From NCBI GenBank assembly GCA_963576725.1, contig OY755241.1, forward strand, positions 27,778,853-27,842,852: 64,000 nt of DNA, in the 5' to 3' direction. The position numbers and the translations under genes are program-made. Source of the DNA: Azorinus chamasolen. Lineage: Eukaryota > Mollusca > Bivalvia > Cardiida > Solecurtidae. The notes under the pieces were generated by a model. That model was not told the DNA's origin and did not search any database. It was given only the letters and a program-made list of their open reading frames with translations. Below, one piece after another: positions 1 through 64,000 of the stretch; the first letter of the stretch is position 1; each line of letters begins with the position of its first letter.

Positions 1-50
1 TATATTAAACTCGCTTAAAGCCGCTTCTATCAGGTAAAGGGTTTAGGGCT
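1..50. mobile_element. End of a TTAA-type MITE, cut by the window edge
   Basis: The first ~43 bases are the reverse complement of 34393-34435, the end of the complete TTAA-flanked MITE at 34392-34643. The right side reads GGTAAAGGGTTTA, a decayed form of the GGGTTAA terminus. Confidence 0.6.
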
Positions 51-74
51 CATGGAGTAGATGGTTTAAACATA

Positions 75-200
75 ATAATGCTCTTATAGCAGGCAACTAA
101 AAGATAATAATGTTATAATGCTCTTATAGCAGGCAACTAAAAGATAATGATGTTATAATGCTCTTATAGCAGGCAACTAAAAGATAATAATGTTATAAGA
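75..200. repeat. 40-bp tandem repeat, three copies
   Basis: CTCTTATAGC recurs at 81, 121 and 161, a 40-bp period with almost no divergence between units. It lies just outside the 3' end of LINE A. No coding potential is seen. Confidence 0.85.
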
Positions 201-262
201 TAGCAACTAAATAAAAGTTCATGCATAGCAAACGGCTGGTTGTGGACACAGAGAGGTACAAC

Positions 263-666
263 TCATGAACACATAGCACACTTACAGGATGGGCCACTCC
301 AGGTCCGGATCAGCCTGACAAACTCCTTGTAGTTATCGATTTGTCGGATCTGATTTGGCAGGGTGTTCCAGATCTGGGTGGCCTCATACCTGAAGGACTG
401 CTTACCGTAGCTTGTTGGTCTTTTACTTGGGGTTTCTAGTAAGTTGTCGTACCTAAAAGAATATGTAGACTGTTTTAGTTGTACTAAATCATGTAGGTAG
501 GGTGGAGATAAATGATAAATGAATTTAAACGTTTCTATAGCAATTGTTCTAATTCTGCTTAAATGTAGGGTAGGCATATTTACTTTATCTAAGAGATATT
601 CATAACTGGATTAGAAATCATTAAGAACTATTTTTAGGGCTCTGTGTTGTAATTTTTCTATTTTTT
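263..666 (-). pseudogene. LINE A, C-terminal part of ORF2
   Basis: An open stretch at 263-577 (104 codons) continues upstream through KIEKLQHRALKIV at about 615-666 with one stop. It has the usual C-terminal signature of jockey/CR1-group non-LTR retrotransposon polymerases: a YGKQSFRYEATQIWNTLP block, then a Cys-rich end with CKCAMC. No catalytic residues lie here. It continues the RT fragment at 3334-4516. The protein breaks after TNT at 3334 and resumes with KIEK at 666, so the two parts are one element split by a 2.67-kb insertion. Non-functional in its present form. Confidence 0.85.
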
Positions 667-1593
667 ATGCCCCCCAGATCAAATCCGGGGGGGGGGGGGG
701 CATATTATTTTTGCCCTGTCCGTTTGTCTGTTTGTCAGCAACTTTAACATTGGTCATAACTTTTGAGCCAGTACAGATAGAGACTTGATATTTGGCATGC
801 ATATGTATCTCATAAAGCCGCACATTTTGAAGGGTGACATGTCAAGGTCATCCTTCAAGGTCAGAGGTCAAATATATGGGTCAAATCACCGACTTTAACA
901 TTGGCCATAACTTTTGGACCAGTAGAGATAGAGACTTGATATTTGGCATGCTTGTGTATCTCATGAAGCTGCACATTTTGAGGGGATGACATGTCAAGAT
1001 CAATGTCATCCTTCAGGGTCAAAGGTCAAATTGTCTGCTTTTTTTGGCTGTAACTTTAACGCAACCTTAACATTGGTCATAACATTTGAGCCAGTACAGA
1101 TAGAGACTTGATATTTGGCATGCATATGTATCTCATAAAGCCGCACAATTTGAGGGGTGACATGTCATGTCAAGGTCATCCTTCAAGGTCATGGGTCAAA
1201 TCAGACTTTAACATTGGCCATAACTTTTGGACCTGTACAGATAGAGACTTGATATTTGGCATGCTTGTGTATCTCATGAAGCTGTACATTTTGAGTGGTG
1301 ACATGTCAAGGTCATCCTTCAGGGTCAAAGGTCAAATTGTCTGTTTCTTTGTCTGTAACTTTAACATTGATCATAACTTTTGAGCTAGTACAGCTAGTGA
1401 CTTGATATTTGGCATGCATATGTATCTCATAAAGCCGCACATTTTGAGGGGTGACATGTCAAGGTCATCCTTCAAGGTCAAAGGTAAAATATATGGGTCA
1501 AATCACTGACTTTAACATTGGCCATGACTTTTGGACCAGTAGAGATAGAGACTTGATATTTGACATGCTTGTGCATCTCATGAAGCTGCACAT

Positions 1594-1638
1594 TTTTATG
1601 CCCCCATAGACGATAGTCGGGGGCATATTGTTTTTGCC

Positions 1639-1670
<32 letters not shown>

Positions 1671-2025
1671 TTGTCTGTTTGTTTGTCAGCAACTTTAACA
1701 TTGGTCATAACTTTTGAGCCAGTATAGATAGAGACTTGATATTTGGCATACATATGTATCTCATGAAGCCGCACATTTTGAGGGGTGACATGTCAAGGTC
1801 AAGGTCATCCTTCAAGGTCAGAGGTCAAATATATGGGTCAAATCGCCGACTTTAACATTGGCCATAACTTTTGGACCAGTAGAGATAGAGACTTGATATT
1901 TGGCATGCTTGTGTATCTCATGAGGCTGCACATTTTGAGGGGTGACATGTCAAGGTCAAGGTCAGAGGTCAAGGTCAGAGGTCAAATATATGAGGGGGCA
2001 TAGTGTTTCACAAACACATCTTGTT
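1594..2025 (-). mobile_element. Complete short family B copy nested in family B
   Basis: The head (AACAAG at 2020-2025, read in reverse, followed by ATGCCCCC) and the tail hairpin with CATAAAAA (1594-1640, next to a GACAGACAGACA run) are both present. Without it the host repeat would read CACATTTTGAGGGGTGAC, as it does in neighbouring units, so the site is an A-tract (minus strand) inside the family's own monomer. Confidence 0.75.
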
Positions 2026-2260
2026 AGGGGTGACATGTCAAGGTCTTTCTTCAGGGTCAAAGGTCAAATTGTCTGTTTGTTTGTCTGTAACTTTAACATA
2101 GGTCATAACTTTGAGCCAGTACATATAGAGACTTGATATTTGGCATGCATATGTATCTCATAAAGCCGCACATTTTGAGGTGTGTCAAGTCAAGGTCACC
2201 CTTTAAGGTCAGAGGTCAAACATATGGGTCAAATCACCGACTTTAACATTGGCCATAACT

Positions 2261-2512
2261 TATTATACCTTACTAGGCATATGGATTTTAAATTTTGAGT
2301 TACTAGTATGCGATGTTCTTTTTATACCTTAGAAATACACTGTAAATGTTTTTGTTTTGTTTATTGTGTTTTTATTTCTATTGCATATCTTATATTTTCT
2401 TTTATTTCTGCTTTAGTATGTATAAATGTTTTAATTGTAAAGCACTTTTGAACGTATTTAGATATGAAAAGAGTGCTATATAAATATGGTATAATAATTA
2501 TAATAATAATAA
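2261..2512 (+). mobile_element. 5'-truncated LINE/SINE 3' tail with (TAA)n
   Basis: Ends in a short stem (GTAAAGCACTTT ... AGAGTGCTATATAAAT) followed by ATAATAATTATAATAATAAT, the typical 3' end of CR1/L2-like retroposons. It interrupts a GGCCATAACTTTTGAACC monomer. ATAACT occurs at both edges (2255-2260 and 2509-2514) as a possible target duplication. Confidence 0.6.
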
Positions 2513-3333
2513 CTTTTGAACCAGTACAGATAGAGACTTGGTATTTGGCATGCTTGTGTATCTCATGAAGCTGCACAGTTTGAAGGGTGACATGTCAAGG
2601 TCATCCTTCAGGGTCAAAGGTCACCAACTTCAAATTGGCCATAACTTTTGAACCTGTAGATACAGACTTGACATTTGGTATGCATGTGTATCTCATGAAG
2701 CTGCACAGTTTGGGAGTAACATGTCAAGGTCAAGGTCGTCTTTCAGGGTCAAAGGTCACCTACTTTAACATTGGCCATAACTTTTGAACCAGTAGAGATA
2801 CAGACTTGACATTTGGTATACATGTGTATCTCATGAAACTGCACAGTTTTGGGGTGACATGTCAAGGTCATCTTCCAGGGTCAAAGGTCACCTACTTTAA
2901 CATTGGTCATAACTTTTGAACCAGTAGAGATACAGACTTGATAGTTGATATACATGTGTTTCTCATTTGGCTGCACAGTTTGAGGGGTGACATGTCAAGG
3001 TCATCTTTGAAGGTCAAAGGTCATTAAAATTGGCCATAACGTTTGAACCAGTAGATATACAGCCTATATACTGGTATGCATGTGTATCTCATGAAGCCGC
3101 ACAGTTTGAGGGGTGACATGTCAAGGTCAAGGTCATCCTTCATGGTCAAAGGTTACCAACTTTTAACATTGGCCATAACTTTTGAACCATTAGAGATACA
3201 GACTTGATATTTGGTATGCATGTGTACCCCATGAAGCTGCACAGTTTGAGGGGTGACATGTCAAGATCAAGGTCATCCTTCAGGGTCAAATATCATATCG
3301 AGGGGGCATAGTGTTTCACAAACACATCTTGTT

Positions 3334-4880
3334 CTGTGTTTGTTTTGTTGCAAAAATGCCAGATCAAAGGGCAGTAATTAAAGTTGGATTTCACAAATTA
3401 CTTATATACCAAAAGTTTGCAATCAGGTGATAAAAACTTACTTAATCTTAAAAGAGCATTCAGTTGTCCGGCTGCTTTTTTGCACATTTTAGCTATTTGT
3501 TCATTAAAATTTAGTAGATAGTCAATTGCTACCCCAAGCAGTTTAACACTGTTTTCACACTTTATATTCATTCCTTCTAAATTGAAGTTTATTATATTAT
3601 CATGCGTTTTCTTTCCCACAGCTATAGCTTGAAACTTGTCAGGGTTTGCTTGCATTAAGTTGAATTTGAACCATTTAATCAATGTGTTGCTTTCTTCTTC
3701 TAACGTAGATTTAAGGATATCAATATTTTGGTGGTTGTAGGATAATGTATTGTCATCTGCATAATTATAAATTTTAGATTTCTCAATAAAGTAGAAAATG
3801 TCATTCATGAAGATATTGTAGATTAGAGGGCCTAGTATTGAGCCTTGGGGCACCCCTTTCATAGTTTCAAGCCATGAGCTGTGGGAAAGTCCCACTTTAA
3901 CTCTTTGTTTCCTATTAGATAGGTAGTTTTCTATAAGAGTGCAAGCATTTTCTGACAACCCGTATGCACCGAGCTTGAGGACTATGAGGTCATGTGGCAG
4001 ACAATCAAAGGCCTTTGAAAGGTCCATAAGAATTGCTGCCACATGCTCCTTATTGTCTAGTGCAATTTTCCAGTCCTCAGCCAGGCACATCAGGGTTTTC
4101 TGACAGCCATATTTGGGTCTAAATGCTGACAAGTAATTGTGGAATATGTCCTCAAAGTATATACTAAGTTGTTCATTAATAATCTTTTCAAATATTTTAG
4201 AAGTTGATGTTAGTATACTGACAGGTCTATAATTTTTCATGGTAAAGGGGTCATCTTTTTTTAATAGAGGAGTAACTTGAGCTCTTTTGAGATTGTCTGG
4301 GAATATTCCTATGTCTATTATTTTGTTTGCTATGTTTGCCAAAGGTCTGGATATGGTCTCAGCTGAACATTTCAGGATTTTTGGAGGTATGTTGTCAATG
4401 CTTGTAGCCTTTTTAGGGTTTATGTTTTTAAGTAATTTGCATACATTTTCTGGTGAGACATGTCTGAAACTAAATTCTGCTTCACTTTTATTTTGATGTT
4501 TTTGTTCTATTTTCATTGTACTTGGGTGGGTCTAATCTACTTCTGAGTTAGAGTTAATGCCTATATTTTTTGCAATGTTTACATAATATTCATTGAAAAG
4601 ATCACAGACCTTAACTTGTTCAGAGATAAGGGTGTCATTTTCCTTAAGTATTATTTCATTTGAGTTATTTTGCAGAGATTTTTTTGATAAGAAGGGTTTA
4701 ATAGTAGGCCAGAAGTCTTTTGACTTCGGGTACTACCACATCTTTCTAGGAAATAAGTTTTCATTGATTCTCGTTTTACTTTGGTTTTAGTATTTCTTAG
4801 TTTTCTAAAGTTTTCCCAGTTTCTGCTTGTTTTGAATTTCATATATTTGTTGTGCGCTTGTCTGGTTTTGTGTAATAAGT
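3334..4880 (-). pseudogene. LINE A: linker and reverse transcriptase
   Basis: The open frame 3398-4516 encodes a non-LTR RT. It begins with the KATSIDNIPPKIL block and LLKKDDP...NYRPVSIL, followed by MDLSKAFDCLPHDL (motif A Asp), GVPQGSILGP (motif B), NYADDNTL (motif C, YADD intact) and KLLGVAIDY (thumb). After a TAA at 3398 the same frame continues as FVKSNFNYCPLIWHFC to 3334, where family B interrupts it. Upstream at 4651-4880 a frameshifted stretch (KFKTSRNWENFRKLRN) is the EN-RT linker. The endonuclease domain is absent, so the copy is 5'-truncated. It belongs to the jockey/CR1 group. It cannot be active because of the truncation, the internal stops and the split. Confidence 0.88.
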
Positions 4881-5547
4881 CAAATGGAAGGAAAATCTTT
4901 AGAACATGCTTGAGGTCACATTTTTAGCTCAATCTTCATGAAACTCAGAATGATTGTCTTGATTAAATCTCGAACGTGTTTGAAAGTGGGTCACTTGGGG
5001 TCAAAAACTAGATCAAATGGTAGGAAAACCTTGTGAACATGCTAGAGGTCACATATTTAGCACAGTCTTCATGAAACCTAGTCAGAATGATTGTCCCGAT
5101 TAAATCTTGGAAGAGTTTGAAAGTGTGTTCAGTGGGGCCAAAAAGTAGGTCACTAGGTCATATCTTTTTTACACTCCAACGGCTACATTTTTAGCCCAAT
5201 CTTCCTCGAACTTGCTCCGAATAATTTGGTGATGTCAAGGTTGAGTTTGACCATGGTTTGGACAGGATCAAAAAGCAGGTCACTAGGTCAAATCAAAGAA
5301 AAATCAATCTAGAGGTAAAAAAAATTGCCCAATCTTCATTGGTCAGAATGATTGTCTAGAATAAATCAATATTCTAAATCTTTGAAATTCTTACTCTCCA
5401 GAGCCACTGCTCATGATCCAATATCAATATTGTTCACTTAGGTCAATATTGGTCCCATTCTGGGACTACCCAGCTATAATCTTGAATCTATGGTAATCAG
5501 GTGAGCAATTAAGGGCCATCTTAATTGGCCCCTCTTGCCCCTCTTGT
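4880..5547 (-). mobile_element. Family T element (GCTCACC type), tail missing
   Basis: The head on the minus strand reads ACAAGAGGGGCAAGAGGGGCC, then a palindromic GGGCC/GGCCC stem and GCTCACCTGATTACC. The body is diverged ~110-bp repeats (GAACATGCTAGAGGTCACAT, CAATCTTCATGAAAC, CAGAATGATTGTC). The expected 3' GGTGAGC hairpin is not found, so it probably ends within LINE A. Confidence 0.6.
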
Positions 5548-5586
5548 ATTCAAGAACAATCTAGGCAATTGTAGGCAGGTGGCTGC

Positions 5587-5805
5587 TTAACCCTTTCCTC
5601 CATAGGCTATTCTAAGACCCTTCTTTCAATGAATATACCCAAAAGGAGCATTTACTAGAGAAAAGTAAAAATTTAGAATTTTGTAGCTGAAACCATTGTG
5701 ATAAAGAGCATTTGCTCCTATAGGAGCAAATGCTCTATCACAATGGTTTCAAGAATTGGTTAGTACAGAGGCGTATAAAGGCGTATTTATGGACGAAAGG
5801 GTTAA
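5587..5805. mobile_element. TTAA MITE with central palindrome (family Q)
   Basis: TTAACCCTTTCCTCCATAG at the left and GGACGAAAGGGTTAA at the right. The centre is a perfect palindrome, GCATTTGCTCC-TA-GGAGCAAATGC. It interrupts a foldback repeat at CAGGTGGCTGC[TTAA]TGCAGG; the uninterrupted motif is seen at 23788 and 30805. Confidence 0.85.
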
Positions 5806-5885
5806 TGCAGGTTGAAAGTCATGAAGAAAGCTCCTTTGTGAGCTTTCTATATGACTTTCAACATGCACTTAGCTGCAAAGTCTTA
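5806..5885. repeat. Foldback repeat remnant
   Basis: TGCAGGTTGAAAGTCAT ... ATGACTTTCAACATGCA with inner GAAAGCTCC ... GAGCTTTC. This is the right part of the foldback element that was split by the MITE at 5587-5805. Confidence 0.6.
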
Positions 5886-6204
5886 CAGACCAGTTTGCAT
5901 ACTAGTTTTAACGTCAGACTTAGAGGAGTATTACAGTACCCCATAAACAAGGATTTTCACAACTCTGTAATTAGAGTAGACTCAGATCAGATGGCTCCTG
6001 TAGGAATTTATACATTTGAGACAATACCCCTACCTTTACTTCATATTACATGTATCCCTTTAATACATTTGTAAACAGAGTAAACCCAGATCAGATGGCT
6101 GCTGTAGTAGCATACACTCTGGAGACATACCTTAAACCTTTACTCCATTACTACACCTTTAACCTTTAGCATGCTTTAGCATGCTATTGGCAGATAAGTG
6201 AATA

Positions 6205-6285
6205 CATATGCAAACAGTTTGGATCCAGATGAAACGCCGAGTTACTTGGCGTCTCTTCAGAATCCAAACTGTTTGACACCCTGAT
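6205..6285. repeat. Foldback repeat of the GTTTGGATC type (family R)
   Basis: GCAAACAGTTTGGATCCAGATGA ... AGACGCC, with arms repeated in reverse (TTCAGAATCCAAACTGTTTG). Further copies occur at 19610-19680 and, degraded, at 46765-46840. Confidence 0.65.
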
Positions 6286-6689
6286 TGCATTTTGGTCTAG
6301 ACAAATTAATTATAGCTTGAATTTTGAAAAATTCGGTAAAAATAATTTGCTCAACAGGCTAAAGGTTAATACACTTGCAAACAAAGCAGATGTAGATCAG
6401 ACAGTTCATTGTAGAAACTTATACACTTGTAACATACCATTACTCTTTACTCCATACTACACCTTTTACCGTACAGTTCAACTTGGATATCTCGAAAATG
6501 GATAACTCCAACTTCGGGATAACTTGAAGTATATAGTATAAACATATTTTATTTCATATATCATTTTTCATGAAAAAGGGTTGGGCCACAAGTTCGACCA
6601 ACATTATTAACCGCACTCCCCAAAACTTAAAGTAAAAGTAGTAAAAGTCCCGTCCTTCCTAAATCTACAATACAGTTCTAAAATGTGTC

Positions 6690-6795
6690 ACTAGGCATAT
6701 CTAGAAACATGTGACAGCTTAATGCAGGTTGAAAGTAATGCAGGGGTCCTACAGGAGCTTTCATCATTACTTCATCATTAAGCTGTGAACTTGAG
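6690..6795. repeat. Foldback repeat (CAGCTTAATGCAGG type)
   Basis: GACAGCTTAATGCAGGTTGAA ... ATTAAGCTGTGAACTTG, with an inner AGCTCC-type stem. It resembles 30055-30140 and 23776-23880. The surrounding 5930-7300 holds decayed pieces of the same repeats and no gene. Confidence 0.55.
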
Positions 6796-7305
6796 AAATT
6801 CTTCAGATTAGAAATTGTATGAATCGAGTATAGACCTAATATTTCGAAATAATTTGTATAGTCCCTTGAATTTTGAGATATCAAAGTTTCACTGTATTTG
6901 CAAACAGGGGAAATCCATATCAGAGGGCTTTGTAGGACATGTGTGTCTGATCAGAGTGTGCTTTATTTGCGAAATAGGATAAATATAATCAGTGCTCCAG
7001 ATAATTTTTGGCTGCCATCAGTACAGTGCTGATCCAAACTGAACTTCAAAGTAGTACATATAACCAGTATTCCTCGCCGGAATACTGATTAGAAATAACT
7101 AATACTGTGTGATGAAGTTTCATTCAGATCCCATGCATAATTATTCTTGAAGTGAAAGGTTAAATTGAGGGGTCACATTGCAGACGAGGAGCTGTCATTT
7201 GACTCGGGTCTATTCGGTTTGCTTAGAGATAGAGAATATGGTGTATCTGATTCTATGCATCAGTTTATGGCCAAAATCCCATTATATATTACTAATATGT
7301 TATAT

Positions 7306-7533
7306 TTAACCCTTTCATCCGTACATAAGCGTTTCATCACCTATGCAAACAGAGTAGACTCAGATAAGGCAGACCCTGCAGCTGCCTCATCAGGATCTAC
7401 TCTGTTTGACTTATTACATGTCTCATGACATTTATCTTTTACCAAAGGTAAGACAAATACATTCATTGTATATTATGTGACAGTACTAAAATATATACTT
7501 CATTAAGAATGCATAGTCGGAGGAAAGGGTTAA
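7306..7533. mobile_element. TTAA MITE, diverged (family P)
   Basis: TTAACCCTTTCATCCGTACAT ... GGAGGAAAGGGTTAA, with the central inverted repeat GCAAACAGAGTAGACTC ... GGATCTACTCTGTTTG. Confidence 0.75.
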
Positions 7534-7612
7534 ACTAACTGCATAGTCAAGACAATTTAAGTTAGGTCTTACTCATGAAGTAAAGGTTTAAAACCAACTA
7601 TGCTTGACTACC

Positions 7613-7755
7613 TTTTAGCTCACCAGAGCACTTTTGTGCTCATGGTGAGCTTTTGTGATCCCCTGATGTTTGTCGTCCGTCTGCGTGTGTCCGTTGTGCG
7701 TCGTCAGATGTCAACAATTTGAACCTTTGAAAATCTTCTCTTCTTAAAATCTAAT
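7613..7755 (-). mobile_element. Family E element, 3' end
   Basis: On the minus strand: CAAATTGTTGACA, a GGACGGACGAC-like run, then AAAGCTCACC-ATGAGCACAAAAGTGCTC-TGGTGAGCTAAAA. This is the 3' signature hairpin of the family, also seen at 34695-34738 and 38570-38606. Confidence 0.7.
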
Positions 7756-10605
7756 TATGTCTCCCCCCCCCCCCCCCCCCCCATATTTATATGGGGGAGA
7801 CATATTGTTTTCGTGAGAGTTGTCTGTCAGTCTGTCCATCCGTCTATCTGTCTGTCCGTCACACTTTTTGTCCGGACGATAACTTCAATATGCCTGATGC
7901 CAGTTGATTGAAACTTCATAATGAGAGGAAGTGTCATGCACAAGGTCCATAACTCTGGCTTCACTAATATTGGAGTTATTGCCCTTTGTAAAAAAAAATC
8001 ACACTTTTTTGTCTGGACGATAACTCCTATATGGCTCATGCCATTGGATTGAAACTTCATATATGGAAAGATCATGACGAGAGGAAGTGTCATGCACAAG
8101 GTCCATAACTCTGGCTTCACTAATATTGGAGTTATTGCCCTTTGTAAAAAATATCATAATTTTTTGTCCGAACAATAACTTCAATATGACTGATGCCAGT
8201 TGATTGAAACTTCATATATGGAAAGAGCATAATGAGAGGAAGTGTCATGCAGAAGGTACATAACTCTGGCTTCACTAATATAGGAGTTATTGCCCTTTGT
8301 AAAAAATTCACACTTTTTTGTCCTGACGATAACTTCTATACAGGGGTGTGATTTTTCCGCGGATCCAATGATCCAAAGGACCATTTTTCCAAAACGTCTG
8401 AATCCGTTGCGAAAATCCGGGGGGGGGGGGGGGGTCCGCGTCCGGTCTGGTCCGGGAATTAGTCTCGCCGAACTCGCCGCAGATTTACCCTGTGCCATTT
8501 CAGCTTCATCTTACCTATACTACGCGGAATCCGATTGGCCAAATCTTCGTGCATACACCAATCAAATCGCTGTTATCGTTGCATGAGTTACAAATCCGTT
8601 TCCTCCCAAATTGTTAGCGAACGTTCACAACAAACGTAAAAAAATGTGGCAACATCTCAAACTATTGCTGTATTTGAATCAAATGGACTTAAAATGACAA
8701 TAATATTTTATCGGACAGCTGATTCAGCGGAAATTCTGCGTATTGACACTAGCAGTAGGAATAAGTTCAAGCGGGAATGGCTAGAAACTGAAAAATGACA
8801 GCGTGTCCTCGTGCATCTCTGAAGTTGTCATTGACAGAAAACAGCGAAGTGTTGTGTGTGCGACAAATTGATTACATACTGCAAAGAGGGAAGCTTACTA
8901 TTGTAGAACATAGTTCTTCATCTGACACACACAGAAGGAAAATGTGATTAAAACCAACAGAAAGTAAGTTACCGCCCTACGTGACCGGTGGACAATCTGA
9001 AGATGACAGAAACTATGGTATTCACCCAATTTTCAAAAACGTATCAAAGCCAAAAGAATGTGAAACACCTGTTCCTGTGGTATTACTTGAAGACAGAACA
9101 GCAAATGCACAGGTAGGAGCAAATAAGTGTTTAAAATATGTGATTGATTTTCAATGAATAACTAACCTGCAACTGGTTCCTGAATTTTATGAGAAAGTGC
9201 ATGTCAACTATTAGTAAAATATTTCAATGACAGTGATGACAGGAAATAAATTACAATAAGAGAAATAAAAAAAGCAATAACAGTAGAAGATTCATGTTGG
9301 CACTTTTTCCAGACTTTAAATCATACTGAGCCAGGGTATTCCATCCATGAACCCAAGGACCATATTTTCTCTATTTTTCTCTTCATTTATGCAACATTTT
9401 GCCATACTTAAGATCTATCTGTTTATAATTGCATCATCATGTGCACGGAAATTTGTTATTTTATGCTGGAATTTCTGGTTACTTCAAAAAGACTGGAGAA
9501 TATTGCAAGAGCATTCTTTTGTACTTCACTATTTTTTTTATGAATATTCATATCAGAAATAAAGACATCATGAAGTATAATTAGAATAATTTATATTATG
9601 CCACATGAATATAATAATTTTTGGCATCTAGTAATAAAATGGTATTTAGTACAGTGCAGTTTTTTTGTGTTTTTAAGTTTTAAATTTTGAACCAGGATAG
9701 CTCTGGGAGAGCTTTCCAATTGACCTTTAAAGCCCTATTTTTCATTTTCGGCAGGGGGCTTCGCCCCCTGTGACCCCCACAAGGGCTTTGCCCCTGGACC
9801 CCATCGGGGGCCTTAAGCGGCCCCCAAACCTCACGCCGAAATATTTCCTCCCCTCAGCTCTTAGGTCAATCACACCCCTGTTCTATATGGCTCATGCCAT
9901 TGGATTGAAACTTCATATATGGAAAGATCATAACGAGAGGAAGTGTCATGCACAAGGTCCATAACTCTGGCTTCACTAATATTGGAGTTATTGCCCTTTG
10001 TAAAAAAAATCACAATTTTTTGTCCGGATGATTACTCCTATGTGACACATGCCATTGGAGTGAAACTTCATACATGGAACGATCATGATAAGAGAAAGTG
10101 TCATGCATAAGATCCTTAACTCGAGCTTCAATAAATTTAGAGTTATTGCCCCTTGTACATTTGTTTAATTCTTTCTTGTCCGGACGATAACTCCTACATG
10201 GCTCTTGCCATCGTATTGAAACTTCATACATGGAAAGAGCATGATGAGAGAAAGTGTCATGAACAAGGGCCATAATTCTGGCTTCAATACTTTTGGAGTT
10301 ATTGCCCTTTGTTACATTTTTTGGCCGATCAATAACTCCTGTTCGACTGATGCTATTGGAATGACACTTTATTTTTGGAAAGAGCATGATGAAAGTAAGT
10401 GTCATGCACAAAAGGCCATAAATCTGGTATCAGTATTTTTGGAGTTATTAGCTGTTATCATTTTCTTCTTGAAAAATGTAGTGTGGAAAACGCATAATGA
10501 GGGGAAGTATCATTCATCAAGGCCATAACATTTTTAGTGATTTCCCTTTACATATTGTTTTTATTAGAGGGGAGACATCCGTTTTTGTGACAAAAAGCTC
10601 TAGTT
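7756..10605 (-). mobile_element. Family D element (ATGTCTCCCC type), interrupted by an hAT-like element
   Basis: The head on the minus strand at 10560-10605 is AACTAGAGC, the stem TTTTTG/CAAAAA, then ATGTCTCCCC. The tail at 7756-7830 is CAATATGTCTCCCCC, a loop, GGGGGAGACAT and AATTA. The body is ~145-bp repeats around TTGCCCTTTGT, GAAACTTCATATATGGAAAG and AGTGTCATGCACAAGG. The head lies in an AAAA tract of Naiad copy 2 and truncates it. It is interrupted at 8341-9880. No ORF of its own. Confidence 0.8.
8341..9880. mobile_element. hAT-like TIR element, non-autonomous
   Basis: Perfect 13-bp terminal inverted repeats, CAGGGGTGTGATT ... AATCACACCCCTG, flanked by TTCTATA at 8334-8340 and 9881-9887. 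The target matches the D-family monomer (CTCCTATATGGCTCATGCC). The CAGGG start suggests hAT, though hAT duplications are usually 8 bp and 7 are seen. Inside, 8755-8940 has frameshifted traces of a FKREWLE ... CVCDKLITYCKEG zinc-finger domain as found at the N-terminus of some transposases. A G-run at 8418 and a GC-rich block at 9755-9835 complete it. No intact transposase. Confidence 0.75.
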
Positions 10606-11756
10606 TTAATATCGGTTCCAAGTTGTTCACACTTTTTGACATGGTCTGAAACGATGGTCTTTTCGTCAGTAGTAACTGAAATGTATGACTTGGTATTAAT
10701 AATTTCCTGCTTCAAGACATCGATATAATGTAACCGTCAAATAATAATCACATTATTCGATGCCTTATCAGCAGGAACAAAAACGGATTTTGAATGGAAA
10801 TCCTGTAAACCCTTTTTAAGATGTCTAAAAGAAATTCTAGGTTTAGGTGGAAGAAGGTGTTTATTAGAGCTATAAAAGGAAATGCGTTTATCAATTATAT
10901 CAAAGATTAGTTTTTTCCAACCAGAAAGAGTATTAGACTCAACATGTTCTCTCCAACACCATTTAATACTAAAACTTTGTAAAGCCTCCGCAATCTGAAC
11001 TCGACAAGAATTAAAATCTATCAAGGATGGTATTCTATATTTGGGACCTTTATTCAAAAGAGATCGTAAACGTTTATCTTTAATTATCTCAAAATTACCA
11101 GTAATCACATGACCAGCCGGAGAATAGCAAAATTTTGAGGTGGCGCAATCTCAATTATCAGGAATATTATCATTAATCTTAAGGTCGGCTACAATTTTAT
11201 TATAGTTGAAAAGTGTACTTCTGATGGGTTTGTTATATTTGTAGCAGGTGGTTCTGTATTTTTAAAGTATTTAGGAATAGTGTCAATTACATTTTTGTCT
11301 CTAAAAATACTTTGAAGGTCAATAAAATCAATACCTTTATTAAGAAAAGGAATTTTCAAGAAGAATCTTTGGTGTTCAGATAATTTGTCAATGTGCGGTC
11401 TGAGAACATGTAAAGCTTTGTATCAAACTAGCCGTTCCTATGAGAGGATCTGATCTAAAAATAATTTTATCGGCTTGCTCGTCAATTTCTTTTAATGAAC
11501 ATATAGATAAGGAGGAAAGTCTAGAAAGCATGGCATGTTTACCAGAAGTTAGACGTAAAGTATGTAGATCAAGAATAGTCATTTTCAAACGAGATTTTCG
11601 TTTAATATTACATTTTTTGCGAATGCCATGTGATCGAGATTTGCGTTTTCTTATAGAAAAAATTGAAAAAATATCTATATCTGGTTCTTTTGAAATATTT
11701 CCAGTCTGGTAAATATTATCGTTCAGTCCTAAAGGAAAAGGTGTTTGCAATTCCAA
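10606..11756 (-). pseudogene. Naiad (Penelope-like) retroelement copy 2, fragment
   Basis: It carries, in order on the minus strand, the end of the GIY-YIG domain (LQTPFPLGLNDN), a basic RKRKSRSHG segment, the linker, the CxC region and the start of the RT domain (VPADKASNNVIII). It matches copy 1 throughout. In-frame TGA codons occur at 11151-11153, as the first residue of x-D-C in the CxC motif, and at 10737-10739 before RLHYIDVL. Both are at the same places as in copy 1. Two frameshifts are present (about 11390 and 11240). The 5' end stops at a (TTTA)n microsatellite and the 3' end is cut by the family D element. Catalytic RT motifs A-C are lost. Confidence 0.85.
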
Positions 11757-12195
11757 TAAGTCGACATTTATTAATGTATTTATTTATTTATTTATTTAAA
11801 TCACATCAAAACTTTGATAACGTCTTTGATATCAAAACGGTTGTGTATATAAATTCTGGTGATATGATGATAGAAAAAAGAGCACTTTTACTGTATTAAA
11901 GTTACTTTTAGTAAATTTATTTATTTATTTATTTATACAAAACTTTGATAACGTCTTTGATATCAAAACGGTTGTATATATATAAATGCTGGTGATATGA
12001 TAGAAAAAAAGAGCACTTTTACTGTATTAAAGTTACTTATTTATTTATTTATTATTATTTTTATTTTTTTTAAATCACATCAAAACTTTGATAACGTCTT
12101 TGATATAAAAACGGTTGTATATATAAATTCTGGTGATATGATGATAGAAAAAGGGCACTTTTACTGTATTAAAGTTACTTTTAGTAAACGCTAAG
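11757..12195. repeat. ~140-bp tandem repeat with (TTTA)n between units
   Basis: Three copies of a unit beginning TCACATCAAAACTTTGATAA and ending GCACTTTTACTGTATTAAAG, separated by TTTA/TTATTT runs. It borders the truncated 5' end of Naiad copy 2. Naiads are known to insert into microsatellites, so this is a plausible target. Confidence 0.75.
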
Positions 12196-12399
12196 TTTTG
12201 TTGTGGTGAAATATATACTCAAACACAAAAGAAACTGTTTATCGGTAATTTGTCCAGTTATGGGCGGACGAAGTTTGTTCTTAAAACAATTCAATTGGAG
12301 GTAAATTGAAATATTCAAACGTTGAGCCTCATCTTTGTCGAGGATTTTGTTAACCGTTTCTTGCTTGGTTTATCAACCGTAAAACGGTTTAAACCCCTA

Positions 12400-12640
12400 G
12401 TGGTGGTTTCGTTACTGACCGTGCCAAGGCGGTGCTCGCTTTGTTACCCTTCCTTTTGTTTGCTTTGTGCTTGTGTTTTTGTTCATGTGTGGAGTGTTTG
12501 TCTCTGGTTCTTGTGTGTCTGTTGGTGTTTTCTGTGTTTGTCTCGTGTGTGTATGTGTGTCATGCTGTCTACCGGTGTTTTGGTTGTGGTTGCGTCTTGT
12601 ATGTGGCTTTGCCTGCTTGACTTTACTACTTTTTCATTAA
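12400..12640 (+). repeat. Naiad pseudo-LTR-like fragment
   Basis: GTTACTGACCGTGCCAAGGCGGTGCT through GCCTGCTTGACTTTACTAC matches, with divergence, 57610-57835 and the reverse complement of 56030-56400. The ORFs in it are by-products of low-complexity T/G sequence. Confidence 0.55.
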
Positions 12641-12719
12641 GCAGTATTCAATTTTCAAAACAAATAACATCAAAACTAATGATCCAGAAGGACCAGAAAA
12701 TATAACAACACTAAGAATG

Positions 12720-13015
12720 AAGTACGGGTCGACCTTTTACGGCCGCCACACAAGCACTTAGAAGTACACATAGTTCGAAAATGGGTGATCCTTCGAAAGC
12801 AAAAGTAGAAATGCAAAAAGGGAAAACTGCAGACTCGGTTTTATTGAGTCTGTTCATGAGTGGTAATTAAAAGTGCAACACTACACACGCACCCCCCCCC
12901 CCCCCCCCAAACACCGGCTTAAGCAGTATTCAAATTTCAAAACTAATCACATCAAAACTGATGATCCCGAAGGACCTGAAAGAAAATATAACAACACTGA
13001 GAATGAAGTACGGGG
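12720..13015 (-). repeat. Naiad 3' pseudo-LTR-like repeat
   Basis: On the minus strand it contains CATGAACAGACTCAATAAAA followed by CCGAGTCTGC, the same hairpin found just after the coding part of Naiad copy 1 (17325-17365). It also contains GGCGGCCGTAAAAGG and a GTACTTCATTCTCAG end. Related pieces are at 47255-47480 and 63330-63530. Confidence 0.55.
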
Positions 13016-14109
13016 CATTTTTTAAATATTATGTAATACTGTTAGCACGCCGCATTGACCTGTAACAGACCAATGAGTTTCTCACGCGATGACTGATCCA
13101 TGTTTACAACGTTTCCAGTTCTAGTTTTCTCACTTTACAAGATATCTTTATGGTCAACTGTAGGCAATACTATATATTATGTTTCACGGCTGCACTTCAA
13201 ACAGGGAATATGGTTACCCTTACTAATATTAAGTACTCGGACAGACGTGGGCAATTAGTACGGGCAATGATCAAACTGCTCCTGAAGGATAAACCCTGAT
13301 TACTTTGAAAACTAAGGCAAAAAGTGCAACCCAAGATCAAAACTCCTTCATCATTGCTTGAATTTATTTACATATTATTATAGATCATGTGCACCAATGC
13401 TTTGCTATTATGTGGGAAAAGATTATCTGTATATGCATGTTGCTGTTAACCCCGTCCCTAAGAAATGTCATGAAATAAAATACGTTTGAATATTTTTGTG
13501 CTCCGTTTTTTGGTTCAATTAAAATGCTACCCAAACGCCTAAAACCTCAGATCGCCGTACCTATCAAAGTTCTCCAACTTCCATAAAAATTATTGAATCT
13601 TTAGGAGACTGGATATTGAGTGGATAAATAGCAGCCTGGAGAGAAAAATTACTTTAAGTCCACTGAAATGTAAAGGTTTAGTTCAAATGATCTGACTTGA
13701 ATACAATATTCCGTTTGTTGTCCATAATTCCAGCGTAAAACTTCATCAAAGTAATATCATTAAGGTTTTACCTTTCTCCCACTAATCTCAACTTAAAACG
13801 TATTTTAACTAAGTTTGGGTCCAGATGAGGTACGAAGAGACTAGACACTCATCAGGATCATATCTCTTCGAAACTCTGCCAATAGATTATTGAAAGTTTG
13901 ATCAAATCAGATGTAGGTCTGTACTAGATTTTGGGATAATTTATTGACTAACTATATGGGTAAGGGTTAAAAGCGATACAAACATCATTAAATTTTAAAG
14001 AAATTTCTTTATGTTTATAATTGACGTGAACTATAATTCTATAAATTATAAAGTCTAACTATATGCACGATCACATCATGACCTTTCCTTTGATTAGCAC
14101 TATAGTGTT
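13016..14109. other. No gene seen; one decayed foldback
   Basis: AT-rich sequence without a convincing ORF. A decayed foldback at 13815-13880 pairs GGGTCCAGATGAGG with the CTCATCAGGATC side, and 13960-13973 resembles a GGGTTAA MITE end. Confidence 0.5.
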
Positions 14110-14535
14110 GTTTGTGCAGTGTGGCGGTCGTGAAACGTCTCCCCGTACATTCAATCAATATTGTTTTCCTCTTGCAGGAATTGTTCTACATCCAATGCGT
14201 TTCTTTGCACCTTAACACCGTACTTTGCACGTCATGGTGGCTTCGGTACTCACCGACATACTGTGTCACTTTCTTGATTTCTCTTTTTTAAGGCGAATCC
14301 CCTTTTTGATCTCGATATTACTTTACCTTACTGGTTTTTTTCTTACTTTATACCTTTCATTGTTTTCCTCACAGTCCACTTTATTACTTTCGTCGTAGCT
14401 GCTGGAATAGTTTTATTCTGTACTGGCTTTTAACTTTTACATGACTTTTCTTTTAGTTTGATATATTTTTACTTATTTGAAGTCTACCTTGATGTCGCTT
14501 TTTACGGAAGGGTGCTCAAACAACTAACAATAACT
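14110..14535 (+). promoter_or_regulatory. 5' untranslated/pseudo-LTR region of Naiad copy 1
   Basis: GTGTGGCGGTCGTGAAACGTCTCC through CTTTTAGTTTGATATATTTTTA is nearly identical to the reverse complement of 57041-57480 upstream of copy 3. The frame before the ATG at 14536 is not kept in copy 3, where a length change and a stop break it, so this part is taken as leader. Confidence 0.6.
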
Positions 14536-17334
14536 ATGAATAGTCTCCCTACAATAAAACTCAAAAACATAAAATTACACTCTGTGCCTTCTGTTCAGAT
14601 TCCTCATAATCTGGCTAATTTTCAATCTCTACAGCCGTCTGTTTGTATAAAACCTCTAAAACTATTTTCGGCTTCGTCTTTTCATGTTCCTTCGTCTGCT
14701 ATAAATAACGTTTTTCATAATGGACCTAAAATCGTGTTTTCTCCTTTAAAGCAAACTATCCTTCGTTATACTAAAGCTAATCTAAATTCACATTATTTGA
14801 ACAAAAGACATAGAGTATATCCAATTATTATAAAGTGCAATAGTAAGAGGTGTATGTGCTGCAATTTTATTTCTACTAGATCAACTATTAAATATCTTGT
14901 AAATGGTAGAGTGTTTAGTGTGAAGATTAATTCTGATGTAGACTGAAAATCGTCAAATATTATATATGTTATAACCTGAAATGCGCCACGCTGTGGTATT
15001 CAGTATGTAGGTCAGACGGGTCGCTCTTTAAAAACAAGGTTTCGGGAACATAATTACCATTCTCGTATCAAAAAAGTTCGCAATTTTCTTTACCAGCATT
15101 TTCGTCATACAGGACATTCATTTAAAAATGTTTCGGTTCAACCAGTGGAGCAACTTTATTATGATTCTAATACTACCAATAGTTTGAAATCTAAAGCTCG
15201 TTTTATCACAGAGCTAGACTGGATTAAAAAAATACAAACACCTTTCCCTTTGGGTTTGAATGACAACATTTTCCAAAGTGGTATATCTAAAGATATTTTC
15301 AATTAGAAAACGTAAAAGCAGATCGCATGGTAAACGTAGAAATCGTAATATTAAGCGCAAATTACGTCTTAATATGTCAGTTCACTATTTAAGAAACTGG
15401 CAAACATGCTATGCTTTCTTGTTTATCATCTTTGCCATTTTCTTGTATTCAGTCCATTGACGAGGAGGCTGATAAAAAATTTATGCGTACAGACCCACTG
15501 ATCAAAACTGCCTCTATTATACAAAGTTACACCCAGCATGTTCTTCGTCCTCATATTGATAAAGAATCTGAACATAAAAGACATTTTCTTAAACTTCAAT
15601 TCATAAATAAAGGTATCGACTTCATTGATATTCAAAGTATATTTCGTGATAAGAATGTAATCGATACTATTCCTAAATATTTCATAAATTCTGAATCACC
15701 TATCATCTGTTATAAATACAATAAACCAATAAGGAACGTTATTTTTAACTACAATAAAATTGTATCCGACTTAAATATTGATGTCAATACCCCTACTTCT
15801 TGAGACTGTAGCACTTCAAGCTTTTGTTATAAACCAGTTGGTCACGTCATTACTGGTAATTTTAATATTATTAAAGATAAACGTCTCAGGACCCTCCTTA
15901 CTAAAGGACCCAAATATAGATTACCTTCCCTTATTGATTTTGACACTTGTCGTACTCATATTGCTGAAGCTATTCAAGAATTCTGCATCAAATGTTGTCG
16001 ACGAGAACATGCTGATGTAAATGCCCTTTCGGATTGGAAAAAAACATGTTTTTGACATTATTGATACACGTATTGCTTTTTATAAATCTAATTACCATCT
16101 ATTACCACCTCGACCTAGAATTACATTTCTATATCTGAAGAGAAGCATTTCGAATTTTCATTCTAATTATGTTTTTGCTCCTGCTGACAAGGCATCAAAT
16201 AATGTAATAATTATGTGACGATTGTATTATGTTGATGTTTTGAATAAGGAATTAACTGGTTCTCAAACATATATTACAGTGCAAACCCCTGAAAAAGATA
16301 TAGTCACGAAACATGTAAAAATGTGCAATACTTTCAAGTCTAATCCTAACGTAAAACAACAAAAAAATCCGTATAAGGCGCGTTTTATTGCCAACTCTAG
16401 TTGTTGTACTACTACTAAACGTTTAACGTCGTGTCTTACTACTATCAAAGAACATGTTAAACGTTACTGTGATAAAATATATGACAATTCTGGTATTAAT
16501 GTTTTTTGGTCCGTAAAAAAGTCAAATGATATTTTAACTAAACTTGAAAATGAACAGTATAATATTTCTTGATTGAGCTCTTACGATTTCTCTACACTCT
16601 ATACTACTCTACCTCACCATCTTATAAAGGATAAACTGATTAAATTGATAGAAAAAACCTTTGCCAGAGAAAATAAAATGTTCCTTGCTTGTAATGTTCA
16701 ACGTCCATTCTTTTCGAATTCTGAAGTTGAAAATTACACAATGTGGACTTGCCTTGATGTTTGTAGATCTTTAACATTTCTTTTAGATAACATATTTGTG
16801 CGCCACGGGGATACCATATATCGTCAAGTTGTTGGTATACCTATGGGAACAAATTGTGCCCCTCTTGTTGCAGATTTGTTTTTATATTGCTATGAGGATT
16901 TCATGCTTAGTTTAAAACTTGATACACAATCTGACATTGTTAGTGCTTTTAATAAAACGTCTAGGTATTTAGACGATATTTTGAATTTGGATAATCCTTA
17001 TTTTGAAAATATGGTTTCTTCTATTTACCCAAAAGAACTTACTTTAAACAAAGCGAACCCATCTGACATTCAGGCTTCCTTTTTAGATTTGAATCTTTCC
17101 ATCACTAATGATAAAGTTTCGTCTAAAATATACGATAAAAGGGAAGACTTCGATTTCAAAATTGTTAATTATCCTTTTCTAGATGGAGATGTTCCCCGGT
17201 CTACATCTTATGGGGTTTACATTACTCAACTTATTCGCTTTCAATATATCAGCTATCAATATAGACCCTGAAACTGTATCTGCTGTAAAGTTCAGCTTAA
17301 TACAAATTCAAGTGTAATTACTGTTCATGAATAG
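14536..17334 (+). pseudogene. Naiad (Penelope-like) retroelement copy 1: GIY-YIG endonuclease + RT with in-frame TGA codons
   Basis: The start is ATG at 14536, where copy 3 also begins. In order: an N-terminal basic region with CNSKRCMCC; a GIY-YIG endonuclease (GIQYVGQTGRSLKTRFREH, about 14990-15290); a basic RKRKSRSHGKRR segment; a linker; a CxC region at 15801; a conserved APADKASNNVIIM block; then RT motif A (YDFSTLYTTLPH), motif B (VVGIPMGTNCAP) and motif C (RYLDDIL, catalytic DD intact). An endonuclease before the RT is the order of the Naiad clade; canonical Penelope elements have it after. TGA occurs in frame at 14944, 14977, 15801, 16216, 16570 and 17269, and the first four fall where Cys is expected. 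Apart from frameshifts near 15295, 15400 and the A7 run 16038-16044, there are no in-frame TAA or TAG until 17332. The C-terminus after SYGVYITQLIRF is abnormal, so the copy is probably dead. Confidence 0.88.
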
Positions 17335-17756
17335 ACTCAATAAAACCGAGTCTGCAACTTTCTCTTTTTGTGTTGCAATTTTTGCTCTCGGGGGACCACC
17401 CCCTTTCAGAATTTCTATTGAATCTTGGAGATCAGTGTCTATTTTTAGCTGGCTATTTTATGCATACATAAAAGGTAGGTTATCTCCCTTTCGCACTTTT
17501 TGAGTACAACTGGATTGCCTCCCTTCTGGATAATGGCAGTTGCAAATTAGATCTGACCAGTAAATAGAACAATTAACCCGTTACTCCATAAATATGCATT
17601 TCTACACCTTTGCAAACAGAGTAGACCCAGATCAGATGGCTCATGTAGTAGCCATCTGATCAATCTGCTGTATTTGCTTATGATATAATATAATGCAAAT
17701 TGCATTAAATTATTCTTATTTTGTGTACAATATACATGTACTTATAATATGTTTAC
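17335..17756. other. Naiad 3' flank and decayed MITE pieces
   Basis: The AGACTC-AATAAAACC-GAGTCT hairpin at 17338-17365 is shared with 12836-12870. From 17395 the sequence is unique. 17572-17690 has a decayed P-family palindrome (GCAAACAGAGTAGACCC ... GATGGCT/AGCCATC). Confidence 0.5.
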
Positions 17757-18001
17757 TTAAGCCTTTCCCTCATATAAATGACTTTTCATGCATTTGCAAA
17801 CAGAACACCCAAATCAGACGTCTCCTATAGCAGCTGTCTGATCTGTTTGTCAATGGAATTTGAAATATGTTTCTTTACTTTCTAAAATGGCTATACTGTC
17901 TCACTTTCCATATTTCATTACAACTATTTTGTCCATGAATATTCACTAGGTATTGAAATTTTGAACAAATATAGAACAGGGGAAGGGTTAAAAGTACATC
18001 A
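17757..18001. mobile_element. TTAA MITE, family P
   Basis: TTAAGCCTTTCCCTCATATAA ... CAGGGGAAGGGTTAA, with internal TGCAAACAGAACACCC and the GATATT-rich arm shared by all P copies (AATATTCA, GGTATTGAAATTT). Confidence 0.75.
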
Positions 18002-18109
18002 ATCTTAAGATAAGATATGAATAATAATATGAACTCATGAAGATGTAATGAAAATATCTGAAATTTTGAACATAAGTATAGATTAATTTATTCTTTCTGA
18101 ATTAAAATT

Positions 18110-19007
18110 TGCCCCACCCCAGGGCCGGCTAGTTTTCTATAAAAACATATAGTGAAATCTTTGAAAATCTTCTCGCCTGATTGGTGAGCGATGTCAGGGC
18201 CATTCTGTCCCTCTTGTTGGTTAAGGCTTTGTTAAAGTCCATTTATTTACATAACCCTTTGAGATAAAGCTTTTAAACTTGGAACACTTGTTCACCATCA
18301 CAATCTTCACCTGTAGACAAGAGTGCATAACTCTGTCAAGCATTTTGACAGAATTATTCCCCTTTTTAACTTAGAATTTTTGGTTAAGGCTTTGTTAAAG
18401 TCCATTTATTTACATAACCCTTTGAGATAAAGCTTTTAACCTTGGAACACTTGTTCACCATCACAAGTTTTACCTGTAGGCAAGAGTACATAACTCTGTC
18501 CAACATTTTGACAGAATTATGCCCCCTTTTAACTTAGAAATTTTGGTTAAGGTTTTGGTTAAAGTCCACTTATTTACATAACCCTTTTCGATTAAGCTTT
18601 TAAACTTGAAACACTTGTTCACCAACACAAGCTTCACCTGTAGGCAAGAGTACATAACTCTATCTAACATTTTGACATAATTATGACGCGTTTTAGCTTG
18701 GAATTTTTGGTTAAGGTTTTGGTTAAAGTCCACTTATTTACATAATCCTTTCAGATAAAGCTTTTAAACTTGAAACGTTTGTTCACCATCAGAAGCTTCA
18801 TCTTCATCTCCAGCATTTAGACACAATTATGGCACTTTTTAATTTAGAATTTTTGGTTAAGGTTTTTTGTTAAAGTATGCCTATTTACAACCTTGAAACT
18901 TGGTCGCAAAATTGGACTTAGAATTTGAATTTAGCAAATACGTTAACCCCAATTTATGTTGAACAGAAACTCGACTGGCGTATATTGTGCCCACTGGCAC
19001 TCTTGTT
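18110..19007 (-). mobile_element. Two joined elements of the AACAAG superfamily (families G and T)
   Basis: On the minus strand a head AACAAGAGTGCCAGTGGGC (hairpin GTGCC/GGGCAC) at 19007 opens a body of five ~160-bp repeats (TTTGGTTAAGG, CATTTATTTACATAACCC, GTTCACCATCAC), start-to-start distances about 160. At 18218 a second head, AACAAGAGGGACAGAATGGC with GCTCACC, starts a family T fragment inside it. Confidence 0.65.
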
Positions 19008-19300
19008 ACATAGACTTATACTGGAAACCTTTAAAATCTTGTCTGAAACCACATAATCTAGAGCTAAGATATTTGGTATGAAGCATCACCTAATATACCA
19101 CTACCAAGTGTTTTCAAATAATGGCCCCTGGGCCAAAAATGGTCTCACCCTGGGGCTTTAGACTTCTTAACATCAGAAACTACAGTTAAAAAGTTCCCCC
19201 TTAACAATTTCCTCACAGTTATTTCCCTCGTCTCATCAGCACAGCCATAAAGGACAAAGGGAGATAACTGCATTGGAGTTCTAGTACCTCCTGAATAGTT
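19008..19300. other. Decayed repeat, no gene
   Basis: Short GGCCCCTGGGCCAAAAATGG and CCCTGGGGC blocks resemble bodies of the GCTCACC family. No ORF or splice-like structure is seen. Confidence 0.4.
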
Positions 19301-19379
19301 ATTCTATTTATAACTATTTATTATAAAATAGGGAAGGTGGATCAGTGTAGCTGTTTTAGAAGGCATAGAAACAGATCTA

Positions 19380-19490
19380 TTAAATTCCATTAGCAAACAG
19401 CAGACCCTGATCCTATAGGAGCCACCTTATCTGGATCTACTCTCTTTGCAGATGCGTGAAAACATTTATATGAGGGAAATTAAGGGTTAA
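19380..19490. mobile_element. P-family MITE, right half
   Basis: Palindrome GATCCTATAGGAGCCACC and a TATGAGGGAAATTAAGGGTTAA end. The left end is not recognisable. Confidence 0.5.
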
Positions 19491-19569
19491 ATAGACTTCT
19501 TCACATCAGAAACTACAGTTAAAAGGTTACAGCACTGGGCAGTAAAATCTCTCCAGGTCAATGCATTAC

Positions 19570-19690
19570 TCTTAACTCTTTGCACGCTAGTGGTGAAACT
19601 GTGATTACCTATGCAAACAGTTTGGATCCAGATGAGAGGCCGCATAATGCGGCGTCTCATCAGGATCCAAACTGTTTGTCATCTTAACCA
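19570..19690. repeat. R-family foldback
   Basis: TTAACTCTTTGCACGC start, then CAAACAGTTTGGATCCAGATG ... GCCGCATAATGCGGC ... CATCAGGATCCAAACTGTTTG, a near-perfect palindrome of about 65 bp. Confidence 0.75.
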
Positions 19691-20237
19691 TATTTTTGCA
19701 AAAAAATGAAAGTAAGTTTATTTTAGGAATTGAAGCAGTAACAATAACTTTTTGTTGCAGACGAAAAATTAAAGGCATTTTGAAAGGAATGTTGACCCAT
19801 TAACCCCATAGTGTAGTGTGAGTGATTTGTGGTGCAACTAGACAGGGAATTTCACAGCTAGATGTTATCATAGGTCTTTGCACAAATGTTATGTTTGTTT
19901 CTGCAGTTAATTTACGTGATTGAAAAAAAAAATTAGTTTCATTATGATCATTTATTTCAATAAATGTTATTATGCGAGTCTTTATTAATTGCATTTAGTT
20001 GAAATTTAGGTGTTTAATAAAGTATTTTCTCCTTGCTACTAATTGTATTTATTTCAATTTGATTTTTAAAACAAATAATGTCTTAAGTTAATCAAAATTA
20101 TTGTCAATCAATAATTAATTTTACTCAAAAAATGAGTAATTCTTCTCAGTTTCAATTGTTAAAAAAACTAATGACCCGTTTAATTGACTTATCATCAGAT
20201 ATTCACACCTAGAGCTAGAATTATTTCTAAACACCTA
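19691..20237. other. AT-rich, nothing recognisable
   Basis: Poly-A and poly-T stretches with stops in all frames. No repeat ends or coding signal found. Confidence 0.5.
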
Positions 20238-20632
20238 TTAACCCTTTACCTGTTTGCTTTGACAAAATTGATCTGGGTCTACTGTTTGCTAATGCGTAAA
20301 AACATGTTATTTCCATAAAGAGATGTTTTAGCTTTGATAAAAACTGTAAAATCTAATCTATATCTTGTCAAATGCAAACAGAGCAGACCCTGATCAGAGA
20401 GCTTCTATAGGAGCCGTCTGATCTGGGTCTACTCTTATTTTTAATGTGTAAAACACATTATTTCTGTGAAGAGAAGTTTTTGCTTTGACAAAAACTGTAG
20501 AATCAGGTCTATATTGTGTCAAAAGAAACAGAGCAAACCCTGATCAGGCAGCTTCCATAGGAGTCGTCTGATCTGGGTCTACTCTGTTTGCTAATGCGTA
20601 AAAACAGGTTTATATGAGGGAAAGGGTTTAAA
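20238..20632. mobile_element. P-family MITE with tandemly duplicated middle
   Basis: Left end TTAACCCTTTACCTG, right end ATATGAGGGAAAGGG. The palindrome core (GATCAGAGAGCTTCTATAGG ... GATCTGGGTCTACTC) and its AAAACTGTAGAATC arm occur two to three times with ~175-bp spacing, so internal duplication followed insertion. Confidence 0.7.
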
Positions 20633-20899
20633 AAAAAATTAAAGATATTTTTATGGGTCATTTCACACAAAAACTGGCATTATGTACTGCCTAGCACTTT
20701 ATTTGCCTACATACCTGGATCAAGGTATAATTGCATAGCTTTATTGACGTCATTTGAATTTCTCAAAGACCAGTTTTAGGCATTTTGACCAAAATTGGCA
20801 CAAGTTGTAAACAGTTTAGATCTTGGTCAACCAGTCACTTGGTATTGGATCTGAATCCAGTTCAAGTTTATTCAGCAGTGAAAGGGTGAAAGCAGTGCA

Positions 20900-20999
20900 C
20901 TAAGCTTCTATCATAGAAATGTTGACCACTGAACAATTAACATTGTCAATATATTACTGTAACTCAGGTGAGCGATATAGGGCCAATGGCCCTTTTGTT
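20900..20999 (-). mobile_element. Family T head fragment
   Basis: Minus strand ACAAAAGGGCCATTGGCCCT followed by ATATCGCTCACCTGAG. The 5' hairpin AGGGCCATTGGCCCT is perfect. The rest of the element is not recognisable. Confidence 0.55.
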
Positions 21000-21131
21000 T
21001 TTGAGAACAGGTACCTAGGTTTTGAAATTTGAGATGAGATGACACTTCACAAAAAAAGCTGTTTGATGTAATTAGATGACATTTTCTGGCAGCTGTCATA
21101 ACCCTTCTATGAATTTTAAAGTTATCCCCCA

Positions 21132-21305
21132 TACAGTGAAGCTCAAACGAAGTCCTCGGGACCCTCTGATTTCCTTCGTTATATTCAAATTTCGTTATAT
21201 CAGGTCCATTTTACTATATGTTATTTAGAGCGGGGGAATAAATTTTGTTTTGTTATAAGCAATATTTCGTTATATCAAAGTTCGTTATAACTGAGCTTCA
21301 CTGTA
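21132..21305. mobile_element. Foldback MITE with TACAGTGAAGCTC termini
   Basis: TACAGTGAAGCTCAAACGAA ... CGTTATAACTGAGCTTCACTGTA, with inner ATTCGTTATATCA repeats. Terminal inverted repeats are about 13 bp and exact. TA at the edge may be the target. Confidence 0.75.
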
Positions 21306-21649
21306 TTTGATTTGTCATTCTTTATAAAAGTTGCTGTAAAAAACAAGGGATAATGTCATGAAAATTATTTCTCATGTTTGTCATCTTTCATTGAATATTT
21401 TGTGTCAGAAGTGATATATTTGATTCAAAACGTATGTTATACAGATTCTTGTATGACTGTGCAGCAGGTAAGGGCTTTTCATTAACCCTTCGCTTGCCAT
21501 TCACGTCAATATACCTACCTGGAAATAGTGAAGACTCAGATGTCATCAGGGTCTGCACTATTTACAAGTTGATTGTGCAACCAGTGCACTCCACAGCAGT
21601 GATTGCACAGCGAAATACGTGTACACATGTACACAGTAAAGATATATGT

Positions 21650-22953
21650 AACTAGAGGCTTTTGTCACAAAAACGGATGTCTCCCCTCTAATAAAAACAA
21701 TATGTAAAGGGAAATCACTAAAAATGTTATGGTCTTGATGAATGATACTTCCCCTCATTATGCGTTTTCCACTCTACATTTATCAAGAAGAAAATGATAA
21801 TAGCTAATAACTCCAAAAATACTGATACCAGATGTATGGCCCTTGTGCATGACACTTACTTTCATCATGCTCTTTCCAAAAATAAAATGTCATTCCAATA
21901 GCATCAGTCGAACAGGAGTTATTGATTGGCCAAAAATGTAACAAAGGGCAATAACTCCAAAAGTATTGAAGCCAGAATTATGGCCCTTGTTCATGAAACC
22001 TTCTCTCATCATGCTCTTTCCATGTATGAAGTTTCAATATAATGGCAAGAGCCATGTAGGAGTTATCGTCCGGACAAGAAAGAATTAAACAAATGTAGAA
22101 GGGGAAATAACTCTAAATTTATTGAAGCTCGAGTTAAGGATCTTATGCATGACACTTTCTCTTATCATGATCGTTCCATGTATGAAGTTTCACTCCAATG
22201 GCATGTGTCACATACGAGTAATCATCCGGGCAAAAAATTGTGATTTTTTTTTTACAAAGGGCAATAACTCCATAATATAATTATTAGTGAAGCCAGAGTT
22301 ATGTACCTTCTACATGACACTTCCTCTCATTATGCTCTTTCTATATATGAAGTTTCAATCAACTGGCATCAGGCATATTGAAGTTATTGTCTGGACAAAA
22401 AATTATGATATTTTTTACAAAGGGCAATAACTCCAATATTAGTGAAGCCAGAGTTATGTACCTTCTGCATGACACTTCCTCTTATTATGCTCTTTCCGTA
22501 TATGAAGTTTCAATCAACTGGCATCAGGCATATTGATGTTATTGTCCGGACAAAAGATTATGATAATTTTTACAAAGGGCAATAACTCCAATATTAGTGA
22601 AGCCAGAGTTATAAACCTTGTGCATGACACTTCCTCTCGTCATGATTTTTCCATAGATGAAGTTTCAATCTAATGGCATGAGCCATATAGGAGTTATCGT
22701 CCGGACAAAAAAGTGTGATTTTTTTTACAAAGGGCAATAACTCCAATATTAGTGAAGCCAGAGTTATGGACCTTGTGCATGACACTTCCTCTCATTATGC
22801 TCTTTCCATATATGAAGTTTCAATCAACTGGCATCAGGCATATTGAAGTTATAGTCCGGACAAAAAGTGTGACGGACAGACGGACAGACAGACAGACAGA
22901 CAACTCTCACGAAAACAATATGTCTCCCCCATATAAATATGGGGGGAGACATA
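21650..22953 (+). mobile_element. Family D element, near-complete copy
   Basis: Head AACTAGAGGCTTTTGTCAC (stem TTTTGT/ACAAAA) then ATGTCTCCCC. Eight or so ~145-bp repeats follow, ending in GACGGACAGACGGACAGACA, CAATATGTCTCCCCC, loop, GGGGGGAGACAT, AATTA. It is the same family as the minus-strand copy at 7756-10605 but without the hAT insertion. Confidence 0.8.
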
Positions 22954-23191
22954 ATTATACAACAGGGCATGGGTAAAGAAGGAGAAATGTATTTTAAAAT
23001 TCAGCAAGAGAAGGGTTAAATTGTGAGAAAGAGTTCAACCAGTAGGGGACAATGGCATTGCTTTCAATCCTCCCAGAACTTGTTATATATGTAACTTTAT
23101 TAATAGTCTTAACAAATCGTGTTACTGAAGAAGTGAAACTATCACCCTATCAGTTTGTAATTATACTACTTAGCTGATGTTGCCTACACCG

Positions 23192-23420
23192 TTATGAAGC
23201 TGACATGGTTTCTGCTTGTTTTACATCTCCAGCATAAAAGCACATGTATGAGTCGTGGAGGAAACACCACATACAAAACACACAGCCGCCAAAATAGCAC
23301 CACGACAAAAAAAAACAGTAAATGTATGTGACGCACAAAGACATAGCAAACAAACAACAGGGGGGAGATGAAAGTACCGCCTTGAAACAATAAGTGACAA
23401 TTGTTTGAAGCACATAAAAT
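23192..23420 (-). repeat. Naiad pseudo-LTR fragment
   Basis: Contains GGAAACACCACATACAAAAC, CACAGCCGCC, CAAACAAACAACAGGGGGGAG and GTACCGCCTTG, matching the reverse complement of 57610-57800. The overlapping cysteine-rich ORFs on the minus strand are translation of this repeat. Confidence 0.6.
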
Positions 23421-23775
23421 AAATGTTTGTGACGTGTGTCTGAAATACTTTTTAATACCTGGTACAGTAGCCTTCCTCATTCAGGAGAAAACGCATTAAA
23501 TGTATATTACAGGTCTCCACATGAGCAATTTATTGGTCTTATAAAGGTTTTAAATCAATATTTAATGCTATACTATTTTCATATGTGCTTAATCAAGCAC
23601 GAAAACATTAACATGGGAGATATAACAAACTGTTCACATGTTTGTCATCTACATATAAAACTGTTCATAGCATTAACATGTGTATCATTTTCAAATTAAT
23701 AAATTAATCAGCTGATTTTATTGATACATATATAATTACTGCAGAACCTGTCTTAAGCGGCCATTCACTTATTGA

Positions 23776-23880
23776 ACAGTCTTAAAATCAGGTGGTTGCT
23801 TAATGCAGGACAAAAGTAATGCTGAAACCTCCTGTATGGGTTTTCTGCATTTCTTTTGCCTTGCATTAAGACAGGTTAAA
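23776..23880. repeat. Foldback repeat, uninterrupted TTAA site
   Basis: CAGGTGGTTGCTTAATGCAGG ... CCTTGCATTAAGACAGG. It shows the site that a MITE occupies at 5587-5805. Confidence 0.6.
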
Positions 23881-24504
23881 CTGTATTTAAAAAAACTCAA
23901 CACATTATCTACACAACTGTTACAATTCTACAGATTTTGCCCTCCGATTCCGCATTTCAAAGAAATGTTACAGAACATTGTACCGTCAAACATCCATTTA
24001 ACAGATTTTCTTCATTATTTAACCAATATCTCTTAAATATACCAACAATTCTAATAAGTTGATATAAAGTATAAGTAGTTCATCTAGTCCAGAAGTGACA
24101 AATCGATCAAGGGAGACAATATAAAACTTAATTTGCTATGAAATTATAATATCTGAACAGTGCTGCAGATAAAGAAACAATGCCCTTTTTTCCTTATATT
24201 TTTCATCAAGATAAAATTACATGTACAGAAGTTTTGTCTGAAATTTCATCCATCTTCACACTTCCTGTCCCTATTGATAACACCTGCTGGCTGACTTGGT
24301 CATAATCCCTGTAACTGCCAATCAATTTCCTGATCAAAACACAATCTATGGCTATCATAGTATCTGAATATGTAATCATAATAATTGGATGTTTGCAAGA
24401 AAAACACCACAGTTGATAGGGCTATAGGCTATCAATCGATGTTTAATGCCTGTCAATAAAATAATATTTGTACGAAATCCAAAATAACCAATTCATTTTG
24501 AACT
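23881..24504. other. No gene seen
   Basis: AT-rich sequence, no ORF with recognisable domains, no repeat ends. It lies 3' of ZDHHC12 on the minus strand. Confidence 0.45.
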
Positions 24505-24714
24505 ATACAGTAGAACCCCTCCAAACCGAACGTTATATTAAGTATAAATATCGGTCTTGGAGACAGGGGGCAGCTTAATACTGGGTGAAAGTCATGCAAA
24601 TAGCTCCTCTATGAGCTCTCTGCTCGACTTCCACCCTGCATTAAGCAGCCACCTGCCTAAATGTATCTAAATTCTTCTCTACTACAATTCTGGTTTAGAG
24701 GGGTTTTACTGTAT
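24505..24714. mobile_element. Foldback MITE with TACAGTARAACCCC termini
   Basis: TACAGTAGAACCCCTCCAAAC ... TTTAGAGGGGTTTTACTGTA, with inner stem CAGGTGGCTGCTTAATGCA-like arms and AGCTCC...GAGCT. Same terminal family as 30749-30945 and 44382-44590. Confidence 0.75.
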
Positions 24715-24952
24715 TTGCATATTTAACGGTATAACAATACAAGTTTGGAGACATATTTATGACACAGTAATATTACTGCAACTGCTGTAATGGCGTAAAC
24801 TGTTTAATTTGTAAGTATCGTGAAAACAACCAAAAAATGGTTTTCTCTATTTTTTTCCACATAAAAATAAATGTATCCGGTGAATTTTCAATCCTGTCTC
24901 CGGTGAATTTTCTGTCCTGTCCCTCTTCTCGGTCCTCCGGTACTGATATCTT

Positions 24953-25213
24953 GACCCTTTCCTTCATATAATTGCCATTTCAAGCATTTGCAAACAGTGT
25001 ACATGTAGACCCAGATTAGCTGCTCATGTAGGAGCAGTGTGATCCGTGTCAATTCTGCTAATGGAATTAGAATAGAACTGATAGAACAGCTTCCTGGAGT
25101 TTCTAAACTGGTTGCAATATTCCACCTTCTATATTTCATTATAGCTACTTTCCCCATGAATATTCAATAGGTATTGAAATTTGGACTAAACATAGAATGG
25201 AGGAAAGGGTTAA
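24953..25213. mobile_element. TTAA MITE, family P
   Basis: Left end TTGACCCTTTCCTTC (site decayed), right end GGAGGAAAGGGTTAA. The centre pairs GCTCATGTAGGAGC; the GGTATTGAAATTTGG arm is present. Confidence 0.65.
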
Positions 25214-25324
25214 AACAACAAACAGATGCACGCACCTGTTTACACGGATACAAATGTAGATGACCAGTGCAAATTGTTTGAGGTCTTGGTCCTCATTCCC
25301 GCCCCTAATAGATATGCATATTTA

Positions 25325-25570
25325 TTAACCCTTTCCCTCATATAAACACATTTTCACGCATCTGCAAACAGAGAAGACCCAGATCAAAGGACTCCTATAG
25401 GAGCCGTCTTATCAGGGTCTACTGTTTGCAAATGGAATTTGAAAGATCTGTTTCTTTACTTTATAAAATGGCTACAATTTTCCACTTTCCATATCTCATT
25501 ATAACTATTTTATTCATGAATATTCAGAACGTATTGAAATTTGGAATAAATATAACAGGGAAAGGGTTAA
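25325..25570. mobile_element. TTAA MITE, family P, intact ends
   Basis: TTAACCCTTTCCCTCATATAA ... AACAGGGAAAGGGTTAA, with the central inverted repeat GACTCCTATAGGAGCCGTC. The 14-bp termini are complementary. Confidence 0.85.
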
Positions 25571-25677
25571 AACAGTGATCAAAAAGAAGTCTTATCCTGG
25601 GATTTGGATTAAGCTATGGCAGAAGTAATGCAGAAAGCTGCTTTCTAAAAGAAATTTCTACATTACTTTTGTCCTAC

Positions 25678-25928
25678 ATTAACCCTTTCCCTGTTCTACA
25701 TTTATTCCAAATTTCAATACCTACTGAATATTCATTGACAAAACAGTTATAATGAAATATGGAAGGTGGAACACTGCAGCCATTTTAGAAAGTATAGAAA
25801 CAGATCTATCAAATTCCATTAGCAAACAGAGCAGATCCTGATCAGACGGTTCCTATAGGAGCCATCTGATCTGGGTCTACTCTGTTTGCAGATGGGTAAA
25901 AACATGTTTATATGAGGGAAAGGGTTAA
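25678..25928. mobile_element. TTAA MITE, family P, intact ends, 3' of ZDHHC12
   Basis: TTAACCCTTTCCCTGTTCTAC ... TATGAGGGAAAGGGTTAA. It lies in opposite orientation to 25325-25570, about 150 bp past the ZDHHC12 stop. It contains AATAAA on the minus strand at 25700-25705, the first such hexamer downstream of that gene. A foldback at 25600-25680 precedes it and was probably its target. Confidence 0.85.
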
Positions 25929-26078
25929 TATGTAAACTGGTTGTTTAAAACAGGTTTCGCCATACTGACTGAGCCATTATTCTGTAATACTGGCTAAGCC
26001 ATTGTCTTGTATCACAAAACTTTAGTTAAAACCTTCTCTCAGAACACATCACAGTCACTAACAAGATTCAATTCTCCA

Positions 26079-26403
26079 TCAAACACCTGTGTCTTTGAAC
26101 TTTGCCCTCTGTGCATACATTGTCTCCCATTTCCTCAGTTTAAACAAACACAGGAAGTGGTAGACATTTGTCACGCAGCCTTCGTCAAATGGATTATAGT
26201 CATCATTAAGGTACTTCAGGTATGTGATTCTCTCTCTCGAGGCTACTTCCCATGTGGAGAGGCCGGAAGTCATTAGATATGTATGGAACACAAACAAGCC
26301 CAACACCACGGGCCCACTTAAAACCAGCACTACAGTGTCAAAAAATAGAACTATGTTGGAGTGGAACCAGTCTGACCATGTTGCCTTAGTAACAAAGCTC
26401 TCC
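26079..26403 (-). CDS. ZDHHC12: ZDHHC12 exon 5 (last): TM4, TTxE-like and PaCCT region
   Basis: Acceptor ATTTATTTCAG just before 26403. The first base completes the Trp codon started in exon 4. It encodes residues 196-302: TM4, the [14 protein letters not shown] segment (TTxE position, Ser for the first Thr), [10 protein letters not shown], and a charged tail to the TGA at 26079. The acceptor is duplicated in tandem (26401-26484). Confidence 0.92.
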
Positions 26404-29400
26404 CTGAAATAAATATGGGCTAGAGATAAGACTTATCAACATTCCCTGAAATAAATATGGGCTAGAGATAAGACTTATCAACATTTTAAACTTCAAATTC
26501 GATATCTCAAACTCAACTTGAACTTCAGGATAAAAATAAGTTCAGTCCGTCCAAAATTAACAATGCAGAATTGTTTTAATATGTATCACTATGCTTATTA
26601 TACTGCAAAGTAAAATCCTCACTTCTGATTGGTTAATTAGCCGTGTACATGAGTCCATGTACCCTGTGAGCTGACAGGGTACATGGAAATTCCCCATGGC
26701 GGGTCCCACATATGATGCTCAGAAACCAAATGACCGACTTCTCGACTCGGCTAAACAGTAGCAAAATTCCTAACAGATAACTATTGATACGTAAAGAAAA
26801 ACATGCAGAAATTAATTAAAAACACTTTTGGTTTGAAATGACCAATAGAACAGTTTTAGAGGAGTTATTATATCGTCCACCCATCTATTATAACACGAAC
26901 GCCGATGAAACACATTGAGCTCACAACTTCGGATACCTTCGGGTAGAAATAATATATTGGGGCGCTATGAGGGGAATTATCGTGTTTAGTGATTAAATAT
27001 GACAAAATGGATTTATATAAATTATCCGAACCGTAAAACTTTGCAGTATAATAAATTCGTTATACAGTTCTTTCCCAGGGTACATGACGATTTATTCCCG
27101 GCTGGTAAAATCATGTAACCCTCGCCTAACGGCTCGGGCAACATGATTTTCCTCAGCCGGGAATAAATCGTCATGTACCCTGGGAAAGAACTGTATAACT
27201 AATAATATCTAGAAGAAAACAAGAGCTGTCCGCAGACAGCGAGCTCCACTTTCTTTAATGCTGGATAGTATAGTGGAAGTCTAAGTCAGAAAGGGGAGAT
27301 AACAACAGCAAAATTAATTTTAGGGTTACCTGCCCTTGCAAAATGGGCCCCCCTTGTAATTGTTATCATGTATACCAAAGTTGGACCAAATATCTCTGAC
27401 AGTTTCTGAGACATGGACCTGAACATAAAACTTAACCAACAATGAAAATTCTAAGTCGAAACAAGATGTGTTTGTGAAACACTATGCCCCCTCATATATT
27501 TGACCTCTGACCTTGAAGGATAACCTTGACCTTGACATGTCACCCCTCAAAATGTGCAGCCTCATGAGATACACAAGCATGCCAAATATCAAGTCTCTAT
27601 CTCTACTGGTCCAAAAGTTATGGCCAATGTTAAAGTTGGCGATTTGACCCATATATTTGACCTCTGACCTTGAAGGATGACCTTGACCTTGACACGGCAC
27701 CCCTCAAAATGTGCGGCTTTATGAGATACATATGTATGCCAAATATCAAGTCTCTATCTATACTGGCTCAAAAGTTATGACCAATGTTAAAGTTGCTGAC
27801 AAACAAACAGACAAACAGACAGACAGACAGACAGGGCAAAAACAATATGCCCCCGACTATCGTCAATGGGGGCATAAAAAGGGGCATAACTATGGCAAAA
27901 TTAATTTTAGGGTTACCTGCCCTTGTGAAGTGGGTCCCCCTTGTAATAGTTAACATGTATACCAAAGTTGAACCAAATATCTCTGACAGTTTCTGAGACA
28001 TGGACCTGAATATAAAACTTAACCAACAATGAAAATTCTAAGTCAAAACAAGAGGGTCGTCATGGGTGACAAATGCCCCCAAAGTGTTTGACACCGAAAT
28101 GCATTTTGGTGGAAAAACAATACAATGTAATGCAGGTGTAACATGAAATTTTGATGCTGTTAAAAATGACACAGGAGTCAGTTCTTAACATTAGAAACAG
28201 AACCTTTGACGATTATGATAGCTAAGAAAAGAGCCAAGCGTCAAAAGTTAGTTAAAAAGGACCCTAAGTCATTCTCAACGTTAAAAAGGACCCTGGGTTG
28301 ATTGTCAACGTTTAAGGTATAGGAGATATGCTCTGGACAAGCTTTTTGTATCTGGTAAGATATAGGAGATATGCTCCGGACTGTAAAATTGAGGTCAAAG
28401 GTCAAGGTCAAGGTCAGTCATCTGAAAATGGTACATGACTCTCCCCCATCCCAAGATGAACTCACAAACCAAATTTGGATTCCGTAGCTGGTAAGGTATA
28501 GGAGAAATGCTCCAGACAAGCTTTGTGTTAAATGTAGGTCAAAGGTCAAGGTCACAGTGACCTGAAAATGGTACGCGACACTCCGCCATCCCAAGATAAA
28601 CTCACACATTAAATTTGGAATCCATAGCTGGTAAGGTATAAGAGATATTCTCTGGACAACCTTTTTTGTAAAATCGAGGTCGAAGGTCAAGGTCAAGGTC
28701 ACAGTGACCTGAAAATGGTACGCGACACTCCGCCATCTGAAGGTGATCTCACAAACCAAATTTGGAATCCGTATCTGGTAAGGTATAGGAGATATGCTCT
28801 GGACAAACTTTTTGTAAAATCGGTCAAGGTCAAGGTTAAGGTCATAGTGACCTGGAAATGGTACATGACATTCCGCCATCCCAAGATGAACTCACACACG
28901 AAATTTGGAATCTGTAGCTGGTAAGGTAAAGGAGATATGCTCCGGACAAGCTTTTTGTAAAATTGGTCAAAGGTCATGGTCAAGGTCACAGTGATCTGAA
29001 AATGGTATGCGGCACTCCTCCATCCAAAGATGAACTCACACACCAAATTTGGAATCCTTAGCTGGTAAGAATTAGGAGATATACTCCTGACAAGCTTTTT
29101 GTAGCTGGTAAGGTATAAGCGGTTTTTAAAATCGAGGTCAAAGGTCAAGGTCAAGGTCACAGTGACCTGGAAATGGTACGCGACACTCCGCCATCCCAAG
29201 ATGAACTCACACACCAAATTTGGAATCTGTAGCTGGTAAGGTAAAGGAGATATGCTCCGGACAAGCTTTTTGTAAAATCGGTCAAAGGTCATGGTCAAGG
29301 TCACAGTGATCTGAAAATGGTACGCGACACTCCTCCATCCCAAGATGAACTAACACACCAAATTTGGAATCCTTAGCTGGTAAGGTATAGGAGATATACT

Positions 29401-32400
29401 CCGGACAAGCTTTTTGTAGCTGGTAAGGCATAAGCTTTTTTTAAAATCGAGGTCAAAGGTCAAGGTCAAGGTCACAGTGACCTGGAAATGGTACGCGACA
29501 CTCCGCCATCCTAAGATGAACTCACACACCAAATTTGGAATCTGTAGCTGGTAAGGTAAAGGAGATATGCTCCGGACAAGCTTTTTGTAAAATCAAGGTC
29601 AAAGGTCAAGGTCAAGGTCACAGTGACATGAAAATGATACGCGACACTCCCCCATCCCAATATGAACTCACACACCAAATTTGGTATCCGTAGCTGATGT
29701 GACAAAGGAAATATACTCCGGACAAAAGGTACACACACCCACACACCCACCCACCCACCCACACACCCACCCACCCACACACACACACACCCACCCACAC
29801 ACGCACGGTGCGATCACTATATGCCGCCAAAGCCTAGCTTTGGGGGCATAAAAAGGGGCATAACTATGGCAAAATTAATTTTAGGGTTACCTGCCCTACC
29901 TGCCCCTTGTAATAGTAAACATACATACCAAATATGAACCAAATATCTTTGATGGTTTCTGAGAAAAGGACCTTAACAAAAAGGTTAACCAACGCTGACG
30001 AGAGGGTCATGACAATAGCTCCACCTTTTGAAAAAGTGGAGCTAAAAACCATGTGACAACTTAATGCAGGTCAAAAGTAATGCTGAAAGCTCCAATAGGA
30101 GATTTCAGCATTCCTTCAGCCCTACATTAAGCTGTGAACTTGAGAAATCAGATTAGAAACCGGATGACTAGAGTCTCTGTTTTCTTGAAGTACTTTGTAT
30201 GCCCCTTGAAGTTCAAATATACTTTAACCCATTCCCTCATAGCCTATTTTTAGACCCAATATCTTTGAATAAATCTACCCAAAAGCAGCATTTACTAGAG
30301 AAAAGGAAAATGTAGTATTGAAACCATTGTGATAAATAGAGTATTTGCTCCAATGGAGCAAATGCTCTATTTAACAATGGTTTCAAGAAGTGACTATTAC
30401 AGAGGGGTACAAAGGCGTATTTATGGAGGAAAGGGTTAATGAGACGCCTTTTGACATCTTTGAATACAGAGTGGACCTAGGAGTCAACTGCTTAGGGTCT
30501 TCTATTTACTTATTAACCCTTGTCTCTGTGAATATTCATGGAAGAAATAATGACATCATGAATATTTCTTGGATTACGTTTTTAATGGCTATGGAAAACA
30601 AAAGAAATGCAGAAACGGTAGAATCATATCTATGTTAGTAACAAACTGAACAGATCCTGATCAGATGGCTCCTACAGCAGCTGTCTGATCCAGGTCTACT
30701 CTGTTTGCAAATGTGCAGAAAGGCATATTTATGGAGTAAGAAATTAATTACAGTAAAACCCCTCTAATGTGACCACTTCAAGAAAAAACATGGCTGTCTT
30801 TATAAGCAGGTGGTTGCTTAATGCAGGACGAAAGTTATGCAGAAATCTCCTAGCATTACTTTCACCCTGCATTAAGCTTCCACCTGCCCCTGGCACCCAG
30901 AATTATGCCCCTTTTTGGTGGTCGCATTAGAGGGGTTTTACTGTATTATACTAAAACATATACAGAAATTGTCTGCTAGGCAAACAATTGATACTCTGGT
31001 CTATAACAAGTAGCAAACAGAGCAGACCCTGACCAAACACTCCTATAGGACTTGTCTCTTCTGGCTCTTCTCGGTTTTCACAGGCATAAAAGGGTACAAA
31101 TGCTCGCCTCCATAAGTTGCACAGGCATTTTTGAAGTATGTAGGTTGGATGACAACAAAATTTACGCCAATGTTAAAGTTGAGGACAACCAAACAGACAG
31201 ACAAAGCAAAAACAATATGCCCTGCAGCCTCACATGGGGGCATAAAAATAATAATGTCAGTGAACATTTATTAGCTAAATATTTATAATAGTATATGAAG
31301 ACAGGATGTTTTGGCCATAACAAATACTGTAGAATCACATTAATATCTGGGTCCATGCTCATAAAGCTCTTCAGTTGAGTCTGAATTTGTTCTCAAGCTT
31401 TTGATTGGTCAGATTTGAGTTCTCAAGCTTTTGATTGGTCAGATTTGAGCCAAAGGCTCAATTCTGACCATTCAAAAACTTGAGAACGAACTCAGACTCA
31501 ACTAAAAGTTTTATAAGCAGGGACCCAGATCTATATGATTCCATATTCAAACAGAGCAGACACTGATCAGACAGCTCACAGAGCATCAGAAGTGTTCTCT
31601 ACAGTTTGAAAAAAACCAACAGTTTTATTCAGTTTACTGTCACTTTGTCCCTGTCAAATTTTACAATTGTTTTATTCTGAATATACAAAAATAATGTGGT
31701 TAAGTGGAAATATGACTGGGAGTAAGCAACATCCTTACATTAACACTGTTTTACAGTGACAGCCATGCTAATTCAAAACTCCATACAACTGCCCCTTACT
31801 GCATCAAGCCTTTCATTATTTTGGAAAACTCAATATCTTTATTTGGAACCTATCCATTATTCATTTGGAGGGGGTTGGGCAGGGTGAGGGCACATCAAAC
31901 AAAACATTTGCTGGAACAATCCATTGACATTAACCTGTTCCCATGTAGGCTATTTTTAGATCCAACCTCTTTGATTCCATCTACCAAAAAGAGCATTTAC
32001 TCTAGAAATGGAAATTTTCAGAATTGTGTAGTCTCCTATGGAGCAAATGCTCTATTTATCACAATGGTTTCAAAAAAGGACTTTTACAGAGGCGTAGAAA
32101 GGCGTATTTATCACAATGGTTTCACAAAGTGATGTTTTCAGATGCGTCAAAAGGCGTCAATATGAGGGAATGGGTTAATGGGTTTAGCAAACAGGGCAGA
32201 TCTTGATCAAAGGACTCATTCCTGAAGGGGATCTCTAATCTGGATCTACACTGTTGCCTATGTCCTTTTTAATCCATTTCCTCATATTGACATATTTTGA
32301 CCCCTCTTTAAAAGTCACTTTTTGAAACTATTACATGTAATAAGAACCATTGCTCTACTTATCACAATGGAATCAAAACTATATAATTCTATTTTTTCTT

Positions 32401-35400
32401 TTTCCAGTAAATGCTCCATTTTAGTTGATTTACTCAAACATATAGGTTCTAAAAATAGCCTATGAGGGAATGCTCTATTTTTCACAATGGATTCAAAACT
32501 ACATGTACATAATTCTGTTTTTTCTTTTTAAGGTAAATGCTCCTTTTCAGTAGATTTATTCAAACATGTCGGTTCTAAAAATAGCCTATGAGGGAATGGG
32601 TTAAAGGCCGCTGTGAGTTAACCCTTTACCTGACAGAGACATTCTGTCATGTATAAATACCTGCTAGAGACTATAGGTCTATTTATGCTCTATTTATCAC
32701 AATGGTTTCACAGTGACTTTTACAGAGTCATCAAAAGTCGTAAGTATGAGGGAATGGGTTAAAGAGGACATATGCAAACAGTGTAGACCAATATCAGAGG
32801 GCTCCTCAAGGATAATTCTGATCAGGGTATGCACTGTTTGCTGTGCCCCATCATGTCTATGGCTTATACCAGCAGATATTTGGTTCATTGTGCCATCAAC
32901 ATGAAATATGGATGGGTTCCAAAATAAGATTTGGACCTGTTTTCCTTAATCCCCTCTTCATACAAACATCTTTTCACGCATTTGCAAACAGAGTAGACAC
33001 AGATCAGATTTCTCCTGTAGGAGCCGTCTGATCTGGGTATGCTCTGTTTGCCAATGAAATTTGATCTAAAATGGATACAATGTTCAACTTTCCACATTTC
33101 ATTATCACTATTTTGTCCATGACTATTCAGTAGGTATTGAAATTTGGAATAGATTTAGAACAGGCAAAGGGTTAAATAATATGAGGATAAATAGGTTAAT
33201 CTTTCTGCTTTTTGTTTGTGCTCCTGGGTACCTACCACACTATGACAAATGTCCAAATTATTAGAGTAGACATGACTAGGAGGAACATCCAAAAGTATTT
33301 GTGGTTTCTCTCCCCAACACAGTTCTCCAGCCATGGACAGTGGTGGTCGTACCGCCTCACACACAGCTTACAGTCCTCACAATGCTTGCTCCGTATTGGT
33401 GGCTACAAAGTGATTATACAAGGTGAGGACCTCACACACAGCTTACAGTCCTCACAATGCTTGCTCCGTAGCGGTTGCTACAAAGTGATCATACAAGGTG
33501 AGGACCTCACACACAGCTTACAGTCCTCACAATGCTTGCTCCGTAGCGGTGGCTACAAAGTGATCATACAAGGTGAGGAGATGGATATCTTACTGTCGTT
33601 TAATCCTTTCCTTCATATAAACACCTTTCACGCATTTGCAAACAAAGAAGACCTAGATCAGATGGCTCTTGCAGGAGCCATCTGATCAGAGTCTGTTCTG
33701 TTTGCTTGTTACATTATATACATGTTGATCAGTATCCTTGCTTATAAAACTTTTTAGTTGAGTCTGAGTTTGTTCTCAAGTTTTTGATTGATCACAAAGG
33801 CTCAAATCTGACCAATCAAAAGCTTGAGAACCAACTCAGACTCAACTAAAAAGCTTTATAAGCATGGACCAAGATTTGACAGCTCCTGCATAAGAAGATA
33901 GCCCTGATATCTCTCACCAGACAATCAGAGGAGATGATTTTCAAAGTTTTCATAATGTTTCTATAGAAAACTGGCCATCCCTGGGGCAGGTCTCATTTGA
34001 ACCCAGGGGCATAATTCATATACATTTTGTAGAGGACTTAAAAGGATTGAAACAGCAGGCTGCTATAGAAAACTGGGGTGAGGCTAGTTTTGACCCCCAG
34101 GGACATAGGAAAATGGCCACCCTTGGGTGGGGCCATATCTGACCCCAGGGGCTTAATTTATATAACTTTTTTAGAGGACTTGAGCATGGTGCTATGTGCA
34201 AAACATTGAAAGCTGAGAACCTTCCGGTTTCAGGAGAAGATTTTCAGTTTTCACTATATGTTTCTATAGAAAACAGGGCACTCCATGGGCGGGCCAATTT
34301 TGACACATGATACATAATTTACACAACTTTTGTAGAGGACCTACAGATGATGCTTTGTATGCTGAGAACCCTGTAGATTCAGTGAAGATTTTTAACCCTT
34401 TACCTGATAGAAGCGGCTTAAAGCGAGTTTAATATATTCCTCCGCTGAAGAAAATAGTTCCAATTTTTACAATAATGAAAATATAGCATCATAAATAGTT
34501 TCTATACTCTAGGAGGTGGTAGCTTAAAGCAGGCTGAAAGTAAAGCAGAATGTGCATTAAGGCGCATTCTGCTTTACTTTCAACCTGCTTTAAGTGGTCA
34601 CCTGTCTTCAAAACTAGAAATAGGCTATTGGGTAAAGGGTTAAAGGTTCAAATTGTTGACAACGCATGCTGACGGACGATCGACATCAGGCGATCACAAA
34701 AGCTCACCCTAGGCACTTTGTGCTCTGGTGAGCTAAAAATGCCGCTAATAAATATTTGTGATGTCATTATCTTTAACATGAATACTGAACAGGTAAAGGG
34801 CTAACAGTTTACTCCAGGAGTACTCATGTACAAAATAAGACTGTGAATATTAATTAGATGAATGGTTACAATGGCAAGTAACCACAGGAAAGTTTGGGGC
34901 TAGAACTGTAAAATTAATCATTCCAATGACAAATAGAGCTGACCCAAATCAGACAGATCCTACACAAGTCTGACCTAGGTCTACTCTGTTTGCAAAGGGG
35001 TTAAATGGCCAACCTTGACTTGCAGTGTTGTGCACAAACAATATCCGAAATTGATGTCAAATTGGCTAGCATTGTACAGAAAAACATGGAAGAGGCAAAC
35101 AAACAAGCAGCCAACCTGTCAGGATGAATACAACAAGTCGCCCATATGACCCTGTCCAGTGGCTGCAAAATTGGCTTTGTCCAAGTTATTGTCAAATCAA
35201 AATCAGGGGTGTAGCTTGGTTAAAATTAAATGAATGTGTAGGCCGAATGTAACCATTTACCCAATGAATATTCACGTAAACAATAATGACATCATCAATA
35301 TAAATTAGATTAATTGTTATAATAGCAAATGGAAACAAGAATGTTTGGCCATGGCATAAACTGTAGAAATCATATCTATAATATATCATCTGCAAACAGA

Positions 35401-38400
35401 GCAGACCCTGATCAGACGGCTCCTATAGGAACCAAGCAGCCCAAATACACACACCAAGTATTAAATTAATAATTCCTGAATGTTGCATTTTGGGCATTTT
35501 TCTGTTTATCTTTTTTTCAACTTTCTGGAAAAAAGTGTAGGCCGGGGCCTACATGGCCTATAGGAAACTACGCTCCTAAAAATAAACTTTGGATCCGATT
35601 TCTGTTGTGAAGCATAAGTTTTTATGTGTGTATTAAGTCAAAAGTCTGTGATAAACCAATAAAATGTGCCTTGTTTCACACTGATCCATATGTGAAATTT
35701 TAAATAACATGCCTGTCAGGTTATGTCATAATATTCAGTGATGATGTCATCAGTTAGTGATAGCCATGTGTTGTATGACATCATGTGTATACATCCTAAA
35801 TAGCAGACATTTCAAGATCTGACAAGTAATAAATTAGCTAAATAGCAATTTGACAGCATATATATATAAAGGGTGGTATGACCAGTGTGGATGGTGTATT
35901 TCCTTTGGCTATGCCTCATTAAATGCACCATCCACACCAATCATACCACGCTGTATACACCATCAACACCAATCATACCACACTGTATACACCATCCACA
36001 CCAATCATACCACGCTGTATACACCATCCACACCAATCATACCACACTGTATACACCATCCACACCAATCATACCACGCTGTATACACCATCCACACCAA
36101 TCATACCACACTGTATACACCATCAACACCAATCATACCACACTGTATACACCATCCACACCAATCATACCACGCTGTATACACCATCCACACCAATCAT
36201 ACTACGCTTTATACTTTGTAAAATCACCATGTAAGGAATATAGTATTCCTCAAAGGCCATATTTACATCTATTTCACAGTGGTTATATTTACCTGTATCT
36301 CACAGTAGTCACAGTATCTGTACTTGTACTTGTTCTTGCTGTCCAAGGGCTGGTTGGCCATGCTCGTCATCTCATGCTCTTCCTCCGAGTGCTCACTCTC
36401 AGCCAGAAAATCAGCACCAGGGCTCTGTAAATGTCAGAATTATAAAACAAACACCAGGGCTCTGTAGATATCAGAATACAAAATCAACACTGGGGTTCTG
36501 CAGATGTCAGAATTATAAAACAAACACCAGGGCTCTGTAGATATCAGAATATAAAATCAACACTGGGGTTCTGCAGATGTCAGAATTATAAAACAAACAC
36601 CAGGGCTCTGTAGATATCAATTATAAAGCAAACACCAGGGCTCTGTAGATATCAGAATATAAAATCAATGCTGGGGTTCTGCAGATGTCAGAATTATAAA
36701 ACAAACACCAGGGCTCTGTAGATATCAGATTATAAAACAAACACCAGGGCTCTGTATATATCAGATTATAAAATCAACACTTGGGTTATGTAGATATCAG
36801 AATTATTAAAAATCAACACCAGGGTTCTGTAGATATCAGAATTAATTTAAATATTCCATATTTCTCTGCCACCCTACCTTGTTGATACTCATTAACTATT
36901 GCACATTCATGTAAGAAACAATGACATCATGAATATTTATTAGCTTATTTTTTTATAATAGCATATATACATGTATACATCAGATGTTTTTGGTATTGGA
37001 AGAAATTGTAGAATTAGAACTATTGTAATTTTGTAAGCAAACAGAGCAGACCCTAATCAGATGAAAGCCTTCTGACCTGGGTCTACTCTGTTTGAAAAGG
37101 CATTAATATGAAGGAAATGGTCAAAATTGCCTCTCCTATGCAATTCCAATAAGTACTCACAAGACTGGGTGATAAATGAATATTAAGAGATCTACTGGTT
37201 GATCAATTAGTGTGCCTCTTATCTACAGGTAGACCAGTCAGTGGCCCTCTTATCTAATCAGAGTGCCTCTTATATAATGATAAATCAATATGCCTCTCCT
37301 ATCAACTGGTAGATCAGAGTGCCTCTTGTCTACTGGTAGACCAGTCAGTGGCCCTCTTATCTAATCAGAGTGCCTCTTATATAATGATACATCAATACGC
37401 CTCTCCTATCAACTGGTAGATCAGAGTGCCTCTTGCCTACTGGAAGATCATTCAGTCTTACATACTGGTATATCAAATCAGTGTGTTTCTTATCTACTGG
37501 TAGATCAACTCAATGCATCTCTTATCTACCGGTAGATCAAATCAGTGTGTCTCTTATCTACTGGTAGATCAATCAGTGTGGCTCTTATCTTCTGGTAGAT
37601 CAATCAATGTCTCTTATCTACTGGTAGATCAGTATGTCTCTTATCTACTGGTAGATCACTCAGTCTCTTATCTACTGGTAGATCACTCAGTGTATCTTAT
37701 CTACTGGTAGATCAGTATGCCTCATATCTACTGGTAGATCAATCAGTGTGGCTCTTATCTTCTGGTAGATCAATCAATGTCTCTTTTCTACTGGTAGATC
37801 AGTATGTCTCTTATCTACTGGTAGATCACTCAGTCTCTTATCTACTGATAGATCACTCAGTGTGTCTTATCTACTGGTAGATCAGTATGCCTCTTATCTA
37901 CTGGTAGATCAATCAGTGTGTCTCTTGTCTACTGCTCTGAATGCAGTACAATTGCATGAACTTTGATCACACTTAAACCCTTTCCCTGTTTAATGTTCAT
38001 GTAAGAAATAGTGACATCATGAATATTTATGCGCTGAATATTTATAAAGCTACTTTTCGAGGTAATTTTTTACTTTGACAATAACTGTAGAATAAGATCC
38101 ATATCATGTAAAAGCAAACAGAGCAGATCGATCCTGATCAAAAGGCTCCTATAGGAGCTGTCTCATCTGGGTCTACTCTGCTTGCAAATGCATGAAAAGA
38201 CATTTCTTTGAAGGAAAGGGTTAAAAAGAAACGAAAGATGTCTGATTAGCCTTAAACTTAAGAAATTTTCTGCTGAACAAACTTGACAGCAGACCTGAAC
38301 ATGATGTTATGTGCCAAATATGAAAGCTGAGAACCTTCCAGTTTCAGAGGAGAAGATTCTCAAAGTTTTCACTATGTTTCTACTGAAAACTGGCTACCCC

Positions 38401-41400
38401 TGGGGCGGGGTCAATTTTGACCCCAGGGACATAATTTATATGAAAATACCTACAGATAATGGTATGTGCCAAAGATGAAAACTGAGAATCCTGTAGATTC
38501 AGAGGAGAAATTTTTTAAAGGCTCAAATTGTTCACATTGCACGCCGACAGACATCAGACATCAAAAGCTCACCCTGGGCATTTTGTGCTCTGGTGAGCTA
38601 AAAAATGATAATTACCTGTTGATATTGTTGCACGTAGACATATCCCGGGTCAGTGTAACAGGCTATGAAGTAGAGGATGAGAGAGATACACAGCAGGCCA
38701 ATATAAGAGGCACCATACACCGGTCTTTGCATATCCACCAGGGCCTGCTTCAACACTGTAACAAACAAGAATGAACAAACATGATTAAAACAGTTAACCC
38801 TTTCACGCATTTGCAAACAGAGTAGACCCAGATCAGATGGCTCCTAGAGGAGCCGACTGATCAGGGTCTGCCCTGTTTACTAATAGAATTTGATAGATCT
38901 GTTTCATTACTTTCTAATATGGCTACACTGTTCCACCTTCAATATTTCTTTATAACTATTTTGTCCATGAACATTCAGTAGGTATAGAAATTTGTAATAA
39001 ACATAGAACAGGGAAAGTGTTAAGTAGTGAAAGATTATTGTATATTCATTGTCTGACCTGGCAATAAATTTGAATAAATATACAATAATCATTCCCTACT
39101 TAAGATTTCAGCCTGATACATACATGTATGCTGAAATCATTTAGTATGTACTGTATATTGTGTTGGGTATATCTATCGATTGTAGATATATTCACAATAG
39201 AAAATTCCTCCCACTGAAACAGACAACCATTGTCACTCAGGCCAGATAATCAATATACATTTGTGTAAAGTAGAAAACACCCACACAGTGAAAGACAACC
39301 ATTGTCAGGCCAGGTAATAACAAGAGCATGACATGCAGACCTGTGCAAATGCTCATCTTTAATCTTTATTTCCCAAGTCCAAAAAGAGGCATAATGTTGT
39401 TAAAAATACTTACATGGCCCTAGGTCAGATTGTAGCCCTTGTGACGGTGAACAAGTATGTGAAGCATCATAAGATTTACTTGAATATTATAAAACAATAG
39501 CCACTGTTAAAAAAACATTTTGCTAAAGTTTTAAAAATTAGGTTAAAGTTTAAAGATCAAAAGTGATAAAAATGTAATATTGATGGAAAGGTCTTGCCAC
39601 AAGGGATTCAAACATGAAATATGAGAGCCCTGCTGGTTACGATTTCAAAATGTTAGACATCTTAACTTTTTTTATTTTCTAAGTCCATAAAGGCGCATAA
39701 TTTTGAAAAAAAGAGTCTTATAGAGTTATGGCCCCTGTCATATTGTAGCCTTTGTGACAGTTAACCCTATCCCTGTTCTGTATTTAGGTCAAATTTCAAT
39801 ACCTACTGAATATTCATTAACAAAATAGTTATAAAGAAATATGCAAAGTGGAACATTGTAGATATTTTAGAAAGTAAAGAAACAGAGCTATCAAATTTTA
39901 TTAGCAAACAGAGCAGACCCTGATCAGATGGCTCCTCTAGGAGCGTCTGATCTGGGTCTACTCTGTTTGTAAATGCGTGAAAACATGTTTATATGAGGGA
40001 ATTGGTCATAACTTTTGAGCCAGTACAGATAGAGACTTGATATTTGACATGCACATGTTTCTCATAAAGCCGCACATTTTGGGGTGTAACATGTCAAGGT
40101 CTTCCTTCAAAGTCAGAGGTCAAATATATAGGTCAAATCAATGACTTTAACATTGGCCATAACTCTTGAACCAATATAGATAGAGACTTGATATTTGACA
40201 TGCATGTGTATCTCATAAAGCTGCCCATTTTGAGGGGTCAAGGTCATCCTTCAGGGTCAAAGGTCAGATGTTTGTTTGTCAGCAACTTCAACATTGGGCA
40301 TAACTTTGAAATCTGTAGAGACAGAGACTTGATATTTGGCAGGCATATTTATCTCATAAAATTGCACATTTTGACGGGTGATATGTCAAGGTCAAGGTCA
40401 TCTTTTACGGTCAGAGGTCAAATATATAGGTCAAATCAACAGCTTTAGCATTGGCCATAACTTTTTAACCAATACACATACAGACTTGATATTTGGCATG
40501 CATGTGTATCTCATGACGCTGCACATTTTGAGGGGTGACATGTCAATGTCATCCTTCAGGGTCAACGGTCGAGGACTTTAACATTGGCCATAACTTTTTA
40601 ACCAGTAGAGATACAGACCTGATATTTGGTATGCATGTGTATCTCATGAAGCTGCAGTTTGAGGGGTGACATGTCAAGGTCATCCTTCAGAGTCAAAGGT
40701 CACCGACTTTAACATTGGCCATAACTTTTGAACCAGTAGAGATACAGACTTAATATGTGGCATGCATGTGTATCTCATGAAGCTGCACAGTTTGAGGGGT
40801 GACATGTCAAGGTCATCCTTCAGGGTCAAAGGTCCCTGTCTTTAACATTGGCCATAACTTTTGAACTAGCATGTATTCAAACTTGATATTTGGTATGCAT
40901 GTGTATCTTATGAATCTGCACACTTCGAGGGGTGACATGTCAAGGTCAAGGTCATCCTTCAGGGTCAACGTTCACCAACTTTAACATTGGCCATAACTTT
41001 TGAGCCAGTAGAGATACAGACTTGATATTTGGTATGTGTATCTCGTGAAGCTGCACAGTTGCAGGGTGACATGTCAAGGTCATCATTCAGGGTCAAATGT
41101 CATATCCAAGGGGGGCATAGTGTTTCACAAATACATCATGTTTTTTATAAAAATATATTGTTTTTCTGCAGAATTTTCCCATTTCCAGACGATAACTTCA
41201 GTTTTGTATGTCCGATCTTCATGAAACTTCAAATATGCCGTATAAAAATATATCTTTCATGAAATAATGGTTCATGAGGTCAAACCTAAATAAAGTGCTC
41301 ATGAGACTAAACCTAAAGCTTACCTGTGTCATGCCACAGCAATGTCACAGTGACAGTCACACACAGACCCGCATGAAACAGCCGCACTAGGATACCAATA

Positions 41401-41468
41401 CCACAGGTACACTTCACACAGCCACAGCTGCCCTGCATTGACACAGACACTAGCTCCTTACCGCCCAT
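26079..41468 (-). CDS. ZDHHC12: Palmitoyltransferase ZDHHC12-like, five exons (whole gene)
   Basis: Joining 41468-41324, 38755-38616, 36424-36293, 33402-33236 and 26403-26079 gives one frame of 302 codons plus stop. Every junction has GT/AG and phases agree (1, 0, 0, 2). The product is a DHHC protein S-acyltransferase that transfers palmitate to Cys of target proteins, an integral enzyme of Golgi/ER membranes. Seen: TM1 about residues 26-45, TM2 about 64-83, DPG at 84-86, a Cys-rich zinc-binding domain with DHHC at 158-161, TM3 about 175-194, TM4 about 211-240, an STWE motif at 244-247 (TTxE position) and NPFD at 265-268. Length and layout match ZDHHC12 (human about 267 residues), including the VLVR...HDT N-terminus. 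Introns are repeat-filled. Start chosen as the only ATG giving the family N-terminus. Confidence 0.93.
26401..26484 (-). repeat. Two tandem copies of the exon 5 splice acceptor (42 bp)
   Basis: 26401-26442 and 26443-26484 are identical. Each contains, on the minus strand, GCCCATATTTATTTCAGGGA, the polypyrimidine tract, AG and first exon bases. Use of the upstream acceptor would add 42 nt with an in-frame TGA after two codons. Confidence 0.92.
26596..27054. mobile_element. TIR element with TTATACTGCAAAGT ends
   Basis: TATTATACTGCAAAGTAAAA at the left and AAACTTTGCAGTATAATA at the right, complementary over ~16 bp; length 459 bp. An inner hairpin (CATGTACCCTGTGAGCTGACAGGGTACATG) is present. No ORF. 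It lies in ZDHHC12 intron 4. Confidence 0.75.
27059..27199. repeat. Long near-perfect palindrome (141 bp)
   Basis: Arms of about 55-60 bp run from GTTATACAGTTCTTTCCCAG to its reverse complement, with a short centre around CGCCTAACGGCTCG. It abuts the TIR element at 26596-27054 and shares its CAGGGTACATG words, so both may derive from one foldback family. Confidence 0.8.
27460..27880 (+). mobile_element. Family B element nested in family A
   Basis: Head AACAAGATGTGTTTGTGAAA, then ATGCCCCC. Two body repeats (GACCTTGAAGGA, CATGTCACCCC) follow, then CAGACAGACAGACAGGGC, CAATATGCCCCC, a loop, GGGGGCATAAAAA. It is a complete minimal copy (~420 bp), useful as the reference form of the family. Confidence 0.85.
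28047..29854 (+). mobile_element. Family C element nested in family A, with response-element-like repeats
   Basis: Head AACAAGAGGGTCGTCATGGGTGAC, then AATGCCCCC. Tail CACGCACGGTGCGATC, ATGCCGCCAAAG, GCTTTGGGGGCAT, AAAA. The body is about ten repeats joined by GGTAAGGTATAGGAGATATG and GTCAAAGGTCAAGGTCA. AGGTCANNNTGACCT is matched exactly at about 28550, 28705, 28840, 29153 and 29468. A CA/CCCA microsatellite fills 29728-29805. The long minus-strand ORFs are translations of the repeat. Confidence 0.8.
30055..30140. repeat. Foldback repeat
   Basis: TGACAACTTAATGCAGGTCA ... CCTACATTAAGCTGTGAAC with inner GAAAGCTCCAATAGGAGATTTC. It resembles 6690-6795. Confidence 0.6.
30224..30439. mobile_element. 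TTAA MITE, family Q
   Basis: TTAACCCATTCCCTCATAG ... GGAGGAAAGGGTTAA, with the palindrome GAGTATTTGCTCC-AAT-GGAGCAAATGCTC. Paralogue of 5587-5805. Confidence 0.8.
30500..30745. mobile_element. P-family MITE, decayed
   Basis: TTATTAACCCTTGTCTCTG start, palindrome GATGGCTCCTACAGCAGCTG...GATC, CTACTCTGTTTGCAAATG arm. The right end (AGTAAGAAATTAATTAC) has decayed. Confidence 0.55.
30749..30945. mobile_element. Foldback MITE with TACAGTAAAACCCC termini
   Basis: TACAGTAAAACCCCTCTAATG ... GTCGCATTAGAGGGGTTTTACTGTA. The inner arms repeat the CAGGTGGTTGCTTAATGCAGG foldback. Confidence 0.8.
31110..31250 (+). mobile_element. Family B-like 3' end fragment
   Basis: CCAATGTTAAAGTTGAGGAC, then AACCAAACAGACAGAC, CAATATGCCC, loop, GGGGGCATAAAAATAATAATG. 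Only the last ~100 bp of the element is present, with an AAT-rich tail. Confidence 0.65.
31360..31520. mobile_element. Foldback MITE (family S)
   Basis: GGGTCCATGCTCATAAAGC ... TTTATAAGCAGGGACCC, with long arms TTGAGTCTGAATTTGTTCTC / GAGAACGAACTCAGACTCAA. One arm contains a 30-bp direct duplication (TCAAGCTTTTGATTGGTCAG twice). Paralogue at 33736-33875. Confidence 0.75.
31930..32178. mobile_element. TTAA MITE, family Q
   Basis: TTAACCTGTTCCCATGTAGGC ... TATGAGGGAATGGGTTAA; the inner ATGGAGCAAATGCTC arm is followed by a repeated ATTTATCACAATGGTTTCA. Confidence 0.7.
32269..32604. mobile_element. TTAA MITE, family Q, internally duplicated
   Basis: TTAATCCATTTCCTCATATTG ... CTATGAGGGAATGGGTTAA. 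The block from ACAATGGA to CTATGAGGGAATG is present twice (32355-32475 and 32480-32600). Confidence 0.65.
32618..32762. mobile_element. TTAA MITE, short family Q copy
   Basis: TTAACCCTTTACCTGACAGAG ... TATGAGGGAATGGGTTAA, 145 bp between and including the TTAA sites, with the CACAATGGTTTCA arm. Confidence 0.65.
32946..33175. mobile_element. TTAA MITE, family P, next to ZDHHC12 exon 4
   Basis: TTAATCCCCTCTTCATACA ... AACAGGCAAAGGGTTAA; palindrome TCTCCTGTAGGAGCCGTC. It ends 60 bp from the exon 4 donor, inside intron 4. Confidence 0.75.
33236..33402 (-). CDS. ZDHHC12: ZDHHC12 exon 4: catalytic DHHC zinc domain and TM3
   Basis: Acceptor ATCACTTTGTAG before 33402 and donor GTAGGT after 33236. 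It encodes residues 140-194 plus two bases of Trp195. Cys and His of the zinc-binding CRD are followed by [15 protein letters not shown], which carries the nucleophilic Cys (residue 161), then GERNHKYFW and TM3. The first 47 coding bases are part of a triplicated 75-bp unit. The open frame on the opposite strand with 25-residue repeats is a shadow of this exon. Confidence 0.95.
33356..33580 (-). repeat. Three tandem copies of the exon 4 acceptor and exon start (75 bp)
   Basis: Units start at 33356, 33431 and 33506. On the minus strand each holds TTGTATGATCACTTTGTAG plus 48 bases of exon 4 ([13 protein letters not shown]). Only the copy next to the DHHC codons continues the exon; the other two are followed by GTCCTCACC and the next acceptor. 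Inclusion of either would bring an in-frame TAG. Confidence 0.95.
33598..33715. mobile_element. P-family MITE, left half
   Basis: TTTAATCCTTTCCTTCATATAA, GCATTTGCAAACAAAGAAG and palindrome CAGATGGCTCTTGCAGGAGCCATCTG. No right end. Confidence 0.55.
33736..33875. mobile_element. Foldback MITE (family S)
   Basis: CTTGCTTATAAAACTTTTTAG ... AAAAAGCTTTATAAGCATGG, arms TTGAGTCTGAGTTTGTTCTC / GAGAACCAACTCAGACTCAA. Near-perfect paralogue of 31360-31520 without its duplication. Confidence 0.75.
33880..34738 (+). mobile_element. Family E element with a MITE inserted
   Basis: The body has ~110-bp repeats (GAAAACTGGCCA, CCCAGGGGCATAATT, GTAGAGGACTT), then CAAATTGTTGACA, GCTGACGGACGATCGAC and the tail AAAGCTCACCC ... 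GGTGAGCTAAAAA. A TTAA MITE (34392-34643) interrupts it just before CAAATTG. Confidence 0.75.
34392..34643. mobile_element. TTAA MITE in family E
   Basis: TTAACCCTTTACCTGATAGAAG ... TTGGGTAAAGGGTTAA, centre GAATGTGCATTAAGGCGCATTC. The paralogous E copy at about 38515-38525 has an undisturbed single TTAA at the same point (TTTTTTAAAGGCTCAAATTG). Confidence 0.9.
34739..35914. other. ZDHHC12 intron 3 sequence with decayed MITE pieces
   Basis: P-family remnants are at 34800-35000 (GACCCAAATCAGACAGATCC, CTACTCTGTTTGCAAAGGGGTTAA) and 35215-35430 (GCAAACAGAGCAGACCC, GACGGCTCCTATAGGAACC). No coding exon fits between exons 3 and 4. Confidence 0.5.
35915..36215. repeat. 32-bp minisatellite, about nine copies
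   Basis: Unit TACACCATCCACACCAATCA + TACCACGCTGTA, with A/C and A/G variants alternating between units. It is stop-free in all three plus-strand frames because 32 is not a multiple of three, which produces long meaningless ORFs. In ZDHHC12 intron 3. Confidence 0.92.
36293..36424 (-). CDS. ZDHHC12: ZDHHC12 exon 3: cytosolic linker and start of the Cys-rich domain
   Basis: Acceptor CATTTACAG before 36424, donor GTAAAT after 36293, 44 codons, phase 0 at both ends (residues 96-139). An acidic linker ([14 protein letters not shown]) leads to [10 protein letters not shown], the first zinc-binding CxxC of the DHHC domain, which exon 4 completes. The acceptor is copied many times upstream. Confidence 0.93.
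36410..36842 (-). repeat. ~36-bp array made of exon 3 acceptor copies (about twelve)
   Basis: On the minus strand each unit reads CTGAYATYTRCAG|ARCCCYRGTG + TTKRTTTTATA. The last unit is the true exon 3 boundary (CATTTACAG|AGCCCTGGTG). Two unit variants alternate, AGCCCTGGTGTTTG and AACCCCAGTGTTGATT, giving a ~73-bp higher-order period. Confidence 0.9.
36892..37124. mobile_element. P-family MITE, decayed right end
   Basis: TTAACTATTGCACATTCATG, AATGACATCATGAATATT, GCAAACAGAGCAGACCC, CTACTCTGTTTGAAAAGG; right end GAAGGAAATGGTCAAAAT has lost TTAA. Confidence 0.6.
37186..37945. repeat. Irregular ~26-40-bp minisatellite
   Basis: Built from CTTATCTACTGGTAGATCA plus variable CAGTGTGTCT pieces, more than 20 copies, with higher-order blocks (37600-37735 resembles 37780-37915). 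In ZDHHC12 intron 2. The units run into each other with no unique spacers, so this is not a CRISPR-like array. Confidence 0.88.
37973..38224. mobile_element. TTAA MITE, family P
   Basis: TTAAACCCTTTCCCTGTTTAA ... GAAGGAAAGGGTTAA, palindrome AGGCTCCTATAGGAGCTG. Confidence 0.75.
38230..38606 (+). mobile_element. Family E element, uninterrupted at the MITE site
   Basis: Body GAGAACCTTCCAGTTTCAG, CCCCTGGGGCGGGGTCA, CCAGGGACATAATT; then TTTTTTAAAGGCTCAAATTG, CACGCCGACAGACATCAGAC and the tail AAAGCTCACCC ... GGTGAGCTAAAAAA. The tail ends ten bases before the exon 2 donor. Confidence 0.75.
38616..38755 (-). CDS. ZDHHC12: ZDHHC12 exon 2: TM2 and DPG motif
   Basis: Acceptor TTTGTTACAG before 38755, donor GTAATT after 38616. 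Two bases complete a Val codon, then 46 codons (residues 50-95): [14 protein letters not shown], the hydrophobic TM2, and [10 protein letters not shown], with the conserved DPG that follows TM2 in DHHC enzymes. This acceptor is not duplicated. Confidence 0.93.
38794..39023. mobile_element. TTAA MITE, family P
   Basis: TTAACCCTTTCACGCATTTGC ... ACAGGGAAAGTGTTAA, palindrome GGCTCCTAGAGGAGCCGAC. It starts about 35 bp upstream of the exon 2 acceptor. Confidence 0.75.
39319..39760 (+). mobile_element. Family U element (GAGCAT type), head and body
   Basis: AACAAGAGCATGACATGCAG opens a hairpin whose far arm is AATGCTC. The body repeats around TTATTTCCCAAGTCC, AGAGGCATAATGTTG, GTTATGGCCCCTGTC. It is interrupted or ended by a MITE at 39761. 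Confidence 0.55.
39761..40004. mobile_element. TTAA MITE, family P
   Basis: TTAACCCTATCCCTGTTCTG ... TTATATGAGGGAATTGGTC; palindrome GATGGCTCCTCTAGGAGCGTC. The right TTAA is lost where it meets family B. Confidence 0.65.
40005..41142 (-). mobile_element. Family B element, tail missing
   Basis: Head on the minus strand is AACATGATGTATTTGTGAAA, then ATGCCCCCC. The body has about ten GTCA-rich repeats as at 667-3333. The 3' hairpin is absent at the MITE boundary. It lies in ZDHHC12 intron 1, ending about 180 bp before the exon 1 donor. Confidence 0.75.
41324..41468 (-). CDS. ZDHHC12: ZDHHC12 exon 1: N-terminus and TM1
   Basis: ATG at 41468-41466; 48 codons plus one base; donor G|GTAAGC. It encodes a short Cys-rich start ([10 protein letters not shown], possible palmitoylation or metal sites), then [10 protein letters not shown] and TM1 to LLWHDT, which aligns with the VLVR...LHDT start of vertebrate ZDHHC12. 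An out-of-frame ATG lies 13 bases upstream. Confidence 0.9.
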
Positions 41469-41652
41469 GGCTGAGTATCATTGTCACATGAAATTTGATC
41501 TGCTGAAATCAAATCAAAACTTATCAGAATTAATTTCAATATAGATTCATTTTAAAAATGACATTACATTTGGATAGCTTGGTCTGTATGCATGTTCTGT
41601 ACACATTAATTTTATACAAATACAGCTGATTTAAGTGTGTCAAATCACATTA
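41469..41652 (-). promoter_or_regulatory. ZDHHC12: Likely 5' flank of ZDHHC12
   Basis: 184 bp between the start codon and the family K array. No TATA box or CpG cluster can be called. AT-rich. A non-coding first exon cannot be excluded. Confidence 0.35.
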
Positions 41653-43360
41653 AACAAGAGATGTTTGTAAAACATGTATACCCCCCAGACCCCCTGACCT
41701 TTGATCTAGTGACCTCAACTATAGAGGTCATCTAGCGGTCATGACTAATCACCACAGCAACTTTGAATATCCTAAGCCAAACCACTGATCATTTATTGAT
41801 CTGAAAACATTTTACATATTAAGGTCATGGTGACCTTGACCTTTGACCTAGTGACCTTAACAACATTAGGGGTCATCAAGTGGTCACAACCAACTACCAC
41901 AGCAAGTTTGAAGATCCCGAACCAAACCATTGAGCAGTTATTAATTGGAAACCATTTCATCAGTTAAGGTCATGATGACCTTGATCTTTGACCTAGTGAC
42001 CTAAAAAATAATAGGGGTTATCTACTGGTCATGACCAACTACCACAGCAAGTTTGAAGATCCTAAGACAAACCATTGAGCAGTTATTAATCGCAAACCAT
42101 TTCACCAGTTAAGGTCATGGTGACCTTGACCTTTGACCTAGTGACCTAAAAAATAATAGGGGTTATCTACTGGTCATGACCAACTACCACAGCAAGTTTG
42201 AAGATCCTAAGCCAAACCCTTGAGCAGTTATTGATCGCAAACCTTTCACCACTTAAGGTCATGGTGACCTTAACCTTTGACCTATTGACCTTAAAAACAA
42301 TAGGGCTCATCTAGTTGTCATGACCAACCACCTAAGCAAATTTGAAGATCCTAAGCCAAACCATTGAGCAGTTATTGATCAGATATCATTTAACAAGTTA
42401 AGGTCATGGTGACCTTGACCTTTGACCTAGTGACCTCAAATACAATAGGGGCCATCCAGTTGTCATGACCAACTACCCCAGCAAGTTTGAAGATTCTAAG
42501 CCAAACCCTTGAGCAGTTATTGATCGGAAACCATTTGACCAGTTCAGAGCATGGTGACCTTGACCTTTGACCTAGTGACCTTAAAAGCTTTAGGGGTCAT
42601 CTAGTGGTCATTACCAACCACCACAAATTTGAAGATCCTAGGCCAAACCCTTGAGCAGTTATCGATCGCAAACCATTTCACCCTTTAAGGTCATGGTGAC
42701 CTTGACCTTTGACCTAGTGACCTAAAAAACAATAGGACTCATCTAGTTGTCATGACCAACCACCTAAGCAAATTTGAAGATCCTAAGCCAAACCCTTGAG
42801 CAGTTATTGATCAGAAACCATTTTACCAGTTAAGGTCATGGTGACCTTGACCTTTGACCTAGTGACCTCAAAATCAATAGGGGTCATCCAGTGGTCATGA
42901 CCAACTACCACAGCAAGTTTGAAGATTCTTAGCTAAACCCTTGAGCAGTTATTGATCGGAAACCATTTAACCATTTAAGGTCATGGTGACCTTGACCTTT
43001 GACCTAGTGACCTCAAAATCAATAGGGGTCATCTAGTGGTCATGACCAACCACCACAGCAAGTTTAAAGATCCCAAGCCAAACCCTTGAGCAGTTATTGA
43101 TCGGAAACTATTTCACCATTTTAGGTCATGGTGACCTTGACCTTTGACCTAGTGACCTCAAAAACAATAGGGGTCATCTACTTGTCATGACCAACCACCA
43201 CAGCAAGTTTGAAGATTCTAGGCCAAGTCGTTTATTAGTTATCGTTCGGAAACCATCGATCTACCGACTGACCGACCGACAGACCGACCGACCGACCGAC
43301 CGACCGACCGACATGTGCAAAGCAATATACCCCCATTTTTTCAAAAGGGGGGTATAATAA
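41653..43360 (+). mobile_element. Family K element: ten 145-bp units with ERE and DR1 motifs
   Basis: Head AACAAGAGATGTTTGTAAAA (hairpin TGTTT/AAACA), then GTATACCCCCC. Tail: a GACCGACCGACC run, CAATATACCCCC, loop, GGGGGGTATAATAA. Units start at 41821, 41966, 42111, 42255, 42400, 42545, 42687, 42832, 42977 and 43122. Most hold AGGTCATGGTGACCT, GACCTTTGACCT and GACCTAGTGACC. No ORF. It lies just upstream of ZDHHC12. Confidence 0.85.
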
Positions 43361-43780
43361 GAGACAGATGTGGTCACACAAAGTGAGAGACAATTGTTGG
43401 TCACAGAATGTGATAGACAGCTCTGGTTCACACAAAATAAGAGACAGGTGCTGGTCTAACAAAGTGATAGACTGCTGTGGGTCATTCAAAATATGAGACT
43501 GATGTTGGTCACACAAAATAAGTGACAAATGTTTGGTTATACAAAATAAGAGACTGCTGTGTGTCAAACAAAATAAGAGACAGATGTTGGTCACACAAAA
43601 TAGGAGACAGGTATTGATCAAACAAAGTGATAGCTGTAGGTCACACAAAGTAAGAGACAGCTAGTTGTGGGTCGCACAAAATAAGAGACAGATGTTGGTC
43701 ACACCAAGTGATAGACTGCTGTGGGTCATATAAAATAACAGACAGCTGTTGGTCATACAAAATAAGAGACTGCTGTGAGA
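43361..43780. repeat. ~30-bp minisatellite (GAGACAGATGTTGGTCACAC)
   Basis: About 14 units of AAAATAAGAGACAG + TGTTGGTCACAC with many substitutions. The 137-codon open frame on the minus strand is a reading of the repeat, not a gene. It directly abuts the family K tail. Confidence 0.85.
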
Positions 43781-44381
43781 CACGAGATGACATGTTATTT
43801 AAACTTAGGCACTATCATTTAATATTTATAAAATTATGTGTGTGTATAGACATATAAATAATATGTTAGTATATAATGAGATACAATGGGTATGGCTGTA
43901 AATGCCGACATAATTTTTTAGATTCAATTACGCTGGTGTTAGTACTCAGTACTGTTGAGCTTATATTTATCTGTTAATTATGTACTGACTTGTAAATAAA
44001 CATTACTTGATTTAATTGACTTGAGGTAGCAATTTTTTGGCCAAAAGATTATTGTATAGTCAGGTAGTCTCATCAACGAGCTGTAAGACAGCATGCTATT
44101 TTTTTGATGGTTGCCGTCTTACAGTCTCATGGCAATATATCAAATACAGGATGGAAATCGTTAATTTTCTAATTAACAATCTAATTACATTGGACCTAAT
44201 TTTCAATGTAAATCTGCACTTTTGTGGCAATTTCATCATTCAAACAACAACTGACCTCAGATATGCTCGTAAATCCACACTGCAACCCAAACAGTTGTTG
44301 TAACACCAAAATATATATATTGTTTGATAAATGTTTCGTAATTAGTAATAGATACGGGTAATTAAAAGTGTTATATATGTA
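43781..44381. other. No gene seen
   Basis: AT-rich with short ORFs only. TAAGACAGCATGCTA ... GCCGTCTTACAG is a small inverted repeat near 44080-44120. Confidence 0.45.
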
Positions 44382-44590
44382 TACAGTAAAACCCCGCTAA
44401 TGCGACCACTTAATAAACAGTCACTGGTGTCGTTTAAAGCAGGTGGTTGCTTAATGCATGACGAAAGTTATGCAGAAAGCTCCTATAGGAGCTTTCTGCA
44501 TAACTTTTGCCCTGCATTAAGCTACCACCTGCCTCTGCCACCCAGAATTATGCCCATTTTTGGTGGTCGCATTAGCGGGGTTTTACTGTA
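44382..44590. mobile_element. Foldback MITE, best copy of the TACAGTAAAACCCC family
   Basis: Terminal arms TACAGTAAAACCCCGCTAAT(GCG) and its exact complement at 44563-44590. Second arms CAGGTGGTTGCTTAATGCA / TGCATTAAGCTACCACCTG. Centre GCAGAAAGCTCCTATAGGAG(CTTTCTGC). Confidence 0.88.
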
Positions 44591-45189
44591 TTTGAAATTC
44601 ATGTAGAAATTCTAAAACTCGATAATTGAGAGGACTATATGCTGTATATAGTAAAGGCGCATGTCTTTTAGCTTAAATCCAGATTAGTTGATTACTTCAG
44701 TGCTTGCCTAAGTACTGTTTATTGTGCTGCATTTACAAAAAAATAAAAATTAATAGATTAACTTGTTTATACTGTGTCATGTAGTGCAGACCCTGTTCAT
44801 CCAAGGACATGTGTTGTCACAGGTCTTTCGTTCAACATCATAGACGATGCATCTGTTTAAGTGTCAATTTATTAAGCTTATTTTGTCAGATCTTGGTGCA
44901 GATATAAATTTTATATAGAAAAGGTGTTCATTCACATGTCTTACACAATATGAGAATACACTATAACATTAAATACAAGGGGTGTTATTCAATCAAATAA
45001 CCATGGGTATTTATATAGAGCTTCCAAATATACATCAAATATCATAAAAACTGGGCTGTTTTGACCCGGCCATTATGGAAGTGTGCTGTTTTGGTATAAG
45101 GCCATTTTTTAACTGGGCGGTTTTGACCCGTCACCTTTGACGAAACCACCATCACCCAAAGCCTCAGACTGAGTGGGTAGAGTATTAAT
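44591..45189. other. No gene seen
   Basis: Two GGGCNGTTTTGACCCG blocks (45053-45070, 45115-45133) form a short direct repeat. Otherwise unique sequence. Confidence 0.4.
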
Positions 45190-45333
45190 GTAGTGATCGG
45201 CCTATGTAAAGCATCTCAAACAGACTTGCTGTTGGTTAACCCTTTAGCAACATCGTTAGAGTGTCGGACTAGTATTCCGGGGTTTGAATTTCCGTAGAGG
45301 CCAGTAACTTTTCCTCCCTTAGAATTACTTCAT
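45190..45333 (+). repeat. tRNA-like SINE copy 1
   Basis: GTAGTGATCGGCCTATGTAA to CCCTTAGAATTACTTCATT, with TAGCAACATCGTTAGAGTG and GTCGGACTAGTATTCC inside. It is a paralogue of 50441-50591. The T-arm is shortened. Its TGATCGGC at 45193-45200 is the empty form of the hAT site. Confidence 0.6.
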
Positions 45334-45369
45334 TGGCAACGAGGATAATTCGGTTCATATGCAGGCCTA

Positions 45370-45511
45370 GCCAGGAAACATCAGACTACCGCAAATTCTC
45401 ATTCTTTCCCCATTATATTACCCTTTGGAACCAGCTTCCAGGCCTGTAACATCGCTACCCTGTCTGACCTTGACCAATTCAAGCAGGCATTGGTGAGGAT
45501 GCAGTATTAGT
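45370..45511 (+). pseudogene. LINE C-terminal remnant
   Basis: TSDYRKFSFFPHYITLWNQLP, then after a 1-nt shift CNIATLSDLDQFKQALVRMQ and TAG. The FFPxxIxxWNxLP followed by LDxFK block is the usual C-terminus of non-LTR polymerases. Confidence 0.65.
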
Positions 45512-45685
45512 TACATACTAGTGTTTTTACTTTTAACCTTTTTCACATCCCACTAGTTTGCCAATATTTTATCTATGACTTGAACCTTGTTCATGTCTCT
45601 CACTGACCTGATAATACTCATTACCAGGTTTTTATTCCTATCACCTTTTGCTACTAACAGTTCCGAAGTGCTGCCTATAAAACTC

Positions 45686-45805
45686 GTGAGAGGGGTTGGC
45701 AGTATTCAGAGATAGATAGATAGCATGTAAAGTCTTAGGGGCATGTATCGTGAGAGGGGTTGGCAGTATTCAGAGATAGATAGATAGCATGTAAAGTCTC
45801 AGGGA
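45686..45805. repeat. ~61-bp direct duplication
   Basis: CGTGAGAGGGGTTGGCAGTA through GATAGATAGCATGTAAAGTC occurs twice in a row with one or two changes. Confidence 0.85.
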
Positions 45806-47254
45806 CACGTATATGCCTGGCTCCTAAAGGTTAAGAGGGAGGGGAGTGTAGTGATCGGCAAGGGCGTAGCGCCCATTACGCAAAATACGCATGTGCGTAT
45901 AAAATATTTGAAAGCCAAAATTTTCAAAGAGCCATTTTTTGCTTACATTGTATTTATTTTGAAATTCAAGTAATAAAATTATAAGCTTTAACAGAATCTA
46001 GACCATCTATCTGGAAAACCAATGTTTAATGTTCATAGTGCGTCATAATAGAAAAAGCTTTAGATCTAATAGTCATATTTATGACATCTTAAATCAATAA
46101 TTGTCACGCGAACAGTCTCATCATCCTGTAAATTCACGTCATCATCTTGCAAACGTCATCAAACAGCAATGCTTTGACAGCATATTTTACTCATTATAAT
46201 ATTGAAGTTCATTATAGTACATTACAGTGCTGAATAAATCGGGAGTAGTAACCGTGATTAACCGGTTAATCGCAGCTCTGTCACACAATCATTCAAACAC
46301 CATAAATCTTGGTACGAAAATGCCTCCCTGGAGCGTCCAATTAGCCCATAGTGAGCAGAAACGGACGTAAATCAACACAAACAAACAAAACAAACAAACG
46401 AAAATGCGACTGCATATATTACCATATGATGAAAGAGCAATGTGGACCATTTGTTATATCATCAATATAATTATGCACATAATAATTACCCGGGTGCTAA
46501 TATTAATATGTTTCCAAACTTTCTGCCGACAAGAAGGGTAACAGATGTTCAAATTCAAATTCACTTTACATGTACTTCTCTCAGTTCACAATACATTTAT
46601 ACATGAGGATATATAAATATTAATAGGCCTACAATAAGAGGCTCTGTCTAAATGAGAAGAGCAGGACAGTAATAAATCAATACAGAAAAAAAGGAATAGT
46701 ATAATTTCCGAGTTTATCATGAAAAATTCACGTCAAATATAAATAAGCGAGTTTTCTTTTGTGAATGACAAACAGTTTGGATTCTGGTCCGACATCCCAT
46801 TACGCGATGTTTGATCTGGATCTTAACTGTTTGCGAATGCAAATGCCACCGTACCTGGCACAAAAGGGGCAAACTGCAAGCACATGTATTTCTGCCATTG
46901 TTTACAGCTATCAGCTAAGAATACAGTATAGTTCAGAGACCTTCTCAAAATACTATATTGCGGGAAGCATTCAAGCTTGTGTTATGCATAAACCGAACGC
47001 GACTTCAAACTTGAGAAAAGAAATGTTGATGACATATTTTAATATCATTATAACGTCTTGTCATAATCAAGTTAAGCTTGTATTTCCATCACAATTCTTT
47101 TGAAATCTTTCTGAACAATGAAAATCAATCGGTACAATGTGCTTACAAGAGCAACCAACACAAAATAATTTTGAAATAAATCCATATACTTCAGCAGTTT
47201 TATTGAACACTTTTAGGATATATTTACTTCACAACAGCAAGTGTTACTTAATTG

Positions 47255-47480
47255 TGAGGCGGCCGTAAGAAGTCGCCCCGTACTTCATTCTCAGTGTTGT
47301 TATATTTTCTGGTCCTTCGGGATCATTAGTTTTGATGTTATTAGTTTTGAAAATTGAATACTGCTGAAGCCGGTGCTAGAGCGCGCGAGTAGTGTTGCAC
47401 TTTTAATTACTACTCATGAACAGACTCATCCAAACCCAGTCATCAGTTTACTTTTACTTTCGAAGGATCTCCCACTTTCA
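47255..47480 (+). repeat. Naiad pseudo-LTR-like fragment inside the hAT-like element
   Basis: GAGGCGGCCGTAAGAAGTCG, TTTTCTGGTCCTTCGGGATCA and TCATGAACAGACTCATCC, followed by CTTTCGAAGGATC, match the minus strand of 12720-13015. Confidence 0.6.
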
Positions 47481-48030
47481 GGATACAAAATAAATTTAAA
47501 AGTCTTTTTATGACCGTTGTAACCTTTAGCACTATATTGACAAAACTGAGGTAAGTAACCAACCCGGTTATGCATTTTTAAACCAGTTAATCGCCATTTC
47601 GTAATCGGCAACAGTTAACCGGATAATCGTTATGTGCATAAGTTCCTACACTGACAGCTCAAATTTCAGAACATTTAACTAAGTGGAGATCTATTCGTAG
47701 AAAGTTAGACAGCCTAGATCTTACTATAAGTCACATGTAGGTTCAATTGTACACTATTACATGTCGGTGTTTTGTTTCATTTTGAGTTTTTATTTCAAAA
47801 ATCTAGATCTACTCCTACTTTCATTTAGATTTAAATTTAATAAGATCTAGCATTACTTAGATCCTACAGATCTAGATTAAGATATGCTTAAAAGTAATGT
47901 AATTGTAGATCACAGCTTACAGGAGTAGATCAATTGATGTAGAAATTTAAACTTCAATAGTATTAGATCTATATGCGCAACCACTTTGAAAGAAAAAAGT
48001 ATCTAGCCTAGATCTAATGATCTAGATCCA

Positions 48031-48980
48031 AACTAGAACTGTAAGCCAAAGGCTAACGAATACCCCCCACTTGTCTCCTTGTCAGAACACCTATCATCAA
48101 TCTGAACATTTGTACATACAGAAATGTGAAGAGATTTAAAAACAATACATGCCCCAACCCAATTTATGTAATGAAAATGAAGAATAATTCAGAGAAATAA
48201 GATCCTTTCATAAGGTTTTTGTCAAATCCAAAGTTCTAAAGCTAGGTACCTTTTCAGAAAAACATTAAGTTCAAGGACCATAACTCTGACAAAAAATTAT
48301 TCAACCAGACCGATACTTGAACTTAAGCTGTATCTCATCCAGATTTATTTTTATGTCAAATATGAAGTTAATATCTGCAACCACTTTCAAAGAAAGACTG
48401 GAAAATTGAAAATTTGACAAAAAATAAAGTTCAAGGGCCATAACTCTGACAAAAGTTATTCAAACAGACTGAGATTGGGAATTAAGCTGTAAATCATCTA
48501 GAGTTAGCTTTATACCAGATATAAAGTCAATATCTGCAATCACTTCCAAATAAAGTCTGGAAAATCCCAAATTTGAAGAAAAAAATTAAAGTTCAAGGGC
48601 AATAACTCTGGAAATAATTATTCAACCGGACTGAGAATGTGACATAAGCTGTACATTATCTAGATTTAGCTTTGTACTAAATATACAGTTGATATCTCAA
48701 GTCAGTTCCATAGAAAGTCCAGAAAACCGGAAAACATTAGTAGGGGACTAAAAAGGGGAGATAACTCCTGAAGTAGTGGTCCGATCCTAACGGAAATATG
48801 CGGTGCACAGGTTTATATGGTCATATGGCTATATATGAACTTTCAACAAAATTGAAGCAAAACTGTAGAAGAAGAAGGCCGGACAAAATTGTGTCCATGG
48901 ACAGACAGACGGACGGACAGACGGACAACCTGATTCCAGTATACCCCCCCCCCCAAACTTCGTTGTGGGGGGTATAATAA
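48031..48980 (+). mobile_element. Family L element (TATACCCCCC type)
   Basis: Head AACTAGAACTGTAAGCCAAA (stem AGCC/GGCT), then ATACCCCCC. The body has ~145-bp repeats with TTCAAGGGCCATAACTCTG. Tail GACAGACGGACGGACAGACG, GTATACCCCCC, loop, GGGGGGTATAATAA. Confidence 0.75.
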
Positions 48981-50290
48981 ATCTAGTCGTTGTTATCTCA
49001 GGATCGGCAATGAAAGAAACATTCGCCAAATACCAGGACAAGCCACCATCTTCCAAGTCTCAAAAAATTATACCTCTCAGACTTAGACGGAAGTGATAAA
49101 ATATTCAATAGAAACATGAACAAATCAAAGTTCCTCTGGGACAACGAAATCGTCACATGTGACGATTTTCAAAACAAACTTTCAGTCACTCATGCCTCTT
49201 CTTCTCATGCTTCTTGGGGCACGTTTTCTAGATATATGAACTCTCGATATCAAAAGCAGACTTAGGATGTCAGATTCCTAGAAGTTGACTGTTCTCTGTA
49301 CTTAGTAGCCTGGGTCCCCACGGTACCGGTGTACTTAATAAACTCAACACTCATACAAAGAAAATATAATTTAACTGAAAAAAAATCAGCAAGCCTTTCC
49401 TTCACTTGTCTCTAATCTTTCAAATTGTCTCAAGTACAAGATTATTTCTTTTATATTACTAAGTCTGAGAAATGTCAAAATAAAGCGATCACATTGAATG
49501 ACGTAAGGGAACCAACTCAATCTAACTGTTGCAATTGTAAAAATTCTCGTAGTATGGAAAGTCGTGTTCACACTGCTTTAAATGTACATTTTCACATAGA
49601 TTCAAAGTCAAACATAACATATTATAACCGTTAATCTTTTTTTCAAGTTCCGAAAAGTTCAATCTAACAGGAAAATTAATTAACAGTATCACAATATCTC
49701 AACATGGAAGTTAACTGTTTTTACAGTGTTGGCACTTTAACTATTCACTTCTACGCATGACACGGACTCTAGAACACGTTTTCATGAACACAAAATCGCT
49801 CCATTATGTAGCCTGAAAAATAATTTCACATTAGAATAGCAGAAGTTACTAGTGCTTGATAGAGTTGACAATTGGCAGGTGGCGAGATTTATATTTACAC
49901 CGGTATCGTGAGGCCACCAGTATCATGGGATGTTACAGTACACGATTTGAACCACTGAAGGATTGTGTCGCGCCTCTATAGCTCATCACCGCCTGACGAG
50001 ACCTCCTGGGAGATCCATACAGTTAATTTACACACTATCCAAACACCATGAAATATTATTTATTGTAACTTACAAATTTGTGGATGATGACGAGGTTGGA
50101 TTGTGCATTCGAAGTGAAACTAGGCACTTAAATGTATTCATTTCCGAAACATCCTGAATTTAACTTCCTATGAAAAGGGGTATCTGAATCTGAATGAATA
50201 CGTCGAAGACACCAATACTGGCTTTAATACGACGGGGTATATGATAACAAGATAGATCTAATTTTCCAAGACATGCCACAGTCCACCATT
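48981..50290. other. Interior of the hAT-like element, not identified
   Basis: Short ORFs only. The one at 49425-49634 (plus) encodes SNCCNCKNSRSMESRVH and has no recognised family. 50320-50400 has a G-run and GC-rich block like that of 8341-9880. Confidence 0.35.
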
Positions 50291-50440
50291 TGACATCTAA
50301 ATTTCTATGTTTTCCAGGGGGGGGGGGGGGGGGGTTCCCCCGAATCCCCGCCGTGGGAAGGAACACCCTCTCACATTCTCCCCCGCTCGGCACTTCGTGC
50401 CTCGATGTGCGTATAATTTTTAAAGCCCTGGCTACGCCTA

Positions 50441-50591
50441 TGATCGGCCTATGTAAGGCATCTCCAACGGACTTGCTGTTGGATTAACCCTTTAGCAACA
50501 TGGTTAGAGTGTCGGACTAGTATTCCGAAGGTCCGGGGCTCGAATCCCGGTAGAGGCCAGTAACTTTTCCTCCCTTAGAATTACTTCATTA
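50441..50591 (+). repeat. tRNA-like SINE copy 2 (Thr-AGT-like fold)
   Basis: TAGCAACATGGTTAGAG resembles an A box and GGCTCGAATCC a B box. The anticodon arm TCGGA-CTAGTAT-TCCGA pairs fully with anticodon AGT. The T-arm has one extra base and no acceptor stem is seen, so this is a tRNA-derived repeat and not a tRNA gene. The first bases of the repeat lie at 45847-45859, on the other side of the hAT-like element. Confidence 0.55.
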
Positions 50592-51256
50592 AATTAGAAA
50601 TAAACACAATTTGTATAAACGGAAACAGTGATAATTACATTCTAGAACTTAATTAAAACATTCACAGATCACACATAAGTTGCCACCGCGTCCTTGTCAA
50701 AGGGTACATAGCTCGGAATGATGAACATCATGGTAATTTCGACAACTGACAACTGCAACACTCTATTTTGGGTTTGTTTAGGTCTGTCATGCAACTTACA
50801 TTTGCGTAAGAGTTACCCTTAAAGCGATTCAGATCGATCTGTATTTAGATTGTAATGTACGTACGGTATCCATACTTAGTTCTTGATCTTCGTATGTCAC
50901 GTTGTTGTATCCTGGAATCTGTTTTGTAATTTGACGGGGTGAATAAAGTATAGAAAGGTTAAAAAATAGGCCGGTTCTATTGACACTTCGAAAAGTGTCG
51001 CTAGCAAGGCTTGCTAGTGCCACTTCGCACATACTAATCAACTTTTCGTGAGAATCACCCCCAACCCAAGAAAGTTTCCGCCCTATATTTACAGAAAGTC
51101 TAGTTATGGAAAAAATATATATATATTAGGATTATATTATGATTTTAAAGTATGAATTAATAAAAATAAGTTAAGTTAGTATATAAAATGCGAAAAATGG
51201 AGAATATATGGACAATGATTGAGTGTTGTGTTGATGTCACGTAATTAGAGCTAGAC

Positions 51257-51895
51257 CTTGCTAGTGCCACTTGTTTACATTGAGACCTGATTTTATACAG
51301 TTTTGCTTCAGGTTTCCTAACGAACTGAATTGTATTTTAAACCCATATATATGAACAAGATGTTACAATGAAAACATACTGATAAGTTTGAAAATACGGG
51401 AGAAATCACAGAAAGAGGCAGTAAAGGATCGATAATCTACCATGATCTCATAGAATATGTCCCTTTGTTTCACTTGCTAGTGACACTTGTTTTCTTTGAC
51501 AACGCATTTGATACCATTTTGCTCTAGATTTCCTGAAAAACTAATTAGTATTTGAAACCCTATAATATGCACAATATTTTACAATGAAAAATATACTGAT
51601 AAGTCTGAAAATACAGGATTAATCACAGAAAGTGGCAGCAAAGGAACGATAACCTACTCCGACATAATAGAATTTTCAGCGATGATCTCCCTTTGGAGAA
51701 CTTGCTAGTGACACTTTTTTTGTTTTACAACACATTTGATACCATTTAGCTCCAGATTGTCGAACAAACTAAATTGTATTTTAAACCCTAATATATGAAT
51801 AAGATTTTACAATTTAATGATAAGTATTAAAATATGGGAGAAATCAAAGAAAGTAGCAGCAAATGACCGATAAACTGCCATAATAAGGTCGAGTC
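51257..51895. repeat. ~215-230-bp tandem repeat, three copies
   Basis: CTTGCTAGTGMCACTT at 51257, 51472 and 51701, each followed by ATTTGATACCATTTTGCTC, AATTGTATTTTAAACCC, GATTTTACAATG and AATCACAGAAAGTGGCAG. A fourth partial start is at about 51010. Non-coding. Confidence 0.85.
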
Positions 51896-52049
51896 AAGTC
51901 AAACCACTATACCTAATTCAAATACATACATACACAACTGTAACCATCTCTACAGTATATAAGACTATTTAGCCTAGATAACAATTAAATGTTTAAGATA
52001 CAATGGCATATTGACTTTCTTTGATAAAATTTATCATATTGATTATCCT

Positions 52050-52298
52050 TTAACCCCTCATATAAACGTGTTTTCACGCATCTGTAAACAGAGTAGACCC
52101 TGATCAGACGGCTCCACTAGGAGCCGTGGAGCCGTCTGATCTGGGTCTACTCTGTTGGCTAACAGAATTTCAAAGATCTGTCTTTACTTTCTAAAATGGC
52201 TACAATGCTCCACCTTCCATATTTCATAAACCTTTTTGTCCATGAATATTCAGTAGGTATTGAAATTTGTAATAAACATAGAACAGGGAAAGAGTTAA
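52050..52298. mobile_element. TTAA MITE, family P
   Basis: TTAACCCCTCATATAAACGTG ... ACAGGGAAAGAGTTAA. The central palindrome is enlarged by a duplicated GGAGCCGT. Confidence 0.75.
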
Positions 52299-53339
52299 AA
52301 ACAAGAGAACATTCTTCAACTCGAACTATATAGACCTTGTGTGTAACTTATATAAAAACGTATATAATAACATATTTATTATTCACATGTTTTAGTAGAC
52401 ATATGCCAAATATGACTGCAGCCATTGCTTCAGAAGTTGTCTTTGTATCGTGAGAAACAGAATATTCGATGAAATTCGATTTCTTTGCAGCTTATATAGG
52501 TACATGCATCTGTCAATCGGCTTGGTCAAAATTTGCTTCATAGTAAGCTAGCTTGTTGTTAGATGTTTAAAGGTGTGAATGAGTAACACCAATTAATGTG
52601 TTTGTCCGCTTACCAACGCTCCCAGACAACATTCAACTGTCGCACACGTGCTGTTTGGTGCTTGTATTGCAAACAACTCGTAATTATCGACTCTGAAGTT
52701 TGTGTATCAAAGCTGACATTAACTCGGCTTGCACTCTGAGTTTTCAATCCACTCTGAATCTGATATTCTATTCAATATTTCATGGAAATTTTGGGAAAGC
52801 GCTCGCATGTGATATACGAGGGATATTTTAATATTCGTGAAATATATATTTTGATTTATGTGAATGTATAATTTCTTAGTAGTTATTTGGATTAATTACA
52901 TACAGATCAACAATGAGGTGGGTCATTTGTTTTGTTATTAATTTTAATTTATATTTTACTATCTACACCGCATATAATTCTACTTTTATCTCCGGCAATA
53001 TTCTTTCATTATTTTTCTTTTATCTTTATTCCTTATATAAAGTTATCTCTATACAAACTATGCAGGCTAATTACTTTTGCATATAATGAACGAATTTGAT
53101 TATATATTAATGTCTTCATACATTCTGCCTTCATAAAACATTGTCCATATATCTATTTAACTTGTACAATTGCTTCATTCATCAATTTCAATGGTTTCCG
53201 GGATGACGGTAGTCTACTATCGGAATTATTGCCATATTGTGTAATTCTCACGATGCGTGTGATTTTTACCCTTGCACCGGTTTAGAAAAAAAGTGGCAAT
53301 AGACACTCCGTAAAAAATAAGAAATAAATAAATATGTTT
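52299..53339. other. No gene seen
   Basis: Opens with AACAAGAGAACATTCTTCAA, a possible superfamily head without a recognisable tail. The rest is AT-rich. Confidence 0.4.
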
Positions 53340-53585
53340 TTCCCTGTGTGGGAACCATACGCATCTAGCATAGTCCAGGTGTGATCTCACTAGTGCCTTA
53401 TACAGTGGTAGAAAAGACTCTTCATTTATATTTTGGAATGTCCTGCGGATTACAGTAAACATGGAGTTAGCCTTTTTCACCTTTTCGCTTATGTGTTTTG
53501 CAAATGTTAATTTGTCATCAAAAGACAATGATGACTCCAATATCTTTTTCCCCTCGGACTCTTTCTATATTAAATGTTTTTACAA

Positions 53586-53673
53586 TAAGTTTATATTCAA
53601 AGTACAAAAATGAGTCATGCAGGAAACACCACATACAGAACAAACAGTCGCCCGAACAGCAACACAAAGTTTA
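53586..53673 (-). repeat. Naiad pseudo-LTR 3' end, short truncated insertion in LINE B
   Basis: On the minus strand GTTGCTGTTCGGGCGACTGT ... TTTCCTGCATGACTCATTTT + TGTAC. It has the same 3' end as 54053-54213 and 57790-57837, with a different 5' break. Confidence 0.7.
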
Positions 53674-54052
53674 GTTCAGGCTCATTTTTCCCTACATGGA
53701 GATATTTGCATTTGTCAGGATGAAATTTTACTAACTAAGTTTCACTCCATTTTGTGAGCTATTCTAAGATCCTTCTGCAGAATTTCTCTATCATTATTTT
53801 TCTCAATTAATTTAAATATTTTGTGTTATCTGCAAATTAGGTATACCGAAGACTGGACTGTGTCTGGCAGATCATTTATATAAATGACGAATAAAACTGG
53901 TCCTATAATCGAGCCTTGCGAGACACCAGAGGTTGCGTCCTCCAAACTTGAACGGGAGCCATTTATTGTCACATGCTGCTTCCTACTGCTCAAATAATTC
54001 TCGATCCAGTCTATCACATCCTTTCCTACATTGTATGAACTTAATTCATTTA

Positions 54053-54213
54053 TAAAAGTACAAAAAATGAGTCATGCAGGAAACACCACAAACAGAACAT
54101 ACAGTCGCCCGAACAGCAACATAAGGAAACAGCAAATGTACATAACTATAAAAACATCAATAGACGCTAAAAGACAAAACAAACATACAATAGGGGGGGG
54201 GGGAGATAGTATA
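54053..54213 (-). repeat. Naiad pseudo-LTR 3' end, longer truncated insertion in LINE B
   Basis: From a C-run and TATTGTATGTTTGTTTTGTC to CCTGCATGACTCATTTTTTG + TAC, inserted between HKRLIY and NELSSYNVGKDV of the RT. Confidence 0.75.
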
Positions 54214-54511
54214 TAAGCCTCTTGTGGGGGACTGTGTCAAAGGCCTTTTGGTAGTCCATAAAGACACATGTACAGTCCACACCCCCTGTCCTGTCTACAG
54301 CTTCTGTCCATTCTTCTAACATGCGTATTAATTGTAGTGATGTTGACCTTCCCGATATAAATCCATACTGCTTATTTGTGAAGAGTGTATTATTAATTAA
54401 ATGTTTTATGATGTGGACTCTAACCATTTTCCCATTACTTTGCACAGTACCGATTTTAGACTATCTGGTCTGTAGTTGCATGCAAGTGACTTATTTCCTT
54501 TCTTGTATATT

Positions 54512-55080
54512 CAAAGACCTATGATAAAACATAGATAAGAAACTTAGACAAATCTCACCAAGTCTCGCGGCAAATGTACCAAATCACGCAAAGTCACGTT
54601 TGCAAATATCTCTAGTTGTAAGAAAGGCTCATGAAATATAAGCATATCATTGTGTAGAACAATTATTCAGCTACAATATGGTACCTTGATCGTTTAAATC
54701 GGTCCACAAACAAAAAGGTTTTGTGCAAAGACCCAACCTACCTGTCTGAATTGCAATCTACTTATTTTGATGAAAATTACCTTAGTTTGCAATTAAAAAT
54801 CATGATTTCTAAAGATTTGCATACTTTCTTCAAAATAATTTTGTATATTTTAATTGGAAAATAATTATAAATACTATTAAAACAATTTTTATTACAGATC
54901 AAACTTTTGTTTTTCAGTAGTTTATAAAATATAAGAGTTTGCCACGTGCTGAAATAAGGTATGATTTTAGCGTGTACAAAATCAAACAAAGTCACGTTTG
55001 CAAATATCTTGGATGGTAAGAAAAACTCGCTCCTAGTGTTATACAGTAGTTTCTTATCTATGTTTTATCATAAGTCTTTG
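54512..55080. mobile_element. TIR element inserted in LINE B RT, 7-bp target duplication
   Basis: Ends CAAAGACCTATGATAAAACA ... and the complement at 55048-55080, about 32 bp of near-perfect inverted repeat. GTATATT at 54505-54511 and 55081-55087 flank it. On either side LINE B reads ...EAIISAIY and IYKKGNKSLACNYRP. A short minus-strand ORF (54777-54995) has no recognised family. Confidence 0.85.
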
Positions 55081-55914
55081 GTATATTGCACTAATTATTG
55101 CTTCTTTCCAGTCGCTGGGGACTACTTTCTCTTGTTGTGACTTGCGGAATATCATACCTAATGGCTTCGCCAGTTCCATGCGTATTTCCCTTATGAAAAG
55201 CGGATGCATGCCGTCTATCCCTGGTGATTTATCCAGCCTTAGAGTTTCTAGTATATGTACTATTTTTTCTCTGTTATAACCACCAAGTTTAGCCATTCTT
55301 TATTGATCTACCTTTGGTCAAGTTCTGGTACACTGTCATTCGGCTCTTTTGTGAACATACTACTAAAGTATTTACTTAGTATGTTTGCCTTTTCGGTGTC
55401 TTCTTCCACCTTTTCAGATTTCGGATTGGTTGGGTCCTATGCATAAGCTTGTTATTCCTTGTCGGGTTTTGCTTTTCGAATTGATATATTACCAAATCTT
55501 TTTAGGAGCTGCTTTGGCCTCTTTTGCCATATTTTCTTCATAGTCCTTCCTAACCCTACAAATCAATTTTGATACCTTGTTTCTTGTCCTGATATATTGT
55601 TTCCTCGTCTCCGGATCCTTGGTCTTGACAAATTGTTTCGATAGTTTGCTCTTTTTCTTAATTAGTTTTGGGACAGTATTTCCTTATTTAGGGGTATTTT
55701 TATGTTTCTGTTTGAGGTTTTGTATGTAGTTACATGTTTGTCTTCTATCTCCTTAATAACTTTCTTAAATTTGTTCCACATATTATTTACCTTGTCTTGG
55801 TTTACTTAAATGTTTTCGTTATACATGCACTTTACTACTGTATTTGCCATCGCGGTTGTTGTAGATTAGTCGGAGAGGGGGTACGTTTATTTACACTGTT
55901 TGTCTTTTAGGGTG

Positions 55915-56420
55915 GGGATGGAATAAGTGTGAGGTTGGGCGCCCAAAAAACCGGTTTAACCCCACAGTGACTTTTGTCACTGACGTTCCAAGGCGGTACT
56001 TCCATCTTCACCCTGTTGTATGAAAAAGTAGTAAAGTCAAGCAGGAAAAGCTATGGTGCACACAAAACGCCACCATCACCAAAACACCTACAGAAAGCAT
56101 AGCAATTTATACTCATACACACACAGTAGAAAGTCACATACAAGACGCAATCACCACCAACAAATCAATAGACAGCATGCCCCCCCCCCCCCCACACACA
56201 CACACAAACAAACAAACACACGCAAACACACTAGAAGAACACATAAAACACCAACAAATACACGAGCACCAGAGACAAACATGAACAAAACACAAGGTCA
56301 AAGACAAAGGACAAAGAAAAGTAAGGGTGACAAAGAGAGAACCGCATTGGCACGGTCAGTAGCAAAATCACCACTGGGGGTTTAAACCGGTTTACGGACG
56401 TCCTAACCTCACACTTATCT
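55915..56420. repeat. Inverted Naiad pseudo-LTR block
   Basis: AGTGTGAGGTTGG ... CCGGTTTAACCCC and CCAAGGCGGTACTTCC (plus sense) at 55925-56010 recur inverted at 56345-56420 (GCATTGGCACGGTCAG, GTTTAAACCGGTTTACGG). Between lies a CA-rich stretch. The 110-codon ORF here is not a gene. Confidence 0.65.
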
Positions 56421-56604
56421 CAAAGTCACCCTAGCTAAACAAACATTGTAAATAAAGTATCCCCGCCGGACTTCCCCACAACATAGAAGACAGTAATTAC
56501 AGTACAAAATGTAAAACATAGCATAACAACTGCGAAAGTCCGTCAAATATGTACTCAATGACTTTGCTGAAGACAGAGCAACTGCAGGGAAGTCGTTAAG
56601 GTTA
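56421..56604 (-). other. Junction sequence next to Naiad copy 3
   Basis: Unique sequence. The Naiad homology stops at 56605, exactly at ATAACC, where copies 1 and 3 diverge one codon before the second TGA site. Confidence 0.5.
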
Positions 56605-57480
56605 TAACATATATAATATTTGAAGATTTTCAGTCTACATCAGAATTAATCTTCACACTAAACACCCTACCATTTACAGGAGATTTAATAGTTGATCTAG
56701 TAGAAATAAAACTGCAACACATACATCTCTTGCTATTGCACTTTGTAATTATTGGATATACTCTATGGCTTTTGTTCAAATAATGTGAATATAAATTAGC
56801 TTTAGTATAACGAAGGATAGATGGCTTTAAAGGAGAAAGCACGAGTTTAGGTCCATTATGAAAAACGTTATGTATATCAGACGAAGGAACATAAAAAAAG
56901 GAAGACGAAAATAGTTTTAGAGGTTTTATACAAACAGACGGCTGTAGAGATTGAAAATTAGCCAGATTATGAGGAATCTGAACAAAAGACACAGAGTGTA
57001 ATTTTATGTTTTTGAGTTTTATTGTAGGGAGACTATTCATAGATTTTGTAGTAGTTGTTTGAGCACCCTTCCGTAAAAAGCGACATAAAGGTAGACTTCA
57101 AATAGGTAAAAATATATCAAACTAAAAGAAAAGTCATGTAAAAGTTAAAAGCCATTACAGAATAAAAATATTCCAGCAGCTACGACGAAAGTAATAAAGT
57201 GGACTAAAGAGACTGGGAGGAAAACAATGAAAGGTATAAAGTAAGGAAAAACCAGTAAGGTAAAGTCATATTGAGATCAAAAAGGGGAATTCGCCTTAAA
57301 AAAGAGAAATCAAGAAAGTGACACAGTATGTCAGTGAGTACCGAAGCCACCATGAAGTGCAAAGTACGGTGTTAAGGTGCATAGAAACGCATTGGAGGTA
57401 GAACAATTCCTGCAAGAGGAAGAAAACAATATTAATTGAATGTACGGGGAGACGTTTCACGGCCGCCACACTGCACAAGC
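56605..57480 (-). pseudogene. Naiad copy 3: leader and N-terminal region
   Basis: The leader (GTGTGGCGGCCGTGAAACG at 57465 downward) and coding start MNSLPTIKLKNIKLHS at 57040 match copy 1 closely. The frame runs to TGA at 56630-56632 and continues as KSSNIIYVIT, so the first TGA of copy 1 is conserved here. The copy then breaks off, so the GIY-YIG core and RT are missing. Confidence 0.85.
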
Positions 57481-57837
57481 AACACTATTGTGCTTATAAA
57501 TGAAAAATGTTTGTTTTGTCTTTGTGCGTCTCTTGATGTTTTTATAGTTATGAACATTTGCTGTTTCCTTGTGTTGCTGTTTGGGCGGCTATTTGTTCTG
57601 TATGTGGTGTTACCCCCGGTGACTTTTGTCACTGACCGTTCCAAGGCGGTACTTCCATCTTCCTCCTATTGTATGTTTGTTTTGTCTTTGTGCGTCTCTT
57701 GTTGTTTTTTCTACCTATGTACATTTGCTGTTTCCTTGTGTTGCTGTTCGGGCGAGTGTTTGTTCTGTATGTGGTGTTTCCTGCATGACTCATTTTTGTA
57801 CTTTCCTGCATGACTCATTTTTGTACTTTTAGTAATT
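57481..57837 (-). repeat. Naiad pseudo-LTR, two tandem units
   Basis: On the minus strand two ~180-bp units of GGAAACACCACATACAGAAC, GCAACACAAGGAAACAGC and ACGCACAAAGACAAAACAAA, joined at GTCAGTGACAAAAGTCACCG. Its outer end (AAGTACAAAAATGAGTCATG) is present twice. The edge joins LINE B after WGELLK. Confidence 0.7.
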
Positions 57838-58510
57838 CTCCCCAGTCTATAATGATTAACTCCTTTTTAATATCGTTGTAGTTTGTTTTCCTATAGTTTC
57901 TCTTTATGTTTTAATGCTTTTTAATTTTTCTCATCTGTACACTGCATATATAGTTGAATAGGATGACACAATGATCACTTTTCCCTAGCGGACTCTGATG
58001 TTCCAGTTCTTCGATTGCGTTTTCATTAGCTGTAATTCTTAGGTCAAGTATACATGGTTCATCTGCCACTCACAATCTTGTTGGTTTATCTACTTTTTGA
58101 AATAATAATTTGTCTTGTAGTGTCTCTGCGAACTTTTCCTCTTTAGATTTATCTCCTTTTATGTGTAGCAGATCCCAATCTATGTTTGGGAAATTGAAGT
58201 CACCCATAAGAAGTAGATGGGCACTATTTCTTCCCGCAGCTTCACAGATAACCTGAGATAGGGTTTCTGAATTCTTCATGTTTCGCATGTGAATTGTCTG
58301 AAGGTGATCTGTAGATTAGACCAATTAACTTATGCTCATTATTTGCCGTTTTAATTTGGACGAATAGATTTTCTTAAAAAAAATGCTTTCTAGTTTTACC
58401 TCTTCGGCTTTAAGTTCCTCATGGATGTATAGAATAAGTCCTCTTCCTGTGTTGTCGATGTTTAGATGAAACATGTTATATTGTTTGACCCAGTCCATAT
58501 ATATACTAGT

Positions 58511-59165
58511 CTATTCAATTTCGCAGGCAAACAATAATTAAATAAAAATTATCTTGAGATTAAGTAACTTGAATGTGCATTGTATATATCTAGATAAGAT
58601 AGCTAGTGTATCAGCATCTAATCAAGATCCAAACTTTTTTTACTGTATAGTAAAAGGAGCTAGCTAGTAGCAGATCGTAAAACTGGTGAGATACAAAGTT
58701 ACTCAGTCATATCGAGTGTGATATAGCGATTGGATTATATAACACCATAACTTCGGTTGTGATATTTATTTCTCAGACCTAGAGATATGAGAAACTGGCA
58801 GCATTCTCCCCGACTTCTCAACCCCGACTCAAACCAGCCTCCACTAAACTAGAATTTAGTTTAACATTGATTTCCGGTTCCGGTTGCAAATGGTTGTTCG
58901 ATAATTAGTGGGAGACTTTTTTCCAAATTTTCGGGTATACTTTGAGTAATTTGTTTGATGAAGTGTGATGGAGTAATTGTAATGGACCATTTGTGTGTTT
59001 TGGTAATCGATCAAGGAGGAAAGGTGTGTTGTAAGCTGTATATGTGAACTTTTCTGTGATTCTCCTTTGTCTGATAAGGAATGGCGCCATATTTGAATTG
59101 TTTGAAATACCTACACGATGGCAGGGCATACTTGGATTATGTGAGAGTGTAACAGTAAAGTGACA
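58511..59165 (+). promoter_or_regulatory. Region upstream of LINE C ORF1, probably containing its 5' UTR
   Basis: 58830-59165 has no ORF and leads into ORF1 without other repeat ends. CTAAACTAGAATTTAGTTTA is a small palindrome at about 58844. The 5' end of LINE C cannot be fixed. Confidence 0.4.
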
Positions 59166-60824
59166 ATGGCTGGATGTAAAGCTAGTACACTCATGGAATA
59201 TGAACCCGTAATAGACTCCGACAACACCGAGATAAAAGTTCGAGTATCTCCGAAGAAAATGGCGTCAGCTATAGACTTAGATTGCACAGCACCAACACCT
59301 GGGCAGCAACATTTTGTAAGTGACATATCAGTGAATCAATCACCAGATAACAGTGCTAGGCTTTCGTTTATGTCAGAAAATGAAGTATCAATGCATAATG
59401 ATGATGTTCTTGAGTACAATCGTCTAATGGCGTTAGTGCGAGATCTGCCGTCAGGTATGTTTATTAACGTACTATTACGTGCTTATTCTAACTGTGAAGA
59501 AAAACTTGAGTGCACGAGAGCCATGCTGTTTGAAACCTTACGAGTTGGTGAAGATTTTCCATACGGTCAGTCGGCTGTTTTAAAACGCCGTGTTTCGTCA
59601 AGGCGTGATTCCGCTGCAGCGAAGTTGGCTAATGACATTTTTGCAATTTTGACAGTGATTGATGGTGAGGAGTATTCAGCTATCAAAGATATTGTAAGCA
59701 GCTCGAGGAAACCGCGACGACAGAGTTCGGTTATGTTTAATACACCCAGGACACAGACAGTTAGCTCCACTGCAGAGGGATGTAAATGCAATGTAGAAGT
59801 TAGCTTACTAAAGGAAATAGTGTCTACACTGCAAGCAGATAACCTGTTGTTAAAACAAGAAATCCACCTTCTGCGTCAAAAAGTATCAGAACAAGATATG
59901 AGTCTGAAAAATGAACTCAGTGAAGTGAAAAGTGTGGTTACTACTGTGGAAAAGGGTAATTGTGAATTGGCGAAAAGAGTTACGTCCCTTGAGGAATTCA
60001 CTGACCGGGAGGATGTGGTTACAATTACTAGGGCGGATTTTTCAAAATCGGAATCTAGGCTGAGCGAACCGGTGTTGAAACCATCTTATGCTAGTGTAGT
60101 GACTGCGGATTCGTCTCACAGGGAAAGTCGGGAATCAGGTGATAATACGCGATGTATCAATAGCTCATCAAATGAGACTCGTTTTACACGTGAAGGCAAC
60201 GAATGTGTTACGGAAGGGCATGCTATGACGATCCCGACTATAGTGAACAATCGACGTGAGCGAGAAGTGAACAGGGGCATGCACAGGGGTAGGCACGTGG
60301 ATCCCTTGAAAGTGAAGCGCTTGCGGAATAAGAGTTTTGTGCAAAATTCCGAAAATAGTGAATTACCTACAAGACAGGTGTCGGAAGATAGAGTATCGGT
60401 AGACGACGCGCAGGATTTTGACGTATATGTTAGGAGACGGTCAAAGCGGTTTTACATTGGAGGCTTTAAAAATACCATCACAGAGGAGAAGCTCTCAGCT
60501 TATGTGCAAAGACGAGGTCCAAGAGTGACAATGATAAGGATTTTCCCGTCAAAGCGTATTAGAGACGGAGTTGTGATACGGTTAAATGTGGAAGACAATA
60601 GTGAGTGTCACTTAGTCGAGGAGCGTGGGTTTTGGCCCAGACACATTAACTGTAAGCCGTGGCTTTCACGTGATCAGATACAAAGGCAACGTGGACAATG
60701 GGGGCATCGTGAGCCAAATAATCCACGTGAATACGGCGATTTGTGTGACCAGCCCGACGACGACAGGTACGATCGGGTCTGGGGTGTAAATAGGTACTCC
60801 CGACTGGACACTTCAATTGACTAG
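59166..60824 (+). CDS. LINE C ORF1 (nucleic-acid-binding chaperone-type protein)
   Basis: 552 codons, intact. ATG at 59166 is preferred because the frame upstream begins with GTG. Residues 180-270 form a probable coiled coil (LLKEIVSTLQADNLLLKQEI, LLRQKVSEQ); 330-420 are basic and disordered. Near 430-515 is a compact domain starting RRRSKRFYIGGFKNTITEEK with VTMIRIFPSKR and RDGVVIRL, resembling the RRM-like or esterase-free ORF1 domain that follows the coiled coil in several LINE clades. ORF2 starts 67 bp downstream, the usual LINE order. It probably packages the RNA. No zinc knuckles are seen. Confidence 0.75.
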   Translation: MAGCKASTLMEYEPVIDSDNTEIKVRVSPKKMASAIDLDCTAPTPGQQHFVSDISVNQSPDNSARLSFMSENEVSMHNDDVLEYNRLMALVRDLPSGMFINVLLRAYSNCEEKLECTRAMLFETLRVGEDFPYGQSAVLKRRVSSRRDSAAAKLANDIFAILTVIDGEEYSAIKDIVSSSRKPRRQSSVMFNTPRTQTVSSTAEGCKCNVEVSLLKEIVSTLQADNLLLKQEIHLLRQKVSEQDMSLKNELSEVKSVVTTVEKGNCELAKRVTSLEEFTDREDVVTITRADFSKSESRLSEPVLKPSYASVVTADSSHRESRESGDNTRCINSSSNETRFTREGNECVTEGHAMTIPTIVNNRREREVNRGMHRGRHVDPLKVKRLRNKSFVQNSENSELPTRQVSEDRVSVDDAQDFDVYVRRRSKRFYIGGFKNTITEEKLSAYVQRRGPRVTMIRIFPSKRIRDGVVIRLNVEDNSECHLVEERGFWPRHINCKPWLSRDQIQRQRGQWGHREPNNPREYGDLCDQPDDDRYDRVWGVNRYSRLDTSID

Positions 60825-60890
60825 ATTATGTTTATGTATTTGAAATACAACATACCGAGTTACGGTTTACATAAAATAAGTGTCGTTTGA

Positions 60891-62350
60891 ATGGTTAGGT
60901 TAATGACATGGAATGTTTCTGGTCTTATGTCAAGCTGTACATATTTGTGTGATTCACTCCGTGAAAATCAAATAGATTTCTGCGGTATTGCAGAACATTG
61001 GCTTTTTGAACATAATCTGTATTTTTTACGCTCTTTAAGTAGTGAATATTGTTCGTTGGCGGTGTCAGACCAGAGCCTAAAGCTACCGAGTAATCGCCGG
61101 GTAGGTAAGGGCGGTGTAGCTTTGTTATGGAAAAAGAAATATAATGATGTTGTTACGCAACTTAGTATAGATGATGATAGAATTGTTGGTTTACAATTTC
61201 AGTATGCCCCACATCACTATCTGTTCATTTTTCAGCTATACTTACCATGTCGTAATTATTCTTTATCCGTTTTCAGAGATTATATACATAAACTGTATAC
61301 TCTCTGGAGTTTGTATTCTCAAAATGGTACTGTTATCTTTATGGGTGATTTTAATTCCAATTGTATTGAAACAAAGGATGGCAGGGCAAATATTTTACGA
61401 CAGTTTCTGTGTGATACCGGCTCGGTGGCTATTGATACGTTACCCTTATGTAAAGGTGCCACGTCCTCCTTTGTTTCATATGATAACCGTTATAAGTCAC
61501 ATATAGACCATGTATTTATACCAGTAGACCAAATAGATTGTGTAAGGCATTGTGAAATAATTGATGATGACTGCCTTAATGTGTCTAGACATAGGCCTAT
61601 TATTTGTGATGTTGATCCGCCACTGTATACTGCGGAAGTGGAAAATAGCTCGATGTTTGCTTCACAGGGGGCTGTAAATACCATTAATTGGAAACGGGTA
61701 AGAGAAAATAAAATATGCAAATTTCAGAGTTTAATAGACGATTGCAGGGTACTTTTAGATGCACAGTTCGAAGTTCTATGTAGTAAGTCCGATATTGATA
61801 ACCTTTACTCTTTACTTGTAGATAATCTGTACAGAATTTCGGAGATAAGTTTTCCAAAATCTGTGTATAAATCGTTTTTAAAGCCATATTGGAATGAGGA
61901 CTTGGCTGTAATGCATAAGCATATGAAAGAAAAGCGCTTGGATTGGATTAATTCTGGTAAAAATGGGGATGGTGTCTACTATAAGCATTACAAGGAGGCA
62001 AAACGTGATTTTAGGAAATTTCATCGGAGAGAGATACAGAAATACTTGTCGAAATTAGACAGTGAGTTGAGTTACTGCGCAGAAATTAATCAGAATGATT
62101 TTTGGAAGCTAGTGAAGTCAAGGCGCGCCTCAACAGGTAAAACAGGGTCAGAGATCAGATTTGGCGATACAGTGTACAGGGACGCTAGGGATATAACGGA
62201 ACAATGGGGAAATTATTTATCTTCCCTATATAAACAGTCAGATAATGATAATTATGACTCTGGTTGGAAATCCTTTGTTGACGAAGAAGTTGATAGAATA
62301 GTCAGTTCTTTTGCTACTGATTGTAACTCATACATGTATACGGTCACCCC
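60891..62350 (+). pseudogene. LINE C ORF2, endonuclease and linker
   Basis: It begins MVRLMTWNVSGLMSS, the APE-type endonuclease start, followed by AEHWL, IFMGDFNSN (catalytic Asp/Asn), KSHIDHVFIP and SRHRPIICDV, so all endonuclease motifs are present. The linker (PYWNEDLAVMHKHMKEKRLD, FWKLVKSRR) follows. The frame is open to a C5G12 run at 62346-62363, after which the RT core is missing. The jockey/I-group clade is likely but not proven. Confidence 0.85.
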
Positions 62351-62363
62351 CGGGGGGGGGGGG

Positions 62364-63189
62364 GAAGCTCGCCTCTATTGTATCTTTTGTTTATCAATGA
62401 CCTTATTAGAGAGCTAGAGAACTCGGAAGTTGGTTTTTGCATGTATAATATGAATGTCTGCAGTCCAACTGTAGCCGACGACATGTGTCTTATCTCGTTA
62501 ACAAAAGCAGGTATTGATAAAATGTTACAAATATGTTACAGTTACGCTATGAAATGGCGATTTGAATATAATCCTAGTAAATGTGCCGTTATTGTTTTTA
62601 ATGAGAATGAAAGCGAATTCAAAAGGTCAACGCGCACTTGGCATATGGGAGAACAAATTATCGCTGAGAGAGTCGAATATATCTCGGCATAACTTGTGAC
62701 AAGTTTTTAAATGCAAAGGGTAGTATGCGGCAGGCGGGTACGAAATTACGCGGTACATTTCTGAGCCTTGTTAATAGTGGGCTTCGGCCTGGTGGCTTGT
62801 TGCCTCATTGTATGATACGTCTGTACCAATCAGTGGTGCAGTCAAAAGCCTTGTATGGGTGTGAGCTTTGGAATTCGCTTAATAGGTCCGATACCGTTAT
62901 TCTCGAAAGAGCACATAGTTTTTGTATATACATAAAGTTTATGCAAAATTTGCCGCAGAGCAGTAATACCGATTTGGCGCTTGCGTCTGTCGGCTCAGCA
63001 TCGATTACGACAGATATTAGATATAGAAAACTGTTGTTTTTGGGTCAGTTATGTAGACTACCTCCCATTTATGTCTCAAAACAAATATTTACTCATAGAC
63101 TTATAAGATATTTAGGTAACTGGGAGAGACAGACATTTGGTTTTCTTTCTGATGCATGTGCCATTCTTAGAGATATAAAGACCAAATAA
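62364..63189 (+). pseudogene. LINE C ORF2, end of RT and C-terminus
   Basis: It resumes as SSPLLYLLFINDLIRELE (end of motif B), then VADDMCLIS (motif C), MKWRFEYNPSKC, a 1-nt shift near 62685 at YLGIT, then VVQSKALYGCELWNSL and FMQNLPQSSNTDLALASVGS. RT motifs 0 to B are deleted at the G-run. The C-terminal end is cut at 63189 by a TACAGTAAAACC-type repeat. Confidence 0.82.
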
Positions 63190-63194
63190 ATGAT

Positions 63195-63230
63195 GCAATT
63201 TAGTGGTCTCATTAGAGAGGTTTTACTGTA
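63195..63230. mobile_element. Single arm of the TACAGTAAAACCCC foldback
   Basis: TGGTCTCATTAGAGAGGTTTTACTGTA. Only the right arm is present, marking the truncated 3' edge of LINE C. Confidence 0.55.
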
Positions 63231-63329
63231 TATCAGTTGATCTTATTAGAATACAGTCAAACAGTAATAACGCGAACTCTCTTAAGTTGAATTTGCCAGT
63301 ACACTCCTCAATTGTAAATCAATAGAGCT

Positions 63330-63530
63330 TGCTTAAATATTCTGAAAGTGGGAGATCCTTCAAATGCAAAAAAGAAAATTGCAGACTTGGTTTTATTGAG
63401 TCTGTCTGTTCATGAGTAGTGAATTAAAAGTGAACTCCCTAACCCCAGCTTAAGCAGTAATCAATTTTCAAAACTAATAACACTAAAACTAATGATCTCG
63501 AAGGATCAGAATGGAACATACTCGTATTCA
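63330..63530 (-). repeat. Naiad 3' pseudo-LTR-like repeat
   Basis: GGAGATCCTTCAAATGC, GCAGACTTGGTTTTATTGAG + TCTG, TTCATGAGTAGTGAATTAAA and ATGATCTCGAAGGATCAG match 12770-13015 with divergence. Confidence 0.55.
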
Positions 63531-63599
63531 AAGATAAAACATGACTAAACTTTATCACAGTTCGACTGTATATTAGTTGTGCTAACTATTAGTCAAATT

Positions 63600-64000
63600 T
63601 GCTGTTACCTACATGAAAGTACATGGTGAAAGGGTCAACAGTTTCCTTTGCATGCACATAACTATGTGCACTTCAGATGGGTATTTTTGCATACGCACTT
63701 TCCAGGGCACAATGGCATTGCCTTGCAGCCACATTTTATAAGTTCTCTGCAGCTTTTTGCTGCGTCTGGGAGTGTTGTCCAGAGATGTTGTCAATTGTCA
63801 TTTCATTTGGTCCAGCTAAAGTTGTCGGGAGATGGGTCATTCAGGCATGGCTGTACGTTTGTTAACCAAATGATGGCTTAGCATAGGCTCCGATTGGCAT
63901 GTTGCAAAAGAGAGGCTTGAGTTGGTGATAGTTTCTGCATTGATTGCACATGTTTACCTTGAGCAAACAGTTCCTGTCGTAGGTCATTGACTTTGTCTAG
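63600..64000 (-). pseudogene. Degraded ORF with a Cys-rich end, unidentified repeat-associated protein
   Basis: On the minus strand: LDKVNDLRQELFAQGK, SPTQASLLQHANRSL, AIIWLTNVQPCLNDPS, then TLPDAAKSCRELIKCGC, with several stops and shifts. The pattern (LPPT...L..H..RA, IW, then a CGCK cluster) recalls a widespread multicopy invertebrate protein C-terminus of unknown function. That match is from memory and uncertain. It runs off the window edge. Confidence 0.4.

Follow-up and report, generated by a model that had tools for sequence, protein, structure and literature searches.

In-frame TGA codons at conserved cysteine positions in Naiad-type retroelements of the clam Azorinus chamasolen: a likely multi-selenocysteine protein

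Layout and identity of the element

The analyzed stretch of DNA (the window, 64,000 nucleotides) contains a damaged retroelement, designated copy 1, and parts of two related elements, copies 2 and 3. Copy 1 lies on the forward strand. Its left end was placed at 14084, the position at which the matches to copy 2 and to the genomic copies L012, L046, L025 and L041 start, and its 5' untranslated part would thus occupy 14084..14535. The N-terminal reading frame of a GIY-YIG endonuclease follows (14536..15293), recognized by its frame and by a Pfam match (E 6.9e-06, 14941-15305); it has a frameshift at its end. The gap between the endonuclease and the linker is filled by a short basic stretch (15293..15406) that is read in another frame through the frameshift, and most copies have extra bases at or near both joints of this stretch. 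The linker domain (15405..16046), delimited by its frame and an alignment with relatives, has U-D-C, with a TGA as the first codon, in place of the CxC motif. The reverse transcriptase (RT) frame (16042..17241) was recognized by homology to the proteins P0001-P0120; it has internal deletions and is cut at 17241. No Pfam family was found in the RT piece of copy 1.

The pieces that can be read through (14536-15293, 15293-15406, 15405-16046, and 16042-17331) are joined by three frameshifts, and the frame of the RT piece ends with the TAG at 17332. An earlier note on this DNA saw no TAA or TAG interrupting the frame apart from these frameshifts. Indeed, neither codon was found inside the four pieces, but RT stretches that are present in many copies, including the ...YW-PKLHK... 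motif of the relatives, are also missing from copy 1. Copy 1 diverges from its family at 17241. The match ends exactly there in 34 of the 39 other copies; among the remaining five, one ends at 17239, three stop short, and L040 is carried past this position only by an alignment full of gaps that leads into a dispersed repeat. Because the family match breaks at 17241, copy 1 lacks the true C-terminus, and the family 3' tail was not found after it within the 64,000-nt window. Frameshifts, deletions and the 3' truncation have left copy 1 a dead member of its family.

Copy 2 (56013..57505, reverse strand) is a 5' part fused to the family 3' UTR, with the middle deleted. Its 5' part (57505-56596) is 93% identical to 14084-14980 of copy 1, and its 3' UTR part (56601-56013) is 90% identical to the genomic copy L016. 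Copy 3 (10611..11753, reverse strand) is about 70% identical to copy 1 at the DNA level and is a fragment of another family, designated family B; the family of copy 1 is designated family A. A search with copy 3 gave 39 other listed matches out of 2696 first-look candidates. All of them are 96% identical to copy 3, and such even values suggest that copy 3 has decayed from a young, uniform family.

The order of domains, endonuclease before RT, had been claimed from the sequence and is borne out by the domain searches. GIY-YIG is found in copy 1, and GIY-YIG (over the cut-off) precedes RVT_1 in the relatives P0022 (E 0.00099) and P0025 (E 0.00015), both RVT_1 matches being below the Pfam cut-off; no Pfam RT family was found in P0002, P0003 and P0005. 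The structure predicted for P0022 has a mean pLDDT of 82.6, and a Foldseek search with this model placed telomerases at ranks 1-14 (best E 9.9e-11, query-length TM-scores at most 0.33). The predicted fold thus points to a relationship of this RT to telomerase RT. The RT sequence of copy 1 itself gave nothing significant against the PDB. The CxC motif of the linker (Cys columns 425 and 427) is represented by U-D-C in both copy 1 and family B. The endonuclease of Naiads carries a CCHH motif; the scoring covered its Cys residues, for which the conserved columns are 101, 106, 109, 137, 148 and 153. The position of GIY-YIG before RT, the CxC linker and the telomerase-like fold predicted for a relative fit a Naiad-type Penelope-like element. 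Some of the protein relatives are named as Pinctada proteins. Among viral contigs, the linker piece had ten pattern matches, none of which was confirmed as a relative, and no DNA relatives of copy 1 were found in plasmids.

TGA codons in protein relatives and genomic copies

Copy 1 has in-frame TGA codons at 14944, 14977, 15801, 16216, 16570 and 17269, all six at the positions given in the earlier note. Protein relatives were searched for with the joined pieces of copy 1 and X at every TGA; 141 proteins were found, and the best 120 were used. The note expected Cys at the first three sites, and the relatives mostly have it there. At 14944..14946 (residue 137) Cys is found in 29 of 32 aligned relatives, along with two Asp and one Ser. 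The 28 relatives with a residue at 14977..14979 (residue 148) all have Cys, and six more have a gap. The codon at 15801..15803 (residue 425) corresponds to the first Cys of CxC, and its column includes 45 Cys, 6 Trp and 10 other residues in 61 relatives. The correspondence extends to a fourth site, 16216..16218 (residue 566), with Cys in 82 relatives out of 97, Trp in 14 and Pro in one. It does not extend to 16570..16572 (residue 684), which falls on a Ser column (Ser 80, Gln 11, His 9 and Cys 0 of 116) and whose TGA is lineage-specific. The sixth TGA (17269..17271) lies past the 17241 break, i.e., outside the element. Only 6 of the 120 relatives have an aligned residue there, none of them Cys; the codon is absent from 38 of the 39 other copies, and its single reading is GAA in the gap-ridden alignment of L040. 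We therefore rejected this codon as a selenocysteine (Sec) site, as it is not a codon of the element.

Other columns with at least 70% Cys (residues 101, 106, 109, 153, 427, 629 and 779) retain Cys in copy 1. The location of four out of five TGA sites on Cys columns has p 6e-8 under random codon hits, in a model with 11 hand-set Cys columns out of 905 that ignores mutational access. By position, the sites 14944 and 14977 lie in Cys-rich stretches (columns 101, 106, 109 and 137; columns 148 and 153), and 15801 in the CxC motif. Our guess is that three Cys groups, which probably bind metal or have a redox role, may contain one Sec each.

Several relatives have Trp at both residues 425 and 566, namely P0001, P0002, P0006, P0007 and P0034. 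These are probably further TGA-coding relatives, judging from their protein sequences, because translation table 4 renders TGA as Trp. Three other relatives (P0005, P0011 and P0074) have Cys at 425 and Trp at 566, and P0093 has the reverse. In a MAFFT alignment Trp is found in 4 rows at 425 and in 19 rows at 566.

To count codons, we searched the assembly (1.72 billion bases) with a 606-base piece of copy 1. Forty scored matches were obtained from 2029 first-look candidates, and the 39 others than copy 1, which were thus picked by their likeness to it, were fetched. TGA occupies 154 of the 168 readable cells at the five sites, and TAA or TAG none. The codon at 15801 is TGA in 39 copies out of 39. 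The site 14944 is readable in 27 copies (TGA 26, TGG 1) and 16216 in 36 (TGA 34, AGA 2); 14977, whose tally comes from the fetched copies alone, is readable in 29 (TGA 28, AGA 1) and has one gap. The site 16570 is more variable, with 27 TGA, 7 TCA, 2 TTA and 1 TGT among 37 readable copies. As a background, all other codons of the 39 copies include 105 stops among 29,968 cells (TGA 24, TAA 61, TAG 20).

A second tally used genome-wide patterns with exact flanks and the site codon left free; exact flanks bias it toward young copies. Among the 100 listed of 124 matches at 15801, there are 94 TGA and one each of TGT, TGG, AGA, GGA, TTA and TAA. The corresponding 100 of 167 matches at 16216 include 96 TGA and one each of CGA, TAA, AGA and GGA (copy 1 is counted in the matches at both sites). 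The 44 matches at 14944, which include copies 1 and 2, are divided into 37 TGA, 4 TGG, 2 TCA and 1 TAA. At 16570, the 100 listed of 199 matches comprise 55 TGA, 39 TCA, 3 TAA and one each of TGG, TCC and TCT. Backward control patterns gave 0 matches at each of 15801, 16216, 14944 and 16570. The TGA pattern at the sites of the element is far beyond chance. The comparison of TGA with TAA, TAG and TGY proposed in the earlier note has thus come out in favor of TGA, with TAA and TAG rare or absent, from site-by-site tallies rather than a full-length consensus.

TGA is also found in the damaged copies of the window and in family B. Copy 2 keeps TGA at the 14944 site (56632-56630); its first match ends at the 14977 site, whose codon is TTA. 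Copy 3 keeps TGA at the sites 15801 (11153-11151) and 16216 (10739-10737). A search with P0003, a Cys-type relative, gave 54 scored matches among 39,360 first-look candidates. In all 54, TGA is the sole kind of stop in the matched stretch (two TGA in 53 matches and three in one), and most have an open frame of 915 residues if the stops are read through. One of these matches, L050, was assigned to family B because it is 96% identical to L049, compared with 69% to copy 1. It consists of a single open frame with TGA codons at the sites 14977, 15801 and 16216. Its codon at the 14944 site is TGT (Cys), and at 16570 it has ACT (Thr), as does L049. This single copy out of the 54 P0003 matches provides the family B reading at all five sites. 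Families A and B are about 30% apart, and TGA is common to them at three sites (14977, 15801 and 16216).

The 3' end, a SECIS-like hairpin and the host tRNA-Sec

The sequence past 17241 was followed in 34 copies. In the better-kept ones the protein ends with ...FACTMTGRG-TAG, and about 640 nt remain up to the shared end. Most fetched copies retain the 3' end, and a SECIS-like hairpin begins in them 6 nt past the terminal TAG; the order is TAG, six bases, AUGA, helix, AAA loop, apical helix and GA. The SECIS search suggested in the earlier note has thus produced a candidate in copies that keep the 3' UTR, although it is below the Rfam cut-off and is not detected in every copy. The best Rfam match of the L016 3' UTR is SECIS_1 (RF00031), with 21.5 bits and E 0.19 over 4227 families. 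SECIS_1 is also the best Rfam match at the same place in the family B copies L049 (26.0 bits, E 0.11) and L050 (26.0 bits, E 0.053). A larger Rfam run on six loci gave 23.9 bits for L031, 22.9 for L010 and 22.1 for L039 (E 2.1-6.2), as well as 26.0 bits (E 0.56) for a family B end inside L034; for L033, L021 and L034 (A-type ends), this run found no SECIS at E 10. All the matches (21.5-26.0 bits) are below the Rfam gathering score for SECIS, which is 35 bits. Within the window, no SECIS was found at the gathering score, and none at E 5 in 14000-19000; copy 1 is without its 3' end. A custom scan for SECIS elements under strict folding rules gave no output.

The hairpin was located by its start in 32 of the 34 tails, a selection that forces AUGAUGG; CCAGAC is kept in 27 and UAAACCC in 23 of the 32. 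For an analysis of covariation we aligned 21 family A sequences and one family B sequence, leaving out exact duplicates and the A sequences L012, L019, L043, L045 and L047 (indels or broken cores). The helices are paired in 87.6% of cells, compared with 30-55% when the partner is slid by 1-3 columns; among the 11 pairs there is one that does not form in 21 of the 22 rows. Changes on both sides are found in 4 of the 11 pairs, a number reached by 0 of 500 shuffles; three of these pairs depend on the single B sequence and one on L033. The slide by +3 also has four pairs with changes on both sides, yet only 31% of its cells are paired. The hairpin thus has SECIS core motifs and some compensatory changes between families A and B. 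It has AUGA, the AAA loop, the GA core and a helix with an apical helix in common with eukaryotic SECIS (Rfam RF00031), but unlike the usual members it stands 6 nt past the stop codon of a retroelement and scores below the cut-off.

A search of the genome with the tRNA-Sec model detected a host tRNA-Sec gene at 80.7 bits (gathering score 47). Two further places score 47.2 bits and the others lower, which look like tRNA-Ser. As for the specificity of the model, it gives a signal in 14 of 14 control genomes, above the cut-off in 5.

Selenocysteine sites, their order of gain and rival explanations

The explanation we propose is that copy 1 is a dead member of a Naiad-type family whose protein is a selenoprotein, with three shared Sec sites and others added stepwise; we consider it very probable. 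A single protein, consisting of a GIY-YIG endonuclease, a CxC linker and a telomerase-like RT, would contain Sec. The mRNA of the element would carry a SECIS hairpin 6 nt past its own TAG stop. The host tRNA-Sec, together with the assumed SBP2 and eEFSec, would deliver Sec at every in-frame UGA, and UAG would end the protein. Both the actual insertion of Sec and the order of gains are inferred from sequence. The sites 14977, 15801 and 16216 would be those shared with family B; 14944 would have been gained in family A by a Cys to Sec change, and 16570 last, in one lineage of family A, by a Ser to Sec change. The claim of a multi-selenocysteine RT is therefore supported in an amended form, with five sites, one of which (16570) is not a Cys position.

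For the 16570 site, a FastTree tree of 38 copies was built with this codon removed (L041 and L042 were dropped as too short). The 7 TCA and 2 TTA copies group together with local support 0.924, and the remainder comprises the TGA copies and the single TGT copy, with very short inner branches; the tree is unrooted and does not give the direction of change. The simplest reading is a one-base change from TCA to TGA inside family A with subsequent amplification of the lineage, because most relatives have Ser at this site and family B has Thr; the reverse change, TGA to TCA, is conceivable. With UGA read as Sec there, this would be a replacement of Ser by Sec. The genome then suggests a ladder of three, four and five Sec: family B, family A with Ser at 16570, and family A with TGA.

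Since copy 1 is itself dead (frameshifts, deletions, 3' truncation), its TGA codons might be taken for ordinary nonsense decay. The codon tallies reject this reading, whose probability we consider negligible. Scattered stops elsewhere in the copies are mostly TAA, whereas the five sites have TGA in 154 of 168 cells and neither of the other two stops; three of the sites are common to two families about 30% apart, and TGA is the only type of stop across the matched stretches of all 54 scored P0003 matches. It is also very improbable, albeit less so than decay, that UGA specifies some other amino acid, e.g., Trp through general readthrough or editing of UGA to UGG. Some database relatives do have Trp at two sites, but translation with table 4 gives the same result; TGG is found at 14944 in 4 of the 44 pattern matches. 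The other relatives mostly have Cys at four of the five sites, a SECIS-like hairpin with some covariation closely follows the stop codon, and the genome contains a tRNA-Sec gene, all of which argue for Sec instead.

A more serious rival, unlikely in our view, accepts Sec at the four Cys sites and regards 16570 as a true stop. This would require that the TGA lineage was helped by other copies, spreading on the enzyme of Ser-type ones. Ser at this site in 80 of 116 relatives and the coexistence of the TCA copies as a group of their own are compatible with such a spread. On the other hand, TAA would serve equally well as a stop and yet accounts for just 3 of the 100 listed pattern matches, compared with 55 for TGA and 39 for TCA, which is one base away. 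Nor do the 27 TGA copies have an excess of other in-frame stops downstream of 16570 (20 of 5618 cells, compared with 57 of 15,807 upstream; in the 7 TCA copies, 9 of 1484 downstream and 13 of 3931 upstream), although this comparison is a weak test, most stops having arisen after insertion. The rarity of TAA at the site and the lack of a downstream excess are a mild argument against a true stop and for the reading with five Sec.

The families of this genome resemble what is known of Naiads: the permuted order (N-terminal GIY-YIG, CxC linker, RT), a high copy number and several Sec codons. Naiads were reportedly named by Craig, Yushenova, Rodriguez and Arkhipova in 2021 (Mol Biol Evol 38:5005-20), with multi-selenocysteine members in clams and spiders. 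The kind itself, a multi-selenocysteine Naiad in clams, is thus already known. A possible difference from the published clam Naiads is that this one genome contains two families with three Sec states between them, as well as a Sec codon at a Ser position. Canonical Penelope/Poseidon elements also have an RT of the telomerase kind, and we know of no Sec in them. Their GIY-YIG nuclease is C-terminal (PMC11167929), so that the same two domains occur here in reversed order. The literature searched, which covers the subject in part and does not imply absence from print, contained no title on Sec-coding retroelements.

These elements combine several Sec at Cys positions of a nuclease-RT protein with one seemingly gained at a Ser position. 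Sec is costly and is normally present singly, in redox active sites. It is quite possible, although we suggest it tentatively, that the acquisition of a SECIS made TGA available to the element as a sense codon, and that Sec sites piled up stepwise as a ratchet, from three to four to five, even a Ser codon turning into TGA without halting amplification. If so, the families would be a replicated record, within one genome, of recoding of the genetic code in progress inside a selfish element. The many datable copies allow the cause of Cys to Sec changes to be tested, be it chemistry, control that depends on selenium, or drift following the acquisition of a SECIS. The case is also a warning that standard annotation will label such elements dead.

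Stretches similar to family A, and tandem arrays

Family A is the family of Naiad-type Penelope-like elements to which copies 1 and 2 belong. Two segments on the forward strand of the window (12377-12640) are similar to its 3' UTR (75% and 86%) and are not accompanied by a coding part. Where the 5' part of copy 2 (56013-57505, minus strand) is fused to the 3' UTR, the two share 6 bases (56596-56601). Such an overlap would fit a template jump, or a deletion mediated by microhomology.

Copy 3 (10611-11753, minus strand) is a fragment of a second family, B. Its broken 5' side is directly adjoined by a 131-base tandem array (11782-12188) in which ATTT repeats are abundant. An insertion bias toward microsatellites has been reported for elements of this kind, and the position of this array is reminiscent of it. 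A large array of a 145-base unit (about 11 copies) occupies 41695-43256; it is one among many such satellites in the window.

Dispersed repeats beside the copies

Right behind the break of copy 1 lies a dispersed repeat (17315-17414), about 100 bases long. The same repeat is found close to the element copies at the genomic loci L009, L011, L018, L021, L026, L028, L037, and L040. SINE-like short dispersed repeats occur directly 3' of copy 1 (17572-17993) and at many further sites; within the window they are present on both strands, with a copy-to-copy identity of about 69-91%.

Matches to RNA models

Next to the Naiad copy of another locus, L033, two stretches of the minus strand (5760-5832 and 6016-6088) resemble tRNAs, with scores of 61.1 and 44.9 bits. 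They are possibly a tRNA-derived SINE or genuine tRNA genes. The tmRNA model gave weak matches antisense to the Naiad ORF in several copies: in the window at 15243-15473 (minus strand), and in L021, L033, and L031 (+) near 4363-4468. Their scores are far under the gathering score, and the antisense matches are most likely due to chance.

A relative under a bacterial name

One protein relative of the joined copy 1 reading frame, P0026, is a Naiad RT deposited in public databases as a Campylobacter sp. hypothetical protein. Its source is most likely animal DNA within a bacterial assembly.
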